Assembly: GCF_900107455.1 (NCBI RefSeq)
Contig: NZ_FNQB01000001.1
Coordinates: forward strand, 1,178,001 to 1,242,000
Reading direction: 5' to 3'
From: Asanoa ishikariensis
GTDB lineage: Bacteria; Actinomycetota; Actinomycetes; Mycobacteriales; Micromonosporaceae
Length of the DNA: 64,000 bases
Part shown: piece by piece, positions 1 through 64,000 of the stretch
How positions within the stretch are numbered: the first letter of the stretch is position 1
Layout: each line of letters begins with the position of its first letter
Program-made: the position numbers and the translations under genes
Notes under the pieces: generated by a model
What the model saw: only the letters and a program-made list of their open reading frames with translations
Databases searched by the model: none
What the model was told of the DNA's origin: nothing

Positions 1-1374
1 ACGGTCCTGACCATCGGCGGCGCTGCCGCCTGCACCGACTCCGGCCAGGCCGACGAGGGTTTCGCGCCCGGCGCCGCCGGCATCGGAGACCCCTACTTCC
101 CGACGTACGGCAACGGCGGCTACGACGTCACCAACTACGCGCTGGCGCTGCGCTACGACCCGGCCAGTGACCGCCTCGAGGGCACCGCGAAGATCACCGC
201 CACGGCGACGCAGAACCTGTCCCGGTTCAACCTGGACTTCCGTGGTCCGGAGGTCTCGGCGGTCACCGTGGACGGCGCCGCCGCGCAGCAGAAGCGCGAG
301 ACCGACGAACTGGTGGTCACGCCGAAGAGCGGGCTGCGCAAGGGCAGCAGCTTCACCACCGCGGTGACGTACGCGGGTGTGCCGCAGCCGATCACCAGCC
401 CGGAGCTGGGCACCGGCGGCTGGCTGGCCACCGCGACCGGGGCGATCGCGCTGGGCCAGCCCGAGTCGGCGAGCAGTTGGTACCCGGTCAACGACCACCC
501 CAGCGACAAGGCGACCTGGGCGCTGGAGATGACCGTCCCCTCCACCATCTCCGCGCTGAGCAACGGCGTGCCGGGGGAGAAGACCGAGAAGGACGGCTGG
601 ACCACTTGGCGGTGGACCGAGACCGAACCGATGGCCAGCTACCTGTCCACCGTGGTGATCGGCAACTACCGGGTCACCACCGGCACGCACCAGGGCAAGC
701 CGATCGTGACGGCTGTCGACGCCGGGCTGCCCCGCGATTCCAACGCGGACAAGGCGATGGCCCGCACCGGCGAGGTCGCCGACTTCCTGGCCACCCAGTT
801 CGGGCCGTACCCCTTCGACGCGTACGGCGGCATCGTGGTCGTCGACGGCCGGATCCGGTACGCGCTGGAGACCCAGTCCCGCCCGGTCTACAGCGACTCC
901 TTCTTCGGCAGCTCGACCAGCGAGTGGGTGGTGGCGCACGAGCTCGCACACCAGTGGTTCGGCGACAGCGTGTCGATCGCGGCGTGGAAGGACATCTGGC
1001 TCAACGAGGGCTTCGCCACCTACGCCGAGTGGCTGTGGTCGGAGCACGACACCGGGGTGCCGGTCCAGACCTCCTTCGACAAGGCGTACGACACCGTCAC
1101 CTGGACCGACCCGACCTACGACCCGGGTCGGACGGGGATGTTCGGCAACTCGGTCTACATCCGGGGCGGGCTGACCGTCCACGCGCTGCGGCTCGAGGTC
1201 GGCGACGACGCGTTCTTCCGGATCCTCCAGGAGTGGACCAGCCAGAAGCGCAACGCCACCGCGACCACCGACGAGTTCATCGCGCTGGCCGAGCGGATCG
1301 CCGGCAAGCCGCTGCGCGACTTCCTGATGACCTGGCTGACCTCGAAGACCGCCCCGCCGAAGCCGGCGAACTAG
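1..1374 (+). CDS. M1 family zinc aminopeptidase, lipoprotein-like, 5' truncated by window edge
   Basis: Open from base 1 in frame 1 to a TAG at 1372, so the true start lies outside the window. The visible N-terminus (GGAAAC, then a Ser/Gly-rich stretch) looks like the tail of a lipoprotein signal peptide, suggesting an exported, membrane-anchored enzyme. The gluzincin signature is complete: HELAH at 937-951 followed about 18 residues later by NEGFATYAEW, giving the two zinc His, the catalytic Glu and the third zinc ligand. The family removes N-terminal residues from peptides. The visible 457 residues fit the short bacterial M1 type that lacks the large C-terminal helical domain. Its last 4 bp (CTAG) are shared with the convergent LCP gene. 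Confidence 0.9.
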   Translation, partial: TVLTIGGAAACTDSGQADEGFAPGAAGIGDPYFPTYGNGGYDVTNYALALRYDPASDRLEGTAKITATATQNLSRFNLDFRGPEVSAVTVDGAAAQQKRETDELVVTPKSGLRKGSSFTTAVTYAGVPQPITSPELGTGGWLATATGAIALGQPESASSWYPVNDHPSDKATWALEMTVPSTISALSNGVPGEKTEKDGWTTWRWTETEPMASYLSTVVIGNYRVTTGTHQGKPIVTAVDAGLPRDSNADKAMARTGEVADFLATQFGPYPFDAYGGIVVVDGRIRYALETQSRPVYSDSFFGSSTSEWVVAHELAHQWFGDSVSIAAWKDIWLNEGFATYAEWLWSEHDTGVPVQTSFDKAYDTVTWTDPTYDPGRTGMFGNSVYIRGGLTVHALRLEVGDDAFFRILQEWTSQKRNATATTDEFIALAERIAGKPLRDFLMTWLTSKTAPPKPAN

Positions 1375-2507
1375 CGCTTCACCACCAGCTTCGGATGGGC
1401 CTTGAGGTATGCGTCCGCCTTGCCCGTCCGGAGGGCCTTGATGAAGTCCCGGCCTTCCTTGGTGAGCTGCTCGCCGCGGTAGCCGCCGCCGCTGCCCACG
1501 CCGCCACCCGGCAGCGAGACCAGCTTCAGCGTCTCCGGGCGCAGCTTGGACAGGGCGAAGCCGTACTCGACCGGGGTGCGCTCGCCGGCGATCACGTCGA
1601 CCGAACCGCCCAGCGCCTTGAACAGGCGTTGGATCGCGTCGGCATCAGTGGGCAGGCCCGTCGACAGCGCCTTCGCCAGGATCGCCTTGATCAGTTGCTG
1701 CTGGTGCCGCTGCCGGGCGTAGTCGCCACCGGCGGTGTAGCGCTGCCGGGCGTAGTCGATCGCCTGCCAGCCGGCGAAGTGCCGGTTGCCCGGGTTGTAG
1801 GTCGCCTGCGGCCCCACGTAGTCGCCGCCGCGCAGCGTCCGCGGCTTCCCGTTGGGCTGCCGGTGCTTCGAGACCACCTTCTGGTCGACGTACAGGTCGA
1901 CGCCGCCGAGCTCGTTGATCAGCTTTTCGAAGCCGCCGAAGTTGAGGATCGCGCCGGCCTGGAACTTCTTGATCCCGGTGTACTTGCTGACCGTCTGGCT
2001 CAGGAGCTGAAAACCCTGCGCGGCCGAGGGCTCGCCCTTGCCCCGCCGGCTCCCGTAGCTCATCGCGTGGGTCAGCTTCGTCGTGCCGCCCCGGTAACCC
2101 GCCTTCGGGAACGCCGGGATGTCGACGACCAGGTCACGCGGCAGCGAGAACAGGTAGCCGCTCTCGAGGTCCGCGTTGACGTGCAGGATCAGGACCGCGT
2201 CGGCGTGCGGCTCCCAGCCTTTGACGGAGACGCGGGTGTCGACGCCGACCAGCAGGAGGTCGAGCGGCCCGCGCATATCGGCGCCGGGTTGGACGGTCGG
2301 CGTCGGGCTCGGGGCGGGTGCCGGCGCGCTCTCGGTCGGCGCATTGGACGGCGCGGCTTTTGGTGTCGCCTCGTCACTTCGGGTCGCCGCGAACACCGCG
2401 CCACCGATCAGCAGCACCGCGACCACCGCCGCCGCGACCAGGAGCACGGGCCTGCGCCCGCGCAGCCGCTGCCAGAATTTGTGCGCTTCGTTCCCCGTGC
2501 CAGTCAC
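1371..2507 (-). CDS. LytR-CpsA-Psr (LCP) family cell-wall ligase
   Basis: LCP enzymes transfer undecaprenyl-linked glycopolymers (arabinogalactan, teichoic or capsular polymers) onto peptidoglycan outside the membrane. A short basic N-terminus is followed by one membrane anchor (VLLVAAAVVAVLLIGGAVF) and a Pro/Ala-rich linker. The LCP core has the first strand LLLVGVDTR, the HADAVLILHV block, SLPRDLVVDIP, the GGVDLYVD segment, and an Arg-rich region (YARQRY ... YARQRH) of the kind that binds the pyrophosphate lipid. I place the start at a GTG at 2507, just before the basic segment. An ATG exists at 2591, but it would run into the divergent oxidoreductase and add a non-conserved tail. No clear SD is seen. 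It shares CTAG with the M1 gene at its 3' end. Confidence 0.88.
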   Translation of the reverse strand: MTGTGNEAHKFWQRLRGRRPVLLVAAAVVAVLLIGGAVFAATRSDEATPKAAPSNAPTESAPAPAPSPTPTVQPGADMRGPLDLLLVGVDTRVSVKGWEPHADAVLILHVNADLESGYLFSLPRDLVVDIPAFPKAGYRGGTTKLTHAMSYGSRRGKGEPSAAQGFQLLSQTVSKYTGIKKFQAGAILNFGGFEKLINELGGVDLYVDQKVVSKHRQPNGKPRTLRGGDYVGPQATYNPGNRHFAGWQAIDYARQRYTAGGDYARQRHQQQLIKAILAKALSTGLPTDADAIQRLFKALGGSVDVIAGERTPVEYGFALSKLRPETLKLVSLPGGGVGSGGGYRGEQLTKEGRDFIKALRTGKADAYLKAHPKLVVKR

Positions 2508-2545
2508 GCGAAAATGATGACGGGATTTCACGATGGCGCAATACC

Positions 2546-2557
2546 TACCGGCCGGTA
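2546..2557. promoter_or_regulatory. 12-bp perfect palindrome in the LCP / GMC divergent promoter
   Basis: TACCGGCCGGTA lies between the divergent LCP (start 2507) and oxidoreductase (start 2569) genes, ending 11 nt before the latter. The same palindrome inside the 14-mer CTACCGGCCGGTAA recurs at 10516-10527 in front of a Nudix gene at almost the same distance from the ATG. It is a candidate operator. Confidence 0.45.
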
Positions 2558-2568
2558 ATGATGAGGGC

Positions 2569-4224
2569 ATGCGGTACGACGTGGTCGTCATCGGCTCCGG
2601 CTTCGGGGGCAGCGTGGCCGCGTTGCGCCTGGTGGAGAAGGGTTATTCGGTCCTCGTGCTGGAGGCCGGGCGGCGGTTCGCCGACGACGAGCTGCCGGCG
2701 ACCTCCTGGCGGCTGCGGCGCTTCCTGTGGGCACCCCGGCTGCGCTGCTTCGGCATCCAGCGGATCGACGTGCTGCGCCCGGCCAGCCGGAGGGCCGCCG
2801 GCGACAAGGTCCTGGTGCTCTCCGGCGCCGGGGTCGGCGGCGGGTCGCTGGTCTACGCCAACACGCTCTACGAGCCGCTGCCGGACTTCTACACCGACCC
2901 GCAGTGGCAGGGCATCGCCGACTGGCAGGCCGAGCTGGCGCCCCACTACGACCAGGCCAAACGGATGCTGGGCGTCGCGACGTACCCGCTGACGACCGCC
3001 GCGGACCGCGCGATGCGCGCGGTGGCTGACCGGATGGGTGCCGGTTCGACGTTCCACCCGACGCCGGTCGGCATCCACTTCGGGCGGCCGGGCGAGACCG
3101 TCGACGACCCCTACTTCGGCGGGGCCGGGCCGGCGCGCACGGGCTGCCTGCACTGCGGAGCCTGCATGACCGGCTGCCGGCACGGCGCCAAGAACAGCCT
3201 GGTGAAGAACTACCTGTGGCTGGCGGAGCGGCTGGGCGCGGAAGTGCGGCCCCTGACGACGGTGACCGGGGTGGGGCCGCTTTCCTCCGGGTACGCGGTC
3301 TCCACTGTTCGCACCGGCGGCCGGCGGCGGAGTGTCGTCGAGGCCGACCAGGTGGTGTTCGCGGCCGGGGCGCTCGGGACGGTCCGGCTCCTGTTCTCGT
3401 CGTCGCGCGCGCTGCCCGGTCTCTCTTCCAGGCTTGGCGCGCTGGTCCGCACCAACTCCGAGTCGATCCTGGGTGCGACCGTGCCAGGGCGCAGCAAGGT
3501 CGACTATTCAGCCGGCGCGGCGATCACGAGCTCTTTTCACCCCGACGCGCGTACGCACATCGAACCGGTCCGCTACGGGCGCGGCTCCAACTCCATGGGG
3601 CTGCTCCAGTCGGCGCTGGTCGACGGCGGGCCGCACCGGGTCCGGCGGCTGCTGGCGACGCTGGCCCGGCAGCCGCTGACCTACCTGCGCACGCTGTCGG
3701 TGCGCGACTGGTCCCGGCGCACGGTGATCGCGCTGGTGATGCAGTCGGTCGACAACTCGTTGACGCTGGCCTGGCGGCGTGGGCGGCTGGTCTCCACACC
3801 GGGCCACGGTGCGCCGAACCCGACCTGGGTGCCGGCCGGCAACACGGCGGCCCGGTTGCTCGCCGAGGAGATCGGCGGGGTCGCCGGGGGGTCGCTCAGC
3901 GAGGCGTTCGACATCCCGATCACCGCGCACATCCTGGGCGGCGCGGCGATCGGCGCGTCGCCCTCCTCCGGCGTGATCGACCCCTATCAACGGGTGTACG
4001 GCCATGCGGGGTTGCACGTGGTCGACGGCGCCGCGGTGCCGGCGAACCTGGGCGTCAACCCGTCGCTGACCATCACCGCGCTGGCCGAGCGGGCGCTGTC
4101 GTTCTGGCCCAACAAGGGCTCGGCCGATCCGCGGCCTTCGCTCGGTGCGCCTTACGCGGCGGTCCCTCGCGTCTGGCCCTCGCGACCCGCCGTGCCACCC
4201 ACGGCGCCGGGCGCGCTGCGCTAG
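2569..4224 (+). CDS. FAD-dependent GMC-type oxidoreductase (cholesterol-oxidase-like)
   Basis: Starts with the dinucleotide fold VVIGSGFGGSVAALRLVEK and continues with the LEAG strand end that binds the FAD ribose. GAGVGGGSLVYAN matches the conserved GMC box. A cysteine-rich stretch with a CLHCGACMTGC motif (nt 3150-3178) is characteristic of the ChoD-like branch and could hold an iron-sulfur centre or structural Cys. The C-terminal HILGGAAIG and the GVNPSLTITALAERA block close the FAD site. The family oxidises alcohol groups, often of sterols; the substrate here is unknown. I chose ATG 2569 over an in-frame ATG at 2533 because the Rossmann fold begins right after it and a GAGGG lies just upstream. 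551 residues, ends TAG. Confidence 0.85.
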   Translation: MRYDVVVIGSGFGGSVAALRLVEKGYSVLVLEAGRRFADDELPATSWRLRRFLWAPRLRCFGIQRIDVLRPASRRAAGDKVLVLSGAGVGGGSLVYANTLYEPLPDFYTDPQWQGIADWQAELAPHYDQAKRMLGVATYPLTTAADRAMRAVADRMGAGSTFHPTPVGIHFGRPGETVDDPYFGGAGPARTGCLHCGACMTGCRHGAKNSLVKNYLWLAERLGAEVRPLTTVTGVGPLSSGYAVSTVRTGGRRRSVVEADQVVFAAGALGTVRLLFSSSRALPGLSSRLGALVRTNSESILGATVPGRSKVDYSAGAAITSSFHPDARTHIEPVRYGRGSNSMGLLQSALVDGGPHRVRRLLATLARQPLTYLRTLSVRDWSRRTVIALVMQSVDNSLTLAWRRGRLVSTPGHGAPNPTWVPAGNTAARLLAEEIGGVAGGSLSEAFDIPITAHILGGAAIGASPSSGVIDPYQRVYGHAGLHVVDGAAVPANLGVNPSLTITALAERALSFWPNKGSADPRPSLGAPYAAVPRVWPSRPAVPPTAPGALR

Positions 4225-4227
4225 CCT
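4222..4227 (+). promoter_or_regulatory. -10 box of a leaderless promoter for the response regulator
   Basis: TAGCCT, overlapping the TAG stop of the preceding gene, lies 7 nt before ATG 4235. That spacing puts the transcription start at or next to the start codon; no SD is present. Confidence 0.45.
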
Positions 4228-4234
4228 GCCGGCC

Positions 4235-4903
4235 ATGACGGCGGCGCGCGTGCTCGTGGTCGAAGACGACGCTCGGGTGGCGGCTGCTTTGCGCCGGTCG
4301 CTGGAGTACGCGGGCTATCCGGTCACGCTGGCTTCGGACGGGCCGGCCGGGCTGGCTTCCGCGATCCGGTCCGCGCCGGATCTCGTGGTGCTCGACGTCA
4401 ACCTGCCCGGGCTCGACGGGTTCGGTGTGTGCCGGGCTTTGCGCGCCTCCGGTGCGACCGCGCTGGTGCTGATGCTGACCGCCCGGGACGCGACCGCCGA
4501 CCGGGTCTCCGGGCTCGACGCCGGGGCCGACGACTACCTGGTCAAGCCGTTCGCGCCCGAGGAGCTGCTGGCCCGGGTGCGGGCGTTGCTGCGCCGGGCG
4601 CCGGCGCCCGCTGAGGTGCTTCGGTTCGCCGACCTGGTGGTCGATCCGTCGGCCCGCGAGGTGCGTCGCGGTGTGCGGCCGGTGGAGTTGACCGCGCTGG
4701 AGTTCGACCTGTTGGCGTACCTCGTGCGGCATCCGCGCCAGGTGTTGCGCCGCTCGCAGTTGCTGTCCGCGGTCTGGGGCGGCGAGCCGGTGGCCAGCAA
4801 CGTCGTCGACGTCTACATCGGATATCTGCGGGCGAAGCTGGAGGCGGGCGGCGAGGCGCGGCTGGTGCAGACCGTGCGGGGCGTGGGGTACGTGCTGCGG
4901 TGA
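4235..4903 (+). CDS. OmpR/PhoB-family response regulator
   Basis: Receiver domain first: acidic pair in VLVVEDDARV, phosphorylatable Asp in LVVLDVNLPG, Thr in LTARD, Lys in YLVKPF. A C-terminal winged-helix DNA-binding domain follows (VELTALEFDLLAYLVRHP, then the VWGGE and VDVYIGYLRAKLE recognition region, ending in RGVGYVL). 222 residues, typical length. The start at ATG 4235 places the receiver directly at the N-terminus. It overlaps the downstream kinase gene by 4 bp, so the pair is translationally coupled and almost certainly a cognate two-component system. The signal is unknown. The divergent and upstream neighbours (LCP, GMC oxidase) do not identify its regulon. Confidence 0.93.
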   Translation: MTAARVLVVEDDARVAAALRRSLEYAGYPVTLASDGPAGLASAIRSAPDLVVLDVNLPGLDGFGVCRALRASGATALVLMLTARDATADRVSGLDAGADDYLVKPFAPEELLARVRALLRRAPAPAEVLRFADLVVDPSAREVRRGVRPVELTALEFDLLAYLVRHPRQVLRRSQLLSAVWGGEPVASNVVDVYIGYLRAKLEAGGEARLVQTVRGVGYVLR

Positions 4904-6246
4904 TCTCGATCCGGGCGCGGGTCACGCTGTTCGGCGTGGCCGTGGTGGCGGTGATCTACGCCGTGGTCGCCGTTTTGATCTACGTGCTGCTCTCGTACGG
5001 GTTCGCCGAGGACCAGGATCGGCTGCTGGCCTCGCGGGCTTCGGCGGCCGTTAGCGCGCTGGCCGAGTTGCCCCCATCCTCGTTGGGCGCCACGCCCTTG
5101 ATCCCTATCGACGCGGTGGCGACCGGTGAGGCGATCGTGGTGGTGCTGGACTCCTCGGGCTCGGTGATCTCGTCGACCGGACACGTCGGCGCGGGACCTT
5201 TGCGTTTTCCTGCTGAGCTGCTGGGCACCTCGTCGCGGTCTGGCTTCGCGGTCGAGACGGTGCCGGTGGCTGGTGTGCCGACCCGGGTGTGGGTGGTGCC
5301 CTGGGATCGGGGGTACGTCGTCGCCGCGCAGCCCATCCGGGCTCTCCAGGTGGAGCGACGGGGCATGATCGGCGTGTTGGCGATCGTCGGCTTTCTGGGG
5401 TTGGTGGCGGCCTTCGCGGCGACCTGGTTCGCCGTCGGGCGTGCGCTGCGGCCGTTGCGCGTGCTCGCCTCGCTCGCCGACTCGGTGGGCGGTTCGGCGG
5501 ACCTGACCCGGCGGCTGCCTTCGGTGCGGCAACGGGACGACCTTGGGCGGCTGACGGTCAGCTTCAACACGATGATGGATCGGCTGGCCTCGGCGTACGC
5601 GCGGACCGAGTCCGCTCTGGCGGCGCAGCGTCGGTTCACCGCGGACGCTTCGCACGAACTGCGTACGCCGTTGACGACGATCCGCGGCAACGTCGGGTTC
5701 CTGTCGGCGCATCCGGACGCGCGGGCCTCCGACCGTTCGGATGCGCTGGGCGATCTCGAGGCGGAGAGCGCGCGGATGGCCCGGTTGCTGGACGACCTGT
5801 TGCTGCTGGCCCGGTCCGACGGCGGGGCCGCACCGTCGGTGTCCTCCGTGGACCTGCTGGCGGTGGCCCGCTCGGTGTGCCGGCAGGCGTCCGTGTCGTG
5901 CTCCGGGTCTGGGTCGGTGTTGGTCTCGGGCGACGCGGACGCGCTGCGGCGGCTGGTCTGGATCCTGGTCGACAACGCGCTCGGGCACGGGTCGGGCGCG
6001 GTCTCGGTCTCGGTGTCGGTCTCCGCCGGCGTCGCGCGGTTGGTGGTGACCGACGAAGGCCCGGGTGTGCCGGTCGGGCTGGAGTCGGCGGTGTTCGAGC
6101 GGTTCTTCCGGGGTGATCCGGCACCGCCTGGTGGGGTAGGTCTCGGGCTGGCGATCGCCCGGTCTTTGGTGGCGGCGCACGGCGGCACGATCACGGTCAC
6201 CGGCGCGGTGTTCACGGTGACCTTGCCGCTCTCATCAGATTCTTAA
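4900..6246 (+). CDS. Membrane sensor histidine kinase (HAMP, HisKA, HATPase)
   Basis: GTG start inside the stop of the response regulator (overlap GTGA). The order is: first membrane segment (about residues 8-35), an extracytoplasmic sensor of roughly 110 residues without recognised motif, a second membrane segment (about 155-180), HAMP, then the dimerisation helix with the phospho-acceptor His in RFTADASHELRTPLTTIRG. The ATP-binding domain has the N box LVDNALGHG, the G1 box VTDEGPGVP, the F box FERFF and the G2 box GVGLGLAIA. 448 residues. Autophosphorylates and passes phosphate to the adjacent regulator. A run of Ser/Val dipeptide repeats (about residues 367-376) between N and G1 boxes is low complexity but lies in the variable part. 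Confidence 0.93.
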   Translation: MISIRARVTLFGVAVVAVIYAVVAVLIYVLLSYGFAEDQDRLLASRASAAVSALAELPPSSLGATPLIPIDAVATGEAIVVVLDSSGSVISSTGHVGAGPLRFPAELLGTSSRSGFAVETVPVAGVPTRVWVVPWDRGYVVAAQPIRALQVERRGMIGVLAIVGFLGLVAAFAATWFAVGRALRPLRVLASLADSVGGSADLTRRLPSVRQRDDLGRLTVSFNTMMDRLASAYARTESALAAQRRFTADASHELRTPLTTIRGNVGFLSAHPDARASDRSDALGDLEAESARMARLLDDLLLLARSDGGAAPSVSSVDLLAVARSVCRQASVSCSGSGSVLVSGDADALRRLVWILVDNALGHGSGAVSVSVSVSAGVARLVVTDEGPGVPVGLESAVFERFFRGDPAPPGGVGLGLAIARSLVAAHGGTITVTGAVFTVTLPLSSDS

Positions 6247-6291
6247 TCGCGCCTCACCGCCGTCTCACGCCCGCCCACCAGGCTCTTCCCC

Positions 6292-7299
6292 ATGCGCTTC
6301 TGGTCCGTGCTCCTCCTGCTCCTGCTCGCCCCCTGGGTGGGCGAATACCTGCTGGGCAACATCTCGATCGAGCGCCTGCCGCTGCTGCCGTTCCTGGTGC
6401 CGCTCTACGGCTGCGGAGCCCTGCTGGTGCGTGAGCTGGCCCGCCGCACCGGCCGTGGCTGGCCCACGATCTTCCTGTTGGCCACCGCCTATGGGGTGAT
6501 CGAGGCGGGTTTGGTCGACCAGTCGCTGTTCAACCAGACCTTCGAGGGTCTGGACCAGGTCGGCGTGACCCCGGTGCCCTGGCTGGGCATCAGCGCCTAC
6601 AACGCGGCCGCGTTCCTCATCGGTCATGCGGTGTGGAGCATCGGGGTGCCGATCGCGCTCGTCGAGCTCTGGTTCCCGAGTCGGCGCGAGGGGCCGTGGC
6701 TGGGCGCGGTCGGCCTCTCCGTCACGGCGGTGGGCTATCTGCTCGGGTGCTGGCTGATCTTCAAGGAACTGCGCGACCAGGAGAACTTCCTGGCCGCACC
6801 ACACCAACTCCTGGTGGCCGCGGTGACCGCGGTCGCCCTGATCACCCTGGGCTTCCTGATACCGCGCCGCCGACTATCGCCGCCTGCCGACGGCCGGTCG
6901 TGGTTGCCGCGGCCGTGGGTGATCGGCATCGTGACCTTCGTTACTGCGAGCGTGCATGCCGCGGTCCCGGAGAGCTGGCTCGGGTTCGGGATCGACGTGG
7001 TGACCACGTCGACGGCGGCCGTCGCCGTGGCATGGCTGGCCCGGCGGCCCGGCTGGGGCGACCGGCAACTGCTGGGGTTGCTGGCCGGGGCATTGCTGAC
7101 CTATGCCTGGCTGGCCTTCGTGCTGACCTCGCTCTACGGGCCGGACGACCGGTTGCGCTGGATCGGCAACGGTGTGTTCGCGGTCATGGCAGTGCTGTTG
7201 CTGGTGGTCACCCGATGGGTGGTCGCCCGCCGTGAGTTGCGTCCCGCCGACGCCCGGGAGGGGGTGAGCGAGCGACGGCTGGCCGAGCACGGTCGGTAA
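6292..7299 (+). CDS. Polytopic membrane protein of unknown function
   Basis: 335 residues with about nine hydrophobic segments separated by short loops, beginning with a signal-anchor-like segment ([17 protein letters not shown]). A conserved-looking cytosolic or re-entrant stretch reads [19 protein letters not shown], followed by [15 protein letters not shown] do not recognise the family: no transporter ATPase, no catalytic motif and no soluble domain is visible. ATG 6292 sits 45 bp after the sensor kinase, so it could be co-transcribed with or controlled by that two-component system. The Leu-rich run of codons at the start may slow early translation. The gene ends 11 bp before guaA. Confidence 0.75.
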
Positions 7300-7302
7300 A
7301 CT
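7297..7302 (+). promoter_or_regulatory. -10 box of leaderless guaA promoter
   Basis: TAAACT overlaps the stop codon of the preceding gene and lies 8 nt before ATG 7311, with no SD between, so guaA is probably made from a leaderless transcript. Confidence 0.5.
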
Positions 7303-7310
7303 CCGGACGC

Positions 7311-8864
7311 ATGACCACGCCACGCCCGGTTCTCGTCGTCGATTACGGCGCGCAGTACGCACAGCTCATCGCACGCCGGGTGCGGGAGGCGAAGGTCTAC
7401 TCCGAGATCGTGCCGCACACCATGCCGGTCAAGGACATGCTGGCCAAGGACCCGGTGGCGATCATCCTGTCTGGTGGTCCGTCCAGCGTCTACGAGGTTG
7501 GCGCCCCGCAGGTCGACGGCGGCCTGTTCGAGACCGGTGTCCCGGTGTTCGGCATCTGCTACGGCTTCCAGGCGATGGCCCAGGCCCTGGGTGGCGCGGT
7601 GGCACACACCGGCCGCCGCGAGTTCGGTGGCACCGAGCTCACCGTGGCGCCCGAGGCCGGTGTGCTGCTGCGTGACCTGCCTGCGGCGCTGCCGGTGTGG
7701 ATGAGCCACGGCGACAGCGTGACCGCGGCGCCGGCCGGCTTCACCGTCACCGCCGCGACGCCGGGCGCTCAGGTGGCCGCGTTCGAAGACCTGGTCGGTC
7801 GGCGGGCCGGCACCCAGTTCCACCCCGAGGTCATGCACACGGCGCACGGGCAGGACGTGCTGACCCGGTTCCTCTACGACATCGCCGGCATCGAGCCGAG
7901 CTGGACGCCTGACAACATCATCGACGACCAGGTCGCCGCGATCCGCGAGCGCGTCGGCGACAAGGAGGTCATCTGCGGCCTCTCCGGCGGCGTCGACTCC
8001 GCGGTGGCGGCGGCGCTCGTCCACAAGGCGGTCGGTGACCAGCTCACGTGCGTGTTCGTCGACCATGGTCTGCTGCGGGCGGGCGAGGCCGAGCAGGTGG
8101 AGCAGGACTACGTCGAGGCCACCGGGGTCAAGCTCAGGGTGGTCGACGCCGCGGACCGGTTCCTCTCGGCCCTGGACGGCGTGATCGACCCGGAGCAGAA
8201 GCGCAAGATCATCGGCCGGGAGTTCATCCGGGTCTTCGAGCAGGCCGCCCGCGAGGTGGCAGCCGAAGGCGACGTCGAGTTCCTGGTGCAAGGCACGCTG
8301 TACCCGGACGTGGTCGAGTCCGGCGGCGGCACCGGCACGGCCAACATCAAGTCACACCACAACGTGGGCGGCCTGCCCGACGACCTGAAGTTCAGCCTGG
8401 TCGAGCCGCTGCGCACGCTGTTCAAGGACGAGGTACGCACGCTGGGCACGGCCCTCGGCCTGCCCGACCCGATGGTCTGGCGGCACCCGTTCCCGGGCCC
8501 GGGCCTGGCGATCCGCATCATCGGCGCGGTCAGCCGCGACCGGCTAGACATCCTGCGCGCGGCGGACCAGATCGCCCGCGAGGAACTCACCGCGGCCGGC
8601 TTCGACCGCGACGTCTGGCAGTTCCCGGTGGTCCTGCTGGCCGACGTACGCAGCGTCGGAGTCCAGGGCGACGGCCGCACCTACGGCCACCCGGTGGTCC
8701 TGCGCCCGGTGTCCAGCGAGGACGCGATGACCGCCGACTGGTCCCGCCTGCCCTACGAAGTGATCGCCCGCATCTCGACCCGCATCACGAACGAGGTCCC
8801 CGAGGTGAACCGCGTCGTCCTCGACGTGACCAGCAAGCCCCCGGGCACCATCGAGTGGGAGTAA
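7311..8864 (+). CDS. guaA: GMP synthase (glutamine-hydrolysing)
   Basis: Converts XMP, glutamine and ATP to GMP in purine synthesis. The N-terminal class I glutamine amidotransferase domain has [19 protein letters not shown], the nucleophile Cys in FGICYGFQ, and the His/Glu pair in QFHPEV. The ATP-pyrophosphatase domain has the P-loop [12 protein letters not shown]. The C-terminal dimerisation domain ends in the characteristic KPPGTIEWE. 517 residues, full length. A leaderless -10 box precedes it and a hairpin terminator follows. It is the first purine gene of the window; purN and purH lie 42 kb away. Confidence 0.97.
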
Positions 8865-8895
8865 CCCAAACCACCCGCTAGATCGGCCTCGGTCG

Positions 8896-8922
8896 TGCCG
8901 GCCCGCGTTGTGCGGGCCGGCA
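8896..8922. terminator. Bidirectional hairpin between guaA and PspC gene
   Basis: TGCCGGCCCGC and GCGGGCCGGCA form an 11-bp perfect stem with a 5-nt loop, between two convergent genes. No U-tract, as is common in actinobacteria. Confidence 0.6.
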
Positions 8923-8950
8923 GGCTTCCCGCCGACGACCGGCCCCGCCG

Positions 8951-9397
8951 TCACGCCCGGGGCGTGGTGTTCGGGTCGTCGCCCTCGTTCGTGTTCGTCC
9001 CGGTGCCGAATCCCGTGCCCGTCGTCGGCGGCTGGGCGTTCGGCGTCGGGTAGGTCGGCTCCACGTAGGACGCCTGCGGACCAGGCTGCTGGCCCGGGTA
9101 GGTCGGCGGCTGGTAGTAGCTGCCGCCGCGGGTCTGTGCCTGCCAGTCCGCGGGCGCACCGCCGCCCGGACCCCACGCGCCTGCGGCCTGACGGTCTTCC
9201 GGCATGAGGAACCACAGCACCGGGTACGCCAGCAGCGCCAGGCCGCCGGTCAGGACTACGGTGACCGCGAAGATCACTCGCATTAGGACCGGGTCGACGC
9301 CGAAGTAGCGGCCGAGGCCGCCGCACACCCCAGCGATGATCTTGTCGTCGGTGGTTCGGCGTAGTTGTTTGTACGGTGGGTTCGCGCTCGTCGTCAT
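8951..9397 (-). CDS. PspC-domain small membrane protein
   Basis: 148 residues. The N-terminal PspC domain (KQLRRTTDDKIIAGVCGGLG, then YFGVDPVLMRVIFAV) contains an amphipathic/hydrophobic stretch and one or two membrane segments. The rest is a hydrophilic Pro/Gly/Gln/Thr-rich tail. PspC proteins belong to envelope-stress responses and often act at the membrane or as partners of kinases. Start at ATG 9397, since the PspC domain begins 10 residues later; an upstream ATG at 9493 would overlap the divergent Nudix promoter. Two more PspC proteins are encoded at 19411-20946 and 21074-22363. Confidence 0.85.
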   Translation of the reverse strand: MTTSANPPYKQLRRTTDDKIIAGVCGGLGRYFGVDPVLMRVIFAVTVVLTGGLALLAYPVLWFLMPEDRQAAGAWGPGGGAPADWQAQTRGGSYYQPPTYPGQQPGPQASYVEPTYPTPNAQPPTTGTGFGTGTNTNEGDDPNTTPRA

Positions 9398-9519
9398 GCT
9401 TCTACGGTCCACCCGCCAGGACGGTTCTACCTCGGGTACCGCCCGGACCCGTACCCTGAAACCTGACCCCTGCGGGTGATCAAGTGTCAGCAATCCGACT
9501 CCAGCCCCGGAGGTGTCGA

Positions 9520-10491
9520 GTGATTCGGGAAGAATCTCCCTCTGTGACCCCTGCGCTCGAGCCTGTCCGCCGCATCGCCGCTTATGCCGTCTGCACCGAC
9601 GGCAGCGGTCGTGTGCTGTTGGTCCGGGCGTCCACGAGGTCCGGCACCCCGGGTGCCTGGTCCCTGCCCGGTGGCGCTGTCGACCATGGCGAGGACCCCA
9701 ACCACACGGTCGTACGCGAGAGCGCCGCCGAGACCGGCCTGTCGATCACCGTGACCGGCCTGCACGACGTCCTCGCCGACATGCGCGCGCTGCCGCACCG
9801 CGGCGTCACCATCCACACTGACCGCCTCGTCTACGCGGCGTCGGTGCGTGGCGGCACCCTGGTCGACCGGGTCGGTCAGCCGACCGACCTCGCCCGCTGG
9901 CACACCCTCGACGAGGCCAAGGGCCTGCCGTTGCGCCCGTTCACGGCCAACGCGCTCGGCCTGCCGCCCGGCTCGATCGACCTGCGCCCGGACGAGACCC
10001 CCGACTTCCCGTCGTTCTACGCCGCACCCGGCCCGGACGGCCTGCACCGCGCCCAGCGCTTCGCCGCGTACGCCGTGGCCACCGACCCGGACAACCGCGT
10101 GCTGCTGACCCGGGTCGCCGCCGGCTACCCCGGCGCGGGTTGCTGGCACCTCCCGGGCGGCGGCACCGACTTCGGCGAGCAGCCCGGCGCGGCGCTGCTC
10201 CGCGAGCTCGTGGAAGAGACCGGCCAGGCCGGCCGCCTCGTCTCCCTGCTCGGCGTGGCCAGCCACCGCGACGCGGCGTCGCTCGGCCCCGAGGGCTACC
10301 CGATCGACTGGCACGGCGTCCGGGCGTTCTACCGGGTCGCCGTCGACAGCCCGGTCGCGGCCCAGGTCGCCGACGTCGGCGGCTCGACCGACGCGGCCCG
10401 GTGGTTCCCGGCAGACGAACTCCGCGACCTGCCCGAGTCGGCGATCACCGAGGTCACCGCCGAAGCCGTCCGGGCAGCGTTCCCCGGGTAG
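9520..10491 (+). CDS. Tandem Nudix hydrolase, first of two paralogues
   Basis: Two Nudix domains in one chain. Domain 1 (about residues 15-150) has the box GAVDHGE ... RESAAETG, where the first Glu of the REUXEEXG core is replaced by Ala. Domain 2 (about 175-315) has the complete box GGTDFGE ... RELVEETG. Nudix enzymes cleave nucleoside diphosphates linked to another moiety; the substrate cannot be read from sequence. I chose GTG 9520 because GGAGGT at 9509-9514 lies 5 nt upstream. 323 residues, TAG stop. The next gene has the same two-domain layout, so the pair probably arose by gene duplication. The Ala substitution suggests domain 1 is weakened or specialised. Confidence 0.85.
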   Translation: MIREESPSVTPALEPVRRIAAYAVCTDGSGRVLLVRASTRSGTPGAWSLPGGAVDHGEDPNHTVVRESAAETGLSITVTGLHDVLADMRALPHRGVTIHTDRLVYAASVRGGTLVDRVGQPTDLARWHTLDEAKGLPLRPFTANALGLPPGSIDLRPDETPDFPSFYAAPGPDGLHRAQRFAAYAVATDPDNRVLLTRVAAGYPGAGCWHLPGGGTDFGEQPGAALLRELVEETGQAGRLVSLLGVASHRDAASLGPEGYPIDWHGVRAFYRVAVDSPVAAQVADVGGSTDAARWFPADELRDLPESAITEVTAEAVRAAFPG

Positions 10492-10515
10492 AACCTCAAC
10501 CCAGCAGCCACCGGC

Positions 10516-10531
10516 TACCGGCCGGTAAGAT
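10516..10531 (+). promoter_or_regulatory. Palindrome fused to leaderless -10 box before second Nudix gene
   Basis: The palindrome TACCGGCCGGTA (10516-10527) merges into TAAGAT (10526-10531), a good -10 box 8 nt before ATG 10540. A protein bound to the palindrome would sit on the promoter. The same 14-mer, CTACCGGCCGGTAA, occurs before the GMC oxidoreductase. Confidence 0.5.
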
Positions 10532-10539
10532 CGTTCTCG

Positions 10540-11448
10540 ATGGAGCGACGGCGGCGAATCGGTGCGTACGGGCTGTGCCGGGACGGGGATCGGGTGCTAC
10601 TCACCCGGACGTCGGACAAGTCCGATTTTCCCGGAGTCTGGCAGATCCCCGGCGGCGGCCTCGAACACGGTGAGGCGCCGGTGCACGCGCTGGTCCGCGA
10701 GTACCGCGAGGAGACCGGCCTGGAGATCGAGGTCGGCCGCCCGCTGACCGCGCTCGCGTCCGTGCGCGAGCTCTGGGACATCGACGTCTCCTGGCATTTC
10801 GACCTGATCGTGTACGAGGTCCGGGTGCTGGGCGGCACGCTCCGGCGCGAAGCGGTCGGCACCAGCGACGACGTCGCCTGGGTCGACCAGCGCGACCTGG
10901 CCGACCTGCGCCTGATGCCGTTCGCCGCCGAGTTGCTCGGTCAGCCCGTCGTTCCCCTGGACTTCGCCGCACCGCACCCGCTCGGGCGCCGGCGGCCGCC
11001 ACCGCCGCTTCGAAAAGACCAGGGCCAGCGGTTCGCCGCGTACGGGTTGGTCACCTCGCCGCGCGGGGTACTCCTGACGAAGATCTCCCAGGGTTTTCCC
11101 GGTGCCGGCAAGTGGCACCTGCCCGGCGGCGGCACCGACTTCGGCGAACAGCCGGCGGCGGGGCTGCTGCGGGAGATCGCGGAGGAGTCCGGCCAGCTAG
11201 GCGAAGTCGTCGAGCTGCTCGCGGTGTCCGACCGGCACAACCCGCGGGCGATCGGGCCAGAGCCCCATCCGATGGACTGGCACGCGGTGCGGGTGATCTA
11301 CCGCGTCGCGGTGCCGGTGCCCACCGAACCCCGGGTAGCCGAAGTGGGCGGGTCGACGGTCGACGCGCGCTGGTTCGCCCCAGACGAGCTGGGCGGGCTG
11401 ACGCTCACCGATGTCGCCGCGACCGCGACCGCGGCCTACCGTGCCTGA
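10540..11448 (+). CDS. Tandem Nudix hydrolase, second of two paralogues
   Basis: 302 residues with two Nudix domains, both with intact catalytic boxes: GGLEHGE ... REYREETG in domain 1 (about residues 37-60) and GGTDFGE ... REIAEESG in domain 2 (about 195-220). It matches the upstream paralogue in domain order, and both C-terminal domains share GAGxWHLPGGGTDFGEQP-like text. Substrate unknown; the housekeeping roles of such proteins include oxidised-nucleotide or NDP-sugar removal. Probably expressed from its own leaderless promoter (TAAGAT, 8 nt before the ATG) rather than only by read-through from the paralogue 48 bp upstream. Confidence 0.87.
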   Translation: MERRRRIGAYGLCRDGDRVLLTRTSDKSDFPGVWQIPGGGLEHGEAPVHALVREYREETGLEIEVGRPLTALASVRELWDIDVSWHFDLIVYEVRVLGGTLRREAVGTSDDVAWVDQRDLADLRLMPFAAELLGQPVVPLDFAAPHPLGRRRPPPPLRKDQGQRFAAYGLVTSPRGVLLTKISQGFPGAGKWHLPGGGTDFGEQPAAGLLREIAEESGQLGEVVELLAVSDRHNPRAIGPEPHPMDWHAVRVIYRVAVPVPTEPRVAEVGGSTVDARWFAPDELGGLTLTDVAATATAAYRA

Positions 11449-11694
11449 GCTGCCCAGACGTCGACAAATCACCAATGTGACTGGCTAGGGCCTATAATCG
11501 GTGGTTGGGCCAAGAGCTCGTACCGTCGGCTATGCCGCATAAATGAAAACTGTCGCGTTCGTGCCTGGTTCATCCGATAGAACCGTGTACGAGTCTCGCC
11601 AACCAGCCCCATCTGTGCGATGGTGTAAACCGCAAGATCGGGCGGTTGTTCGATCTGGCGGCGGAGAGATCCGATCCTGGACCTGGAGGACCAC
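11449..11694 (+). promoter_or_regulatory. Intergenic leader of pssA with a TATAAT box
   Basis: 246 bp without a convincing gene. It is less GC-rich than its surroundings and contains a consensus TATAAT at 11493-11498. No good -35 hexamer stands at the proper distance. If TATAAT is used, pssA has a leader of about 190 nt. GGAGGA at 11685-11690 is the pssA ribosome binding site. Confidence 0.4.
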
Positions 11695-12666
11695 GTGCCG
11701 AGAGCCCCTTGGCGTCGGCGTATCAGCAGTGATAGTCCGCGTCTCGCTTTCGACAGCCCGCGCCCCGGCGGTCGCCGGTGGTACGGCCTTCGTCGCGGCG
11801 GCAGCACGCTCGCCCGACAGGTCCTGCGCGTGCGGGTCGGCCGGCGCTCCCGAGTCGCCCTGGTGCACCCGGACAGCCACTCCATCGACCCGCTGGCCGT
11901 CCGCGAGATCCAGGCGATCGCGCCGATCAGCCCCGCCGTCGGCCCGAGCGAGCCCGCGCCCGCTGCCGGCATGTCGATCCCGCTGCTGCCCGGTGAGCGT
12001 ACGCTCGCCCGGCGCGCGAAGTTCACCCTGGTCAACAGCTGCACTCTGGCCAGCCTCGGGCTCGGCCTGCTGGCCATCTTCCTGGCGATGCAGGGCGACG
12101 TCCGCATCGCCGCGATCTGCCTCGTCGCCTGCGTCGTCTTCGACGGTCTCGACGGCCTGCTCGCCCGCCGCCTCGGCGTGGCCAGCCCGTTCGGTGCCCA
12201 GATGGACTCGCTGGCCGACATGTGCTCGTTCGGCCTTGCCGCACCGGTCGTGGTCTACGCGTCGCTGGCCGGCACGGTCTCCACGGCCGCGGCCGCGGTG
12301 GCCTGTGCCCTGGTCGCCGGCTGCGCCGCGATCCGGCTCGCCCGCTTCAACGTCTCGCCCAAGGACGGCCGCTTCTTCTGCGGAGTGCCGACCACCATGG
12401 CCGCGGCGGTTCTCGCGCTCGCGGTCCTGATCGGCCTGCCCGTCTCGGGCACGTTGGTCGTGGCCGGCGTCGCCATCCTGGCCTTCACGATGGTCTCCAG
12501 CTTCCCGTACGCCAAGCTCGCCCGGCTGGTGAAGCTGCCGCCGTGGCTGCTGCTGGTGCCGGTGATCGGCGGCCTGCTCGACATCCGCGCGACCTTCTTC
12601 GCGATCGTCATCGCGTACCTGGCCAGCGGCCCCCTGCTCTGGCTCCGCCAGCGCCGCACCGCCTGA
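11695..12666 (+). CDS. pssA: CDP-diacylglycerol-serine O-phosphatidyltransferase
   Basis: Makes phosphatidylserine from CDP-diacylglycerol and serine, the step before PE. The CDP-alcohol phosphotransferase signature is complete (FDGLDGLLARRLG, then GAQMDSLADM): D-x2-D-G-x2-A-R-x8-G-x3-D-x3-D. It is surrounded by six or so membrane segments. The start at GTG 11695 is supported by GGAGGA 4 nt upstream. This gives an N-terminal extension of about 92 residues, basic and Pro/Ser-rich, before the usual family start near ATG 11971; a shorter form from that ATG cannot be excluded but it lacks an SD. Its pathway partner psd is 5 kb away on the other strand, separated by the biotin operon. Confidence 0.9.
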   Translation: MPRAPWRRRISSDSPRLAFDSPRPGGRRWYGLRRGGSTLARQVLRVRVGRRSRVALVHPDSHSIDPLAVREIQAIAPISPAVGPSEPAPAAGMSIPLLPGERTLARRAKFTLVNSCTLASLGLGLLAIFLAMQGDVRIAAICLVACVVFDGLDGLLARRLGVASPFGAQMDSLADMCSFGLAAPVVVYASLAGTVSTAAAAVACALVAGCAAIRLARFNVSPKDGRFFCGVPTTMAAAVLALAVLIGLPVSGTLVVAGVAILAFTMVSSFPYAKLARLVKLPPWLLLVPVIGGLLDIRATFFAIVIAYLASGPLLWLRQRRTA

Positions 12667-12688
12667 CCCAGCCGCAGCAAGCAAGAAC

Positions 12689-12719
12689 GGCCCCTACCGG
12701 AAACGGTGGGGGCCTTTTT
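12689..12719 (+). terminator. Rho-independent terminator after pssA
   Basis: GGCCCCTACCG, GAAA loop, CGGTGGGGGCC, then TTTTT: an 11-bp stem with one G-U pair and a U-tract, the most canonical terminator in the window. Confidence 0.85.
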
Positions 12720-12721
12720 GC

Positions 12722-13342
12722 TCATCGGGTACGGGCGTGCGCCTCCAGACCGTCGACCAGCAGCGCGATGCCGAAGTCGAACGCCTGTGGCTCGTGAGGC
12801 TGGTCGGTCGGGTTCTCGTGGTCCAGCGAGTGCCGCTCGGCCACCGCGCCCAGGCTGTCGGCCTGCATGCGCTGCTGGCGGTGGAACGCGTGGCCGACGA
12901 CGAAATGCACCATCGTCTCCGCGGCCAGCGCGACCGTCCGGTCGTCGAAACCGCCGTCGCCGAGCGCCACCGCGAGCCGCCGTTGCAGGTCTTCCGCGCC
13001 CAGTCCCAGCGCGAGCGTGCTCGAGACCACCTCGGCGCCGTCCTTGAACGCCAGCAGCGCGTCGTGCAGCGCCGCCGCCTCGGCGCGGACCGCGCTCCGC
13101 CAGTCGCCCGGTGCGGCCTGGGCCGAGCGCGCCCCCGCGATGATCCGGTCCGACACCGCGGCCAGCAGCGACTGCTTGTTGGGGAAATGCCAGTAGAGCG
13201 CGCTGGGCGCGACGCCGAGCGAGGTGGCCAGGTGCCGCATGGTCAGGTCGGGCAGGCCCTGCTGGTCCAGAATCCCGAGGGCCGCGCTCACGACGTCGTC
13301 GCGGCTGTTGCGGACATACCCGGAGCTATCCGATCTCGGCAT
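12722..13342 (-). CDS. bioQ: TetR-family repressor, probable BioQ
   Basis: 206 residues. The N-terminal helix-turn-helix (DDVVSAALGILDQQGLPDLTM, then LGVAPSALYWHFPNKQSLL) is classic TetR; the C-terminal half is a helical effector/dimer domain (GHAFHRQQRM region). It is divergent from bioY, and the 69-bp gap carries three TGAAC-N3-GTTC-type palindromes. BioQ of corynebacteria and mycobacteria is a TetR repressor reported to bind TGAAC-N3-GTTA/C-type sites at biotin genes, so family, position and operator all agree. Its own start looks leaderless: TATAGT on the minus strand ends 6 nt before the ATG, and the first operator overlaps this promoter, which implies autorepression. The ligand is inferred, not shown. 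Confidence 0.85.
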   Translation of the reverse strand: MPRSDSSGYVRNSRDDVVSAALGILDQQGLPDLTMRHLATSLGVAPSALYWHFPNKQSLLAAVSDRIIAGARSAQAAPGDWRSAVRAEAAALHDALLAFKDGAEVVSSTLALGLGAEDLQRRLAVALGDGGFDDRTVALAAETMVHFVVGHAFHRQQRMQADSLGAVAERHSLDHENPTDQPHEPQAFDFGIALLVDGLEAHARTR

Positions 13343-13347
13343 CTCAC

Positions 13348-13398
13348 CACTATAGTGAACGCCGTTCAGGAGAACAGTGTTCAGGTGAACGGCGTTCA
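13348..13398. promoter_or_regulatory. Triple operator in the bioQ-bioY divergent promoter
   Basis: Three palindromes with centres exactly 15 bp apart: TGAACGCCGTTCA (13356-13368), GAACAGTGTTC (13372-13382) and TGAACGGCGTTCA (13386-13398). The first abuts CACTATAGTG (13348-13357), itself a palindrome that offers a TATAGT -10 box to both directions. Bound repressor would block both genes. Confidence 0.85.
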
Positions 13399-13411
13399 AG
13401 AGGGGGAGACG

Positions 13412-13999
13412 ATGGACGGATCTCGCAGGCTCGAGACGCGCGACATTACGAGAATCGTGGCCTTCGCCGCCATCCTGGCGGTGCTGGGCATCCCGGGCGC
13501 GATACCCATCGGCGGAGCCGTGCCGATCACCGCGCAGACCCTCGGCGTCATGCTCGCGGGCGCGGTGCTGGGCGCCTGGCGCGGTGCGGCCGCCGTGGTC
13601 ATCTTCCTGGTGCTGGTCCTGGCCGGCCTGCCGCTGCTGTCCGGTGGCCGCGGCGGCGCCGGCGTCTTCGCGGGCCCATCCGCCGGCTTCCTGATCGGCT
13701 GGATCTTCGGCGCCTTCGTGGTCGGCGCGATCGTCCGCTTCGCCGGCCGGCCGCCGGTCTGGTGGCGGACCGCGGTCGGCTGCTTCGTCGGCGGCGCCCT
13801 CGTGGTCTACGCGATCGGCATCCCGGTGCAGTCGGCGGTGACCGGGCTCGGGCTGCGGGAGACCGCGACCACCAGTGCCGCCTTCCTGCCCGGTGACCTG
13901 CTCAAGGTGGTCGCCGCCACGGTCATCACGATGGCGCTCTGGCGGGCCTACCCCCGCGCGTTCGGCAACCCCACCCGACTCGGGCGGGTCCCTTCGTGA
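13412..13999 (+). CDS. bioY: Biotin ECF transporter S component
   Basis: Substrate-binding membrane subunit of the biotin energy-coupling-factor transporter. 195 residues, about six membrane helices, with the BioY hallmarks PITAQTLGVMLAGAVLG near the N-terminus and the GRGGAGVFAGPSAGFLIGW stretch. ATG 13412 follows a GGGGGAG a few bases upstream. It is the first gene of a five-gene operon in which every junction overlaps (4, 8, 4 and 4 bp). Transcription is governed by the three BioQ-type operators in its 5' UTR. The energising subunits bioM and bioN are the last two genes of the operon. Confidence 0.93.
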   Translation: MDGSRRLETRDITRIVAFAAILAVLGIPGAIPIGGAVPITAQTLGVMLAGAVLGAWRGAAAVVIFLVLVLAGLPLLSGGRGGAGVFAGPSAGFLIGWIFGAFVVGAIVRFAGRPPVWWRTAVGCFVGGALVVYAIGIPVQSAVTGLGLRETATTSAAFLPGDLLKVVAATVITMALWRAYPRAFGNPTRLGRVPS

Positions 14000-15309
14000 C
14001 CGCACTGCTCTGCGGTGACACGGTCCTGTCGGCGGCCGAGCTCAGCGACAAGATCGCCGCACAGGCGATGGACCACGTGGCCGGCATGACGGTGCCGATC
14101 CGCCACCCGGACCGGGTCACCGCCCTGATCAGCGCGCTCGCCGTGCACGACGCGGGCGGCGTGCCGCTGGTCGGCGACGACCGGTGGGACGACACCTACT
14201 GGGCCGGCCTGCGGCACCGGGTGGAGTCGGCCGCACCCGTGCCGGGCCTGGGGTGGGGCACGTTCACGTCCGGGAGCACCGGAGCGCCGCGCATGATCGT
14301 GCGGACCGCCGCGTCCTGGGCGGCCTCGTATCCGGCCGTCGAGCGCCTGACCGGGCTCACCGCCGACGACGTCGTCTACCTGCCCTCCCCGCTGGTCTCC
14401 TCGGTGACGATGTTCTCGGTCGCGCATGCCCGAGCGCTCGGTGCCACGGTCCTGCTGCCCCGCACGCACACCGTCTCGGCCGCCGACCTGGCCCATGCCA
14501 CCGTGCTCCACGGCACCCCGTACGCCCTGCGCGACATCCTCGAGACCGGTGCGGCACACCGCCTGCGGGTCGCCCTGATCGGCGGCGCGCGGCTCGATCC
14601 GGACCTGCGCGCCCGGGCCGAGGCGGCCGGGATCCGGGTGGTCAGCTACTACGGCGCGGCCGAGCTGTCGTTCGTCGCGGTCGACCCCGACGGCGCTGGC
14701 CTGCGTCCGTTCGAGGGCGTCGAGCTGCGGGTCGACGACGGCGTCCTGTGGGTCCGTTCCCCCTACTTCGCCGCCGGCTACCTGGCGGCGACCGACGGCC
14801 CTGGTCGCGGCAAGGACGACAGCGGTACGGCCGGTGGGCCCGGCCGCCTCGAAACGGCGGTCGGCTACCCAGGCGTGACCGACGGACCCTTTCGCCGCGA
14901 CGACAACGGCTGGGGCACGGTCGGCGACCTGGTCGACCCCGCCACGGACGGCCCGCTGCGGCTGCGCGGGCGCAGCGACGGTGCCATCCTGACGGCCGCC
15001 GCGACCGTGGTGCCGGAAGACGTCGAGGCCGCGCTGCTCGGCATCGACGGGATCGCCGACGCCGTGGTCTTCGCGCTGCCCCATGAGCGGGCCGGCGAGC
15101 TGGTCGCCGCGCTGATCGAGACCGAGCCGGGCCGGCGGCCGCCCACTGCCGCCGAGCTGCGCAGCCAGGCCGGCACACTGCTGACCGGCACCCACCGGCC
15201 GCGGCGCTGGTTCTGGACCGACAAGCTGCCCCGGACCGCCACCGGCAAGCCGGCCCGCGAGCAGATCCGGCACGCGGCGATCGAAGGACGGATGACCCGC
15301 ATTGGTTGA
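13996..15309 (+). CDS. Short ANL-family acyl-CoA/acid ligase inside the biotin operon
   Basis: AMP-forming ligase of 437 residues, shorter than the usual 500-550. The P-loop FTSGSTGAPR (about residues 88-97) is intact, as is the YYGAAEL motif that closes the adenylate pocket. A hinge GRSDGAIL and the catalytic Lys of the C-terminal lobe in TATGKPAR are present. GTG start overlapping the bioY stop (GTGA). Members activate a carboxylic acid as acyl-AMP and then usually a thioester. Position between bioY and a thiolase under BioQ-type operators suggests a substrate linked to biotin, for example pimelate or a biotin-derived acid (inference). A Gly/Asp-rich insertion around residues 265-295 is unusual for the family. 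Confidence 0.8.
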   Translation: MTALLCGDTVLSAAELSDKIAAQAMDHVAGMTVPIRHPDRVTALISALAVHDAGGVPLVGDDRWDDTYWAGLRHRVESAAPVPGLGWGTFTSGSTGAPRMIVRTAASWAASYPAVERLTGLTADDVVYLPSPLVSSVTMFSVAHARALGATVLLPRTHTVSAADLAHATVLHGTPYALRDILETGAAHRLRVALIGGARLDPDLRARAEAAGIRVVSYYGAAELSFVAVDPDGAGLRPFEGVELRVDDGVLWVRSPYFAAGYLAATDGPGRGKDDSGTAGGPGRLETAVGYPGVTDGPFRRDDNGWGTVGDLVDPATDGPLRLRGRSDGAILTAAATVVPEDVEAALLGIDGIADAVVFALPHERAGELVAALIETEPGRRPPTAAELRSQAGTLLTGTHRPRRWFWTDKLPRTATGKPAREQIRHAAIEGRMTRIG

Positions 15310-16423
15310 CCCGAACACGCCGGTCGTGGTGGCCGCGCGGCGCACACCGATCGCGCCCAAGGGCGGTGCGCTCGCCCGGCTGACCGCCGCCGAGCTGGCC
15401 GCACCGGTGATCCGGGCCAGCGTCGACGAGACCGGCCTGGCCGAGGTCGGCGACGTCGTCCTCGGCAACGTCATGGGTCCGGGCGGCAACATCGCGCGGG
15501 TGGCCGCGCTGGCGGCCGGCCTGGACGTGACCGTGCCGGGGATGACCATCGACCGGCAGTGCGGCAGCGGCCTCGCGGCGATCATCACCGCCGCCGAGGC
15601 GATCCGGGCCGGCGACGGCCGGTTACGCATCGCCGGCGGGGTGGAGAGCTGCTCCACCACGCCGATCCGGATCGCCGACGGCGTCGCCTACGACCGGGCG
15701 CCGTTCGCGCCGCCCGGGCATCCCGACCCCGACATGGTCCGCGCCGCGCAGGACCTCGCCGTCTTCGACGGGATCGACCGCGACCGCCAGGACGCGTACG
15801 CCGCGCGCAGCCATCGCCTCGCCGTGCTGACCCAAGGCCATAGGGGGTTCGACGCCGAGCTCGTGCCGCTGGCCGGGGTGACCGCCGACAGCGGTCCACG
15901 CGAACGCATGCCGACGATGCTCGACCGCTTCCCGCCGCTGTTCCCGGGCGCCGGCGGCACGCTCACCGCGGGCAATTCCTGCCGGGACAGCGACGGCGCC
16001 GCGGCGGTGGCACTCGTACCCGCCGGCGCCGGTCTTCCTGGCCTGGCCCTCATCGCGACGGCCACCGTCGGCTGCGACCCGGCACTGCCCGGCCTCGGCC
16101 CGGTGCCCGCGGTCGAGCGCCTCCTGGCCACCGCCGGCGTCACGCTCGCCGACGTCGCCGCCATCGAGCTTGTCGAGGCCTTCGCCGCGCAGGCGCTGGC
16201 CGCGCTCACCCGGCTGGGTCTGACCGACCAAGACTCGCGGGTCTGCGCTGACGGCGGCGCGCTGGCGCTCGGCCACCCGTGGGGCGCCAGCGCCGCCGTC
16301 AGCGTGGTCCGCCTGTTCAGCCGCCTGGTCCGGTCCGGCGCACCGGCCGGCACGCTAGGTCTGGCCACCGCGGCGGTCGGCGGTGGGCTCGGCGTGGCCG
16401 CGCTGTTCGAGGTCGTCCGGTGA
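15302..16423 (+). CDS. Thiolase-family protein with altered active site, in biotin operon
   Basis: 373 residues, thiolase fold throughout. The acyl-accepting Cys is present in DRQCGSGLAA and the catalytic His in GGALALGHPWGAS. Two other standard residues are not: the Asn of the NEAFA motif is Val (LVEAFAAQ), and the second Cys of the C-terminal CxGGG loop is Ala (TAAVGGGLG). In classical thiolases that Cys serves as the acid/base for condensation or cleavage, so the reaction here is probably modified. The TTG start at 15302 overlaps the ligase stop by 8 bp; no better start exists upstream. Co-operonic with a ligase and biotin transport genes; the substrate is unknown. Confidence 0.82.
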   Translation: MVDPNTPVVVAARRTPIAPKGGALARLTAAELAAPVIRASVDETGLAEVGDVVLGNVMGPGGNIARVAALAAGLDVTVPGMTIDRQCGSGLAAIITAAEAIRAGDGRLRIAGGVESCSTTPIRIADGVAYDRAPFAPPGHPDPDMVRAAQDLAVFDGIDRDRQDAYAARSHRLAVLTQGHRGFDAELVPLAGVTADSGPRERMPTMLDRFPPLFPGAGGTLTAGNSCRDSDGAAAVALVPAGAGLPGLALIATATVGCDPALPGLGPVPAVERLLATAGVTLADVAAIELVEAFAAQALAALTRLGLTDQDSRVCADGGALALGHPWGASAAVSVVRLFSRLVRSGAPAGTLGLATAAVGGGLGVAALFEVVR

Positions 16424-17109
16424 CCGACATCGAGTTGTCCGCCGTCACGGTCGAGTTCCCCGGCCGGACCGCGCTGCGGGACGTGTCGGTGCACCTGCAC
16501 CAGCGCCGGATCGCCGTGATCGGCTCCAATGGGTCCGGCAAGTCGACCTTCGCTCGTACGCTCAACGGCCTGGTCACCCCGACCACCGGTGAGGTGCGGG
16601 TGCACGGCATCGACCCGGTCCGGCAGTCGCGACAGCTTCGCCGCCGGGTCGGCTTCGTGTTCAGCAACCCGGACATCCAGATCATCATGCCGACGGTCGC
16701 CGAGGACGCGGCCTTCTCGCTGCGCGGCCGAGGGCTGTCCCGCGCCGAGGTCCGCGAGCGCGTCGCGGCCGCGCTGGACCGGGTGGGCCTGTCCGAGTAC
16801 GCCGACTCGCCGGCGCACAGCCTCTCCGGCGGCCAGAAGCAGCTACTCGCCTTGTGCGCGGTGCTGATCGGCGAGCCCAGCCTGGTGGTGGCCGACGAGC
16901 CGACCGCCTACCTGGACGCGGCCAACGGCCGGCGGATCGCCCGCTTCCTGCTCGACGAGATGCCCCAGCAGCTCGTCCTGGCCACCCACGACCTGCGGCT
17001 GGCCGCCCGGTGCGACATCGCGGTGCGGTTCGAGGACGGCCAGGTGGTCGACCAGGGCGACCCGGCACCCGTCATCGCCCGGTACGAGCACGACCAGGAC
17101 CAGACGTGA
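16420..17109 (+). CDS. bioM: ECF transporter ATPase, biotin type
   Basis: ABC ATPase of 229 residues that powers BioY. Walker A GSNGSGKST, Q-loop in FVFSNPDIQIIM (the NPD-Q form typical of CbiO/EcfA), signature LSGGQKQ, Walker B LVVADEP, switch His in LATHDL. GTG 16420 overlaps the thiolase stop by 4 bp. An in-frame ATG exists farther upstream inside the thiolase gene, but the domain begins immediately after the GTG. A single EcfA gene suggests a homodimer, as in the BioMNY systems. Confidence 0.93.
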   Translation: MTDIELSAVTVEFPGRTALRDVSVHLHQRRIAVIGSNGSGKSTFARTLNGLVTPTTGEVRVHGIDPVRQSRQLRRRVGFVFSNPDIQIIMPTVAEDAAFSLRGRGLSRAEVRERVAAALDRVGLSEYADSPAHSLSGGQKQLLALCAVLIGEPSLVVADEPTAYLDAANGRRIARFLLDEMPQQLVLATHDLRLAARCDIAVRFEDGQVVDQGDPAPVIARYEHDQDQT

Positions 17110-17702
17110 TCTCCCTGTACCGCCCCGGCGACAGCCTGCTGCACCGCCTCCCGGCCGGTCCGAAGCTGCTCGTCGTGATGGCGCTCGCCCTGGGGGTCTC
17201 GCTCGCACCGGCGAGCCCCTGGACGCTGACCGGCACCGCACTGGCAGTCGCCGCCTGCTACGTGCTGGCGGGACTCGGCGCGATCGAGATCGCCCGCCAG
17301 GCGTACAAGCTGCGCTGGTTGGTGCTGGTGATGGTGTTGAGCCAGGTCTTCTTCCTGCCCCCGTTGACCATGGCGGCCAACGTCGTGCGGGTGGTCGTGG
17401 TGATCCTGCTGGCCAACCTGGTCACCCTGACCACCCGCACCGAGCAGTTGGTCGACGCGATCGAGCGCGCGCTGACGCCGCTGCGGCGGCTGGGTGTCAA
17501 TCCGAGCCGGGTCGCGCTGATGCTCTCCATGACCATCACGACGATCCCGGTCATCGCCGGTTTCGCCAGTCAGATCCGGGAGGCACAGCGCGCCCGGGGC
17601 GTACCCGTGGCGCCGCTGGCCTTCGTCGTGCCTCTATTGATCATGGCGCTGAAGCACTCGGACGACCTGGCCGACGCCCTCAACGCCCGCGGAATCGACT
17701 AG
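17106..17702 (+). CDS. bioN: ECF transporter transmembrane coupling protein (EcfT), biotin type
   Basis: 198 residues, five or so membrane helices and a long amphipathic C-terminal region with the two Ala-Arg-Gly coupling motifs that dock on the ATPases: AQRARG (about residue 160) and ALNARG at the extreme C-terminus. GTG 17106 overlaps the bioM stop. Completes the BioYMN transporter, whose S component is encoded four genes upstream. Ends with TAG just before the duplicated 3' tail of the convergent psd gene. Confidence 0.92.
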   Translation: MISLYRPGDSLLHRLPAGPKLLVVMALALGVSLAPASPWTLTGTALAVAACYVLAGLGAIEIARQAYKLRWLVLVMVLSQVFFLPPLTMAANVVRVVVVILLANLVTLTTRTEQLVDAIERALTPLRRLGVNPSRVALMLSMTITTIPVIAGFASQIREAQRARGVPVAPLAFVVPLLIMALKHSDDLADALNARGID

Positions 17703-17712
17703 AGGCTAGGAA

Positions 17713-17764
17713 CGCCAGCGGGCGATCACCGAGTTGCCTATGACCGCCAGCGGGCGATCACCGA
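17713..17764. repeat. 20-bp direct repeat duplicating the psd 3' end
   Basis: CGCCAGCGGGCGATCACCGA occurs at 17713-17732 and 17745-17764, offset 32 bp. The second copy is the end of the psd coding region (SVIARW plus Arg-Ser and stop on the minus strand). The first is the same peptide-coding tail lying beyond the stop codon, a small tandem duplication. Confidence 0.85.
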
Positions 17765-18988
17765 CGCCCCGCCGACGACCCGGTCGCCGGGTGCCACGAG
17801 CGCGTCCGCGGTGCCGGCGGGCAGGTAGACGTCGGTGCGCGAGCCGAACCGGATCAGGCCGAACCGCTCGCCGCGGGCCAGCAGTGCACCGACCGGCGCG
17901 CGCTGCACGATCCGGCGGGCGATCAGGCCGGTCCGCTGGGCCACCACCACGGTGCCGCGCGGGGTGTCGAGCACCGTGTAGGCCGCCACGTTGTGCTCCG
18001 CCGCCGGCTTCATCGCGGCCGCGTAGCCGCCGTCGGTGACGAAGTAGTCGACCACCTTGCCGGCCACCGGGCTGCGGTTGACGTGCACGTCGAGGACCGA
18101 CAGGAAGACGGCGACGCGGAGGAACTCGCCCTCGCCGAACCGCTCGTCGGTGACCCGCTCGACCGAGAGGACCTTGCCGTCGGAGGCCGCCACCACGGCG
18201 GTCGGGTCTTCCGGCACGTCCCGCTCGGGGTCCCGGAAGAAGGCCGCGACGGGCAGCGCGGCCAGCGCCGGCACCAGCCACAGCTTGGACGACGGGCGGG
18301 CGCGGCGGGTCAGCGCGGCCAGGCCGAGGGCGATGCCCGCGGCGGCCACACCGTTGGAGTCGATGTGCATCGAGCGGGTCAGCGGGACGCTCGACGGCCG
18401 GTAGGCCGGCGCGAGCCGCTCGGCCAGCGCCGCGTCGGCGGGCGAGAACCGGAGCCGGTGCACCCGCACCGGCGGCCGGTTGGCCAGCACCAGGTCGGAG
18501 CCGACGCCGAAGAGCGCGGCCTGGCGGTCGAGCTCGGCGGCGGCGCCACCGGTCAGGCCGGGCAGCGCCGGTGCGCCGACGGACAGCACGCCGCCGTCGG
18601 CCAGGTATTTGGCCAGCCCGTCGATGGTCGCGCGGGCGTCTTCCGCGGTGCCGGTCAGCGCCTCGGCGACGATCACGATCTGGGCCGGGTCGGACTCGCC
18701 GACGGACTCGGCCACCCGCACGCGGTCGCCGACCCACTGACCCTGCTGGTGGACGTGGGCCCGCAGCGCGGCGCTGGTGGTGCCCGCGCCCGGGGTGACG
18801 ACCAGCGCGTCGCCCGGCAGCAGGGCGTCGATCGCGGCCTGGAGCACCGCCGAGCCCGGCGCCGCACCGACCACCAGGGCGGTCTTCGGGCCGGCGTGAC
18901 GGGCGAGCTCGGCGGCGAGCGTGCGCGCCGCGCGCTCGCCGAAGCTGTCGCGGCCGCGGTCGGCGGGGTGCGCGGGGGAGGCGGTCAT
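17738..18988 (-). CDS. psd: Phosphatidylserine decarboxylase with an extra N-terminal methyltransferase-like domain
   Basis: The C-terminal half (about residues 205-416) is a PS decarboxylase proenzyme: FLSVLDVHVNRSPVAGKV, HNVAAYTVLDTPRG, and near the end RFGSRTDVYLP, where the Gly-Ser is the autocatalytic cleavage site that yields the pyruvoyl cofactor. It converts PS to PE at the membrane. The N-terminal part (about 1-195) resembles a SAM-methyltransferase-like Rossmann domain (ALVVGAAPGSAV, then VVTPGAGTTSAALRAHV), but the glycine motif is not canonical and may be inactive. Short Psd proteins are about 200-300 residues, so this 416-residue form is a fusion. Start at ATG 18988. It pairs functionally with pssA across the biotin operon. 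Confidence 0.87.
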   Translation of the reverse strand: MTASPAHPADRGRDSFGERAARTLAAELARHAGPKTALVVGAAPGSAVLQAAIDALLPGDALVVTPGAGTTSAALRAHVHQQGQWVGDRVRVAESVGESDPAQIVIVAEALTGTAEDARATIDGLAKYLADGGVLSVGAPALPGLTGGAAAELDRQAALFGVGSDLVLANRPPVRVHRLRFSPADAALAERLAPAYRPSSVPLTRSMHIDSNGVAAAGIALGLAALTRRARPSSKLWLVPALAALPVAAFFRDPERDVPEDPTAVVAASDGKVLSVERVTDERFGEGEFLRVAVFLSVLDVHVNRSPVAGKVVDYFVTDGGYAAAMKPAAEHNVAAYTVLDTPRGTVVVAQRTGLIARRIVQRAPVGALLARGERFGLIRFGSRTDVYLPAGTADALVAPGDRVVGGASVIARWRS

Positions 18989-19090
18989 GTCGGGCTGGCT
19001 CCTCAGCGTTCGAATCGGTGATGCCGGCGGGACAACGCACTGGCCGGCGGAGGTGAAAACCTCCACCGGCCAGCATAGGTGGCGCGGGGC

Positions 19091-19414
19091 TCAGTCGTGG
19101 TTTTGACCGCGCGGCGGAGCCGAGACGGGGTCGCCGAGGTCGGCGGTGAGCGCCGGCTCCGGGTCGATCGACGGGGACGCATCGGTGCCCGGGCTGACCG
19201 GGACCGCGGACCGCTGTGCCGCGTTGGCGTTGCGGGCCGACCGGACCGCCCCGACCAGGCCGAGCAGGCCCAGCAGGATCAGCCCGAACGCCACCCACCA
19301 GCCCGCGGCCGGCACGTTGACGTTGACGACCTGGGCGAACACCCACCAGCCGACGATCGCCAGGAAGATCACCGCGAAGATCAATGAGACCGCGTCGGTG
19401 CGATGGGCCTTCAT
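19091..19414 (-). CDS. Small two-helix membrane protein next to PspC protein
   Basis: 107 residues: two hydrophobic segments (VSLIFAVIFLAIVGWWVF and GWWVAFGLILLGLLGLVG) separated by a short VNVNVPA loop, then a hydrophilic tail rich in Pro, Ser and Asp. No known domain recognised. Its ATG overlaps the stop of the upstream PspC gene (ATGA), so the two are translated together and probably form one envelope-stress module. Confidence 0.75.
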   Translation of the reverse strand: MKAHRTDAVSLIFAVIFLAIVGWWVFAQVVNVNVPAAGWWVAFGLILLGLLGLVGAVRSARNANAAQRSAVPVSPGTDASPSIDPEPALTADLGDPVSAPPRGQNHD

Positions 19415-20946
19415 CGGGTCACCTCCACCCGTCCGGCGTTGGCATGGATGGTCAGCCGCAGCGTGCCGCCGCCGACCCCGTCTTCACCGTTGTCCGCGAC
19501 GGTCACGGACTGGCCCAGCCCGCTGGTCGACCGGTCGAAGACCTGTGCGTCACCGGCGTCGACGTTGACATCGGCGATCACGTCGACGTTCTCGGGCACC
19601 CGTACCTCGAGATCGCCCGCGTTGATGTTGACGTCGATCTCCCTGTCCAGGCCGGTGAAGTCGAGGCTGGTCAGGTCGAGCCGGGCGTCACCGAACGGCA
19701 GCCGGTAGCTGGTCCGGAGCTCGTCCATCGACCGCGGCTCCCAGATCGCCTCGCGCGGCCCGATCTTGTCGTGGTCGACCTGGTACTCGGCGATCGAGGA
19801 GATGCCCAGCGCCGCCGCGGCGGCCAGGCCGAGTGCGATCAGCCAGCGGGCCCGGCCCAGCCAGGCGCCGACCAGCAGGCCGAGCGCGATGGTCAACAGC
19901 GCTGCCGCGAAGTACGTGGTCGGGCGGACCCGGATCACGTTGAGCAGGTCGAGCATCGCCACGACGCCCATGGCCACGAAGATCATCGAGAACGTGGCGA
20001 AGCCCAGCGCCGAGCGCTCCTTGGGTGGCTTCGGCGGTTTGGCCGGCTTCGGTGGCGCCGGCGGGGGCGGTGGCGGCGGCCCACCGTACGGGCCGTAGGG
20101 CGCGAACGGTGGCTGGTAGCCCTGCTGCCGCGGCGGGTACGGCCCAGCGGTGGGCGGGAACTGCGCGGTCGGTTGCGGGTACTGCGGCGGTGCGTCGTAC
20201 GCCCGGGTCGGCTCGTCGTACGTCCGGGTCGGCTCGTCGTAGGTCCGGGTCGGCTCGTCGACCGCGACCGGTGGCGGCCCCGCGGGGGCGGGAGCGGCGC
20301 CCGGTGCGGCGGCGAACGGCTGGGTCGGCTGTTCCGGAGCGGACCGCCACGGTGTGGCGCCGCCCCATGGTGCCGATCCCGACCAGGGTGAGATGTTCGA
20401 CCAGGTGAACCGCTCGTCCCCCGGCCCGGCCGGCACGGGCTGCGGCCCGCGCTGGTTGCGGTTGAGCAGCAACGCGCCTCCTATCAGAATCGCGGCGCCC
20501 AGCACGACCGCGCGGAACGCGTCGGTGACCAGGAAGCCGAACAACACCGTGCAACCGACGCCGAGGACGATCGCGGTGACCGGCGACATGCTCGACCGGC
20601 CCTTGCCGAGTACCGACTCGATCGGCGACGCGGTGTCGCCTTCGGCCGGGATGAGCAACCATGCGGTCACGTAGATCAACACGCCGACCGCGAAGAACAG
20701 GGTGAGCACGGCGAACAGCACGCGCCACAGGATCGGGTCGGTGTTGGTGGCCCGGCCGATCGCCGCGCAGACCCCGGCGAGGTATCGCCCGTTGTACGGT
20801 CGGGTCAGCCCGTACCGCGTGGCGAAGCCGGCTGTGTCCGGCGCGGTGCCGGCCCCGGGCGGGGGCGGCGGCGGTGGTCCGGGCGGCGGCGCGGCGGCCT
20901 CGCCCGCCGGGCGCTGGCCGGCCGGTGTCTCGGGGGTCTCGGTCAT
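19411..20946 (-). CDS. PspC-domain membrane protein with C-terminal adhesin-like/DUF4097-type beta domain
   Basis: 511 residues. After a Pro-rich cytosolic N-terminus comes a PspC domain (TRPYNGRYLAGVCAAIGRAT, then DPILWRVLFAVLTLF) and several membrane segments. Next is a long Pro/Tyr-rich hydrophilic loop with three copies of a heptad TRTYDEP, then further membrane helices. The C-terminal soluble domain (about residues 400-511) has regularly spaced DVNINAGDLEVRVPENV-type strands, as in LiaF/DUF4097-like beta folds. LiaF-type proteins inhibit a cognate LiaS kinase; the adjacent divergent gene encodes a PspC-bearing NarL-type kinase, so a sensor/inhibitor relation is a reasonable inference. 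Start at ATG 20946. Confidence 0.78.
   Translation of the reverse strand: MTETPETPAGQRPAGEAAAPPPGPPPPPPPGAGTAPDTAGFATRYGLTRPYNGRYLAGVCAAIGRATNTDPILWRVLFAVLTLFFAVGVLIYVTAWLLIPAEGDTASPIESVLGKGRSSMSPVTAIVLGVGCTVLFGFLVTDAFRAVVLGAAILIGGALLLNRNQRGPQPVPAGPGDERFTWSNISPWSGSAPWGGATPWRSAPEQPTQPFAAAPGAAPAPAGPPPVAVDEPTRTYDEPTRTYDEPTRAYDAPPQYPQPTAQFPPTAGPYPPRQQGYQPPFAPYGPYGGPPPPPPPAPPKPAKPPKPPKERSALGFATFSMIFVAMGVVAMLDLLNVIRVRPTTYFAAALLTIALGLLVGAWLGRARWLIALGLAAAAALGISSIAEYQVDHDKIGPREAIWEPRSMDELRTSYRLPFGDARLDLTSLDFTGLDREIDVNINAGDLEVRVPENVDVIADVNVDAGDAQVFDRSTSGLGQSVTVADNGEDGVGGGTLRLTIHANAGRVEVTR
20194..20256. repeat. Three tandem 21-bp units coding a heptapeptide repeat
   Basis: Units at 20194-20214, 20215-20235 and 20236-20256 differ by one base each (for example GTCGTACGTCCGGGTCGGCTC-like, 21 bp). 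On the minus strand they encode three consecutive DEPTRTY/AY heptads in the cytosolic loop of the PspC protein. Confidence 0.85.
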
Positions 20947-21073
20947 ACCGTGAATATTGGCGGGGCCGGTGCCCGAGCGACCTCCGGCACGGACCCTGAG
21001 CGCACCCTGAGAAATACGGCGCCCCAGGTTAGGGGGCCTCCCCATGGTCGTGGCACGCCATCACGTGTGACCC

Positions 21074-22363
21074 TTGAAATCACCCGAACGGAGGCCCGCC
21101 ATCACCGCACCCGCCGCACCCGCCGCACCACGCCTGTACCGAGCCCGCGACCGCCGCATGGTCGCCGGTGTCGCTGCCGGCCTGGCCGAGCACCTCGGCG
21201 TGCCACCCACCCGGGTGCGCGTGGCGTTCGTGTTGCTGCTGGGGTTCAGCGGTCTCGGGCTCCTGCTCTACGCCGCGTTGTGGGCGGTGCTGCCACAGCG
21301 GTCCCGCACCTCGGGTGACACGACCCGCCGCGGCCTGCCCCAGGTGCTGCCCTTCCTGCTGATCGGCATCGGGGTGCTGATCAGCCAGGCCCTGCTGCTC
21401 AACTCGGTCGGCGCGGCGGCCACCGGCGGCTGGCTGATCGCCCTGGTCGCGGTCGGCGCGGGCGTGATCTGGCACCAGTCCGACCCCGAACGGCGCCGGC
21501 AGTGGAGCGAGACGCTGCCGTCGATGCCCTGGCTCGCGGCGGTGGTCGACGAGAGCGACCGCCGCGCGTTCCTGCTCCGCTTCATCGGCGGCGGCGTACT
21601 CGTCGCGACCGGCGTCATCGGCGTGGTCGCGGTCTACGCGCCGTCCGGTGACATCGGCGCCGTGATCAACGGCGTGATCTTCGCGCTGGTCGGCCTGTTC
21701 GGCGTCGCCGTGGTGGCCGGCCCGGCCCTGTGGCGGACGTTCAACCAGCTCCGCGCCGAGCGCGAGGGCCGGATCCGCGAGCAGGAGCGCGCCGAGGTCG
21801 CCGCCATGGTGCACGACCAGGTGCTGCACACGCTCGCCCTGATCCAGCGCAACGCTGGCGACGTCAAGGTGGTCCAGCGGCTGGCCCGCGGCCAGGAACG
21901 CTCGCTGCGCAACTGGCTCTACAAGCCGACGGCGTCGCCGACCGAGCGGTTCGCGGCGGCGCTGGAGCAGGCGGCGGCCGAGGTCGAGGACACCTTCGGA
22001 ATCACCGTCGAGACCGTCGTGGTCGGCGACCGGGAGACCGACGAACGGGTCGGCGCGCTGGTAGCCGCCGCCCGCGAGGCCATGGTCAACGCCGCCCGGC
22101 ACGCCAAGGTCCAGACTGTCTCTCTTTACGCGGAGGCGGAACCCGACCAGCTGAGCGTCTTCGTTCGCGATCGCGGAGCGGGATTCGACCCCTCTACAGT
22201 GGAAGAGACCCGGCACGGGGTGCGCGGCTCGATCATCGGCCGGATGGCCCGCCACGGCGGCCGGTCGGAGATCCGCAGCGAGCCGGGCACCGGCACCGAG
22301 GTGCGCCTGTTCCTCCCGATCGCACGGATGTCGACCCCAGCAAACGCCAGCAAGGACAGGTGA
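21074..22363 (+). CDS. NarL-type sensor histidine kinase with N-terminal PspC domain
   Basis: The N-terminal PspC domain (RLYRARDRRMVAGVAAGLA, then EHLGVPPTRVRVAFVLLL) is followed by about five membrane segments, a HisKA_3 dimerisation helix with the phospho-His in AEVAAMVHDQVLHTLALIQ, and an HATPase domain (EAMVNAARHAKV, RDRGAGFDPS, GTGTEVRLFLP). The start is uncertain. I give the TTG at 21074, but it has no SD, whereas GGAGG at 21090-21094 lies 6 nt before an in-frame ATC at 21101, where homologues might have ATG. Partner regulator follows 7 bp downstream. The divergent PspC/LiaF-like gene at 20946 is the likely modulator. Senses envelope stress by family analogy. Confidence 0.87.
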   Translation: MKSPERRPAITAPAAPAAPRLYRARDRRMVAGVAAGLAEHLGVPPTRVRVAFVLLLGFSGLGLLLYAALWAVLPQRSRTSGDTTRRGLPQVLPFLLIGIGVLISQALLLNSVGAAATGGWLIALVAVGAGVIWHQSDPERRRQWSETLPSMPWLAAVVDESDRRAFLLRFIGGGVLVATGVIGVVAVYAPSGDIGAVINGVIFALVGLFGVAVVAGPALWRTFNQLRAEREGRIREQERAEVAAMVHDQVLHTLALIQRNAGDVKVVQRLARGQERSLRNWLYKPTASPTERFAAALEQAAAEVEDTFGITVETVVVGDRETDERVGALVAAAREAMVNAARHAKVQTVSLYAEAEPDQLSVFVRDRGAGFDPSTVEETRHGVRGSIIGRMARHGGRSEIRSEPGTGTEVRLFLPIARMSTPANASKDR

Positions 22364-22370
22364 GCGTCAG

Positions 22371-23042
22371 ATGACCGAGAACCCCACGCCGACCGAGGCG
22401 CCTCAGGCGTTGCGGGTGTTCGTCGTCGACGACCACGCCATGTTCCGGGCCGGCGTCCGCGCCGAACTGGCCGGCCGCGTCGACGTGATCGGCGAGGCCA
22501 GCACCGTGGCCGAGGCGGTCAGCCGGATCGGAGCACTCGAGCCCGACGTGGTCCTGCTCGACGTACACATGCCCGACGGCGGCGGCCGCGCGGTGCTCGA
22601 GGTCGTCCGCCGTACCCACCCGCAGGTCCGCTTCCTGGCCCTGAGCGTCTCCGACGCCGCCGAAGACGTGATCGGCCTGATCCGAGCGGGCGCGCGCGGC
22701 TACGTCACCAAGACCATCTCCTCCGAGGAGCTCGCCGCCGCGATCCGCCGGGTAGCCGACGGCGACGCCGTGTTCAGCCCGCGCCTGGCCGGCTTCGTGC
22801 TGGACGCCTTCGCGAGCCGTTCCGACACCGCGGTCGCCGACCCGGAGCTCGACCAGCTCACGAACCGCGAGCGCGAGGTGCTGCGCCTGCTGGCCCGCGG
22901 CTACGCCTACAAGGAGATCGCGAAGGAGCTGTTCATCTCCATCAAGACGGTGGAGACGCACGTGTCCAACGTTCTCCGCAAGCTCCAGATGTCGAACCGG
23001 TACGAGCTCTCCCGCTGGGCCGCCGACCGACGCCTCGTGTAA
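22371..23042 (+). CDS. NarL/FixJ-family response regulator
   Basis: 223 residues. The receiver has VFVVDDHAMFRAGV, the phospho-Asp in VVLLDVHMPDGG, and Lys in YVTKTIS. A LuxR-type C-terminal helix-turn-helix follows (LTNREREVLRLLARGYAYKEIAKELFIS, quoted in parts: LTNREREVLRLLARG and IKTVETHVSNVLRKLQ). AGGTGAG lies 6 nt before ATG 22371. Cognate partner of the upstream PspC kinase, with targets probably including the divergent PspC operon (inference). Followed by a long non-coding region. Confidence 0.93.
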   Translation: MTENPTPTEAPQALRVFVVDDHAMFRAGVRAELAGRVDVIGEASTVAEAVSRIGALEPDVVLLDVHMPDGGGRAVLEVVRRTHPQVRFLALSVSDAAEDVIGLIRAGARGYVTKTISSEELAAAIRRVADGDAVFSPRLAGFVLDAFASRSDTAVADPELDQLTNREREVLRLLARGYAYKEIAKELFISIKTVETHVSNVLRKLQMSNRYELSRWAADRRLV

Positions 23043-23152
23043 ATATTCGGATTTACCCACATTTGCTCGGTTCCGCGGCGGTCCAGACCGTCGCTCCCGC
23101 CAGAGACCGCTCCGCTGCGCTGCGCTGCCAGGCCCGCGCCGGGCCGCGCACC

Positions 23153-23206
23153 CAAGATCTAGGTAATTTGTTGCTGCCCCGGCAGCAACAAATTACCTAG
23201 ATCTTG
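23153..23206. repeat. Perfect 26-bp inverted repeat, 2-nt loop, AT-richer than its surroundings
   Basis: The arms 23153-23178 and 23181-23206 are exact reverse complements (arm begins CAAGATCTAGGTAATTTG and ends TTGCTGCC), with CC between. No U-tract follows. It lies 110 bp after the response regulator stop, in front of the GC repeat, and could be a strong terminator, a barrier element or a remnant of a repeat family. Composition is clearly unlike the flanking 80% GC. Confidence 0.9.
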
Positions 23207-23276
23207 CCTGCGCCACGCAGCGGCCGCGTGTCTCACCGCGGTCCTGCGCGGCGTGTCGACCTTGTCCAGGCTCTAC

Positions 23277-23650
23277 CGCCCGCCACCGCCGTTGCGCCAG
23301 CGGGCCGCGACCGTTACCGCTGGCCGTGGCCCGCCGCCGCCGTTGGGCCAGCGGGCCGCGACCGTTACCGCTGGCCGTGGCCGTGGCCGTGGCCGTCGCC
23401 GTCACCGCCCGTTTGGGCTGGCGTCCGTCACCGCTACTGGTGCCGCTGCGGGCTGACGTCCGCCACCGTTGCTGCTGGCCGCCACCGCGCCGCCCGTGCG
23501 GGCCGGCGTCCGCCGCCGTCACCGCCACCGCCCCCGTGCGGGCCGGCGTCCCCATCGCTGCTGCCGCTGCGGGCCGGTGTCCGCCGCCGTTATTGCCGCT
23601 GGGGCTTGTGTCCGCTGCCGCCGTTGCCGCTGCGGGCCGTGGTCGGAGCA
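23277..23650. repeat. Degenerate GC-rich tandem repeat, non-coding
   Basis: A roughly 50-bp unit is present twice nearly intact: CGGGCCGCGACCGTTACCGC followed by TGGCCGTGGC, at about 23307 and 23352. A GTGGCC hexamer run follows, and then shorter units around GTGCGGGCCGGCGTCCGCCG through 23645. Both strands stay open across it only because of composition; the predicted peptides are Pro/Arg/Ala strings. No promoter or gene is supported. Confidence 0.65.
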
Positions 23651-24333
23651 TGAGGCGGGCCCGGCCAAATGGCTGACTGCGTGGGCCGCTTTAACGCGTC
23701 CGGCGCTGATCAGGAACGGTTACGAAACACTTTCGCGCCTGCGTAAACCTTCGGTCGGGGTCGACGGAGGGCATTGCCGCGGGGACTGTTCGTGGCGAAT
23801 TGTTGCCAGCCCGTAGACGGTCGGGTCAAACCCTTGTGTACGGCGGCCAGATGTGTTGATCTAGCGGCTGCGTACGCCGCGCCGGTTGTCCGGTCGCTTC
23901 GCCTGAGCGGTGGACGTGGGTTGGGCAAGGAGCGGCGGGCCGTCTTCTGCGAGCCGCCGGGCGACACAAACTCGCCGCGTGGCCGCAAGGGTCCATCACA
24001 ATCTTCGCCCAACCGTGCAACCTAAAATCTCCGCTGGCGCGTCTCGTCAGCTGCACGGAGCGTGTCGGAGCGCTGGCGGGTGGCTAATGGACACACTGGT
24101 GGATCGGTGCAAATCGCCCCCAAACGATCGCGTTGAGCGCGGTCGATTTGGTCCGATTTGCGCTGCCCTCCGTCTGATGTGCACGGTCGGCTGGCTGTTA
24201 CACCCGACCGCCCGTTCGTTGACATCACTGTTATCTGAACGATGCATTCGACTATTCCGAAGTCGCTTCATGACGGCTAGCTTTTGCCGAACAGGCGAAG
24301 CGACCCTTCGTCCGATCTAGGAGGCCCCCGTCC
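23651..24333 (+). other. Non-coding region upstream of the dipeptide ABC operon
   Basis: About 680 bp, less GC-rich than the genome average, without any ORF that looks like a gene and without a recognisable RNA. A TTGACA at 24219-24224 is a candidate -35 for the operon, but no clear -10 stands 16-18 bp after it. GGAGG at 24320-24324 is the ribosome binding site of the first gene. Confidence 0.4.
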
Positions 24334-25383
24334 ATGAGGAAGACCGACTCGGCGCATGACGTCCCTGCCGCCGGCACAACCGACGGCCTTGGCGGGACCG
24401 TCGCGTTGGAGGTCAATTCCCCGGTCGACGCCCCCATTGAGGCGCAGAAGAAGGAGTTCGTCGGTCGCTCGCCCGGTCAGCTCGCCTGGCTGCGCCTCAA
24501 GCGTGACCGCACGGCCGCGGTCAGCGCGATTACGCTCGCCATTCTCGGCGCCATCGCGCTTCTCGCCCCGCTGATCGGCAAGCTGCGCGGCATGTCGCCG
24601 ACGCAGCCGTTCACCGACAAGCTCAACGACTTCGCCATGCCCCTGGGCTACGCGGGCGGCATGAACAGCACGCACTGGCTCGGTCTGGAGCCCGGCAACG
24701 GGCGCGACATCATGATGCAGTTGGTCTACGGCATGCGCACCTCGCTGCTGATCGCGTTCGCCTCGGCGATCGTCGCCTCGACCATCGGTGTCCTGATCGG
24801 AATCCTCGCCGGCTACGCCCGCGGCTGGCTCGACACCGCGATCAACTGGGTCATCGACCTGACGCTGGCGTTCCCGTTCCTGATCTTCGCACTGGCCGTC
24901 ATCCCGATCGTCGAGGACCGCTTCTTCGGTGCCCGCGACGCGATCCCCGCCAGCTTCCGGGTCGGTCTGATCATCGCGACGTTCGCCATGTTCAGCTGGA
25001 CCTACACCGCCCGGCTCGTCCGCGGCCAGGTCATCACGCTGCGCGAACGCGAGTTCGTCGAGGCCGCGCGGGCGGCCGGCGCGGGCACCTGGCACATCCT
25101 GTTCCGGCAGCTGCTGCCCAACATCTGGGCACCCATCCTGGTCACGCTGTCGCTCAACGTGCCGGCCTTCATCACCACCGAAGCCGCGCTGGCCTTCGTC
25201 AACATCGGCGTCATCGAGCCGACACCCGACCTCGGTCGGATGATCTTCAACTCGATCGCCTACGTGGCCAGCGACCCGTACTACACGCTGTGGCCCGGTC
25301 TGACGATCTTCATCCTGGTGCTCGCGTTCAACCTGCTCGGTGACTCGCTGCGTGACGCTCTGGACCCCAAGTCCACCCGCTAA
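24334..25383 (+). CDS. Oligo/dipeptide ABC transporter permease (DppC/OppC type)
   Basis: 349 residues. A cytosolic N-terminus of about 50 residues is followed by one membrane segment, a periplasm-side loop and a five-helix permease core. The EAA loop that contacts the ATPase reads EFVEAARAAGAGTWHILFRQ. ATG 24334 has GGAGG upstream. It is first in an operon of order C - binding protein - B - D - F, in which the C permease precedes the binding protein. In the second transporter of this window (60-64 kb) the order is A-B-C-D, so the two systems are organised differently. Substrate, probably short peptides, cannot be read from the permease. Confidence 0.9.
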   Translation: MRKTDSAHDVPAAGTTDGLGGTVALEVNSPVDAPIEAQKKEFVGRSPGQLAWLRLKRDRTAAVSAITLAILGAIALLAPLIGKLRGMSPTQPFTDKLNDFAMPLGYAGGMNSTHWLGLEPGNGRDIMMQLVYGMRTSLLIAFASAIVASTIGVLIGILAGYARGWLDTAINWVIDLTLAFPFLIFALAVIPIVEDRFFGARDAIPASFRVGLIIATFAMFSWTYTARLVRGQVITLREREFVEAARAAGAGTWHILFRQLLPNIWAPILVTLSLNVPAFITTEAALAFVNIGVIEPTPDLGRMIFNSIAYVASDPYYTLWPGLTIFILVLAFNLLGDSLRDALDPKSTR

Positions 25384-25478
25384 GCCCGCGGAGCACCAAA
25401 GACTTTGCAACACGCACGTTTCGTTCGGAAATTTCGGGAGCTGAGGGAGCCCCCAGCCGGGCGGGAAGGGAGAAGATC

Positions 25479-27227
25479 GTGCGATTTAAGGGAGGAGCGC
25501 TGGTTGCCGGCGCTCTGACCGTGGCGCTTGCCGCCGCGGGTTGTAGTGAAACCACCAACAATGGCGGAGGCGACGACGCGCCTCAGGCGACGACCCAGTC
25601 CGGGTCGATCTCTTACGAGGCCGCCGACAACACCGGGCCGGCGAAGGCCGTCGACGGCGCCACCAAGGGCGGCGTCCTGACGGTCATGCAGCAGGCCGAC
25701 TTCGAGCACCTTGACCCGGCTCGTAACTACGTGAACGTGCAGCAGCTGACGGGCAACCTGATCTACCGGTCGCTCAACGGTTACGTCGAGGACGGCAGCG
25801 GCAAGATGCTGCTCGTCGGCGACCTGGCCACGAACCCGGGCACCGACGTCAACAAGGACTGCAAGGTCTGGGAGTACAAGCTCCGCGACGGCCTGAAGTA
25901 CGAGGACGGCTCGGCGATCTCGTCGAAGGACGTCGCCTACGGCATCGCTCGTAGCTTCGCGGCGGAGCTCAACGAGGGCCCGAAGTACATCCAGCAGTGG
26001 CTCTACCCGGGCGGCGCCTACAACGCCTCCTACAAGGGCCCCTACGAGGGTGGCCAGATGCCGGCCGGCATCGAGACGCCGGACGACAAGACCATCAAGT
26101 TCACGTTCGCGGCTCCGCACTGCGACATGCCGTACGCGGCCGCGCTGCCGACGTCCGCGCCGGTCCCGCAGGCGAAGGACACCAAGGGCCAGTACGACCT
26201 GAAGCCGTTCTCCTCGGGTCCGTACAAGGTCAAGTCCTACACCCGTGACAACGCGCTCGAGCTCGAGCGCAACCCGAACTGGGACGCCAACACGGACCCG
26301 ATCCGCACCGCGTACCCGGACACCTACAAGTTCACGTTCGGTCTCGACCAGCAGCAGATCGCTGAGCGGCTCGTCGCTGACGCGGACGCCGACAAGGCCT
26401 CGATCACCTGGGGCGACACCCCGCCGGCCGTTCTGCCGCGTACCACCGGGGCCGGTGTGGCGGAGCGCGTTGCCAAGGGCCCGACGCAGTACGTCTGGTA
26501 CTTGGGTATCAACAACCAGCGGATCAAGGACAAGAAGATCCGTGAGGCGCTCTACTACGGCCTCGACCGTGACGCCGCGCTCAAGGCGATCGGTGGCACC
26601 TCGGCCGGTACTCCGGCCAGCACGCTGATGTCCCCGACCACTGCGGGCTTCGAGGCGTACGACGCCTACAACGCTCCGGCGACCGGCGACCCGGCGAAGG
26701 TCAAGGAGATCCTGGGCGGCACCACTCCGCCGCCGCTGGTGCTGGCGCACAGCAACACGCCGCTGCGTACCGCGCAGGCTGAGGCGATCCGTGCCAGCCT
26801 GGTCAAGGCGGGCTTCCAGGTCACCCTGAAGGCCATCGAGGCGACCAGCTACTACGACGAGGTCGGCCGCAAGACCACGCCGTTCGACCTCTACCTGCAC
26901 GGTTGGGGTTCGGACTGGCCGACCGGTTCGACCATCATCCCGCCGCTGTACGACAGCCGCGAGATCGTCGACGAGGGCAACCAGAACCTGGCCTACTTCG
27001 CCGAGCCGAGCATCGACGCCGAGATCGACCGCATCAAGACTCTGTCCGCGGCCGAGCAGGACGCGGCGTGGATGGCGCTCGACAAGAAGATCATGACCGA
27101 GTTCCTTCCCGAGATCCCGGCGTACTACGACGCCACCCACGAGCTCTTCGGCTCGAAGGTTGGCAACGTGTACCTGAGCGACGCCTTCGGCGCCATTCAG
27201 CTGAACAAGATCTACGTCAAGCCGTAA
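25479..27227 (+). CDS. Extracellular solute-binding lipoprotein, family 5 (peptide type)
   Basis: 582 residues. Signal peptide with lipobox LAAAGC; the Cys at residue 22 would be lipidated. A Gly/Asp/Gln-rich linker follows, then the SBP_bac_5 domain with GGVLTVMQQADFEHLDPAR, the VWEYKLRDGLKYEDG block and YDLYLHGWGSDWP-like text near the end (FDLYLHGWGSDWP). It delivers peptides or similar ligands to the adjacent permeases. GTG start with a GGGAGAAG upstream. Codon use is more uniform than in its neighbours, as expected for a highly expressed gene. A 13-bp hairpin follows and separates it from the B permease. Confidence 0.92.
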   Translation: MRFKGGALVAGALTVALAAAGCSETTNNGGGDDAPQATTQSGSISYEAADNTGPAKAVDGATKGGVLTVMQQADFEHLDPARNYVNVQQLTGNLIYRSLNGYVEDGSGKMLLVGDLATNPGTDVNKDCKVWEYKLRDGLKYEDGSAISSKDVAYGIARSFAAELNEGPKYIQQWLYPGGAYNASYKGPYEGGQMPAGIETPDDKTIKFTFAAPHCDMPYAAALPTSAPVPQAKDTKGQYDLKPFSSGPYKVKSYTRDNALELERNPNWDANTDPIRTAYPDTYKFTFGLDQQQIAERLVADADADKASITWGDTPPAVLPRTTGAGVAERVAKGPTQYVWYLGINNQRIKDKKIREALYYGLDRDAALKAIGGTSAGTPASTLMSPTTAGFEAYDAYNAPATGDPAKVKEILGGTTPPPLVLAHSNTPLRTAQAEAIRASLVKAGFQVTLKAIEATSYYDEVGRKTTPFDLYLHGWGSDWPTGSTIIPPLYDSREIVDEGNQNLAYFAEPSIDAEIDRIKTLSAAEQDAAWMALDKKIMTEFLPEIPAYYDATHELFGSKVGNVYLSDAFGAIQLNKIYVKP

Positions 27228-27270
27228 CAAGCTCGACGGTTTCTCCTAGCTATTCCTGATCCGCTGTGAT

Positions 27271-27313
27271 CGGGTGCGGGTGGGCTTCCCAGAAGGAGGG
27301 CCACCCGCACCCG
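27271..27313 (+). terminator. Intergenic hairpin after the binding-protein gene
   Basis: CGGGTGCGGGTGG (27271-27283) and CCACCCGCACCCG (27301-27313) form a 13-bp perfect stem with a 17-nt loop and no U-tract. Such hairpins after binding-protein genes typically stabilise the upstream mRNA or reduce downstream transcription. A similar one lies at the same place in the second ABC operon. Confidence 0.6.
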
Positions 27314-27344
27314 ACCGGCAGTCTTCATCGGATAGGTGCGTTCC

Positions 27345-28337
27345 ATGGTCCGGTTCATTACCCGCCGCGTGCTCGTCGGCGTCGCGACGATCATCGCGAT
27401 CAGCATCATCGTCTTCGGGCTGTTCTTCGCCGTGCCGTCGTCGCCGGCGAAGGTCATGTGCGGGAAGAACTGCGACCCGGCCAGCATCGCCGCAGTGGAG
27501 ACCCGCCTCGGCCTGCGTGAGCCGATCGTCGAGCAGTACACCGGCTTCATGAAAGGCGTCTTCGTCGGCCGGACGTACGCCGAGGGCACCGCCTTCGAGC
27601 AGCGCTGCGACGCGCCCTGCCTGGGCTACTCCTTCCGTAACAACGAGCCCGTCACCGCGATCCTCAGCCGGACGCTGCCCGTCACCGTGAGCATCGTCGC
27701 CGGCGCCGCGGTCCTCTGGCTGCTGATCGGTGTCTCGCTAGGCATGGTCTCGGCACTTCGAAGAGGCACCCTGTTCGACAAGGTCGCGATCGGCATCTCG
27801 CTGACCGGCGCGTCGATGCAGGTCTTCTTCTTCGGCCTGATCCTGCTCTACGGCACCGTGTACGCCACCGGCCTGCTGCCATTCCCGTCTTACACCCCGA
27901 TCACCGAGAATCCGCTGAAATGGGCGACCGGCCTGATCCTGCCCTGGGTCACGCTCGGCTTCCTCAACTCGGCGATCTACGCCCGGCTGTCGCGCGCACA
28001 GATGCTCGAGACTCTCTCCGAGGACTACGTGCGCACCGCCCGGGCCAAGGGCCTGCCGCTCAGCCGCGTCTACACCAAGCACGCGCTGCGCGCCGCGATC
28101 ACGCCGATCGTGACGATCGCCGGCCTCGACATCGGTGCGTCGCTGGGTGGCACCTTCATCACCGAGACCATCTTCGGCCTGCGCGGTCTCGGCAAGGAGA
28201 CCGTCGAGGCGGTCAACTTCCTGAACTTGCCGATCGTCGTCGCTACGGTCCTGCTGGCGGCGGTGTTCATCGTCATCGCCAACCTGATCGTCGACTTGCT
28301 GTACGCCGTGATCGACCCACGGGTCCGGCTGAGCTGA
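27345..28337 (+). CDS. Oligo/dipeptide ABC transporter permease (DppB/OppB type)
   Basis: 330 residues from ATG 27345 (a GTG at 27336 would add three residues; AGGTG at 27334 suits the ATG as SD). The N-terminal helix RRVLVGVATIIAISIIVFGL is followed by a large extracytoplasmic loop and five more helices. The EAA loop reads DYVRTARAKGLPLSRVYTKH and the C-terminus DLLYAVIDPRVRLS is typical of the B subunit. The outside loop carries an extra CGKNCDP segment and a second Cys pair (CDAPC), which might form disulphides and is not usual in the family. Confidence 0.9.
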   Translation: MVRFITRRVLVGVATIIAISIIVFGLFFAVPSSPAKVMCGKNCDPASIAAVETRLGLREPIVEQYTGFMKGVFVGRTYAEGTAFEQRCDAPCLGYSFRNNEPVTAILSRTLPVTVSIVAGAAVLWLLIGVSLGMVSALRRGTLFDKVAIGISLTGASMQVFFFGLILLYGTVYATGLLPFPSYTPITENPLKWATGLILPWVTLGFLNSAIYARLSRAQMLETLSEDYVRTARAKGLPLSRVYTKHALRAAITPIVTIAGLDIGASLGGTFITETIFGLRGLGKETVEAVNFLNLPIVVATVLLAAVFIVIANLIVDLLYAVIDPRVRLS

Positions 28338-28356
28338 AGCGCGAGGGAGAACAACA

Positions 28357-29439
28357 GTGACTGCACCAGCCTCGGCGCCGAACAGCCCGACGACCACCGA
28401 CAAGGATCCGTACCTGCGGGTCAACGACCTGCGCGTGCAGTTCCCGACCGAAGACGGCGTCGTCAAGGCCGTCGACGGGGTGTCCTTCTCGGTCGAGCGC
28501 GGCAAGACCCTGGGCATCGTCGGCGAGTCCGGATCCGGCAAGAGCGTCACCTCACTGACCATCATGGGTCTGCACAACACGAAGCGCGCCCGCATCTCCG
28601 GTGAGATCCTGGTCGGCGGCCGCAACGTGGTCGGCATGTCCGAGGAGCAGACCCGCCGCCTGCGTGGCCGCGACATGGCCATGATCTTCCAGGACCCGCT
28701 GTCCGCGCTGCACCCCTATTACAAGGTGGGCTCGCAGATCGCCGAGGCATACAAGGTCCACCACCCCAAGGCGTCGAGGGCCGAGTCGAAGAAGCGCGCG
28801 GTCGACATGCTCGGCCGGGTCGGCATCCCGCAGCCGGCGCGCCGGGCCGACTCGTACCCCCACGAGTTCTCGGGCGGCATGCGGCAGCGCGCCATGATCG
28901 CGATGGCCCTGGTCAACGACCCTGACCTGCTGATCGCCGACGAGCCGACCACCGCGCTCGACGTGACCGTGCAGGCGCAGATCCTCGACCTGCTCGAGGA
29001 CCTCCAGCGCGAGTTCAACTCCGCGATCATCATGATCACGCACGACCTCGGCGTGGTCGCCCAGGTCGCCGACGAGGTGCTCGTCATGTACGGCGGCCGG
29101 GCCGTCGAGTTCGGCACCGTCGAGCAGGTCATGCGCCGGCCGCAGCACCCCTACACCTGGGGTCTGCTGGCCAGCGTGCCGTCCCTGCACGGCGACTCCG
29201 ACGCCGACCTGGTGCCGATCAAGGGCAACCCGCCGTCGCTGATCAACCTGCCGACCGGCTGCGCCTTCCACCCGCGTTGCCGCTACGCCGGCCGCAACGG
29301 CGACCGGTCGCTCACCGAGGTGCCCGAGCTTCACCAGGTCCACGAACGGGGTCACCTGGTCGCCTGTCATCTGTCCGAGGCGGACCGCACGAAGTTCTAC
29401 GCCGAGGACATCGCACCGTCCGCTGGAGTCGCGCAATGA
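28357..29439 (+). CDS. Peptide ABC transporter ATPase (DppD/OppD type)
   Basis: 360 residues. Walker [10 protein letters not shown], signature [10 protein letters not shown], Walker [13 protein letters not shown], switch His in MITHDLG. The C-terminal oligopeptide/dipeptide extension carries [11 protein letters not shown] and a final Cys (VACHL), the four-Cys pattern that binds an iron-sulfur cluster in OppD/DppD proteins. GTG 28357 follows GAGGGAG. Forms a heterodimer with the next gene product. Confidence 0.93.
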
Positions 29440-30473
29440 CCGAGACCCTGGTCCAGGAGCCCGGCACGGAGCCGGTCAAGCCGTCCCGCCCGTCCGGCGA
29501 GCCGCTGCTGGTGGTCGACAACCTGACCAAGCACTTCCCGGTGCGGTCCGGCCTGTTCGGCAAGACCGGCCTGGTGCGCGCCGTCGACGGGGTCAGCTTC
29601 TCCGTCGCGCCGGGCGAGACGCTCGGCCTCGTCGGCGAGTCCGGCTGTGGCAAGACCACCACCGGCCGCATGCTGGTGCGCCTGCTGGAGCCCACCTCGG
29701 GGAAGATCACCTTCGAGGGCAAGGACATCAGCCACGCCAAGGGCGGTGGCCTGCGTCAGCTCCGCCAGGACATGCAGATCATCTTCCAGGACCCGTACGC
29801 GTCGCTGAACCCGCGGCACACGGTGGGCCGGATCGTGGCCATGCCGTTGCAGGTCAACGGGATCAACCCGCCCGGCGGCGTGAAGAAGCGCGTCCAGGAG
29901 CTGCTCGAGCTGGTCGGCCTCAACCCGGAGCACTACAACCGCTACCCGCACGAGTTCTCCGGCGGCCAGCGCCAGCGCATCGGCGTTGCCCGCGCGCTGG
30001 CCCTGAAGCCGAAGATCATCGTCGCTGACGAGCCGGTCTCGGCGCTCGACGTGTCGATCCAGGCGCAGGTCATCAACCTGCTGCGTGGGCTCCAGCGCGA
30101 CCTCGACCTGGCGTTCGTCTTCATCGCGCACGACCTGGCCGTGGTCCGGCACTTCTGCCAGCGGATCGGCGTCATGTACCTCGGCAAGCTCGTCGAGATC
30201 GGCGACCGCAACTCGATCTACGAGCGGCCGGCCCACCCGTACACCCGCGCGCTGCTGTCGGCGGTGCCGGACGTGACCAAGATGGGCGCCTCGGGCCGCA
30301 TCCGCCTCGAAGGCGACGTGCCGACGCCGCTCAACCCGCCGTCCGGCTGCCGCTTCCGCACCCGTTGCTGGAAGGCACAGGACATCTGCGCGACCGAGGA
30401 ACCGCCGCTCACGATCAAGCCCAGCGGCACCGTCGCCGCGTGCCACTTCCCGGAAGACGGCACGATCAAGTAA
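29436..30473 (+). CDS. Peptide ABC transporter ATPase (DppF/OppF type)
   Basis: 345 residues; ATG overlaps the previous stop (ATGA). Walker [10 protein letters not shown], signature [10 protein letters not shown], Walker [13 protein letters not shown], switch His in FIAHDLA, and the C-terminal Cys cluster ([15 protein letters not shown] ... CHFP). Last gene of the operon, followed by a strong bidirectional terminator. Confidence 0.93.
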
Positions 30474-30488
30474 CCCCTCGCCGCACGG

Positions 30489-30517
30489 AAAGAGGCAGGT
30501 CGCCGACCTGCCTCTTT
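30489..30517. terminator. Bidirectional terminator between the ABC operon and merR-type gene
   Basis: AAAGAGGCAGGTC (30489-30501), loop GCC, GACCTGCCTCTTT (30505-30517): a 13-bp perfect stem ending in AAA/TTT on both strands, between convergent genes. Confidence 0.8.
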
Positions 30518-30522
30518 CGCGT

Positions 30523-31437
30523 TCACCGCGCCAGGGCCGCGATCAGCCAGTCGAAGACCGGACCCAGCGGCGGCGTGGCCGGCCAGTCGTTGATCACGCC
30601 GATCAGGTGGACGTACCGCTCGGTCCGCGGGTCGTTCGCGGTCCGCAGGCGGGCCAGCAGCCTCGTCCGGTACGCGGCGGAGTCGGTCGTCCCGAAGGTT
30701 TCCGCATAGCGGGCGACCACATCGGACAGCACCGCGGCCGCCGCCGGCGCGGTCGGTTGGATGCCCGCCGCGATCGCCGTGGTGACCTGGTCGCGCACCT
30801 CGATGGTCAGCTTGTGGTGCAGGCCCATCCGGCCGCCCTCGGCGATCTCGGCCGCCTGGTGCTCGGCCATCCGCCGCACGCTCGCGACGAAGTCCGGGTC
30901 ACGCACCAGCTCCGCCAGCTCGACCCAGGCGTCGACCTGCTCGGTGGTCGGCTCGTCCGGCAGGTACGGCAACGCCGACCGAAGCCAGGCCACGAAGTCC
31001 TGGTTGGCGTCGAGCCCGCCGAAGGCGCGGTCGACGAAGTCGTCGATCAGGCGGTGTCGTTCGGCCTCGGACAGTTGGACGACACGGTGCATGAAAGCCA
31101 TCTCCTCTGGTGCGGTGTCGCGCCGGGCCACCGCCCGCAGCACGGCCAGGCGCAGGCGCAGGACCCGGATCTGCACGTCGAGCGCGTCGGCGTGCCGGCC
31201 CGCGGCCTGCGCCACCGTGAGGTCCTCGGCCAACACCCGCCGGATCGTGGCCAGGTCCAGGCCGAGATCGCGGAGCGTACGGATGAGGTCCAGGCGGGCG
31301 ACGGCCGCGATGTCGTAGCGGCGGTGGTTGGCGGCGCTGCGATCGGTCGGCGGCAGGAGCCCGGCGTCGGAGTAGAACCGGATCGTGCGCACTGGCAGCC
31401 CGGTGCGGCGGGCCAGGTCTCCTATCGAGTACCGCAT
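30523..31437 (-). CDS. MerR-family transcriptional regulator
   Basis: 304 residues. The winged helix-turn-helix is at the very N-terminus (MRYSIGDLARRTGLPVRTI, then RFYSDAGLLPPTDRS and YDIAAVARLDLIRTLRDLG). A coiled-coil dimer helix follows (about residues 85-115), then a long C-terminal helical domain of 180 residues with no known ligand motif and no metal-binding Cys. I placed the start at ATG 31437, where the DNA-binding domain begins and GGAGG stands upstream, rather than 57 bp farther out. Divergent from a GNAT acetyltransferase gene, the most likely regulatory target. The effector is unknown, probably a small organic molecule. Confidence 0.87.
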   Translation of the reverse strand: MRYSIGDLARRTGLPVRTIRFYSDAGLLPPTDRSAANHRRYDIAAVARLDLIRTLRDLGLDLATIRRVLAEDLTVAQAAGRHADALDVQIRVLRLRLAVLRAVARRDTAPEEMAFMHRVVQLSEAERHRLIDDFVDRAFGGLDANQDFVAWLRSALPYLPDEPTTEQVDAWVELAELVRDPDFVASVRRMAEHQAAEIAEGGRMGLHHKLTIEVRDQVTTAIAAGIQPTAPAAAAVLSDVVARYAETFGTTDSAAYRTRLLARLRTANDPRTERYVHLIGVINDWPATPPLGPVFDWLIAALAR

Positions 31438-31523
31438 GCCGACCACCCTCCGACCTCCACCCGCTGGAGATGCAAACGCTATGACCTGAACCACGAGAGC
31501 TACCCCTCCGACGACCCGTTTCG

Positions 31524-31529
31524 TACGGT
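31524..31529 (+). promoter_or_regulatory. -10 box of leaderless GNAT promoter
   Basis: TACGGT, 6 nt before ATG 31536, with no SD: a leaderless start in the 98-bp divergent region facing the MerR gene. Confidence 0.45.
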
Positions 31530-31535
31530 CGGCGC

Positions 31536-32291
31536 ATGGGGGAACAGATCGATGCGGTGGTCGAGGCTTGGCGGCGGGCGATCGTGCTGTGCACGGAGGC
31601 CCTGCCAGGCTCCTTCGAGCGGCTCGGACCGCACGGGACGGCGGAGCTGGTCACCGGCCTGCCGGTGCCGACCATGAACGGCGTGATCCAGATCGGGCCG
31701 GCGGTCGACGCCGACGAGGTCGCGGCGTTCGCCGCGTCGCCCCGGCTGGCCGACCTGCCGTGGAGCCTGCAGGTGCGTGACGCCCACGCGGCGGACCGGG
31801 TCGCGGCGATCGCGGCGGATCACAAGCTCGACCAGCGCAGTCCGCTGCCGCTCATGGTCAAGGAGCTCACCGACGCCGACGCGACCGCCGACGAGCCCAC
31901 CGTGCGCCGCGTCTCGGGCGACGACAGCGACCTCTACCGTCGGGCGCTGGCGGCCGGTTTCGGGGCCCCGGAGTTCATCTTCACCGGGTTCAGCGCGCCC
32001 GCGCTGCTGGACAACCCGGCCATGGCGCCATACGTCGTCGAGGTGGCCGGTGCGGTGGTCGCCACCTCGTTCGGTGTCCGGGTCGACGACATGATCGGCG
32101 TCTACAACATCTCCGTCCCACCGGAGCACCGGCGGCGGGGCTACGGGCGCGTGGCGACGGCGGCCGTGCTCGGCGACGCCTACCGGGACGGCGCGCGGAC
32201 CGCGTTCCTCAACGCCTCCGTGCTGGGCGAGCCGCTCTACGCCGCGATGGGCTTCCACACCGCCGAGACCTGGACGGTCTTCACCGCCTAG
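31536..32291 (+). CDS. GNAT-family N-acetyltransferase
   Basis: 251 residues. The acetyl-CoA-binding C-terminal half is clear: GVYNISVPPEHRRRGYGRVA contains the R/Q-x-x-G-x-G/A pyrophosphate loop, followed by LNASVLGEPLYAAMGF. The N-terminal 120 residues form a second, degenerate GNAT-like domain (a MNGVIQ segment). Acceptor unknown. Leaderless start; divergent from the MerR regulator, which may control it. TAG stop, 2 bp from the convergent esterase gene. Confidence 0.83.
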   Translation: MGEQIDAVVEAWRRAIVLCTEALPGSFERLGPHGTAELVTGLPVPTMNGVIQIGPAVDADEVAAFAASPRLADLPWSLQVRDAHAADRVAAIAADHKLDQRSPLPLMVKELTDADATADEPTVRRVSGDDSDLYRRALAAGFGAPEFIFTGFSAPALLDNPAMAPYVVEVAGAVVATSFGVRVDDMIGVYNISVPPEHRRRGYGRVATAAVLGDAYRDGARTAFLNASVLGEPLYAAMGFHTAETWTVFTA

Positions 32292-32293
32292 CG

Positions 32294-33256
32294 TCAGCCG
32301 ACCCGGCTGCCGATCAGGCCCGACAGCTCCATCGTGGCTTCGTGGCAGGCCGCGGACCAGCGGGTGAACTGCGGGAACCCGTGGGTCAGGTCGGGGTTGT
32401 GCACGTACGTCAGGTCGTTGCCGGCCTCCGCCAGCCGCTGTGCGTACGCGTGCCCGACATCGCGCAGCGGGTCGAAACCGTTGGTGACCAGGATCGCCGG
32501 TGGCAGGTCGGCGTGCGACTCCGCGTTCATCGGCGTGACGTACGGCTGCCGCCCGTCATCGGTGTTCTTGAGGTAGTTGCGGACCATCTCGTAGATCCCG
32601 TTGGTCTCCAGGTAGAGCCCGGCCCGGTTCTCGCTGCCGGCGAGCGTGTCACCCGGGAAGGCTGCCTCGGGGAAGAGCGGCACCTGCAGCGCGAGCCGTG
32701 GCCCGCGCTCGTCGCGCAGCTTCAGCGCCACCACGCAGGTCATGTTGCCGCCGGCCGAGTCGCCGCCGAGGGCGATCCGGCCCGGGTCGACGCCCTGGTC
32801 GTCGGCGTTGTCGAACAGCCAGCGCACGAAGTACTCGATCTCGTCGATCTGCACCGGGAACTTAGCCTCGGGCGCGAGCTGGTAGTCGATCGTGTAGGTG
32901 GCGATGCCGGCCCGCTCGGCGATCAGCCGCATCGGCACCTCGAACTCGTCGAGCGTGCCGTAGCTGAACCCGCCGCCGTGCACGTACACCAGCGCGCCGG
33001 ACGGGGCTCGTGGCGGGCGGGCCGGCGTGTGCCGACGCACCGTCAGCGAACCGTGCGGGCCGGGCAGCACGAGCGTGTCGACCGCGCCGATGTCCGGCCA
33101 CGGCCCCGCGCCGAGCATCTCGTGGTCGCGTCGGCCCTGCGCGATCGACACGTCCGCGCCCAGAGTGGGTCCGTGCGGCAGCCACTGCGCCAACTCCGGG
33201 TCGAGCGTGCCCCGGCCTACCGACGCGGGAATGGTGGTCCGGTCGTAGATGGGCAT
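32294..33256 (-). CDS. Alpha/beta hydrolase of the hormone-sensitive-lipase family (carboxylesterase)
   Basis: 320 residues with the full HSL set: oxyanion motif VYVHGGGFSYG, nucleophile elbow GGDSAGGNM, acidic residue in NGFDPLRD, catalytic His in LTHGFPQF. The family hydrolyses short-chain esters of small acyl or aromatic compounds in the cytosol. The start ATG 33256 gives a normal N-terminal cap region. No signal peptide. The gene lies convergent to the GNAT gene; nothing nearby fixes the substrate. Confidence 0.9.
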   Translation of the reverse strand: MPIYDRTTIPASVGRGTLDPELAQWLPHGPTLGADVSIAQGRRDHEMLGAGPWPDIGAVDTLVLPGPHGSLTVRRHTPARPPRAPSGALVYVHGGGFSYGTLDEFEVPMRLIAERAGIATYTIDYQLAPEAKFPVQIDEIEYFVRWLFDNADDQGVDPGRIALGGDSAGGNMTCVVALKLRDERGPRLALQVPLFPEAAFPGDTLAGSENRAGLYLETNGIYEMVRNYLKNTDDGRQPYVTPMNAESHADLPPAILVTNGFDPLRDVGHAYAQRLAEAGNDLTYVHNPDLTHGFPQFTRWSAACHEATMELSGLIGSRVG

Positions 33257-33305
33257 AGACCCATGCTGCGCCGGGTACGCGTCGCGGCGCGGGCGTTCGC
33301 CGGTT

Positions 33306-33599
33306 CTACAGCGCTCCGCGGCCCGCGCGCAGGATCAGCAGCGCGAGTTGGGTGCCGTCCGCTCCCAACTCGGTGCGGAACTTCTCCAGGATCTCCCGCT
33401 CACGGGACAGCACGAGGCGGGTGCCACCCGAGGCGACCCGGGTCGCACCGACCTGCTGAGACAGGTTCGCGCGCTCCTGCCACAGCTCGATCAGCGCGGT
33501 GTCGATCGCGTCGATCCGCTCGCGCATCGCGCGGATGCGCTGTGCGGCGGCTTCGTCTTCCGTGCCGGTGGTCGGCTGGGCGACGGCGTTGGTGCTCAT
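33306..33599 (-). CDS. Chorismate mutase (AroQ class)
   Basis: 97 residues, the size of the secreted-free AroQ type of actinobacteria (as Rv0948c). Two to three helices with RIRAMRERIDAIDTALIEL, the QERANLSQQVGATR segment and SREREILEKF carry the Arg/Lys/Glu active-site set. It converts chorismate to prephenate, the committed step to Phe and Tyr. ATG 33599 has GAGGAG 6 nt upstream. In mycobacteria such an enzyme needs DAHP synthase as activating partner; none is in this window. The leader upstream (33668-33820) has a Phe/Tyr-rich mini-ORF and alternative hairpins that point to attenuation by the pathway's end products. Confidence 0.9.
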   Translation of the reverse strand: MSTNAVAQPTTGTEDEAAAQRIRAMRERIDAIDTALIELWQERANLSQQVGATRVASGGTRLVLSREREILEKFRTELGADGTQLALLILRAGRGAL

Positions 33600-33667
33600 G
33601 TCGTGCTCCTCGGGGGCCATCTCGGTTCTCTTTTGGCTGGTGGGCGCCGGTCGGACCCCGGAGGCAG

Positions 33668-33746
33668 AAAAGCCCCGGGCTCCAGGAGCCCGGGGCTTTT
33701 CGCAGGTCTTGTGCTCAGGCGCGACCTACAGCTGCCGGACTCCCGG
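33668..33746 (-). promoter_or_regulatory. Transcription attenuator of the chorismate mutase gene
   Basis: Terminator: arms 33685-33700 and 33668-33683 pair over 16 bp (AAAAGCCCCGGGCTCC in the 5' arm) and end in TTTT. Candidate antiterminator: CCGGGAGTCCGG (33746 to 33735) pairs over 12 bp, two of them G-U, with CCGGGCTCCTGG (33693 to 33682), which includes the terminator's 5' arm and loop, so the two folds exclude each other. A further 7-bp stem (33723-33729 with 33702-33708) lies over the leader stop codon. Confidence 0.75.
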
Positions 33747-33783
33747 TGCCGTAGTAAAAGTAAAATCGCGGACGCTGGATCAC
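33715..33783 (-). CDS. Leader peptide with Phe-Tyr-Phe-Tyr-Tyr control codons
   Basis: A 22-residue ORF starting at GTG 33783 and ending with TGA at 33717-33715. Residues 7-11 are FYFYY (TTT TAC TTT TAC TAC), an extreme density of two codon types that are scarce in a GC-rich genome and that match the two amino acids made from prephenate. The GTG is 7 nt after a -10-like CATACT, so the peptide may be translated from a leaderless mRNA. The control codons end 4 nt before the first strand of the antiterminator. Stalling on the early Phe/Tyr codons would leave that strand free; fast passage would let the terminator form. The function is inferred from arrangement, as for pheL/trpL leaders. Confidence 0.72.
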   Translation of the reverse strand: MIQRPRFYFYYGTGSPAAVGRA

Positions 33784-33790
33784 GTTGGCA

Positions 33791-33820
33791 AGTATGCCCG
33801 CGGCTCCCAAACCGGCGCAA
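33791..33820 (-). promoter_or_regulatory. Promoter of the chorismate mutase leader
   Basis: On the minus strand TTGCGC (33820 to 33815) and CATACT (33796 to 33791) are separated by 18 bp, and the leader GTG begins 7 nt later. Confidence 0.5.
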
Positions 33821-33886
33821 GAGCCACCGGGGTGTGGCGCCCGACCCATCCCGACCAGCGGGACAGAACGGGCGCCCACCGCCGGA

Positions 33887-35719
33887 TCAGCCGAGCCGGG
33901 TGATGCGGTTGGCCGGTCCCGGTGCCACCGGTGCGTTCGCACCGAGGTACCCGACCAGCGCGTCGACGTCGAAACCGGGCGCCGTGGTGCGGTTGGTGCC
34001 CGCGGTCAGGTTGGTGAAGCCGTCGCCACCGTTGGCCAGGAAGTCGTTGGTCGTGAGCCGGTAGGTGGCGGCCGGGTCGATCGGGGTGCCGTTCAGCGCC
34101 AGGGCGCTGACCCGCGAACCCGCCGGCAGCGTGGTGTTGTAGGTGTACGTGAACCCGGCCGAGACCTGGAGCACGCGCTGGACGGTCTGCCCGCCGAAGC
34201 CGACGAACTGCTGCTCCAGCACGTTCTTGATCTGGGCGCCCGTCACCGTCTGGGTGACCACCAGGTTGTTGAACGGCTGCACGGTGAACGCCTCGCCGTA
34301 GGTCACCTGGCCGGGCGCCTCGCCGCCGGGGGAGTTGGCGTACGAGAACGAGGCCCGGATGCCGCCGGGGTTCATGAAGGCGATCTGGGCGCCGTCGGCC
34401 TGCGTCCAGGCGAGCTGCGCGTCGGCGATCACGTCACCGAGCGGGCTCTCCTGGTTGGGCTGGTTGTCGCGGACGATGTCAGCGGTGATCGCGCCGACCA
34501 CCCGGTTGGAGATCGGGGCGACCGCGGTGCGGTACTTGTCGGCCAGCCGCTTCGCCGCCGCGTCGACCAGCGCCGGGTTGCGTACGAAGGTGCCGTCGGG
34601 GTTGGTCTGGAAGGTGCCGTCCGCGTTGCGGACGCCGTTCTCGGCGATCACGTTGCGCGCGGTGATCGAGGCGAACTTGCCCGTCTTCTTGTCGAGCGAG
34701 TAGTCGATGTCGGTGACGAGCTGGCCGTTGGTGCCGGCGCTGGTGACCACGACGTTGTTGCCCGCCGAGTTGGGCAGCGAGCACGAGTAGAAGCGGTGGG
34801 TGTGACCGGAGACGACGATGCCGTACTCCGGGCGCAGGCCCTTCACGATGTCGACGATCGGCCCGGCGAAGTTGTTGCAGCCGTCGACCGGCTGCGGGGT
34901 GCCGGACTGCGCCCCGCCCTCGTGCAGCAGCAGCACCATCGACTTGACGCCCAGCAGGCGCAGCAGCGTGGCGTACTTGTTGGCGGTCTCGATCTCGTCC
35001 TTGAAGTTGACGTCCTGGATCCCGGCGGGGTTGACGATGCTCGGGGTGCCCTCGAGGGTCATGCCCACGAAGCCGACCGGCACGCCGTCGACGATCCGGA
35101 TGTTGAACGGCAGCAGCAGCGGCAGACCGAGGCGCTTGGTCACCACGTTGGCGGCGAGGTACGTGAAGTCGGCGCCGCGGAACGGGTCACCGTCCTGGCA
35201 GCCGTCGACCGGGTGGCAGCCGCCGTACTGGAGGCGCTTGAGCTCGTCGGTGCCCTCGTCGAACTCGTGGTTGCCGACCGACGTGATCTCCATGCCCATC
35301 ACGTTGAGCATCTCGATCGTCGGCTCGTCGTGGAACGCGGCGCTGACCAGCGGCGTTGCGCCGACCATGTCACCGGCGCCGACGGTGGTGCTGAGGCGGC
35401 CCTCGCTCTTGGCCTCGGCGCGCAGCCTCTTGACCGCGGTGGTCAGGTATTCGGAACCGCCGGCCGGGACTCCCGCGACGACCGCGCCGGAGCCGACCGG
35501 CGGGTCGATGGAGCCGTGGAAGTCGTTGAACCCGAGCAGGTTGCCCTGGGCCAGCTTGGCACCGTGCGATTGCCCAAAGGTGACCGAGACCGGCGTCAGC
35601 GCGGGTGCCGCGGACGCGGGGGACGGGCCGGCCCCGGGCAGGGCGACGATCACCCCGAGGGTGATGGCCGGTGCCGCGAGGTAGCGCAGCCACCGGCTAG
35701 GTCGACTCGTGATCGGCAT
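33887..35719 (-). CDS. Secreted bifunctional metallophosphatase / 5'-nucleotidase
   Basis: 610 residues. Signal peptide (RWLRYLAAPAITLGVIVALPG ending near ASAAP; segment quoted in part). The calcineurin-like metallophosphatase domain shows NDFHGS, GAGDMVGATP, SVGNHEFDEG and VSGHTHRFYS, the four two-metal blocks. The C-terminal 5'-nucleotidase substrate domain has MNPGGIR and the TNDFLANGGDGF aromatic clamp. Exported enzymes of this type dephosphorylate extracellular nucleotides and sugar-nucleotides to nucleosides. ATG 35719 has an AGGA just upstream. It lies directly upstream, same strand, of the chorismate mutase leader, which has its own promoter. Confidence 0.93.
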   Translation of the reverse strand: MPITSRPSRWLRYLAAPAITLGVIVALPGAGPSPASAAPALTPVSVTFGQSHGAKLAQGNLLGFNDFHGSIDPPVGSGAVVAGVPAGGSEYLTTAVKRLRAEAKSEGRLSTTVGAGDMVGATPLVSAAFHDEPTIEMLNVMGMEITSVGNHEFDEGTDELKRLQYGGCHPVDGCQDGDPFRGADFTYLAANVVTKRLGLPLLLPFNIRIVDGVPVGFVGMTLEGTPSIVNPAGIQDVNFKDEIETANKYATLLRLLGVKSMVLLLHEGGAQSGTPQPVDGCNNFAGPIVDIVKGLRPEYGIVVSGHTHRFYSCSLPNSAGNNVVVTSAGTNGQLVTDIDYSLDKKTGKFASITARNVIAENGVRNADGTFQTNPDGTFVRNPALVDAAAKRLADKYRTAVAPISNRVVGAITADIVRDNQPNQESPLGDVIADAQLAWTQADGAQIAFMNPGGIRASFSYANSPGGEAPGQVTYGEAFTVQPFNNLVVTQTVTGAQIKNVLEQQFVGFGGQTVQRVLQVSAGFTYTYNTTLPAGSRVSALALNGTPIDPAATYRLTTNDFLANGGDGFTNLTAGTNRTTAPGFDVDALVGYLGANAPVAPGPANRITRLG

Positions 35720-35898
35720 GTCACATCCTGTGTGATCGATTGGGGCGTCACCCGGACGGGGAGACGCGACAAAGGTCATCGTTCTCTTTCGGGCGACAAG
35801 ACACCAGGGCCGCATTGATGACATGAGGGTGTCGGATAGGGGTGCGAGCGGGCCGTTCGGACGCAGCGCCGCCTCCGGAAGTTGTCAGGCGGTCGGAA

Positions 35899-35904
35899 TA
35901 GACT
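35899..35904 (+). promoter_or_regulatory. -10 box upstream of pcrA
   Basis: TAGACT, 10 nt before ATG 35915; start of transcription would be within a few bases of the start codon. No SD. Confidence 0.4.
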
Positions 35905-35914
35905 TCGCGGTGCG

Positions 35915-38323
35915 ATGCGTGCTCTCTTCGAACTCCCCAGCCCTGACGGCCAGCCCGCCGTGCTCGCCTCCGACGCCGACAGCCGGCCCAGGCGGCCCCA
36001 ACTCGACCCCGAAGCGTTGGTGGCCGGCCTCAACGGCCCACAGCGCGACGCGGTGACCCATGCGGGCTCACCGCTGCTGATCGTGGCCGGCGCCGGCTCC
36101 GGCAAGACGCGGGTGCTGACCCACCGCATCGCCTACCTGCTGGCGGCTCGCGACGTGCACCCCGGCCAGGTCATCGCGATCACCTTCACCAACAAGGCCG
36201 CCGGCGAGATGAAGGAGCGGGTGGCCGCGCTGGTCGGCAACCGCGCCCGGCTGATGTGGGTGTCGACCTTCCACTCCGCCTGCGTACGCATCCTGCGCGC
36301 CGAGCACGACCACGCCGGCCTCAAGTCGACGTTCTCGATCTACGACGCCGACGACTCACGCCGGCTGATGCAGCTCGTCGCCCGCGAGCTCGACCTCGAC
36401 CCCAAGCGCCACCCGGCCCGCGGCCTGGCCACGCAAGTCTCCAACCTGAAGAACGAGCTGGTCGACCCGGAGACCTTCGCCGCCCGCGCCAAGGGCCCGA
36501 TGGAGCGCGCCGTCGCCGAGGCCTACACGCTCTACCAGCGCCGCCTCAAAGAGGCACACGCGCTCGACTTCGACGACCTGATCATGACGACGGTGCACCT
36601 GTTCCAGTCGCACCCGCACGTCGCCGAGAACTACCGACGGCGCTTCCGGCACGTCCTCGTCGACGAATACCAGGACACCAACCACGCCCAATACCAGCTC
36701 ATCAAGGAGCTGGTCTCGGGCACCGAGGGCCTGGAGCCCGCCGAGCTCTGCGTCGTCGGCGACGCCGACCAGTCCATCTACGCCTTCCGCGGCGCGACCA
36801 TCCGCAACATCCTCGAGTTCGAGCGCGACTACAAAGACGCCCGCACGATCATGCTCGAGCAGAACTACCGATCCACCCAGACGATCCTCAACGCCGCCAA
36901 CGCGGTGATCAGCCGCAACCCGTCGCGCAAGCCCAAGCGCCTGTGGAGTGACCAGGGCGCGGGCGAGAGCATCGTGGGCTACGTCGCCGACACCGAGCAC
37001 GCCGAGGCCGACTGGGTCGCACGCGAGATCGACCGCCTCACGGACGACACGGACGCCCGCCCCGGCGACGTCGCGGTCTTCTACCGCACCAACGCCCAGT
37101 CCCGGGTCTTCGAAGAGGTGTTCATCCGGGTCGGCCTGCCCTACAAGGTGGTCGGCGGCGTCCGCTTCTACGAGCGGCGCGAGGTCCGCGACGCGCTCGC
37201 CTACCTGCGCGCCATCGTCAACGACGACGACACGGTCAGCATCCGCCGCATCATGAACACCCCACGCCGAGGCATCGGCGACCGCGCCGAGGGCGCGGTA
37301 GAGGCCTTGTCGTCCCGCGACCGCATCTCCTTCGGCGCCGCGATGCGCCGGGCGGCCGACGCACCCGGCATCTCCAGCCGGGCGGTCAACGGCATCGGTG
37401 ATTTCGTCGCGCTGCTCGAAGGCCTGCGCGAGCTGTCCGAGACCGCGCCCCCCGAAGAGGTGCTGGAAGCGACCCTGACCCGCTCGGGCTACCTGGCCGA
37501 GCTGGAGGAGAGCACCGACCCGCAGGACGCCGGCCGTGTCGAAAACCTCCAGGAGCTGGTCTCCGTCGCCCGCGAGTTCACCGAACGGGTGGAAGGCAAC
37601 GACGAGCAGGCCACCCTGGCCGGGTTCCTGGAGCAGGTCGCCCTGGTCGCCGACGCCGACCAGATCCCTTCAGACGACCCCGACCACCAGGGCGTGGTCA
37701 CCCTGATGACGCTGCACACGGCCAAGGGCCTGGAGTTCCCGATCGTCTTCCTGACGGGCCTCGAAGACGGCGTCTTCCCGCACATGCGCGCACTCGGCGA
37801 CAACAACGAGCTGGAAGAGGAACGCCGCCTGGCGTACGTGGGCATCACCCGCGCCCGGCAGCGGCTCTATCTGTCGCGGGCCGTGACCCGGTCGGCGTGG
37901 GGCGCGCCTTCCTACAACCCGACCTCGCGCTTCATCGCCGAGCTTCCGGAAGAGCTGGTTCGCTGGGAGCGAACCGAGGGGTCCTATACGTCGTGGTCCG
38001 GCACCGGCGGTGGGGTCGGCAACCGCGGTGGCAGCGGTGCCAGCGGCGGGGCCGCACGTGGTGGCGGCTTCTCCGGCGGCACGCCCAAGGCTGCCGCCCT
38101 CGCGCAGCGGTTGGGCATCGACGGCAGCAAGCTGTCGACAGCTTCGGAGCTGCGTCAGGCCGCGCCCAAGGTTGCGGTGGGGGATCGGGTCAACCATCAG
38201 CGGTATGGGCTCGGGCGGGTGCTGGCCGTTGAGGGTCAGGGTCCTAGCGCGCGGGCTCAGATCGATTTTGGGGATCAGACCATGTGGTTGGTGCTTCGGC
38301 ATGCGCCGGTGGAGAAGATTTGA
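35915..38323 (+). CDS. pcrA: ATP-dependent 3'-5' DNA helicase PcrA/UvrD1
   Basis: 802 residues, superfamily 1. Motif I VAGAGSGKTRVL, motif Ia ITFTNKAAGEM, motif II VDEYQDTNHAQ, motif III GDADQSIYAFRGA, motif IV QNYRST, motif V TLMTLHTAKGLEFP, motif VI YVGITRARQRLYLS. The C-terminus has a Gly/Ser-rich linker and a Tudor-like domain (VGDRVNHQRYGLGRVLAV), the part that binds RNA polymerase in PcrA/UvrD. It works in nucleotide excision repair and replication-transcription conflict. ATG 35915 is chosen since the protein is leaderless there. Its position beside chorismate mutase matches Rv0948c-Rv0949. The stop TGA is immediately followed by the 39-bp terminal repeat of the next element. Confidence 0.96.
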   Translation: MRALFELPSPDGQPAVLASDADSRPRRPQLDPEALVAGLNGPQRDAVTHAGSPLLIVAGAGSGKTRVLTHRIAYLLAARDVHPGQVIAITFTNKAAGEMKERVAALVGNRARLMWVSTFHSACVRILRAEHDHAGLKSTFSIYDADDSRRLMQLVARELDLDPKRHPARGLATQVSNLKNELVDPETFAARAKGPMERAVAEAYTLYQRRLKEAHALDFDDLIMTTVHLFQSHPHVAENYRRRFRHVLVDEYQDTNHAQYQLIKELVSGTEGLEPAELCVVGDADQSIYAFRGATIRNILEFERDYKDARTIMLEQNYRSTQTILNAANAVISRNPSRKPKRLWSDQGAGESIVGYVADTEHAEADWVAREIDRLTDDTDARPGDVAVFYRTNAQSRVFEEVFIRVGLPYKVVGGVRFYERREVRDALAYLRAIVNDDDTVSIRRIMNTPRRGIGDRAEGAVEALSSRDRISFGAAMRRAADAPGISSRAVNGIGDFVALLEGLRELSETAPPEEVLEATLTRSGYLAELEESTDPQDAGRVENLQELVSVAREFTERVEGNDEQATLAGFLEQVALVADADQIPSDDPDHQGVVTLMTLHTAKGLEFPIVFLTGLEDGVFPHMRALGDNNELEEERRLAYVGITRARQRLYLSRAVTRSAWGAPSYNPTSRFIAELPEELVRWERTEGSYTSWSGTGGGVGNRGGSGASGGAARGGGFSGGTPKAAALAQRLGIDGSKLSTASELRQAAPKVAVGDRVNHQRYGLGRVLAVEGQGPSARAQIDFGDQTMWLVLRHAPVEKI

Positions 38324-38733
38324 CTTTGGTTGCGCGCCGTTTGGGTGGAGCTCCTCGTCGGGCTTCGCCTTAGGGCACCAGGATCTCCGGACGGCGACAA
38401 GGTCGTTCGTCCGGTTGGGCGCTCCACCTTGTCGCCGTCCGGAGATCCTGGTTCATCGGGCTACGCCCGACGAGGAGCTCCACCCCGTTCCCCCCGGGGG
38501 GTGGTTGGGGCGTGGGGTGGTCTTCAGCGCTGGGTTGTCGCGCCGGGGCGCGCGGCGACCAACACGATCCAGAGCGGTCGAGCCGCGCGGGCCGCGACCG
38601 GGCCGCTGCACGAAAGGCTCGGGCGCTCGTGCCGGTCACCTCGCAAGCGGCCCGACCACCTCGCCCTCCTGAAGACCTGATGCCCACCCCACCCCCCGAC
38701 GAGGAGCTCCACCCAAACGGCGCGCAACCAAAG
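38324..38733. repeat. 410-bp element with perfect 39-bp inverted terminal repeats, directly after pcrA
   Basis: 38324-38362 (begins CTTTGGTTGCGCGCCGTTTG) and 38695-38733 are exact reverse complements. Nested inside is a second inverted repeat: CCAGGATCTCCGGACGGCGA and following (38378-38403, 26 bp) against 38426-38451. A third copy of the GAGCTCCTCGTCGGG core lies inverted at 38465-38485, extending the inner cruciform to 38343-38485. No transposase ORF and no clear target-site duplication. It begins on the base after the pcrA stop. It could be a MITE-like element or a nested intergenic hairpin family. Confidence 0.85.
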
Positions 38734-38792
38734 ACCCTCGCGCCGCCACCGCGGCGAAAAGGCATTGCGCCAAAGACATTCCAACCAGTCCA

Positions 38793-39632
38793 ATGACGAC
38801 GGTGACCGTCCTCTTGCGCCCCTACCGCGACACCGAAGACGCACGACCATTCGGCGTAGTAGCAGAAGAGCATGGCGAGATAGTCGGCCGCGGCTGGATG
38901 GACTCGTGGGACGAGGCCGACGGCACGCGCCTGCACCTCCTCTCCGGCTGCGTCGACCCGCGCTGGCGCAGGCGGGGAGTGGGCACCGCGATCCTGCGCT
39001 GGCTGGAGGAACGCGTCGACCGGACGCCCGGATCCACCTTCGGCGTCAACGTGGCTCCGCACGAAACAGGCAAGCTCGCGATGATCACCGCGCACGGCTA
39101 CCGACTCGCGTTCACCGTCGTGGAGCTGGCCCGCGACCTCAACAACCTTGAGCCTCACCCGCTCCCGCCCGGGCTCGTCCTGCGGCCGGTCGAACCCGCG
39201 CATCACCCCCTGATTTACGCGGCAATCGACGAGTGCTTCGCCGACTCCGGACACGGCCACCAAACACAGACGTACGACGAATACCTTCGCGACGTGCAGG
39301 ACGTCGAGCTCTGGACCGTGGCCTGGGCCGGCGACTCGGTCGCGGCCGTCGTGGTCAACGAGCGCCAGCCCGACGGCACGGCGAGCACGCCGTGGGTGGC
39401 GGTTCGGCCGCCTTGGCGACGTCGTGGGGTCGGGCTCGCGTTGATGAGCCAGACGCTGCGTACCCTCGCCGATTCGGGTGTGACGCGGGCTCGGCTGAGG
39501 ACCGTCCAGGAGAACCCGCACAACAGCGTGGGGCTCTACGAGCGCGCCGGCTACGCGATCGTCGACCGGCAACCCCGCTACCGCAAGGCTCTTGACTCAC
39601 CCACCTACCCTGAAGACATGCCGCACCCATAG
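38793..39632 (+). CDS. Tandem GNAT acetyltransferase (two GNAT domains)
   Basis: 279 residues. Domain 1 has VDPRWRRRGVGTAILRWLEE with the acetyl-CoA loop; domain 2 has VRPPWRRRGVGLALMSQ and the C-terminal NSVGLYERAGY. Both pyrophosphate loops are intact, as in MshD-like tandem GNATs; the acceptor is unknown. ATG 38793, no SD. The stop TAG (39630) is unusual in context: the frame is the same as that of the following PTH2-like gene, so reading through this one codon would give a GNAT-PTH2 fusion of about 380 residues. The last 12 residues overlap the promoter and first codons of that gene, so they are probably tail, not domain. Confidence 0.85.
   Translation: MTTVTVLLRPYRDTEDARPFGVVAEEHGEIVGRGWMDSWDEADGTRLHLLSGCVDPRWRRRGVGTAILRWLEERVDRTPGSTFGVNVAPHETGKLAMITAHGYRLAFTVVELARDLNNLEPHPLPPGLVLRPVEPAHHPLIYAAIDECFADSGHGHQTQTYDEYLRDVQDVELWTVAWAGDSVAAVVVNERQPDGTASTPWVAVRPPWRRRGVGLALMSQTLRTLADSGVTRARLRTVQENPHNSVGLYERAGYAIVDRQPRYRKALDSPTYPEDMPHP
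39606..39611 (+). promoter_or_regulatory. -10 box of leaderless PTH2-like gene
   Basis: TACCCT, 6 nt before ATG 39618, inside the 3' end of the GNAT gene; no SD precedes the ATG. Confidence 0.45.
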
Positions 39633-39932
39633 GGCCGCCGCCTCTACCTCGTCACCCGAGCCGACCTCCCGCCCGGTGACCAGGCCGCCCAACTGGCACA
39701 CGCCGCGATCGAGTTCACCGCGCGTTGTGGCCGCGCCTCCGACATCGTCGTGCTGCTCGCCGCACCGGACGAGCTTGCCCTGACTCGGCTGTATGCCGAC
39801 GCGGTCGACGCCGTCGCCGTTCATGAGCCCGACCTCGACGGGGCTCTCACCGCTGTCGCGTTCGAGTCGGCCTCGCGCCGGCTCGTGGCGCACCTTCCTC
39901 TGGCATTCGCGGAGGGAGGTGAAAAACCATGA
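39618..39932 (+). CDS. PTH2-type peptidyl-tRNA hydrolase gene with in-frame amber codon (TAG) at codon 5
   Basis: ATG CCG CAC CCA TAG, then 100 open codons to a TGA at 39930. The sequence after TAG is a PTH2-like fold from its first strand: RRLYLVTRADLPPGDQAAQL, then AHAAIEF and IVVLLAAPDE, ending LAFAEGGEKP. PTH2 enzymes free tRNA from peptidyl-tRNA. After the TAG there is no ATG, GTG or TTG before GTG 39747, which is already in the third strand, so a complete protein needs the TAG to be read as sense. The start looks leaderless (TACCCT -10). Codon use and overlap with the next gene (ATGA) are intact, so decay is not evident. Either a very recent nonsense mutation or amber decoding; a tRNA with CUA anticodon lies 290 bp downstream. 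Confidence 0.72.
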
Positions 39933-40183
39933 CCACGGACCTGCGGGCCCAACTGGTCGAGTTGGCAGCGGAGCGCGACGCGCTCAAGGCGCAACTCGCC
40001 GGTGACCTCCCGAAGGCGACCCGCTGGCTGCAGCAGAAGGTCTGGCGGCAGGCCGCCGCCCTTGACCGGCTGAACCAGCGTGTCGTCAACCAGCGGTTCG
40101 TCCTGCGCATGCTCGACGAACTCGGTCGGTCGCTGACCGCGGACGAACTCCGTGCAACCTCAGCCGACGCTGCGGCGTCCTAA
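39929..40183 (+). CDS. Small coiled-coil protein coupled to the PTH2-like gene
   Basis: 84 residues, Ala/Leu/Arg/Glu-rich, with heptad-like helices (RAQLVELAAERDALKAQL, then LQQKVWRQAAALDRLNQRV) and no known catalytic motif. A strong GGAGGTG precedes ATG 39929, which overlaps the PTH2-like stop (ATGA), so it is translated in the same operon but can initiate independently of the amber codon. Function unknown; coupling suggests a partner or regulator of the PTH2-like protein or of translation. Confidence 0.72.
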   Translation: MTTDLRAQLVELAAERDALKAQLAGDLPKATRWLQQKVWRQAAALDRLNQRVVNQRFVLRMLDELGRSLTADELRATSADAAAS

Positions 40184-40189
40184 CCCATG

Positions 40190-40213
40190 GGTGGGCGGTG
40201 TAGGCCGCCCACC
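40190..40213 (+). terminator. Hairpin between coiled-coil gene and tRNA
   Basis: GGTGGGCGG (40190-40198), loop TGTAGG, CCGCCCACC (40205-40213). 9-bp perfect stem ending 5 nt before the tRNA. It may terminate transcription or mark a processing site. Confidence 0.5.
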
Positions 40214-40218
40214 GCCAA

Positions 40219-40289
40219 GCCCCAGAGGTCCGACGGACGGGCGGCCGCCTCTAAAGCGGTGATAGCGGGTTCGACTCCTGCCTGGGGCG
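40219..40289 (+). tRNA. Candidate amber-decoding tRNA, anticodon CUA
   Basis: Acceptor stem GCCCCAG/CTGGGGC is 7 bp perfect. The anticodon stem is GCCGC/GCGGT (40244-40248, 40256-40260) with one G-U pair, and its 7-base loop CTCTAAA has C32, U33, anticodon C34-U35-A36, A37. The T arm is GCGGG-TTCGACT-CCTGC (40265-40281), with one G-U pair. The variable loop is GATA; discriminator G; CCA not encoded. The D arm GTCC-GACGGAC-GGGC keeps GG in its loop, so the elbow pairs G18-U55 and G19-C56 can form. Core positions are odd: A8 instead of U8, G14, C21 and A48. The anticodon is complementary to UAG. Amino acid unknown. No promoter of its own is visible, so it is probably cut from the upstream operon's transcript. 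Confidence 0.8.
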
Positions 40290-40319
40290 CACGGAGCCTT
40301 CGATAAGGACGACGCACCT

Positions 40320-40640
40320 CTGCGGGAGCCGAGCTACCTCATCCTCACCTCGTTGGCGGCCGAGCCGAGGCACGGCTACGCCGTGATCGAAGACGTCAAG
40401 CAGATCTCGGGCGGCCGGGTCGTGATCGGCGTCGGCACGCTCTACACCGCGATCGACCGGCTGCACGCCGACGGGCTCATCGAGGTCGACCGGGAAGAGG
40501 TCGTCGACTCCCGGTTGCGCCGCTACTACCGCCTGACCGGCGACGGTGCGCGGCGGCTGGCGGCCGAGACCAAGCGGTTGACCCGGCACGCCGCCGCGGC
40601 GACCGCCCGGCTGAGGGTGCTGGGAGTTGAGCCGGCATGA
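40320..40640 (+). CDS. PadR-family transcriptional regulator without a canonical start codon
   Basis: The winged helix begins at once (REPSYLILTSLAAEPRHGYA, then GTLYTAIDRLHADGLIEVD and RRYYRLTGDGARRLAAE), about 106 residues in all. The frame has TGA and TAG stops at 40260 and 40263 inside the tRNA and no ATG, GTG or TTG before TTG 40353, which would remove half the DNA-binding domain. CTG 40320, at the position where family members start (x-LREP), is the provisional start; AAGGA at 40305-40309 could serve as a distant SD. The original 5' end may have been replaced when the tRNA segment came to lie here. Its stop overlaps the ATG of the next gene, the usual PadR / membrane-protein pair. Confidence 0.7.
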   Translation: MREPSYLILTSLAAEPRHGYAVIEDVKQISGGRVVIGVGTLYTAIDRLHADGLIEVDREEVVDSRLRRYYRLTGDGARRLAAETKRLTRHAAAATARLRVLGVEPA

Positions 40641-41509
40641 CGGAGCTCGAGGGGCACTACCGCCGCCTGCTCGCGCTCTTCCCGCGCCGGCACCGGCAGG
40701 CGTACGAGGCCGAGATGCTGGACGCCCTGCTGGCCGGAGCCCGCCCGGGGCAACGCCGACCGCGCGCCGGCGAGGTCCTCGACCTGGCCCGGGCGGCGCT
40801 TACCGCCCACGTCGCGGGCCGGTCGACCTGGTCGGCGGCCGCCGGTGTCGTCGGTGCGATCGGGATGGCCGCCAGCGCGCTGCGTGGGGCCGGCGTCCTA
40901 CACACGACCCTCGTGCAGCCCGACTGGACCTTCGCCGTGACCGTGCTGGGATGGCTGCTGGCGGCCGCCGGCTCGGTCGCGGGCTGGCGTGTGCTCGCGG
41001 TCACCGCCGCCACGGTCGGACTGGTCATGCAGGCCACGTTCAGCTTCCTGGCGTTCGGTGTCGATCACCTGCCGATAGCGGTCGTCGCCGCGCTGCTGAC
41101 CGCTGGCTGCCTGGCCGTGTGGGCGATCACCGATGGCCCGGTCTTCCGCGGGCGTGCTCTGTGGCCGACCCTCGGAGCCGGCGTGGTCGGCGCGGTGACC
41201 GGTTGGATCCCGCGCGCGCCGTTCTCCAACACGATGCCCTGGCTGCCCGTCGAAGGGAACTGGCAGTACGGGGCCGGTGCGCTGGGCATCGCGGCGGTGA
41301 CGGTCAGCACCGTCCTGCTCACCGTTCTGGCGCTGCCCGGTCCGGTTCGCGGCCGTGTCGTCGTGCTGGCGCTGCCGGTGGTCGGGCTGGCCCTGGTGCA
41401 CAACGCGGGCCTCTCGTACCCCTCGACCTTCGTGGTGCTTTGTCTCCTGGTCGCGCCGTTCGCCGGGTTGGGGCTCGTGCGAATGAGGTCCCGCGCGACG
41501 GCGAACTGA
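40637..41509 (+). CDS. Membrane protein paired with PadR regulator
   Basis: 290 residues. A cytosolic N-terminus (HYRRLLALFPRRHRQAYEAE, the motif seen in many PadR-linked membrane proteins) precedes about eight hydrophobic segments. ATG 40637 overlaps the PadR stop by 4 bp. Function unknown. PadR-linked genes of this type are thought to be controlled by the adjacent repressor. The TGA stop is part of the terminator stem. Confidence 0.75.
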   Translation: MTELEGHYRRLLALFPRRHRQAYEAEMLDALLAGARPGQRRPRAGEVLDLARAALTAHVAGRSTWSAAAGVVGAIGMAASALRGAGVLHTTLVQPDWTFAVTVLGWLLAAAGSVAGWRVLAVTAATVGLVMQATFSFLAFGVDHLPIAVVAALLTAGCLAVWAITDGPVFRGRALWPTLGAGVVGAVTGWIPRAPFSNTMPWLPVEGNWQYGAGALGIAAVTVSTVLLTVLALPGPVRGRVVVLALPVVGLALVHNAGLSYPSTFVVLCLLVAPFAGLGLVRMRSRATAN

Positions 41510-41547
41510 CGATGGGCCCGACTCCTTGTGGAGTCGGGCCCATCGTC
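41508..41547. terminator. Perfect 18-bp bidirectional hairpin
   Basis: GACGATGGGCCCGACTCC, loop TTGT, GGAGTCGGGCCCATCGTC between convergent genes; begins inside the stop codon of the membrane protein gene. No U-tract. Confidence 0.75.
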
Positions 41548-41566
41548 ACCGGGGGGCAAGTAAGCC

Positions 41567-42424
41567 TTAGCAGCCGACGATCGGCACGCCCTTCTCCTTC
41601 AGGAACGGGGCGGGGTCGATCTGGTTCCACATGGCGCCCTGGTGCACCTCGAAGTGCAGGTGGGGGCCGGTGGAGTCGCCGGTGGAGCCTTCGTAGCCGA
41701 TGATCTGGCCGGCCTTCACCGTCTGGCCCACCTCGACCGCGGTGCGGTTCTGGTGCGCGTAGTGCGTGAAGTAGCCGTCGCCGTGGTCGATGACCACCGA
41801 GATGCCGTAGCCGGTGTACGCCCAGCCGGCGGCGATCACGGTGCCCGCCGCTGCGGCGCGCTCAGGCGTGTTCTCCGGCATCGCGAAGTCGATGCCCTGG
41901 TGCGGGACACCCCAGCGCATGCCGAAGCAGGAGGTGATCTCAGAGCCCGGCATGGGGGAGGTCCAGCCGGCCTTCGAGATGCTCGGACCGGCGGGCTTGG
42001 GCTTCGCGGGGGCCTTGGGGGCGGCCTTCTTCGTAGCCTGGGCCTTCTTGGTCGACTTGGGCTCCTTCACCTCGGCCTTGGGGGTGGCGGCCTCGGTGGT
42101 GGGGCTTACGGTCGGAACCGCGATGGGGGAACGCAGCGCGCGGTCGGCGCGGCTGGCGGCGTCGATGCGGGCCTGCTGGTCGGCCACCGCGATGGTGGTC
42201 GGTGATGTCGAGTCATCGTTACCCAGAGTAGCGACGGCGCCACCCGCGATGCCGAGGCCGAGCAGGCCGACAGCGGCCAGCGCGGCGACGCGACCGCGCC
42301 CGACGAGCGACGAGCGCACGCGGTCGCGGACGCCGAGCGGCGCCTGCGGCGTCGGCTGCTCTGGCCCGTTTTGAGCGTGAAACTCCTGCTCAGGCTGCTG
42401 GTCGTACGGGTAGTTCGATTGCAC
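41567..42424 (-). CDS. M23 family metallopeptidase (LytM-type), membrane-anchored
   Basis: 285 residues from GTG 42424, which has GGAGGT 8 nt upstream. A cytosolic Gln/Pro-rich head is followed by a membrane segment (RVAALAAVGLLGLGIAGG), a Lys/Ala/Pro-rich wall-spanning linker (KAQATKKAAPKAPAKPKP) and the M23 domain with HQGIDFA, SVVIDHGDGYFTHYAHQ and GPHLHFEV: the H-x3-D and H-x-H zinc ligands are complete. It should cleave peptidoglycan cross-links outside the membrane. In mycobacteria an M23 gene of this kind adjoins uvrD1; here the accessory island of 38.3-41.5 kb lies between. Confidence 0.92.
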   Translation of the reverse strand: MQSNYPYDQQPEQEFHAQNGPEQPTPQAPLGVRDRVRSSLVGRGRVAALAAVGLLGLGIAGGAVATLGNDDSTSPTTIAVADQQARIDAASRADRALRSPIAVPTVSPTTEAATPKAEVKEPKSTKKAQATKKAAPKAPAKPKPAGPSISKAGWTSPMPGSEITSCFGMRWGVPHQGIDFAMPENTPERAAAAGTVIAAGWAYTGYGISVVIDHGDGYFTHYAHQNRTAVEVGQTVKAGQIIGYEGSTGDSTGPHLHFEVHQGAMWNQIDPAPFLKEKGVPIVGC

Positions 42425-42715
42425 GGGGGTGAACCTCCGCGGTTGAGCGGCACGGACCGGCAAATGGTTGTACGAGCCGTGTTCAACGCGGCGACAGCCA
42501 TGCGTATGCCGTGGTTATGACCACGCTGAGTGAGGGAGGCTATGTCCCGATCTGGACCGCTACACCCCGTACGCGTTCCGCCTGTGGGAGTGGCCGGGGT
42601 CACATTGGCGGCTGTGGCGCAGGAAACTTTGGCGAACAGCGGGCAACGAAAAACCGCCCATCGCGTTGGCGACGGGCGGTTCGACGGACAGTACGGTGCG
42701 TGTAGGGCTCGCTAC

Positions 42716-43420
42716 TCAGCCGTAGATTGAGGCGACTTGTAGCTGGATGTCCACTCCACGCTCGCGGAAGAACGGGATCGGGTCCGTAGACTCGCCGTCG
42801 ACCTGCGTCTCCAGGTGAAGCTGCGATCCATAGGCGTGCCCGGTCGAGCCGACCAGGCCGATCATGTCGCCGGCTTTGACCTCTTGGCCCTTCTTCACGA
42901 GGACCTGACGCGCGTGGGCGTAGATGATGTCGGTGCCGTCGCCGTGGTCGATGATCACGGCCATCCCGTATCCACCGATCCAGCCGGCTTCCTTGACGAC
43001 ACCACCGTGCACCGCGGCGAACGGGGTGCCCTCGGGCGCGACCAGGTCGATGCCGGCGTGGAGCTGCTTGCCCTGCACGCCGTACGGGTTGGTGAAGGTG
43101 TAGCCGGAGAGCGGGAGCTGCCAGACGTCGGGAGAGTCGGCGAGCGACGTCTCCATCTTGTCGGTGCGCTCGGACCGCGAGGCCTTGCCGGCCTGGTCAG
43201 CACGATCTTGGAGGGCGTTGTTGACGGTGGCGCCGTGCAGGTCCGCGAGAACCTGGGGGTCGACGGCCTTGGCGTCCGGCATGGCGCTCGCGCCCATCGC
43301 GACAACACCGGCACCGACGAAAGCTCCGGTGACGACGATCGCGTAACGGCTGCGGGGCGGAGTGGGTACGCGCCGGCGACCGCGATAGCGGTCCTTCTCA
43401 GACGACAAGCGCTGGCGCAC
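42716..43420 (-). CDS. Second M23 family metallopeptidase
   Basis: 234 residues. GTG 43420 was chosen for the GGAGG 6 nt upstream. A basic N-terminus and a membrane segment (AIVVTGAFVGAGVVAMGAS) precede a short linker and the M23 domain: LHAGIDLVAPEGTPFAAVHG, AVIIDHGDGTDIIYAHA and SQLHLETQ. In the last block the usual H-x-H reads H-L-E, so the final zinc-site residue is replaced and activity may be lost or altered. Probably a paralogue of the neighbouring gene. The 5' region is long and structured. Confidence 0.85.
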   Translation of the reverse strand: MRQRLSSEKDRYRGRRRVPTPPRSRYAIVVTGAFVGAGVVAMGASAMPDAKAVDPQVLADLHGATVNNALQDRADQAGKASRSERTDKMETSLADSPDVWQLPLSGYTFTNPYGVQGKQLHAGIDLVAPEGTPFAAVHGGVVKEAGWIGGYGMAVIIDHGDGTDIIYAHARQVLVKKGQEVKAGDMIGLVGSTGHAYGSQLHLETQVDGESTDPIPFFRERGVDIQLQVASIYG

Positions 43421-43764
43421 GCACACCCTCCGTTGTCGGAACAGTTGGGCGGAAGCGGCGTTTGTCACGGGGGGTGAACGCCGGTGATCCGCAGTGCCAT
43501 TCCGGGGGGATCGGTTTGGCAGCCGTGGACACGGTAGCCGTCCCTTAAGCGACTCTCAAGCTGAGCGAGTGTTTCGCGGACATTAAGTCCGACCGTCCGC
43601 AGTGGAATGCCTGATTTCGTAACCTTTTGTGGGGAGCCTCGTTAATAGCTCTCCGTAACATCGAGCATTACTTATTGTTATGTGGCACGCCGCACCCGGT
43701 GTCGCCCTTAAGGGCGTGATCGGGTTACCGTTCGTTAAGGCAACGTAGCCCCGCTGGAGGACTG
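43421..43764. promoter_or_regulatory. Divergent intergenic region between M23 gene and B12-binding gene
   Basis: 344 bp without a gene and noticeably AT-richer around 43610-43690. It holds the long leader of the M23 gene on the minus side, with a GGCTACCGTGTCCACGGCTG-type hairpin near 43520-43545. On the plus side the palindrome CGCCCTTAAGGGCG (43703-43716) stands 50 bp before the B12-binding gene. No riboswitch could be assigned with confidence. Confidence 0.45.
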
Positions 43765-44169
43765 ATGAGCGCACGGATACGGGTTGTGGTCGCGAAGCCC
43801 GGCCTGGACGGGCACGACCGGGGCGCCAAGGTGGTCGCGCGCGCGTTGCGCGACGCGGGCATGGAGGTTGTCTACACCGGGCTGCACCAGACCCCCGAGC
43901 AGATCGTCGAGACCGCCATCCAGGAAGACGCCGACGCCGTCGGGCTGTCCGTCCTTTCCGGGGCGCACATGACGCTGTTCAAGCGCGTTCTCGAACTGCT
44001 GGAATCCCGCGGCGCCGGCGACATCGTCGTTTTCGGCGGGGGCATCATTCCCGAAGGCGACATTCCCGAATTGCAGCGTATTGGCGTGGCCAAGATCTTC
44101 ACGCCGGGTGCGACCACCCAGGGCATCGTCGACTGGGTACGCGAAAACGTCGCTCAGCCAGTCGGCTAA
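43765..44169 (+). CDS. Stand-alone cobalamin (B12)-binding domain protein
   Basis: 134 residues, one domain: [20 protein letters not shown] contains the D-x-H-x-x-G base-off cobalamin motif, followed by [20 protein letters not shown] and the GLSVLSGAH and [11 protein letters not shown] loops. This is the small, B12-binding part of methylmalonyl-CoA/isobutyryl-CoA mutase type enzymes (IcmB/McmA C-terminal domain). The catalytic subunit is not in the window. GGAGGA precedes ATG 43765. The downstream sucCD genes handle succinyl-CoA, the product of methylmalonyl-CoA mutase, which makes a metabolic link plausible. Confidence 0.9.
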
Positions 44170-44182
44170 AGCGAATTAAGGG

Positions 44183-44219
44183 GAGAGGCCGGACGCACCC
44201 CTCACACGCCCGGCCTCTC
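44183..44219 (+). terminator. Terminator after the B12-binding gene
   Basis: GAGAGGCCGG (44183-44192) pairs with CCGGCCTCTC (44210-44219); 10-bp stem, 17-nt loop, weak TATG tail. The following 180 bp up to the sucC promoter hold no supported gene. Confidence 0.55.
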
Positions 44220-44400
44220 TATGCACGATGCCCCGCCGCCACCCCTCGACCGACAGGGCATCGGCCGTTTTTCGTCGGCTTTGTCGCTTGCGTGCCGACA
44301 CTGAAGTCAACGACGCCCTTATCCGGCGGTTACGCGCCATCTCAGAAATTTCCGGGAAGCCCGATCCTGTGGAGTGCCGCACACCGGTGACCCGGCCGGG

Positions 44401-44428
44401 TTGCCGACATCGCCACCGTGGATAGGCT
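44401..44428 (+). promoter_or_regulatory. sucCD promoter
   Basis: TTGCCG (44401-44406), 16-bp spacer, TAGGCT (44423-44428). Gives a leader of about 60 nt before GTG 44496. Confidence 0.55.
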
Positions 44429-44495
44429 CCCCTCAAACACCAGAATGGGCGCGGCGCAAGGGTGCGTCGCGGAGACGAGGACGGGACGCGTAGAC

Positions 44496-45674
44496 GTGGA
44501 CCTGTACGAGTACCAGGGGCGCGATCTCTTCGAGCGACACGGTCTCCCCGTGCTCGCCGGCGGTGTCGCCGAGACCCCGGAGGAGGCCCGCGCGATCGCG
44601 GAGCGCCTCGGCGGCCGTGTGGTCGTGAAGGCCCAGGTCAAGGTCGGTGGCCGCGGTAAGGCCGGCGGCGTGAAGCTGGCCGACGGGCCGGAGGAGACGG
44701 TGGCCCGGGCGACCGACATCCTCGGGATGGACATCAAGGGCCACACGGTCCACAAGGTGATGCTCGCCGAGACGGCCGACATCCTCGAGGAGTACTACTT
44801 CTCCTACCTGCTCGACCGCGCGAACCGCACGTTCCTGTGCATCGCGAGCGTGGCCGGCGGCATGGACATCGAGCAGGTCGCCGCCGAGACCCCCGAGCGG
44901 GTGGCCAAGGTCGCCATCGACGCCAACAAGGGCGTCGACGTCGCGACCGCCAAGGAGATCGTCGCCAAGGCGCAGTTCCCCGCCGAGGTGGCCGACGAGA
45001 TCATCGAGATCGCGATCAAGCTGTGGCGGGCGTTCGTCGCCGAGGACGCCACGCTGGTCGAGGTCAACCCCCTCGCCAAGGTGGCCAGCGGCCGGGTGCT
45101 CCTGCTCGACGCCAAGATCACTCTGGACGAGAACGCCGGCTTCCGGCACCCCGACCACGAGGCTCTGGTCGACCAGAGCGCGGTCGATCCGCTGGAGCAG
45201 GCCGCCAAGGCCAAGGACCTCAACTACGTCAAGCTCGACGGCCAGGTCGGCATCATCGGCAACGGCGCGGGCCTGGTCATGTCGACGCTCGACGTGGTCG
45301 CGTACGCGGGTGAGCGGCACGGCAACGTCAAGCCGGCCAACTTCCTCGACATCGGCGGCGGCGCGAGCGCGGCCGTGATGGCCAACGGCCTGGAGATCGT
45401 GCTCTCCGACCCCAGCGTCAAGAGCGTGTTCGTCAACGTCTTCGGCGGCATCACCGCCTGCGACGAGGTCGCCAACGGCATCATCCAGGCGCTGGCGCTG
45501 CTCGAGCAGCGCGGCGAGGCGGTCACCAAGCCGCTGGTCGTCCGCTTGGACGGCAACAACGCTGAGGCCGGCCGGGCGATCCTGGACGGCGCGGCGAACC
45601 CGCTCGTCGAGCGGGTGGACACGATGGACGGTGCGGCCGAACGTGCCGCCGAGCTCGCGGCTGCGGGGGTCTGA
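44496..45674 (+). CDS. sucC: Succinyl-CoA synthetase, beta subunit
   Basis: 392 residues from GTG 44496, where the family N-terminus ([20 protein letters not shown]) begins. ATP-grasp domain with [18 protein letters not shown] and [10 protein letters not shown], and the CoA-ligase domain with [19 protein letters not shown] and [15 protein letters not shown]. Works with SucD in the TCA cycle: succinyl-CoA + ADP/GDP + Pi to succinate + CoA + NTP. One base separates its stop from sucD. Genes for three TCA enzymes occur in this window (sucCD, icd, mdh). Confidence 0.97.
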
Positions 45675-45675
45675 C

Positions 45676-46563
45676 ATGGCAATCTGGCTGACCAAGGACT
45701 CGAAGGTCATCGTCCAGGGGATGACCGGCTCCGAGGGTTCCAAGCACACCCGGCGGATGCTGGCGGCGGGCACCCACGTGGTCGGTGGCGTCAACCCGCG
45801 CAAGGCAGGCACCACCGTCGACTTCGACGGCACGTCGCTGCCGGTGTTCGCGTCGGTCGCCGACGCGATGAAGGAGACCGGGGCTGACGTCTCCGTCATC
45901 TTCGTGCCGCCGCAGTTCACCAAGGCCGCCGTGGTCGAGGCGATCGACGCCGAGATCCCGCTGGCCGTGGTGATCACCGAGGGCGTGCCGGTGCACGACA
46001 CCGCCGCGTTCTGGGCCTACAACGTCGAGAAGGGTCAGCGGACCCGGATCGTCGGCCCGAACTGCCCGGGCATCGCCTCGCCGGGCGCGTCCAACGCGGG
46101 CATCATCCCCGCCGACATCACCCCCGCCGGCCGGATCGGCCTGGTCAGCAAGAGCGGCACGCTGACCTACCAGCTCATGTACGAGCTGCGCGACATCGGC
46201 TTCTCGACCAGCGTGGGCATCGGCGGCGACCCGGTGATCGGGACGACCCACATCGACGCGCTGGCCGCGTTCCAGGACGACCCCGACACCGACGCGATCG
46301 TCATGATCGGTGAGATCGGTGGCGACGCCGAGGAGCGCGCGGCGGCGTTCATCAAGGAGCACGTGACCAAGCCGGTCGTCGCCTACATCGCCGGCTTCAC
46401 CGCTCCGCCCGGCAAGACCATGGGCCACGCGGGCGCGATCATCTCGGGTTCGGCCGGCACGGCCGACGCGAAGAAGGTGGCGCTGGAGGCGGCCGGGGTC
46501 AAGGTCGGCAAGACGCCGAGCGAGACCGCGCGCCTCATGCGGGAGATCATCCAGAGCCGATAA
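45676..46563 (+). CDS. sucD: Succinyl-CoA synthetase, alpha subunit
   Basis: 295 residues. The CoA-binding Rossmann domain ([33 protein letters not shown]) is followed by the ligase domain with NCPGI and the phosphorylated active-site His in [13 protein letters not shown] 45676 follows the sucC stop by 1 bp, so the pair is coupled. Followed by a UUCG-loop terminator. Confidence 0.97.
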
Positions 46564-46578
46564 GGCTTTCGGCGGTAC

Positions 46579-46604
46579 GGGGGACGGCGTTCGCGCCGTC
46601 CCCC
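46579..46604 (+). terminator. sucCD terminator with UUCG tetraloop
   Basis: GGGGGACGGCG, loop TTCG, CGCCGTCCCCC, then TTCCGTTTG. 11-bp perfect stem closing an extra-stable tetraloop. Confidence 0.75.
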
Positions 46605-46614
46605 TTCCGTTTGT

Positions 46615-47340
46615 CTAGTGGTAGTAGACGCCCGGGTACTGCCGCGTGAAGTTGAGTACCAGGCTGGCCACGATGTTGATCACGCTGAGCGCGATCGCCA
46701 GCCAGCCGAGCAGCTGTGACTGGCCGAACCGGCGCGCGTCGCGCAGCGACAGGACGCCGAAGATGATGCCGAGGACGCCGCAGCAGATCAGGCCGATGAC
46801 GATGCCCAGGATGCCCCAGAACTTGGAGTGGTCCTGCGCGCCCCAGCCAGAGCCGCGCCCCATCGGGAAGCGCCCGCCGGGACCACCTGGGCCGCCCGGT
46901 CCGCCCGGCCCTCCTGGCCCGCCCGGTCCGCCGCCGCCTCCGTAGGGGGGCGGTGGGTAGCCTGGCCCCTGTCCGGGCGGCGGGTAGCCGACCGGCGGAC
47001 CGTAGCCCGGCGGTTCCTGGCCCGGCGGGTAACCGCCCGGCGGCGGCTCCTGCCCGGGCGGCGGGGGATACGAGGGGTAGCTGGCGTCCTGGCCCGGATA
47101 GCCGGGGTAGCCCGACGGCGGACCGGACGTCGGCGGCGGGTACGCGCCCGGCGGGTCCGGGTTGGCCCCTGGCGTCACCGGTCCACCCGGCGGGTAGGAC
47201 GGGCCCGTCGGTGTTCCGGGCGGTCCCCAGGCGGAATCGGGAGGACCCGACGCGGAGCCGGCGCCGCCGGGCGCCGGCGGGCCGGCGGATCGGTGCGGCT
47301 CGTCCGGCTCCTGCCCGCGGGGCGGATACTCGGCGGTCAT
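46615..47340 (-). CDS. Proline/glycine-rich DUF4190-type membrane protein
   Basis: 241 residues. The first 165 are an extremely Pro/Gly/Tyr-rich, disordered head with PPGQEPPGY-type repeats and a collagen-like run of GGP/GPG units. The C-terminal 75 residues hold two membrane helices (FWGILGIVIGLICCGVLGII and LLGWLAIALSVINIVASL) flanking SLRDARRFGQSQ, the DUF4190 arrangement. Function unknown. A shorter protein of the same type is encoded at 48978-49286. Confidence 0.78.
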   Translation of the reverse strand: MTAEYPPRGQEPDEPHRSAGPPAPGGAGSASGPPDSAWGPPGTPTGPSYPPGGPVTPGANPDPPGAYPPPTSGPPSGYPGYPGQDASYPSYPPPPGQEPPPGGYPPGQEPPGYGPPVGYPPPGQGPGYPPPPYGGGGGPGGPGGPGGPGGPGGPGGRFPMGRGSGWGAQDHSKFWGILGIVIGLICCGVLGIIFGVLSLRDARRFGQSQLLGWLAIALSVINIVASLVLNFTRQYPGVYYH

Positions 47341-47495
47341 GCGGCGCCTCCCGGTCGTTCGGGACCGAATCAGGTAGTTCGACGTATGTTATCCCCTACT
47401 TTACGAAGCTTGTCCGCTTTCGCCGGTTGACGCGATGATCGAGGTCCGTGGTGTCGCGCCTAACCAGTGGGGCCGGCGTGAAAAAGTAGGCGGCG

Positions 47496-48950
47496 ATGCG
47501 CAGTCCGACCCCCGACGGCCAATCCCCGGCCGCCGACGACCGACGGGACCCGGCGACGGGCCCCATCCCCGGCATGGGCTCGGACGCCGAGGCGATCGGC
47601 CTGGACCTTCCGCGCCACGACGACCCACCGCTGGCCCGCGAGCGCGTCGCAGAGCCAGAACCCGAGCCGGAGCCCGACGACGCGGAGCTTCGCAACCGCC
47701 CGACGGAGCGGCTGGATGTGGGCAACCGCCCGACCGTCCGCCTGCCACGCCAGCGCACGGCACCGCCCGCCGGCCGCGCGCCGCTGCTGGTCGCCGGCCC
47801 GGTCGCGGCCCTGTTCGCCGCGATGTTCTCGTTCCTGCCGGTGGCCGTCGTGCTCACCCTGGCGCAGCTCACCGAGGGGGCCAACACACTCGGCGGGGCC
47901 ACCCGGGCCGGGCTGGCCGCCTGGCTGCTCGCACACGGCGTGCCGCTGGGCACCTCGCTGGGCCCGCTCGGCCTGCCCCCGCTCGCCGTCGGCGTCTTCG
48001 CGGCCTGGCGGGTCAGCCGGGCGGGCGTGCACACCAGCCGGGCGTACGGCATCGCCCAGCGCGGCTCACCGCTCCAGGCCGCCGCGGTCGCCGGCACCGT
48101 CGCACTCGGCTACGGCGTGGTCGGCACCGCCGCCGCCCTGCTGGTCGACCAGCCCGGGCTCGAGACCTCCGCGCTGCGGGCCTTCCTGCACTTCGTCGTC
48201 TTCGGCTTCCTGGCCGCGTTGGTCGGCGCGCTGCGGGTGACCGGAGCGCTGCGGGTCATGGCGGTGCGGATGAACCCGGTGCTGCGCGACGGCATCCGCA
48301 CCGGCGTGGTCGGCGCGGTCCTGGTGCTCGGCACCGGCGCCGCGATGGCCGGCCTCTCGGTCGCGCTCAGCGGTGGTGACGCGGCGGACGTGCTCGGCGC
48401 CTATCGCACCGGCGTCGCCGGGCAGGTGGGCATCACGCTGATCTGCCTGGCGTACGCGCCGAACGCCGCGATCTGGGCGGCCGCGTACCTGCTGGGTCCG
48501 GGTTTCGCCGTCGGGGTGGACACCGTCGTGCGGACCACCGAGGTCGACGTCGGCACGTTGCTGCCGCTGCCGCTGGCCGCGGGCATCCCCAAAGGACCGG
48601 TCGGCGGGCTCGGCGCGCTGCTGCTGGCGGTGCCGGTGCTGGCCGGAATGGTCGCGGGTTGGCTGCTGGCCCGCCGGGTGCTCCGGCTGCGCGCGGGAGA
48701 CGTGGCCGCTGGGCATCTCGGCGGCCGGCGGGGCTCGTGGGGTTCCCTGGTCGGTGCCGCCGCGCTCGGCGGGCCGATCGCCGGTCTGTTGCTCGGCGCG
48801 GCCGCGCTGGTCTCGCGCGGGCCGGTCGGCGGGCCGAGGCTGGCCGAGATGGGCCCGGTGCCGTGGCAGGTCGCATTGGCCGGCGCGGTCGTGGTGACGA
48901 TCGGCGCCACTGTGGGCGCGGCGGCGACCCGAGCCCTCGCCGGTCCGTAA
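47496..48950 (+). CDS. perM: DUF6350 / PerM-like integral membrane protein
   Basis: 484 residues: a hydrophilic N-terminus of about 90 residues (with an EPEPEPEP run) and ten or so hydrophobic segments. Located just before purN-purH, the same context as Rv0955 (PerM), a membrane protein linked to cell division in mycobacteria. Assignment rests on that context and on size/topology; the sequence itself has no catalytic motif. ATG 47496. Confidence 0.72.
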   Translation: MRSPTPDGQSPAADDRRDPATGPIPGMGSDAEAIGLDLPRHDDPPLARERVAEPEPEPEPDDAELRNRPTERLDVGNRPTVRLPRQRTAPPAGRAPLLVAGPVAALFAAMFSFLPVAVVLTLAQLTEGANTLGGATRAGLAAWLLAHGVPLGTSLGPLGLPPLAVGVFAAWRVSRAGVHTSRAYGIAQRGSPLQAAAVAGTVALGYGVVGTAAALLVDQPGLETSALRAFLHFVVFGFLAALVGALRVTGALRVMAVRMNPVLRDGIRTGVVGAVLVLGTGAAMAGLSVALSGGDAADVLGAYRTGVAGQVGITLICLAYAPNAAIWAAAYLLGPGFAVGVDTVVRTTEVDVGTLLPLPLAAGIPKGPVGGLGALLLAVPVLAGMVAGWLLARRVLRLRAGDVAAGHLGGRRGSWGSLVGAAALGGPIAGLLLGAAALVSRGPVGGPRLAEMGPVPWQVALAGAVVVTIGATVGAAATRALAGP

Positions 48951-48977
48951 CAACCCCGGCGAGGGTCGGTCAGTCCG

Positions 48978-49286
48978 TCAGAGGCCGGGCGAGTTGAAGA
49001 CGTTCAGCAGGCCGAGCACGAGCGACAGCACGGACAGGCCGCCGCCGACGAGGCCACAGATGAAGCCGGCCTTGGCCTGGCCGAGGTTGTTCGCCAGCCC
49101 CTGTGCCACCTTCTGCTTGCCCAGGTGGCCGAGCACGGCGGCAGCGGCGCCGGCCACGATGCCGAGCGGCGCGCAGCACACGAGCGGGATCGACGCGATG
49201 CCGAGGATCAGCGACACGAGGCCCATCGTGTTGTTCTGCGGTTGGGCCGGCGGGCCGTAACCCTGCGGCGGGTATGGGTTGGTCAC
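48978..49286 (-). CDS. Small DUF4190-type membrane protein
   Basis: 102 residues: a short Pro/Gln-rich head ([14 protein letters not shown]) and two hydrophobic segments ([20 protein letters not shown] and [19 protein letters not shown]) around [19 protein letters not shown]. Same type as the larger gene at 46615. Function unknown. Confidence 0.75.
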
Positions 49287-49378
49287 GAAGTGTCCTTCCA
49301 GGGTGGTTGGCCTGCAAATATTCCTGGAAGATCATCACTGCGTCAAGGCCGGTCGCGAGGGGTGCCCAAGTGGGCCGG

Positions 49379-49384
49379 TATCGT
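49379..49384 (+). promoter_or_regulatory. -10 box of leaderless purN promoter
   Basis: TATCGT, 8 nt before GTG 49393; no SD is present. Confidence 0.45.
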
Positions 49385-49392
49385 CTACCTAC

Positions 49393-50004
49393 GTGCCCGT
49401 GTCCGCTCGCATCGTGGTTCTGATCTCTGGCTCCGGCAGCAACCTGGCCGCCCTTCTCGATGCCTGTGCCGATCCCGGCTACGGCGCGACCGTGGTGGCG
49501 GTCGGTGCCGACCGCGACGGCATCGCCGGCCTCGACCGGGCAGCCGCCGCCGGCCTGCCGAGTTTCGTCGAACGGGTGAAAGACCACCCGTCCCGGGACG
49601 CCTGGGACGTCGCGCTCACGCAGCGCGTCGCCGAGCACAAGCCCGACCTGGTCATCTCCGCCGGTTTCCTCAAGCTGGTCGGCGACCATTTCCTGACCGC
49701 CTTCGGCGACCGCTACCTCAACACGCACAACGCGCTGCTGCCGGCTTTCCCCGGCATCCACGGGCCGCGCGACGCGTTGGACTACGGGGTCAAGCTCGCC
49801 GGCGCGACGCTGTTCTTCGTCGACGCGGGTGTCGACACCGGACCGATCGTGGCCCAGACGGCCGTGCCGGTCCTGCCCGACGACACCGAGGAGACGCTCA
49901 CCGAGCGGATCAAGGTCGCCGAGCGCAAGCAACTCGTCGACAACGTCGGCCGCCTGGTCCGCGAGGGCTGGACCATCACCGAAAGGAAGGTCACCATCCC
50001 ATGA
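49393..50004 (+). CDS. purN: Phosphoribosylglycinamide formyltransferase
   Basis: 203 residues. [17 protein letters not shown] opens the fold; the catalytic Asn/His block reads [14 protein letters not shown], and the Asp block [11 protein letters not shown]. Transfers formyl from 10-formyl-THF to GAR in purine synthesis. GTG 49393 is taken because of the leaderless -10 box; GTG 49399 is an alternative two codons on. The stop overlaps the ATG of purH. Confidence 0.95.
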
Positions 50005-51557
50005 ACGACGACGCGCGGCGGCCGCTGCGACGAGCCCTGGTCAGCGTGTACGACAAGACCGGGCTGACCGAGCTCGCCACCGCCCTGCACGCCGGCGGCG
50101 TGGAGATCGTGTCGACCGGGTCGACGGCCGCGGCGATCGCCGCCGCGGGCGTGCCGGTCACCAAGGTCGAGGACCTGACCGGCTTTCCGGAGGTGCTGGA
50201 CGGCCGGGTCAAGACGCTGCACCCGCGGGTGCACGCCGGCCTGCTCGCCGACACCCGCCTGCCGGCACACCTCGAACAGCTCACCGACCTCGACATCGCG
50301 CCGTTCGAGCTGCTGGTGTCCAACCTGTACCCGTTCCAGGAGACGGTCGCCTCCGGCGCCACAGTGGACGAGTCCATCGAGCAGATCGACATCGGCGGCC
50401 CGGCGATGGTCCGCGCGGCCGCGAAGAACCACGCCTCCGTCGCGGTGGTGACCTCGCCCACGGCGTACCCGATGGTGCTCAACGCTGTCTCCGGTGGTGG
50501 GTTCACCCTCGCGGAGCGCCGCACGCTGGCGGCCAAGGCGTTCGCCGACATCGCGGACTACGACGTCGCGGTGGCCGACTTCTTCGCGACCACGGTGGCG
50601 CCCGCCGAGTGGCCGACCTTCGCGGGGCTCACCCTGCACGTCGAGACGCCGCTGCGGTACGGCGAGAACCCGCACCAGCAGGCGGCGCTCTACACGAACC
50701 CGTCGTCGCCGGCCGGGCTGGCGCAGGCCGAGCAGTTGCACGGCAAGGAGATGTCCTACAACAACTACGTGGACGCGGACGCCGCCTGGCGCTCGGCACA
50801 CGACTTCGACGCGCCGGCCGTCGCGATCATCAAGCACGCCAACCCGTGCGGCATCGCAGTGGGCGACGACGTGGCCGAGGCACACCGCAAGGCGCACGCC
50901 TGCGACCCGGTGTCGGCCTTCGGCGGCGTGATCGCGGTCAACCGCGAGGTCACCGTCGAGCTGGCCGAGCAGGTCGCGGAGGTCTTCACCGAGGTGCTGG
51001 TGGCGCCGTCCTTCGCCGACGGTGCGCTGGACATCCTGAGCCGCAAGAAGAGCATCCGGTTGCTGAAGGCGCCCGCCTTCGACCCGATGCCGGCCGAGTG
51101 GAAGCCGATCACCGGCGGCGTCCTGGTGCAGATGCGCGACGCGATCGACGCACCCGGCGACGACCCGGCGGCCTGGCGCCTGGCGGTCGGGACCCCGGTG
51201 TCCGACGAGGTGCTGGCCGACCTAGCGTTCGCCTGGCGGGCGGTCCGCTCGGTCAAGTCCAACGCCATCCTGCTGGCCCACGACGGCGCCTCGGTCGGCG
51301 TCGGCATGGGCCAGGTCAACCGCGTCGACAGCGCGCGGCTGGCGGTCTCCCGGGCAGGCGCCGAGCGCGCCGCCGGCGCGGTCGCCGCTTCGGACGCGTT
51401 CTTCCCGTTCGCCGACGGCTTCCAGATCCTGGCGGACGCGGGCGTACGCGCGGTGGTGCAACCGGGCGGCTCGATGCGCGACGAAGAGGTGATCGCGGCA
51501 GCCGAGGCGGCCGGGGTGACCATGTACCTGACCGGCGCCAGGCACTTCTTCCACTAG
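50001..51557 (+). CDS. purH: Bifunctional AICAR formyltransferase / IMP cyclohydrolase
   Basis: 518 residues. The N-terminal cyclohydrolase (MGS-like) has [11 protein letters not shown] and STGSTAAAI. The C-terminal transformylase has [12 protein letters not shown], the catalytic Lys-His in IKHANPCG, and [10 protein letters not shown]. The C-terminus reads ARHFFH, where RHFRH is the usual end. Catalyses the last two steps to IMP. ATG overlaps the purN stop (ATGA). TAG stop, sharing CTAG with the convergent lipoprotein gene. Confidence 0.97.
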
Positions 51558-51995
51558 GCCACGGTCAGCCGGAGTTCGCCGCGCTCGCCGTTGGCGCGCT
51601 GCGCGGTGATCGTCCAGCAGCCCGGTTCCGGGAACACGAACCCGGTGCCGTATTCGGTGCCGGGGCGTTCCCAGGTGCTGCCGCTGTGTCCCGTCGGCCC
51701 CCAGGCCAGCTTCGCCTGGGAGCCGTCGGGACCGGTCGCCGAGACGGTGAAGTCGCCTGCACCGCCGATCTTCCAGACGATCTTCGTTTCGGCGCCGGCG
51801 ACAAGGCGCGGTATGCCCCTGGGTGGGGAAGAACAGCGCCCAGAGGGAGCCGGTCCCCTGCATCTCGCTGTTGACCGGCGAGGCACAGGCGGCCGGCGGC
51901 GATGGTGTGGGTGCGGCTTCCCGATCCCCCGAACAGCCCGCCGCGAGCACCAGCACGAGACCGGCCAGCACCACACCGAGACGCCGCACACTCAT
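51554..51995 (-). pseudogene. Lipoprotein gene with a frameshift
   Basis: The first frame gives a signal peptide and lipobox (LVLVLAAGC) and runs to LWALFFPTQG. The continuation, IPRLVAGAETKIVWKIGGAG to the final GELRLTVA, is in another frame. The switch fits one extra base in the CCCC run at 51816-51819. With it corrected the protein has about 147 residues: lipidated, secreted, with a beta-sandwich-like tail (WERPGTEYGTGFVFPEPGCW). Either a sequencing error, a recent pseudogene or a phase-variable tract. Function unknown. Confidence 0.75.
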
Positions 51996-52043
51996 GACCA
52001 TGCCTAGGCAGAGCCACGATGGCGGTCCCGGGTTCCCGCGAGG

Positions 52044-52367
52044 TCAGCGGGAGAGCGCCCGTTCCAGCTCCGCCTTGGTCATGCGGGAGCGGCCTTTGAG
52101 ATTGCGCTGCTTGGCCTCGTTGTAGAGCTGTTCCTTGGTGCGGCCCTGTGCGCCGGAGTGCGACCGCTTGCCGCCGCGGTGCCCGGACGACACGTCGTCG
52201 ATCGAGCTGCGGCTGGCGGTCCGCGACTCACCGGCGCGGGCGCGCTCCTTGTTCACCGTCCGGGCGGCGATCTCCTCGGCCAACCCGGTCGACGCGCCGC
52301 GTTTCTTGACGCTCTGCTTGATGTGCTTGTACTGCCGCTCACGCTTGGCGTTCGACCCTGCGGGCAT
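52044..52367 (-). CDS. Small basic protein with C-terminal Rho-N/SAP-like motif
   Basis: 107 residues, very basic. The N-terminus (NAKRERQYKHIKQSVKKRG) is followed by EEIAARTVNKERARAGESR and a short C-terminal helix-extended-helix (RTKEQLYNEAKQRNLKGRSR, then MTKAELERAL), which resembles the Rho N-terminal/SAP-like nucleic-acid-binding motif. Homologues are often labelled plasmid stabilisation proteins, without firm evidence. GGAGG stands 5 nt before the ATG at 52367. Confidence 0.8.
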   Translation of the reverse strand: MPAGSNAKRERQYKHIKQSVKKRGASTGLAEEIAARTVNKERARAGESRTASRSSIDDVSSGHRGGKRSHSGAQGRTKEQLYNEAKQRNLKGRSRMTKAELERALSR

Positions 52368-52433
52368 CACGGCCTCCTTCCAGCCTGACGATGCCTGAGT
52401 TCCCAGCCGCCCGATACACAAACCGGCCGTGGC

Positions 52434-52439
52434 TACTGT
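52434..52439 (+). promoter_or_regulatory. -10 box of leaderless HD-domain gene
   Basis: TACTGT, 6 nt before GTG 52446; no SD. Confidence 0.45.
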
Positions 52440-52445
52440 TGTGCC

Positions 52446-52982
52446 GTGCTGACGCTGCCTGATGCGGTCCGTGAACTGTTGGTGGAGTTCGACGCACCCG
52501 CGCGGCTGGTCGCGCACCTGCGGCTCGTACACGATGTCGCGGTTGAGTTGACCGGTGCGCTGGCGGCCCGGTACCCGGCGCTGGACTTCGATCGGGCGGC
52601 GGTTCTTTACGGTGCGGCGACTCACGACATCGGCAAGGTCGTCCACCGGGAGGAGCTGACCGGCCCGGGGTCCCGGCACGAGCCTGCCGGGGAGGCGCTG
52701 CTCATCGCCCGGGGCGTGGCACCGCGGTTGGCGCGTTTCGCCGGCACGCACGGCAGTTGGACGGCGCCGGGCACGACCGTCGACGACCATCTGGTCAGCC
52801 TGGCCGACAAGGTCTGGAAGGCCAAGCGGGTGCCCGACCTCGAAGATCTGGTCATCGCGCGACTCGCCGCCGACTGCGGCGTCGCGCGGTGGGAGGCGTT
52901 CGCCGGGCTCGACGACATCCTCGACGCGATCGCGGCCGGCGCCGACGAGCGGCTGGCCTACCAGGCGCGTCATCCCGCCTAG
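52446..52982 (+). CDS. HD-domain phosphohydrolase-like protein
   Basis: 178 residues. His in LRLVHDVAV, the HD pair in ATHDIGKVV, a further His in RFAGTHGSW, and a late Asp in VSLADKVWKAKR give the metal-binding set of HD phosphohydrolases. Substrate unknown; related stand-alone proteins act on nucleotides. GTG start, leaderless. TAG stop sharing CTAG with the convergent gene. Confidence 0.85.
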   Translation: MLTLPDAVRELLVEFDAPARLVAHLRLVHDVAVELTGALAARYPALDFDRAAVLYGAATHDIGKVVHREELTGPGSRHEPAGEALLIARGVAPRLARFAGTHGSWTAPGTTVDDHLVSLADKVWKAKRVPDLEDLVIARLAADCGVARWEAFAGLDDILDAIAAGADERLAYQARHPA

Positions 52983-53224
52983 ATGTGGCGGCGCAGGATG
53001 TCGCGGGTCGAGCCCATGCCGTAGCGGTCTTCCGTGCTGGACAGCTCGGCCACCTCCGCCAGGATCGGGGTCAGGTCGACGCCGGCGCGGCGGGCCTGGT
53101 CGACCAGGTCGCGCAGGCGCAGGAGCTCGTCACGGGTGTCCGTGCCCTGGTCCCGGGCCGCCCAGCGGATCAGCTCGGCCCGGAACTCGGCCGGGGTGGT
53201 CGGTTCATCCGGAGCGGGCGACAC
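52979..53224 (-). CDS. Small hypothetical protein, last gene of the methyltransferase operon
   Basis: 81 residues, helical and acidic/basic mixed (EFRAELIRWAARDQGTDTR, LRDLVDQARRAGVDLTPILA, ending TRDILRRHI). No family recognised. GTG 53224 lies 20 bp inside the 3' end of the SUMF1-domain gene, so it is coupled to it. Confidence 0.65.
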   Translation of the reverse strand: MSPAPDEPTTPAEFRAELIRWAARDQGTDTRDELLRLRDLVDQARRAGVDLTPILAEVAELSSTEDRYGMGSTRDILRRHI

Positions 53225-53843
53225 GGAAGCCCAGGTCTTCGACGCGGAAGGTCGGGTGGCTGCGGCGGCGCACCGAGGCGCGGCAGCTCCAGTGTTCGTC
53301 GCACCAACCGCCTCCGCGCAGGACGCGGTACGTGCCGTAGACCTCGGCGTCGTAGATGTCCCAGCACCAGTCCCAGACGTTGCCGAGCATGTCGTGGAGG
53401 CCCCAGGCGTTGGGCTCGCGGCTGCCGACCTCGTGGATCCGCTCGCCGGAGTTGCCGCGGTACCAGGCGATCTCGTCCAGTGGGCCGTAGCGCGGGCCGG
53501 TCGTGCCGGCGCGGCAGGCGTGCTCCCACTCGGCCTCCGTCGGCAGCCGGTAGCCGTCGGCCGACCGGTCCCAGTCCACGTCTTCGCCAGCGATCGCGTA
53601 CGCCGGTGTCAGGTCCTCGGCCACCGAACGAAGGTTGCAATACCGGACCGCGTCCAGCCACGAGACCGTTTCGACCGGCAGCCGGTCACCGGTTGCGGCG
53701 CTCGGGCGGTCGCCCGTGACCGCGGCGTATTCGGCCTGTGTCACCGGGAACGCACCCAGATGGAAGGCTTCGACGGCGACCGACCACCGGGTCTGGGTAC
53801 GGCGGTCGGACAGCGTCACCTCCCCGCCCGGCACCGGGACCAT
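53205..53843 (-). CDS. SUMF1 / formylglycine-generating-enzyme-like domain protein
   Basis: 212 residues, one complete FGE-sulfatase domain: MVPVPGGEVTL, GAFPVTQAEYAAVTG, RLPTEAEWEHACRAG, GLHDMLGNVWDWCWD, and the end VLRGGGWCDEHWSCRAS to DLGFRVAR. In true formylglycine-generating enzymes a Cys pair near the end binds copper and performs the oxidation; here two Cys (GGGWC and WSC) lie six apart. No sulfatase is nearby, so a ligand-binding or other oxidase role is equally possible. Its ATG overlaps the stop of the pentapeptide-repeat gene by 1 bp. Confidence 0.83.
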   Translation of the reverse strand: MVPVPGGEVTLSDRRTQTRWSVAVEAFHLGAFPVTQAEYAAVTGDRPSAATGDRLPVETVSWLDAVRYCNLRSVAEDLTPAYAIAGEDVDWDRSADGYRLPTEAEWEHACRAGTTGPRYGPLDEIAWYRGNSGERIHEVGSREPNAWGLHDMLGNVWDWCWDIYDAEVYGTYRVLRGGGWCDEHWSCRASVRRRSHPTFRVEDLGFRVARSG

Positions 53844-54448
53844 CACGGCTCGACGATGGCGCCGTAGCTGATCGCCACCAGTGCTGCCTGCGCGAGGTCC
53901 ATGCGTACGCCGGTCAGGTCGAGCTCGTTCAGCGCCACGTTGGCGAGGTCCGCACCGCGCAGGTCGGCGCCCTTCAGCGCGGCCTGGCGGAGCTGGGCGC
54001 CGGCCAGGTCGGCGCCGCGCAGGTCGCAGCGGGTCAGGTCGGCGTCGCTGAGGTCGGCGTCGCGCAGCTTGACGCCGGCCAGGGTGACCCCGCTGAGCTT
54101 CGCGCCGCGGGCCACGACGAAGGACCAGTCGCCGCCGGTCACGGTCAGCGGACGCAGGTCGCACTCGTCGAACGTGGTGCCGGTCAGCTTGCAGTCCTCG
54201 AGCCGGGCATTGAAGAAGACGGACTTGCGGATCGTGCAGCGCAGCAGGGCGCAGCGGGTCAACACCGCGCTGGACAGCTTCACCCTCGACAGGTCGCACT
54301 CGTCGAACCGGCAGCCGGTCAGCACGGCCTCGGTCAGGTCGACCTCGTCGAACGCGCAGCGTTCGAAGGTGACCCGGTCGAGCTCGTCCAGCGCCCAGTC
54401 CTCGACCGTGAACCGAGAACCAACGTACGTCGCACCCGCTTCGATCAC
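53843..54448 (-). CDS. Pentapeptide-repeat protein
   Basis: 201 residues almost wholly built of A(D/N)LxX pentapeptides, for example LRDADLSDADLTRCDLRGAD and LAGAQLRQAALKGADLRGAD, which fold as a right-handed quadrilateral beta helix. Some members mimic DNA and protect gyrase from quinolones or microcins; many have no known role. GTG start inside the methyltransferase stop (GTGA). Middle gene of a coupled operon, methyltransferase - pentapeptide - SUMF1 - small protein. Confidence 0.87.
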   Translation of the reverse strand: MIEAGATYVGSRFTVEDWALDELDRVTFERCAFDEVDLTEAVLTGCRFDECDLSRVKLSSAVLTRCALLRCTIRKSVFFNARLEDCKLTGTTFDECDLRPLTVTGGDWSFVVARGAKLSGVTLAGVKLRDADLSDADLTRCDLRGADLAGAQLRQAALKGADLRGADLANVALNELDLTGVRMDLAQAALVAISYGAIVEP

Positions 54449-55257
54449 CCCGACAGCATGCCAACCGGCCCGCCGGCCCGCGCACCCGGCAACGCCCGTG
54501 CGGTGACCAGTTGGACTTCGATGGGCGCCGCGACCGCGCCCGTCGGGGAGACGAAGGAGGCCAGCGCTGTGCGGCAGTCGGCGACGATCCGGTCATGCAC
54601 GTCGGGTTCGAGAGCGCCGAACGGCAGGAGCTCCACCGCGAGGAAGGTGTCCAGCGAGTCCAGCCGGGTCGCACCCGTCCACGTCTCGAAACGATCGACC
54701 AACAGCCCGGCCTGGTCCATCAGGTCCGCCAGGAACGCCGGCGACCCAGCGCTGAAGTAGACGGACAGCAGGTCACCGGTCGCCGGGCCGGCGTGCCGGG
54801 ACACCACCTCAGCCAGCGCGCGGTAGCCGGCACTCTCGGACAGCCGGCCCGGCACCTGCACCACCACGCGGCCGGCGACGCGGCCCAGCTCCCGCAGCGC
54901 CGCCACCGGGTCGCCGAAGAACATCAGCCCGGCCTGCGAGATGGCCACGTCGAAGGTGCCCGCGGCGAACGGCAACGCGCACGCGTCACCTTCCAGCCAG
55001 CGCAGGTCCGGCCGCAGCCGGCGGGCCACGGCCAGCATGGCCGGATTGCGGTCCACCCCTACCACCGTGCCGGTCGGGCCGACCACCGAGGACGCGGCCC
55101 TGGCCACCGCACCCGTTCCGCAGGCCACGTCGAGCACGGCCCGCCCGGGCGTCAACCCGGCGGCCCCGACCGCCCGCCGCGCCATCGAGTCGAACAGCGC
55201 GGGCACGAACGTCGACTCGTAGAACTCCGCCGCTTCGGCGGACAACGCATACGACAT
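54445..55257 (-). CDS. Class I SAM-dependent methyltransferase
   Basis: 270 residues. Motif I VLDVACGTGAVARA, motif II-like VVGVDRNPAML, the acidic GDACALPFA, and AISQAGLMFFGDP. It is of the UbiE/Methyltransf_11 kind and acts on a small molecule; no partner reveals the substrate. ATG 55257 is chosen over an in-frame ATG ten codons upstream, since the conserved part begins just after. First gene of the coupled operon that continues with the pentapeptide and SUMF1 genes. Confidence 0.88.
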   Translation of the reverse strand: MSYALSAEAAEFYESTFVPALFDSMARRAVGAAGLTPGRAVLDVACGTGAVARAASSVVGPTGTVVGVDRNPAMLAVARRLRPDLRWLEGDACALPFAAGTFDVAISQAGLMFFGDPVAALRELGRVAGRVVVQVPGRLSESAGYRALAEVVSRHAGPATGDLLSVYFSAGSPAFLADLMDQAGLLVDRFETWTGATRLDSLDTFLAVELLPFGALEPDVHDRIVADCRTALASFVSPTGAVAAPIEVQLVTARALPGARAGGPVGMLSG

Positions 55258-55292
55258 GGGTCCAGCACACCGCGCCAACCCGTACATGCGGA

Positions 55293-55321
55293 AGCCCGCC
55301 CACGGTTAGCGTGGGCGGGCT
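55293..55321 (-). terminator. icd terminator
   Basis: AGCCCGCCCACG and CGTGGGCGGGCT form a 12-bp perfect stem with loop GTTAG, 18 bp after the icd stop. Confidence 0.7.
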
Positions 55322-55338
55322 CCGAACGAACCGAGAGC

Positions 55339-56553
55339 TCAGCCGACCTTGCGGGCCAGGTTCTCGTCGAGCGCGTTCATGAACTCGTCGGTGGTCAGCC
55401 ACGGCGCGTCACGGGAGATGAGCAGCGCCAGGTCCTTGGTCATCTGACCGCCCTGGACGGTGTCGATGCAGACCTGCTCCAGCTTGTTGGCGAAGTCCGT
55501 GACCGCCGGGGTGTTGTCGACCTTGCCCCGGTGGGCCAGACCGCGGGTCCAGGCGAAGATCGACGCGATCGGGTTCGTCGACGTCTTCTCGCCCTTCTGC
55601 CACTGGCGGTAGTGCCGGGTGACCGTGCCGTGCGCGGCCTCGGCCTCGACGGTCTTGCCGTCCGGGGTCATCAGCACCGAGGTCATCAGGCCCAGCGAGC
55701 CGAAGCCCTGCGCCACGGTGTCCGACTGCACGTCGCCGTCGTAGTTCTTGGCGGCCCAGACGAAGCCGCCCTCCCACTTGAGCGCCGCCGCGACCATGTC
55801 GTCGATCAGGCGGTGCTCGTAGGTGATGCCGGCCGCCGCGAACTTATCCTTGAACTCGGCGTCGAAGACCTCCTGGAACAGGTCCTTGAAGCGGCCGTCG
55901 TACGCCTTGAGGATCGTGTTCTTGGTCGACAGGTAGACCGGGTAGCTGCGCTCGAGGCCGTACCGGAACGACGCCCGCGCGAAGTCGCGGATCGAGTCGT
56001 CGAAGTTGTACATGCCCATCGCGACGCCGCCGCCGGCGAAGTCGGCGATCTCGAACTCCATCGGCGCGGAGCCGTCGGTGGGGGTGTAGGTCATGGTGAC
56101 GCGACCCGGGCCGGGGACCACGAAGTCGGTCGCCTTGTACTGGTCGCCGTGCGCGTGACGGCCGATCACGATCGGCTTGGTCCAGCCGGGCACCAGCCGC
56201 GGCACGTTGGACATCACGATCGGCTCGCGGAACACGACGCCGCCGAGGATGTTGCGGATCGTGCCGTTCGGCGAACGCCACATCTTCTTGAGGCCGAACT
56301 CTTCGACCCGGGCCTCGTCGGGCGTGATGGTCGCGCACTTGACGCCGACGCCGTGCCGCTTGATGGCGTTGGCCGCGTCGATGGTGACCTGGTCGTCGGT
56401 CGCGTCGCGGTGCTGGATCGACAGGTCGTAGTACTCGAGGTCGACATCGAGATACGGCTGGACCAGCTGCTCCCGGATCTGCTTCCAGATGATCCGGGTC
56501 ATCTCGTCGCCGTCGAGCTCGACGACCGGATTCGCTACCTTGATCTTGGCCAT
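55339..56553 (-). CDS. icd: Isocitrate dehydrogenase (NADP-dependent)
   Basis: 404 residues, the short dimeric type shared with eukaryotes rather than the 740-residue monomeric form. [18 protein letters not shown], the substrate-binding [33 protein letters not shown] with the metal-binding Asp, [20 protein letters not shown], and the NADP-binding [12 protein letters not shown]. Oxidatively decarboxylates isocitrate to 2-oxoglutarate. ATG 56553. Monocistronic, with its own terminator. Confidence 0.97.
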
Positions 56554-56650
56554 TCGCCGGCGCTCCTCTCGGACTTCTCGTTAGCAGTACGAGCGTACTG
56601 CAGCCGCTCGGGGGGCTTCGCCGCGCCCCTCACCGTGGGAGCATCGGGCG

Positions 56651-57445
56651 ATGCCCCTCCAGCACCAGGTCGGAGAAGCCACGATCATCGTCCTGCCTGA
56701 CGGCGAAGGTCCCTTTTTCGAACCCCGCACAAAGGCGTTTCCCACCGCAACGGCAGACGATTGGCGCAAAGCCGACGAGACCGACCCGGCCTCGGTGACC
56801 GCGGGCGGCGACTGGCTGCTCCGCTTCCGGTGCTTCGCGATCCGCCTCGGCGGCCGCACCGTGATCGTCGACGCGGGCATCGGCCCGGCCGACTCGCCCG
56901 CCGCCGCGTGGGCACCGGTGCCCGGCCGGCTGCCCGCCTCGCTCGCGGAGGCCGGCATCGACCCGGGCGATGTCGACACGGTCGTCCTGACCCACCTGCA
57001 CACCGACCACATCGGCTGGGCGATGCAGGCGGGCAAGCCCTTCTTCCCCAACGCGCGCTACGTCATGCAGCAGACCGAGATCGAGGCCATCGCGGAGCAC
57101 TCGGCCCCGGCCGGCCCGTACGCGCTGGACCCGCTGCGGGCCGCCGGTCTGCTCGACGCGGTCGACGGCGAGCACCGGCTGGCGCCGGGGTTGCGGGTCA
57201 TCCACACTCCGGGCCACACCCCTGGCCACCAGTGCGTGCTGCTCGAAGACGGCGGCGACCTGGTGGTGGTCACGGGCGACCTGTTCGTGCACGCCGTCCA
57301 GGTGGTCGCGCCGGAGACGGCGTACACGCACGAAATGGATCCCGAACTGGCTCGCACGACCCGCGTCGCGTTGCTGCGCGAGGCGCGCGAAAAAGGGGCC
57401 ACCCTGGCGGTTTCCCACCTGGGCGACCCCTTCATCAAGATCTAG
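56651..57445 (+). CDS. Metallo-beta-lactamase-fold hydrolase
   Basis: 264 residues. VIVDAGIGPADSP, the H-x-H-x-D-H signature LTHLHTDHIGW, HTPGHTPGHQ and VVTGDLF, with His in VSHLGDP at the end, give the full di-zinc set. The family includes lactonases (quorum-quenching), glyoxalases and ribonucleases; this one has the look of the lactonase-like group, without decisive features. TAG stop shared as CTAG with mdh. Confidence 0.88.
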   Translation: MPLQHQVGEATIIVLPDGEGPFFEPRTKAFPTATADDWRKADETDPASVTAGGDWLLRFRCFAIRLGGRTVIVDAGIGPADSPAAAWAPVPGRLPASLAEAGIDPGDVDTVVLTHLHTDHIGWAMQAGKPFFPNARYVMQQTEIEAIAEHSAPAGPYALDPLRAAGLLDAVDGEHRLAPGLRVIHTPGHTPGHQCVLLEDGGDLVVVTGDLFVHAVQVVAPETAYTHEMDPELARTTRVALLREAREKGATLAVSHLGDPFIKI

Positions 57446-58392
57446 AGGTTGGCGATGTCGCCCTGCTTGGCGCGGACCGCCTCGGCGGCCTCGCTCAGGG
57501 CGGCGCGCTCCGACTCGGTGAGGTCGGTCTCGACGACCCGCTTCACGCCGCCGGCGCCGATCTCGGCCTCGACGCCGAGGTAGACGCCGGAGATCCCGTA
57601 CTCACCGTCGACCCAGGCGCAGACCGGCAACACCGTGCCGCTGTCCTCGGCCACCGCGCGCGCCATGCGGGCCGCGGCGGCCGACGGGGCGTAGTAGGCC
57701 GAACCCGTCTTGAGCAGCGCGACCACCTCGGCGCCACCGTTGCGGGTGCGGACCACCAGCTCGTCGATCTTGTCGGCGGGCAGGAGCTCGGAGAGCGGCT
57801 TGCCGTTGACCGTGCACTGCGACGGCACCGGCACCATGGTGTCGCCGTGCGAGCCCAGCGTCAGGGTCTTGACGGTGCCGACCGGGACGGCCAGCGTCTC
57901 GGCGACGAAGTTGCTGAACCGGGCGGTGTCGAGCATTCCGGCCTGGCCGAGCACCTGGTTCTTCGGGAAGCCGGTGGCGATCTGGGCCAGCGCGGTCATC
58001 TCGTCGAGCGGGTTCGACACGACGATCACGACGGCGTCCGGCGCGTGCCGGGCCACCTGCTCCGAGACGCCACGGACGATCTTGGCGTTGGTCTCCAGCA
58101 GGTCCATCCGGCTCATGCCCGGCTTGCGCGGCAGGCCGGCCGTGATCACGACGATGTCGGAACCGGCGATCTTCTCGTAGCCGGAGCCGTCGGTGCCCGT
58201 GGTGACACCGACGACCTCCGTCTCGAAGCCCTCGATCGGCCGGGACTGGTTCATGTCGAGGGCGAGACCCTCGGGCTTGCCGTCGATGATGTCGGTCAGC
58301 ACGACGGTCTCGAAGACGTCGTACTCGGCCAGCCGCTGCGCCGTCGTCGAGCCGTAGAAACCGGCACCGACGACGGTGACCTTCTTGCCCAT
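57442..58392 (-). CDS. mdh: Malate dehydrogenase (LDH-like type)
   Basis: 316 residues. VTVVGAGFYGSTTAQRLAE is the NAD site; substrate and catalytic residues appear in AGLPRKPGMSRMDLL, VSNPLDEM, GMLDTARFSNFVAE and LGSHGDTMVP (catalytic His). The Arg triad and lack of the loop Gln mark malate specificity. Oxidises malate to oxaloacetate, completing the TCA enzymes of this window. ATG 58392. Ends with TAG overlapping the MBL gene stop. Confidence 0.95.
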   Translation of the reverse strand: MGKKVTVVGAGFYGSTTAQRLAEYDVFETVVLTDIIDGKPEGLALDMNQSRPIEGFETEVVGVTTGTDGSGYEKIAGSDIVVITAGLPRKPGMSRMDLLETNAKIVRGVSEQVARHAPDAVVIVVSNPLDEMTALAQIATGFPKNQVLGQAGMLDTARFSNFVAETLAVPVGTVKTLTLGSHGDTMVPVPSQCTVNGKPLSELLPADKIDELVVRTRNGGAEVVALLKTGSAYYAPSAAAARMARAVAEDSGTVLPVCAWVDGEYGISGVYLGVEAEIGAGGVKRVVETDLTESERAALSEAAEAVRAKQGDIANL

Positions 58393-58461
58393 GGTCGCCT
58401 CAACTCCCTGTTACCGGCAGATTTCCCGCGACCGTATCAGCGCCGGTCAGGGCCGCCGGAC

Positions 58462-59625
58462 CTAGGGGCACCAGCCGTTCACCGGGTCACTGCGACCGGT
58501 CCAGAGGAACGCGTCGCTGATGTAGCCGCCGTCCTTGAGCTTGCTCCACAGGTTCGTGGTGAACCCGTTGCGCCCGACGTGCGTCGTGCCGCGCTTGGAG
58601 CACACGATGTCGATCGTCTCACCGTCGGCCGTCTCACCGACCTGTGAGTAGCTTTCGCCCGGACCTGACCGGTGGATCGTGCTGCCGCCGCCGTTGGTGT
58701 CGACGATGCCCTGGCGGAAGCCGAGTCGGCCGTAGTTGTACAGCTCGCCGCCGATCTCGGCCCGGGTCGAGCCGTGCAGCGCGAACCCGTCGTACAGGGC
58801 CTTGTTCTCCTCGATCACCCACTTGCCGATCGCGGTGCCGTCGATCGCCACGTACTTGTTGCTGTAGCGCAGGGAGAAGTGCACGTGCGCGCCGGTCGAC
58901 GAGCCGCCGCAGGAGACGTCGTTGCCGATGTTGCCGAGGAACTCGCCGTCGGCGACCTTCTTGCCGCTCGCCTTGATGTTGCCGGACAGGTGGTAGTAGT
59001 CCGTGGCCCAGCCGCGGTCGTGGATGACCCGGAGCCAACCAGTGCCGGACGAGCACATCGTGTACGCGAGCCCGGCGCGGGCCGCGAGCACCCGGCCGTC
59101 ACCGCCGGACAGGTCGATCGAGCTCCGGACGGTGTTGCTCATGCGGTGCGGACCGCCGGTCAGCAACCAGGCCTGGCCGTTGGCGTAGGGCAGCCGGAGG
59201 CCGGTGCGCTTGTCGAGTGACTTCTCGGCTCGGCGGTCGACTCCGAAGGCCTGACGTTCCGCGGAGCTCAGGATCGGCGACTTGCCGGCGAGGGTGGCGA
59301 ACGCCGGCTCGCCTTCGAGGGCGGCGGTCCAGCCGTTCTTGTCGCGGTGGGCGATGAACAGCCAACCCTCCGGGTACGCTCCGGCCGTTTCCTTGGCGAC
59401 CAGGACCGCGGTGCCGAAGCCCCAGGTCTTGGTGGTGCGCGAGGCGATGTTCACTTGCGGCTCGGGCGCGGCGACGGTCGACGTCTTGCTGCGGGCGATC
59501 AACAGTTGTCGCACCGCAGCCGTGAGGTCGGCTTTCGGACCGGCTTGGGCGCTGCTGGCGACCCCGGCGGTTCCGATCAGTGCGGTTAGGACGGCAGATG
59601 CGGCTATTGCGATACGGAGTCGCAT
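58462..59625 (-). CDS. Secreted M23-type peptidase with C-terminal SH3-like domain
   Basis: 387 residues. A signal peptide (IAIAASAVLTALIGTAGVAS, cleavage near AQA) and an N-terminal propeptide-like region of about 140 residues are followed by a beta-lytic/LytM-like catalytic domain with VRSSIDLSGGDG, WATDYYHLSGN and TGAHVHFSLRY. The C-terminal SH3-like domain (RSGPGESYSQVGETADGETI, ending SDPVNGWCP) probably binds the wall. It should cut peptidoglycan. The H-x-H reads HVHF, intact. TAG stop. Confidence 0.88.
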   Translation of the reverse strand: MRLRIAIAASAVLTALIGTAGVASSAQAGPKADLTAAVRQLLIARSKTSTVAAPEPQVNIASRTTKTWGFGTAVLVAKETAGAYPEGWLFIAHRDKNGWTAALEGEPAFATLAGKSPILSSAERQAFGVDRRAEKSLDKRTGLRLPYANGQAWLLTGGPHRMSNTVRSSIDLSGGDGRVLAARAGLAYTMCSSGTGWLRVIHDRGWATDYYHLSGNIKASGKKVADGEFLGNIGNDVSCGGSSTGAHVHFSLRYSNKYVAIDGTAIGKWVIEENKALYDGFALHGSTRAEIGGELYNYGRLGFRQGIVDTNGGGSTIHRSGPGESYSQVGETADGETIDIVCSKRGTTHVGRNGFTTNLWSKLKDGGYISDAFLWTGRSDPVNGWCP

Positions 59626-60133
59626 AATACGATGATCGGAAATTAGGGCATCTCGGTCACGCCGCCACGCCGACGGCGATCCGGGCTCAACGGTTTTCGG
59701 CCCGGTCGGCCAGGTTGGTCAGGGCGGCGACGCGACTCCGCCGGGGGCCTTCGCGGTGGCCCGCCTCGACCGCCGGGCAGCCCGTCCGCAGGTGGAGCCC
59801 GCTCGATCGGGCACCGGTCACAGTGGGTAGTCGCTTGCTCGCCGCGATCCGCGCTCCATGTCCGACATGTCGGTCTTAGGGACGGGCCGTTTTGCCCCTG
59901 GACCTGAGGCATAATTTGCCCCGGCCCATTCGTGGACCTTGCACTGTGTGGCCGTTCCACAACAGACGAAGAGCTTGATCCGCAACACCTGGCGACCGGC
60001 GTCGTGACCTCGTCGTGATCCGCCGGTTTGGCTGAGGGAGTCCGTTGACTTACCTTTGCCGACGTTGCACTGCGTCACCCGACCGGTGGCGCGTCGACCC
60101 GCGCGCGCGAGCAAGTGCCACCAAGGAGGCTCC
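59626..60133. promoter_or_regulatory. Intergenic region between divergent M23 gene and second ABC operon
   Basis: 508 bp without a supported gene. Contents noted: the palindrome CCGACATGTCGG at 59862-59873, the AT-rich patch around 59900-59930, and TTGACT at 60045-60050 as a possible -35 without a clear -10. AGGAGG before ATG 60134 is the ribosome binding site. Confidence 0.45.
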
Positions 60134-61771
60134 ATGCAGGTTCGCAGGCTGATCGCCCGGACCCTCGTTCCCCTGGCCATCACCGCCGGCCTGGTCGGAT
60201 GCAACAGTGGCGATTCCGCGAAGGTCGATCCGACCGGTGTGGTCAGCATCCAGATCGCCGAACCGCAGCACCTCCTGCCGTCCAACACCAATGACGCGAG
60301 CGGCATCCAGGTGCTGTCCGCGCTGTACGCGTCTCTGGTCGGCTACGACCAGAGCTTCAAGCCCGTGCCGGACGCCGCCCAGTCGATCGAGGCGTCCGAC
60401 GACCACCGGGTCTGGACGATCAAGCTCAAGGACGGCTACACCTTCCACAACGGCGAGAAGGTCACCGCCGACAACTACATCAACGCCTGGAACTACGCCG
60501 CGTACGGTCCGAACGCGCAGAACAACGGCTACTTCTTCAGCCGGATCCAGGGCTTCGGGGCAACCCAGCTCGGCACGGACCCGGACGGCGCCGACGGTCC
60601 GAAGAAGGCCGATCCGCCGACGGCCAAGACGATGAGCGGCCTGAAGAAGATCGACGACCTGACCTTCCAGGTCACGCTGGCCGAGCCGTTCACGGAGTTC
60701 GAGACGGTGCTCGGCTACAGCGCGTTCTACCCGCTGCCGAACGCCGCGTTCTCCTCTCCCGGCGTGATCAACGAAGACTTCGAGGCCGCCCCGATCGGCA
60801 ACGGCCCGTTCCAGATGAACGGCAAGTGGGAGCACGACGCCAAGGTCGAGGTGGCCAAGTACGACGGCTTCCCGGGCACCAAGCCCAAGGTCGGCGGCGT
60901 CGAGTTCCGCATCTACCTGCAGCCCAGCGCCGCGTACGCGGATGTCCTCTCCGACAACCTCGACGTGATCCCGCAGATCCCGACCGAGAGCATCGTGACC
61001 GCTCCGGACGACCTCGGTGACCGGTTCCAGCGAAGCTCGGCGTCGCAGTTCCAGTTCCTGGCCTTCCCGACGTTCGAGGAAGAGTTCAAGAACCCCGACG
61101 TGCGCAAGGCGATCTCGATGGCGATCGACCGCGACGAGATCGTCCGGTCGGTCTTCAAGGGGTCCCAGCAGTCGGCCCGGTCGTTCGTCTCGCCGGTCGT
61201 CGCCGGCTACCGGGAGAACACCTGCGGTGAGGCCTGCGAGTTCGACCCGGGCAAGGCCAAGAGCCTCTACCAGTCGGCCAACGGCCCGAACAGGCTGACG
61301 CTGACCTACAACTCGGACGGTCCGCACAAGGACTGGATCGACGCGACCTGCAACCAGCTCAACGCCAACCTCGGCGTCGAGTGCGTGACCGTGCCGGAAG
61401 CGAAGATCGCGGACCTGCTGACCAAGGTCGAGGAGAAGAAGCCGGTCGGCATCTTCCGGCTCGGCTGGACCATGGACTACCCGTCCATGGAGAGCTACCT
61501 GGGCCCGCTCTACACGACCAAGGGCTCGTCCAACTACTACGGCTTCAGCAACGCCGACTTCGACCGACTGGTCGGCGAGGGCGCCGCGGCGAAGACGCCG
61601 GAAGAATCGATCGTGAAGTACCAGGAGGCCGAGAACATTCTGGCCCAGCAGCTCCCGGTCATCCCGCTGCGCTTCACGCAGAACAACTTCGGGTTCTCGA
61701 CCCGCGTGCAGAACGTGGTCGTCGACCTGTTCAGCCGGATCGACCTCAACCAGATCGAGGTGCTGGGCTGA
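60134..61771 (+). CDS. Oligopeptide ABC transporter substrate-binding lipoprotein (OppA type)
   Basis: 545 residues. Signal peptide with lipobox ITAGLVGC (Cys about residue 22), then an SBP_bac_5 domain: QIAEPQHLLPSNTNDASGIQ, VWTIKLKDGYTFHNGEKVTA, NYINAWNYAAYGPN, and near the end NNYYGFSNADFDRLVGE-like text (SSNYYGFSNADFD). Captures peptides outside the cell. AGGAGG 5 nt before ATG 60134. Followed by a hairpin and then the permease genes in the order A-B-C-D. Confidence 0.92.
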   Translation: MQVRRLIARTLVPLAITAGLVGCNSGDSAKVDPTGVVSIQIAEPQHLLPSNTNDASGIQVLSALYASLVGYDQSFKPVPDAAQSIEASDDHRVWTIKLKDGYTFHNGEKVTADNYINAWNYAAYGPNAQNNGYFFSRIQGFGATQLGTDPDGADGPKKADPPTAKTMSGLKKIDDLTFQVTLAEPFTEFETVLGYSAFYPLPNAAFSSPGVINEDFEAAPIGNGPFQMNGKWEHDAKVEVAKYDGFPGTKPKVGGVEFRIYLQPSAAYADVLSDNLDVIPQIPTESIVTAPDDLGDRFQRSSASQFQFLAFPTFEEEFKNPDVRKAISMAIDRDEIVRSVFKGSQQSARSFVSPVVAGYRENTCGEACEFDPGKAKSLYQSANGPNRLTLTYNSDGPHKDWIDATCNQLNANLGVECVTVPEAKIADLLTKVEEKKPVGIFRLGWTMDYPSMESYLGPLYTTKGSSNYYGFSNADFDRLVGEGAAAKTPEESIVKYQEAENILAQQLPVIPLRFTQNNFGFSTRVQNVVVDLFSRIDLNQIEVLG

Positions 61772-61786
61772 CCTGACGCACCGCGC

Positions 61787-61815
61787 GACCGCCGGTTCTT
61801 TCGGGACCGGCGGTC
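61787..61815 (+). terminator. Intergenic hairpin after the second binding-protein gene
   Basis: GACCGCCGGT (61787-61796) and ACCGGCGGTC (61806-61815), 10-bp perfect stem, no U-tract; same position in the operon as the hairpin at 27271-27313. Confidence 0.6.
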
Positions 61816-61892
61816 GTCGGCCGTCAGGGGACGCGGGGTAAGTTCACCTTCCGGATCATCCCCCCGCACCCGGCGCACAGAGACTGGCACGC

Positions 61893-62819
61893 ATGGCTCG
61901 CTACATCATCAGGCGTCTTCTCCAGATGGTCGTCACCTTCATCGGGGCGACCTTCGTGGTGTACGCGCTGATGTTCGCGAACCAGAACGACCCGATCCAG
62001 GCGCTCGCCGGCGACCGGCCGGTCAGTGACAACGTCCGGCAGGTGCTGACCGAGCAGTACCACCTGAACGACCCGTTCGTGGTGCAGTACGGCTACTACA
62101 TGCGGGGCCTGCTGACCGGCGACTTCGGCAAGACCCTCACCGGCCGGCCGATCGGCGACGTGATGTCCGACGCCTGGCCCAACACGATCAAGCTCGCGCT
62201 GCTCGCGCTGTTCTTCGCCACGCTGTTCGGCATCGGCGCCGGCCTGGTCGCCGGCCTGCGGCGCGGGAGCGCCTTCGACAACACCACGCTCGCGCTCACC
62301 CTGGTCGTCGTCGGGCTGCCGATCATCGTGTTGGCCCCGATCGCCCAACTCGTCTTCGGCGTCAAGCTCGGCTGGTTCCCGACCACGGCCGGCGCCAGAC
62401 CCAGCCTCTACGGGCTGATCCTGCCCGCGCTCGTGCTCGGCGCGGCCTCGACCGCGACCATGCTGCGGTTGACCCGCGCCTCGGTGGCCGAGAACGTCCG
62501 CGCCGACTACGTGCGCACCGCCCGTGCGAAGGGGCTCTCGGCCCGCCGGGTGGTCGCCGTGCACGTGCTGCGCAACTCGATGATCCCGGTGATCACCCTG
62601 ATCGGCGTCGACCTCGGCACGCTGATGGCCGGCGCGATCATCACCGAGGGCGTGTTCAACATCCCGGGCGTCGGCTCCAAGCTGCTCCTGGGCATCCAGA
62701 CCGAGGACGGCCCGCTGGTGGTCGGCTTCGTCAGCGTGCTGGTCGTCGTCTTCCTGGTCACGAACCTGCTCGTCGACCTGCTCTACGCCGTACTCGACCC
62801 GAGGATCCGGTATGAGTGA
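61893..62819 (+). CDS. Oligopeptide ABC transporter permease (OppB type)
   Basis: 308 residues, six membrane helices. ARYIIRRLLQMVVTFIGATF at the N-terminus, an extracytoplasmic loop (YHLNDPFVVQYGYYMRGLL), the EAA loop DYVRTARAKGLSARRVVAVH and the C-terminal DLLYAVLDPRIRYE. ATG 61893. Its stop overlaps the next permease start by 8 bp. Confidence 0.93.
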   Translation: MARYIIRRLLQMVVTFIGATFVVYALMFANQNDPIQALAGDRPVSDNVRQVLTEQYHLNDPFVVQYGYYMRGLLTGDFGKTLTGRPIGDVMSDAWPNTIKLALLALFFATLFGIGAGLVAGLRRGSAFDNTTLALTLVVVGLPIIVLAPIAQLVFGVKLGWFPTTAGARPSLYGLILPALVLGAASTATMLRLTRASVAENVRADYVRTARAKGLSARRVVAVHVLRNSMIPVITLIGVDLGTLMAGAIITEGVFNIPGVGSKLLLGIQTEDGPLVVGFVSVLVVVFLVTNLLVDLLYAVLDPRIRYE

Positions 62820-63753
62820 CCTGGAGATGGCGGCCACCAGCGAGCTCGGCGTCCGCCCGTCGGCCGACCCGTCCGCCGGCCCCGCGTCGACCGCCAGGAC
62901 ACGCAGCCTGACCGCCGACGCCTGGTACGACCTCCGCCGCAACTGGATCTTCTGGGTGGCCTCGGCCCTGGTCGTGCTGGTCGTGCTGATGGCGGTCGCG
63001 CCGGGACTGTTCAGCTCGGCCGACCCGACCGCCTGCACCACCCGCCGGCAGTTCGCCGGTCCGTCCGGTGGCGCGATCTTCGGCTACGACTTCCAGGGTT
63101 GTGACGTCTTCTCCCGCACCGTGCACGGCGCCCGAGCGTCGGTGCTGGTCGGCGTCTTCGCCGTACTCATGACCGGGGTGATCGGCCTGGTCTTCGGCAT
63201 GCTGGCCGGCTACTTCGGCGGCTGGCTCGACGCCGTGCTGTCCCGGGTGGTCGACGTCGTGCTCGGCATCCCGCTGCTGCTGGCCGCCATCGTGCTGAGC
63301 AAGCGCCTCTCCGCCGACCAACAGGGCTCCGGCATCGCGACCGTGGTCATCGTGCTGGGCATCCTCGGCTGGACCACCGCGGCCCGGGTGATGCGCTCGT
63401 CGGTGATCGCGGCGCGCAGCCAGGACTACGTCGCCGCGGCCCGGATGCTCGGCGCCGGCCCGCTGCGGATCATGTGGCGGCACATCCTGCCGAACGCGCT
63501 CGCGCCGTTCATCGTGGTGCTGACCATCGCGCTCGGCACGTTCATCGCGACCGAGGCGACCCTGTCGTTCCTCAACATCGGGTTGCGACCGCCGGCGATC
63601 TCCTGGGGCATCGACATCGCGACCGCCGGCAAGCACGTCCGGGAGTCGGCCACGCCACTGGTCGCGCCCTCGGTATTCCTCACCCTGACGGTGCTCGCCT
63701 TCATCATGCTCGGCGACGCCATCCGGGACGCCTTCGACCCGAAGCTGCGCTGA
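62812..63753 (+). CDS. Oligopeptide ABC transporter permease (OppC type)
   Basis: 313 residues. A hydrophilic N-terminus of about 40 residues, then a first helix (WIFWVASALVVLVVLMAVAP), an outside loop containing CTTRRQF and FQGCDVFSR, and the permease core with EAA loop DYVAAARMLGAGPLRIMWRH. ATG 62812, coupled to OppB upstream and to the ATPase downstream (stop/start TGATG). Confidence 0.93.
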   Translation: MSDLEMAATSELGVRPSADPSAGPASTARTRSLTADAWYDLRRNWIFWVASALVVLVVLMAVAPGLFSSADPTACTTRRQFAGPSGGAIFGYDFQGCDVFSRTVHGARASVLVGVFAVLMTGVIGLVFGMLAGYFGGWLDAVLSRVVDVVLGIPLLLAAIVLSKRLSADQQGSGIATVVIVLGILGWTTAARVMRSSVIAARSQDYVAAARMLGAGPLRIMWRHILPNALAPFIVVLTIALGTFIATEATLSFLNIGLRPPAISWGIDIATAGKHVRESATPLVAPSVFLTLTVLAFIMLGDAIRDAFDPKLR

Positions 63754-64000
63754 TGACCTACTCGAATCCGTACCAGCAGCAATGGCCGAACCAGCCCGCG
63801 CCCGCCGCACCGGTCGTCGCCGGATGGGACGACCCGAACCGGGGTGGCTGGGACACGCCGACCGCGGCCTGGTCGACGCCGCCGAGCCGGGCGCGGGTCA
63901 ACCAGCCGCGCTCCGGTGAGCACCTGCTCGACGTGCGCGACCTGCGGGTCGAGTTCGGCACCCGGGACGGCGTCGCGCATGTGGTCAACGGGGTGTCGTT
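63753..64000 (+). CDS. Oligopeptide ABC transporter ATPase (OppD type), 3' truncated by window edge
   Basis: ATG 63753 overlaps the OppC stop by 1 bp. Visible: a Gln/Pro/Trp-rich N-terminal extension of about 55 residues (NPYQQQWPNQPAPAAP), unusual for an OppD, then the ABC start LLDVRDLRVEFGTRDGVAHV. The window ends before Walker A. Assigned by operon position and the first strands. Confidence 0.85.
   Translation, partial: MTYSNPYQQQWPNQPAPAAPVVAGWDDPNRGGWDTPTAAWSTPPSRARVNQPRSGEHLLDVRDLRVEFGTRDGVAHVVNGVS

Follow-up and report, generated by a model that had tools for sequence, protein, structure and literature searches.

A PTH2-like gene interrupted by an early in-frame UAG and linked to a CUA-anticodon tRNA: a candidate gene-specific nonsense gate in actinobacteria and phages

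How might a PTH2-like protein be produced from a gene whose fifth codon is an in-frame TAG, and what is the role of a tRNA with the matching CUA anticodon downstream of it? Both are found in the window, the 64,000-nucleotide stretch analyzed here, at positions 1178001 to 1242000 of a contig in the 9.09 Mb Asanoa ishikariensis genome, where the locus consists of the following features.

39606..39611, + strand: -10-like hexamer TACCCT, 6 nt 5' of the start codon
39618..39629, + strand: leader ATG CCG CAC CCA (MPHP); a start plus three codons is found in 16 of 16 modules
39630..39632, + strand: in-frame TAG (the gate), codon 5 of the PTH2 frame; TAG in 16 of 16 modules
39633..39932, + strand: post-gate PTH2-like coding sequence, 99 codons plus stop (39930-39932); PF01981, PDB profile match 1q7s
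39929..40183, + strand: helical (coiled-coil-like) gene, 84 aa, sharing a 4-bp ATGA overlap with PTH2; 16 sequences in its alignment
40190..40213, + strand: GC-rich hairpin between the helical-gene stop and the tRNA, -22.9 kcal/mol, z -3.7
40219..40289, + strand: CUA-anticodon tRNA (anticodon 40251-40253, loop CTCTAAA), found by ARAGORN and RF00005

The arrangement described in the initial annotation, with a TAG-led PTH2-like frame, a coiled-coil gene overlapping it by 4 bp and a CUA tRNA, was recovered in full through open reading frames, ARAGORN (40219-40290, CTA) and Rfam RF00005, whose match at 40219-40289 scored 40.4 bits (gathering score 29). The annotation had also seen no usable restart codon behind the TAG, which is true at the window; ATG, GTG and TTG are likewise absent between the TAG and the conserved core in 14 of 16 bacterial modules, the other two having a possible later start codon (GTG in L021, TTG in L022). 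A GNAT open reading frame at 38793-39632 lies upstream in the same frame as PTH2 and has the gate TAG as its stop, and read-through at the window could also yield a GNAT-PTH2 fusion. In A. siamensis (L010), the sequence 5' of the module differs by eye from the window GNAT, indicating that the GNAT does not account for the TAG. A further genome of the same genus as the window genome (G005) has the same locus as Asanoa siamensis (L014).

Bacterial copies were collected with a profile from four homologues against 84,980 species genomes, giving 14 loci, and by searching for PTH2 in 354 genomes from the family to which the window belongs (Micromonosporaceae, judged by named members), 20 of which had some match. 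Nine of these 20 carry the module, ten have a canonical PTH2 only, and one (G007) holds a frameshifted PTH2 relic in which the leader MPHR-TAG is still present. Merging both searches yielded 16 distinct bacterial modules, the window included, and codon 5 is TAG in every one of them, which is more than chance would provide. The leaders preceding it read MPHR, MPHP, MPHF, MPFR, MPFE, MPNR, MTHR or VPHR, with proline as codon 2 in 15 of 16 modules (CCG in nine, CCA in six). The initial annotation had asked which residue takes the place of the TAG where the tRNA is missing; no sense codon replacing TAG was seen in the bacteria examined, and degraded tRNAs occur in modules that are themselves degraded. 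Canonical PTH2s from the same search (L037-L046, L049 and L050) begin at an ordinary start codon located past any upstream stop, and no tRNA was present in the 2.9-3.3 kb fetched for them. Plasmid records searched with the window PTH2 gave no match, and in a phylum sample 2 of 396 genomes matched, namely the window genome and G442, in which the translation resembles another protein. A single window alone could not exclude that the TAG is a sequencing error or the mark of a pseudogene; the recurrence of the module in 16 different genomes and of the gate in many phage records, cultured phages included, refutes this for the family and leaves it with practically no probability.

The tRNA accompanies the gate throughout this bacterial set, as the initial annotation would have it: ARAGORN calls a CUA tRNA in 15 of the 16 modules, and in the sixteenth, from Nocardia tenerifensis, it was seen by eye on a contig that ends inside the tRNA. 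The loop CTCTAAA is invariant in all 15 complete tRNAs, while the acceptor and anticodon stems vary in pairs by eye, so that a cloverleaf preserved through paired changes is found across the 15 sequences and the RF00005 match. The discriminator base is G or A (n=15). Among 78 tRNAs called in the fetched stretches, the closest own-genome tRNA to the typed consensus is Leu(UAA) at 76%, a similarity that may offer a hint of the tRNA's identity.

In the reciprocal direction, a covariance model of the module tRNA was run on the same 354 genomes with stricter filters and 13 candidates scored per genome. The model matches something in all 354 genomes because ordinary tRNAs are also found, and ten genomes stand apart at 84.8-99 bits. 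Nine of these are the PTH2-module genomes, and the tenth, G001, retains a leader MPHY-TAG, the helical gene and the tRNA with most of PTH2 gone, which indicates that PTH2 may not be the sole client of the tRNA. The next-best match, in G004 at 73.6 bits, is a relic with the anticodon loop TGCTGAA by eye, and no module protein genes were seen beside it. In a decayed second copy of the module in the window genome (C3), the anticodon loop reads CTCCAAT by eye, the PTH2 frame is broken and the helical gene is interrupted by a stop. The loss of the CUA anticodon in both relics suggests that CUA is preserved where the module is preserved.

These observations raise the question of whether UAG is simply read as sense throughout the genome, with PTH2 as one of many amber genes. 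RF1 is present in the window genome (478 bits), TAG terminates 12 of 45 gene-like open reading frames in the window (at least 150 aa, GC3-filtered), and the general use of UAG as sense that marks code 15 was not found in this genome. The huge phage LR756500, with no TAG stops among 56 unfiltered open reading frames of at least 100 aa in 49.9 kb, would fit genome-wide recoding, yet its open reading frame coverage barely rises with TAG as sense, from 0.74 to 0.76, and overall this explanation is very improbable. Since RF1 is present and TAG is a frequent terminator, a fully active suppressor would be costly, and the module tRNA is probably weak or conditional. The insertion of pyrrolysine or another dedicated 21st amino acid at codon 5 has an even slimmer chance: ARAGORN labels the tRNA Pyl, a label given for CUA, but the best PylS match in the window genome scores 23.6 bits against a cut-off of 178 with none above it, the tRNA is an ordinary cloverleaf, and the residue encoded by the TAG falls in a variable N-terminal linker.

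The window protein as a query also finds the Myrna-group mycobacteriophages. In Myrna, ScoobyDoobyDoo and Phabba, the gene begins GTG-TAG-GTG behind a TTGACA-like and TANNNT-like promoter, and a CUA tRNA lies downstream of the gated gene. This tRNA is labelled Ser in the Myrna record and Arg in the Phabba record. In Drazdys, of the Bxz1 group, the gene begins ATG-TAG-GTG, and a tRNA annotated as "tRNA-suppressor (cta)" lies downstream of it. The 91-base start region of the Drazdys gene has matches at 90% or more in 190 records, the TAG itself having been read in Drazdys alone. The viral set was assembled from IMG/VR scans, these phages and other phage records, the best 80 relatives being retained out of 169 in one scan and out of 120 in another. 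Before counting, loci sharing the same core were collapsed into one, and L145 and L274, whose core was unrecognised, were dropped. The resulting 109 distinct phage loci comprise 52 gated loci, 53 in which a start codon intervenes between stop and core, and four others; the 53 were split into seven semi-gated and 46 ungated loci. The gate is TAG in 50 of the 52, TAA in one and TGA in one, and it lies at codon 2 (3 loci), 3 (24), 4 (15) or 5 (10). In all 50 TAG-gated loci the TAG falls within codons 2-5 and is followed by no further start codon.

A CUA tRNA is present in the stretch in 40 of the 50 TAG-gated loci, all seven semi-gated loci and eight of the 46 ungated loci. Pooled, this gives 47/57 TAG-gated plus semi-gated against 8/46 ungated loci (Fisher p=3.6e-11, relatedness ignored), in a table that excludes the four other loci (L168, L183, L207 and L256), the TAA-gated L163 and the TGA-gated L214. 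In a 129-row tree, scored with L183 and L207 as gated and L168 unscored, the bacterial modules fall into a single supported group, and 11 changes are required to explain the distribution of the gate; a pair test on the tree yielded one supported pair only and, with too few resolved forks, was underpowered. Within the 50 TAG-gated stretches, a control search for open reading frames with a start codon, an early TAG and no early restart returned 28, of which 20 are the PTH2s; the remaining eight compare with eight for TGA and seven for TAA.

One exception to TAG is L163, which has TAA at codon 3 and whose 3' end is overlapped by a UUA tRNA. The PTH2 of L163 shares 68% identity with that of L175, which has TAG and a CUA tRNA, and the two tRNA bodies are unlike. 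Together with the bacterial and phage counts, the L163 pairing lends strong comparative support to the proposal in the initial annotation that the tRNA would allow PTH2 synthesis. The TGA-gated L214 was also considered as support and was rejected, as no UCA tRNA was among the 37 read. Phage tRNA bodies are diverse in general. In the ungated loci, a UUA tRNA is found in 4/46 and a UCA tRNA in 1/46, and several of these loci have tRNAs whose loops are of unusual length, 6 or 8 bases, and were read as tc or ttca; such nonsense-type and odd-loop tRNAs suggest a possible link of the entire clade to nonsense suppression. The anticodons that match their gates are amber CUA and, at least once, ochre UUA.

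Ten of the 50 TAG-gated loci have no CUA tRNA in the stretch, one of which, L217, has such a tRNA just outside. Two are on fragments (14.6 and 26.2 kb) whose tRNAs are all of other types, and three are in records of 65-76 kb with no tRNA match at threshold; L230 is also represented by another record, of 127 kb, in which a single tRNA match fell below the cut-off. No CUA anticodon was found among the tRNAs read in the long records LR745206 (54, of 63 RF00005 matches), G777 (54 of 63), G770 (21 of 32) or G780 (3 of 4). The CUA-less gated loci are unexplained exceptions to the pairing of gate and tRNA.

In total, the best reading of this comparative evidence is that PTH2 sits behind a gene-specific nonsense gate that would be opened by the linked suppressor tRNA, to which we assign a probability of about 0.85. 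A competing explanation is that AUG, zero to three codons and UAG form a small regulatory open reading frame, that PTH2 starts just past the UAG at a rare AUU, GUU or GUA or at GUG, UUG or AUG, and that the tRNA is a bystander. ATT, GTT, GTA or ATA directly follows the TAG in 37 of the 50 gated phage cases, as this explanation would have it, and an ordinary start codon follows the TAG in the seven semi-gated phage loci (including four cultured mycobacteriophages that were read) and in 2 of 16 bacterial modules, L021 and L022, where PTH2 could start. For such a minigene any stop would serve, yet the phages show 50 TAG to one TAA and one TGA and the bacteria TAG in 16/16, the sole TAA case pairs with a UUA tRNA, and the codon after TAG in bacteria is also GGC, GAC, GGA, CTG or CTT, making this explanation improbable. 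The base 3' of TAG is G in 14 and C in two bacterial modules, and A in 25, G in 23, C in two and T in none of the gated phages; a purine after UAG favours suppression.

Signals for expression point to a start of the bacterial gene before the stop. The motif TANNNT ends 6-7 nt before the start in all 16 bacterial modules, compared with a background at that spacing of 35 of 4806 ATG or GTG codons in the same loci, modules included. This conserved position suggests a leaderless message beginning AUG-NNN-NNN-NNN-UAG, with its start 5' of the UAG and, judging from the sequence, a 5' end that is likely at or near the ATG. In the gated phages, a Shine-Dalgarno-like motif lies ahead of the start codon in 20 of 50 cases (background 11%), a leaderless-like hexamer is found in 10 of 50, and one or the other in 30 of 50.

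Behind the helical gene, the spacers leading to the tRNA fold with z of -2.5 or lower in 13 of 15 cases relative to mononucleotide shuffles (exceptions L016, z -1.8, and L017, z -0.6), and the predicted structure starts 1-12 nt past the helical-gene stop in 15/15. These structures, together with the location of the tRNA 3' of both genes, are compatible with a variant of the same gate that runs on positive feedback, where translation past the UAG to the end of the helical gene would sustain transcription through the hairpin into the tRNA and create a bistable switch. No U-tract was seen, the position of the first pair varies, and phage L128 has its tRNA 5' of PTH2, all of which speak against this variant, and we consider it unlikely.

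The protein behind the gate belongs to the PTH2 family in its profile, although the window PTH2 alone matches PF01981 below the 23-bit cut-off (E=0.027, 15.1 bits). PF01981 matches 16/16 homologues at E of 1 or lower (best 1.7e-7), and the family profile matches solved PTH2 structures, with E=1.9e-7 for 1q7s. A structure model of the PTH2 has a pLDDT of 73.6, and its best Foldseek matches are PTH2s, weak at E of at least 0.011. The MGKGK loop has a catalytic role in PTH2. Canonical bacterial copies keep it, whereas the gated PTH2s are without part of the canonical GKGK loop and have a PPGxQ-like sequence two residues shorter than in 1q7s, which makes hydrolase activity uncertain. The helical protein is predicted by AF2 as a helix at 2-64 and a second at 71-83 (mean pLDDT 79.9), and searches found no convincing family for it. 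A profile scan of 164 phage loci detected its gene next to PTH2 in three, L128 (1.5e-18), L133 (1e-16) and L129 (1.1e-10); in viral contigs, 24 pattern matches were obtained and none was confirmed by tblastn. Alignment A5 held no stretch conserved enough for scanning. PADLOC defence models gave no match for the four bacterial proteins submitted and one weak BrxC match (E=0.014) for a Myrna protein.

Under the nonsense gate, ribosomes would make only the tetrapeptide and then stop when RF1 is in control. With charged tRNA-CUA present, some ribosomes would read the UAG and make the PTH2-like protein, and through the short overlap these read-through ribosomes would also make the helical protein, such that competition between tRNA-CUA and RF1 at the UAG would set PTH2 output. 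The variable linker position of the encoded residue and the diverse phage tRNA bodies suggest that decoding of the stop, and not the residue inserted, is what appears to be selected. PTH2 output would then track suppression, and the protein might clear peptidyl-tRNAs made by suppression or discharge the suppressor tRNA. The likeliest use we can tentatively propose is that PTH2 acts as a feedback safety valve for suppression. A related idea in the initial annotation, a sensor in which termination or drop-off at the tetrapeptide would itself make the PTH2 substrate, is consistent with a bacterial leader that is mostly M-P-[HFN]-R with synonymous variation. Phage leaders are one to four codons of varied sequence, including a bare AUG-UAG, so that no particular peptidyl-tRNA is kept, and the sensor is doubtful.

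Several known systems share parts of this arrangement. Portions of two reports on stop codon recoding in phages, including crAss-like phages with genetic code 15, describe a phage suppressor tRNA that reads UAG as sense (PMC10879173, PMC9523058). In code 15 phages UAG is reassigned in many genes, whereas here one gene family has one UAG at codon 2-5, the window genome keeps RF1 and UAG stops, and the unit is also chromosomal in bacteria. The autoregulated prfB gene (release factor 2) has an early in-frame stop, and its synthesis depends on inefficient termination. The likeness lies in an early stop that couples a gene to termination; prfB relies on frameshifting, without a dedicated tRNA. Pyrrolysine and selenocysteine insertion do use a dedicated tRNA to read a stop codon, unlike which the present system has no PylS above the cut-off, a residue in a variable linker and diverse tRNA bodies in phages. 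Canonical PTH2 (PF01981) is of the same family, but its copies in the window's bacterial family keep the MGKGK loop, start in the ordinary way and have no tRNA within the stretch fetched.

Phages with suppressor tRNAs have also been described, among them Atu_ph07, for which part of the report notes a UCA suppressor and putative peptidyl-tRNA hydrolases (PMC6102473), and XacN1, with two CUA suppressor tRNAs whose target was left unidentified by the authors in the passages of the report drawn on here (PMC5852040). In XacN1, the PTH listed by the authors, ORF295, is of the canonical kind with an SRGK-type loop by eye. The C-terminal part of the hypothetical ORF364, annotated from 243756, is a PTH2 of the gated clade (E=1.6e-17) that follows an N-terminal domain, and 21 bases 5' of the annotated start an in-frame ATG AAG TAG is found (243735), preceded by the SD-like AGAGGA. 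The ORF364 PTH2 is a candidate target of the XacN1 CUA tRNAs by its sequence, with an in-frame ATG following the TAG as a possible restart codon.

Amber suppression as an elementary step is already known; in the open-access literature searched, we found no precedent for a natural gene locked by a stop and unlocked by an adjacent tRNA. It seems rather probable that self-encoded nonsense gates are a general regulatory device, in which a stop and a tRNA of matching anticodon, as lock and key, have moved between phages and actinobacteria, monitor the strength of suppression and release factors, and explain orphan phage suppressor tRNAs. Database records can begin such genes after the UAG, as in Myrna gp84, Drazdys 157 and XacN1 ORF364. 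The gate would offer a target for phage suppressor tRNAs that had none, and the cost and control of nonsense suppression would become testable in easily grown pairs of mycobacteriophage and host.

The open reading frame of a GNAT protein ends at the TAG that gates the PTH2-like gene of the module:

Window 38793-39632, + strand: GNAT open reading frame, in the same frame as the PTH2-like gene, its stop being the gate TAG

Judged from this arrangement, read-through of the TAG in the Asanoa ishikariensis strain could yield a GNAT-PTH2 fusion. In A. siamensis, the DNA preceding the module looks, by eye, like the membrane protein encoded at 40637-41509 of the window.

Among phage relatives, an in-frame ATG AAG TAG lies upstream of one PTH2 protein of the module clade:

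AP018399 243735-244595: ORF364 of phage XacN1, with an HD-like N-terminal domain (by eye) and a PTH2 domain of the module clade

In AT-rich phages, ATG-AAA-TAG also opens open reading frames other than PTH2 (L134 at 4317; L137 at 327 and directly past the PTH2 stop), and gating may therefore extend to more than one gene. A control count found no general excess of start-TAG open reading frames in the gated phage stretches. Fifteen Prevotella phage records likewise match the gated PTH2 query. Ten ungated PTH2s of the same clade (L142, L143, L144, L149, L156, L166, L178, L232, L235 and L252) have tRNA-like genes nearby whose anticodon loops are 6 or 8 bases long and were called as (tc) or (ttca); these genes are perhaps opal suppressors.

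Two further loci of the Asanoa ishikariensis genome were recorded:

G000:C2:1892645-1896405: tRNA array with 22 matches to the Rfam tRNA model RF00005; the array contains Leu tRNAs whose variable arms are short
G000:C3:1209312-1209995: decayed second copy of the module

In the decayed copy, the PTH2 frame is broken, the helical gene contains a stop, and the tRNA is a relic with the loop CTCCAAT. At 1088-1195 of locus L100 from G001 (same family), the PTH2 body is largely gone and the TAG leader is in frame with the helical gene, reading straight into it, which suggests that loss of PTH2 need not entail loss of the helical gene and the tRNA.
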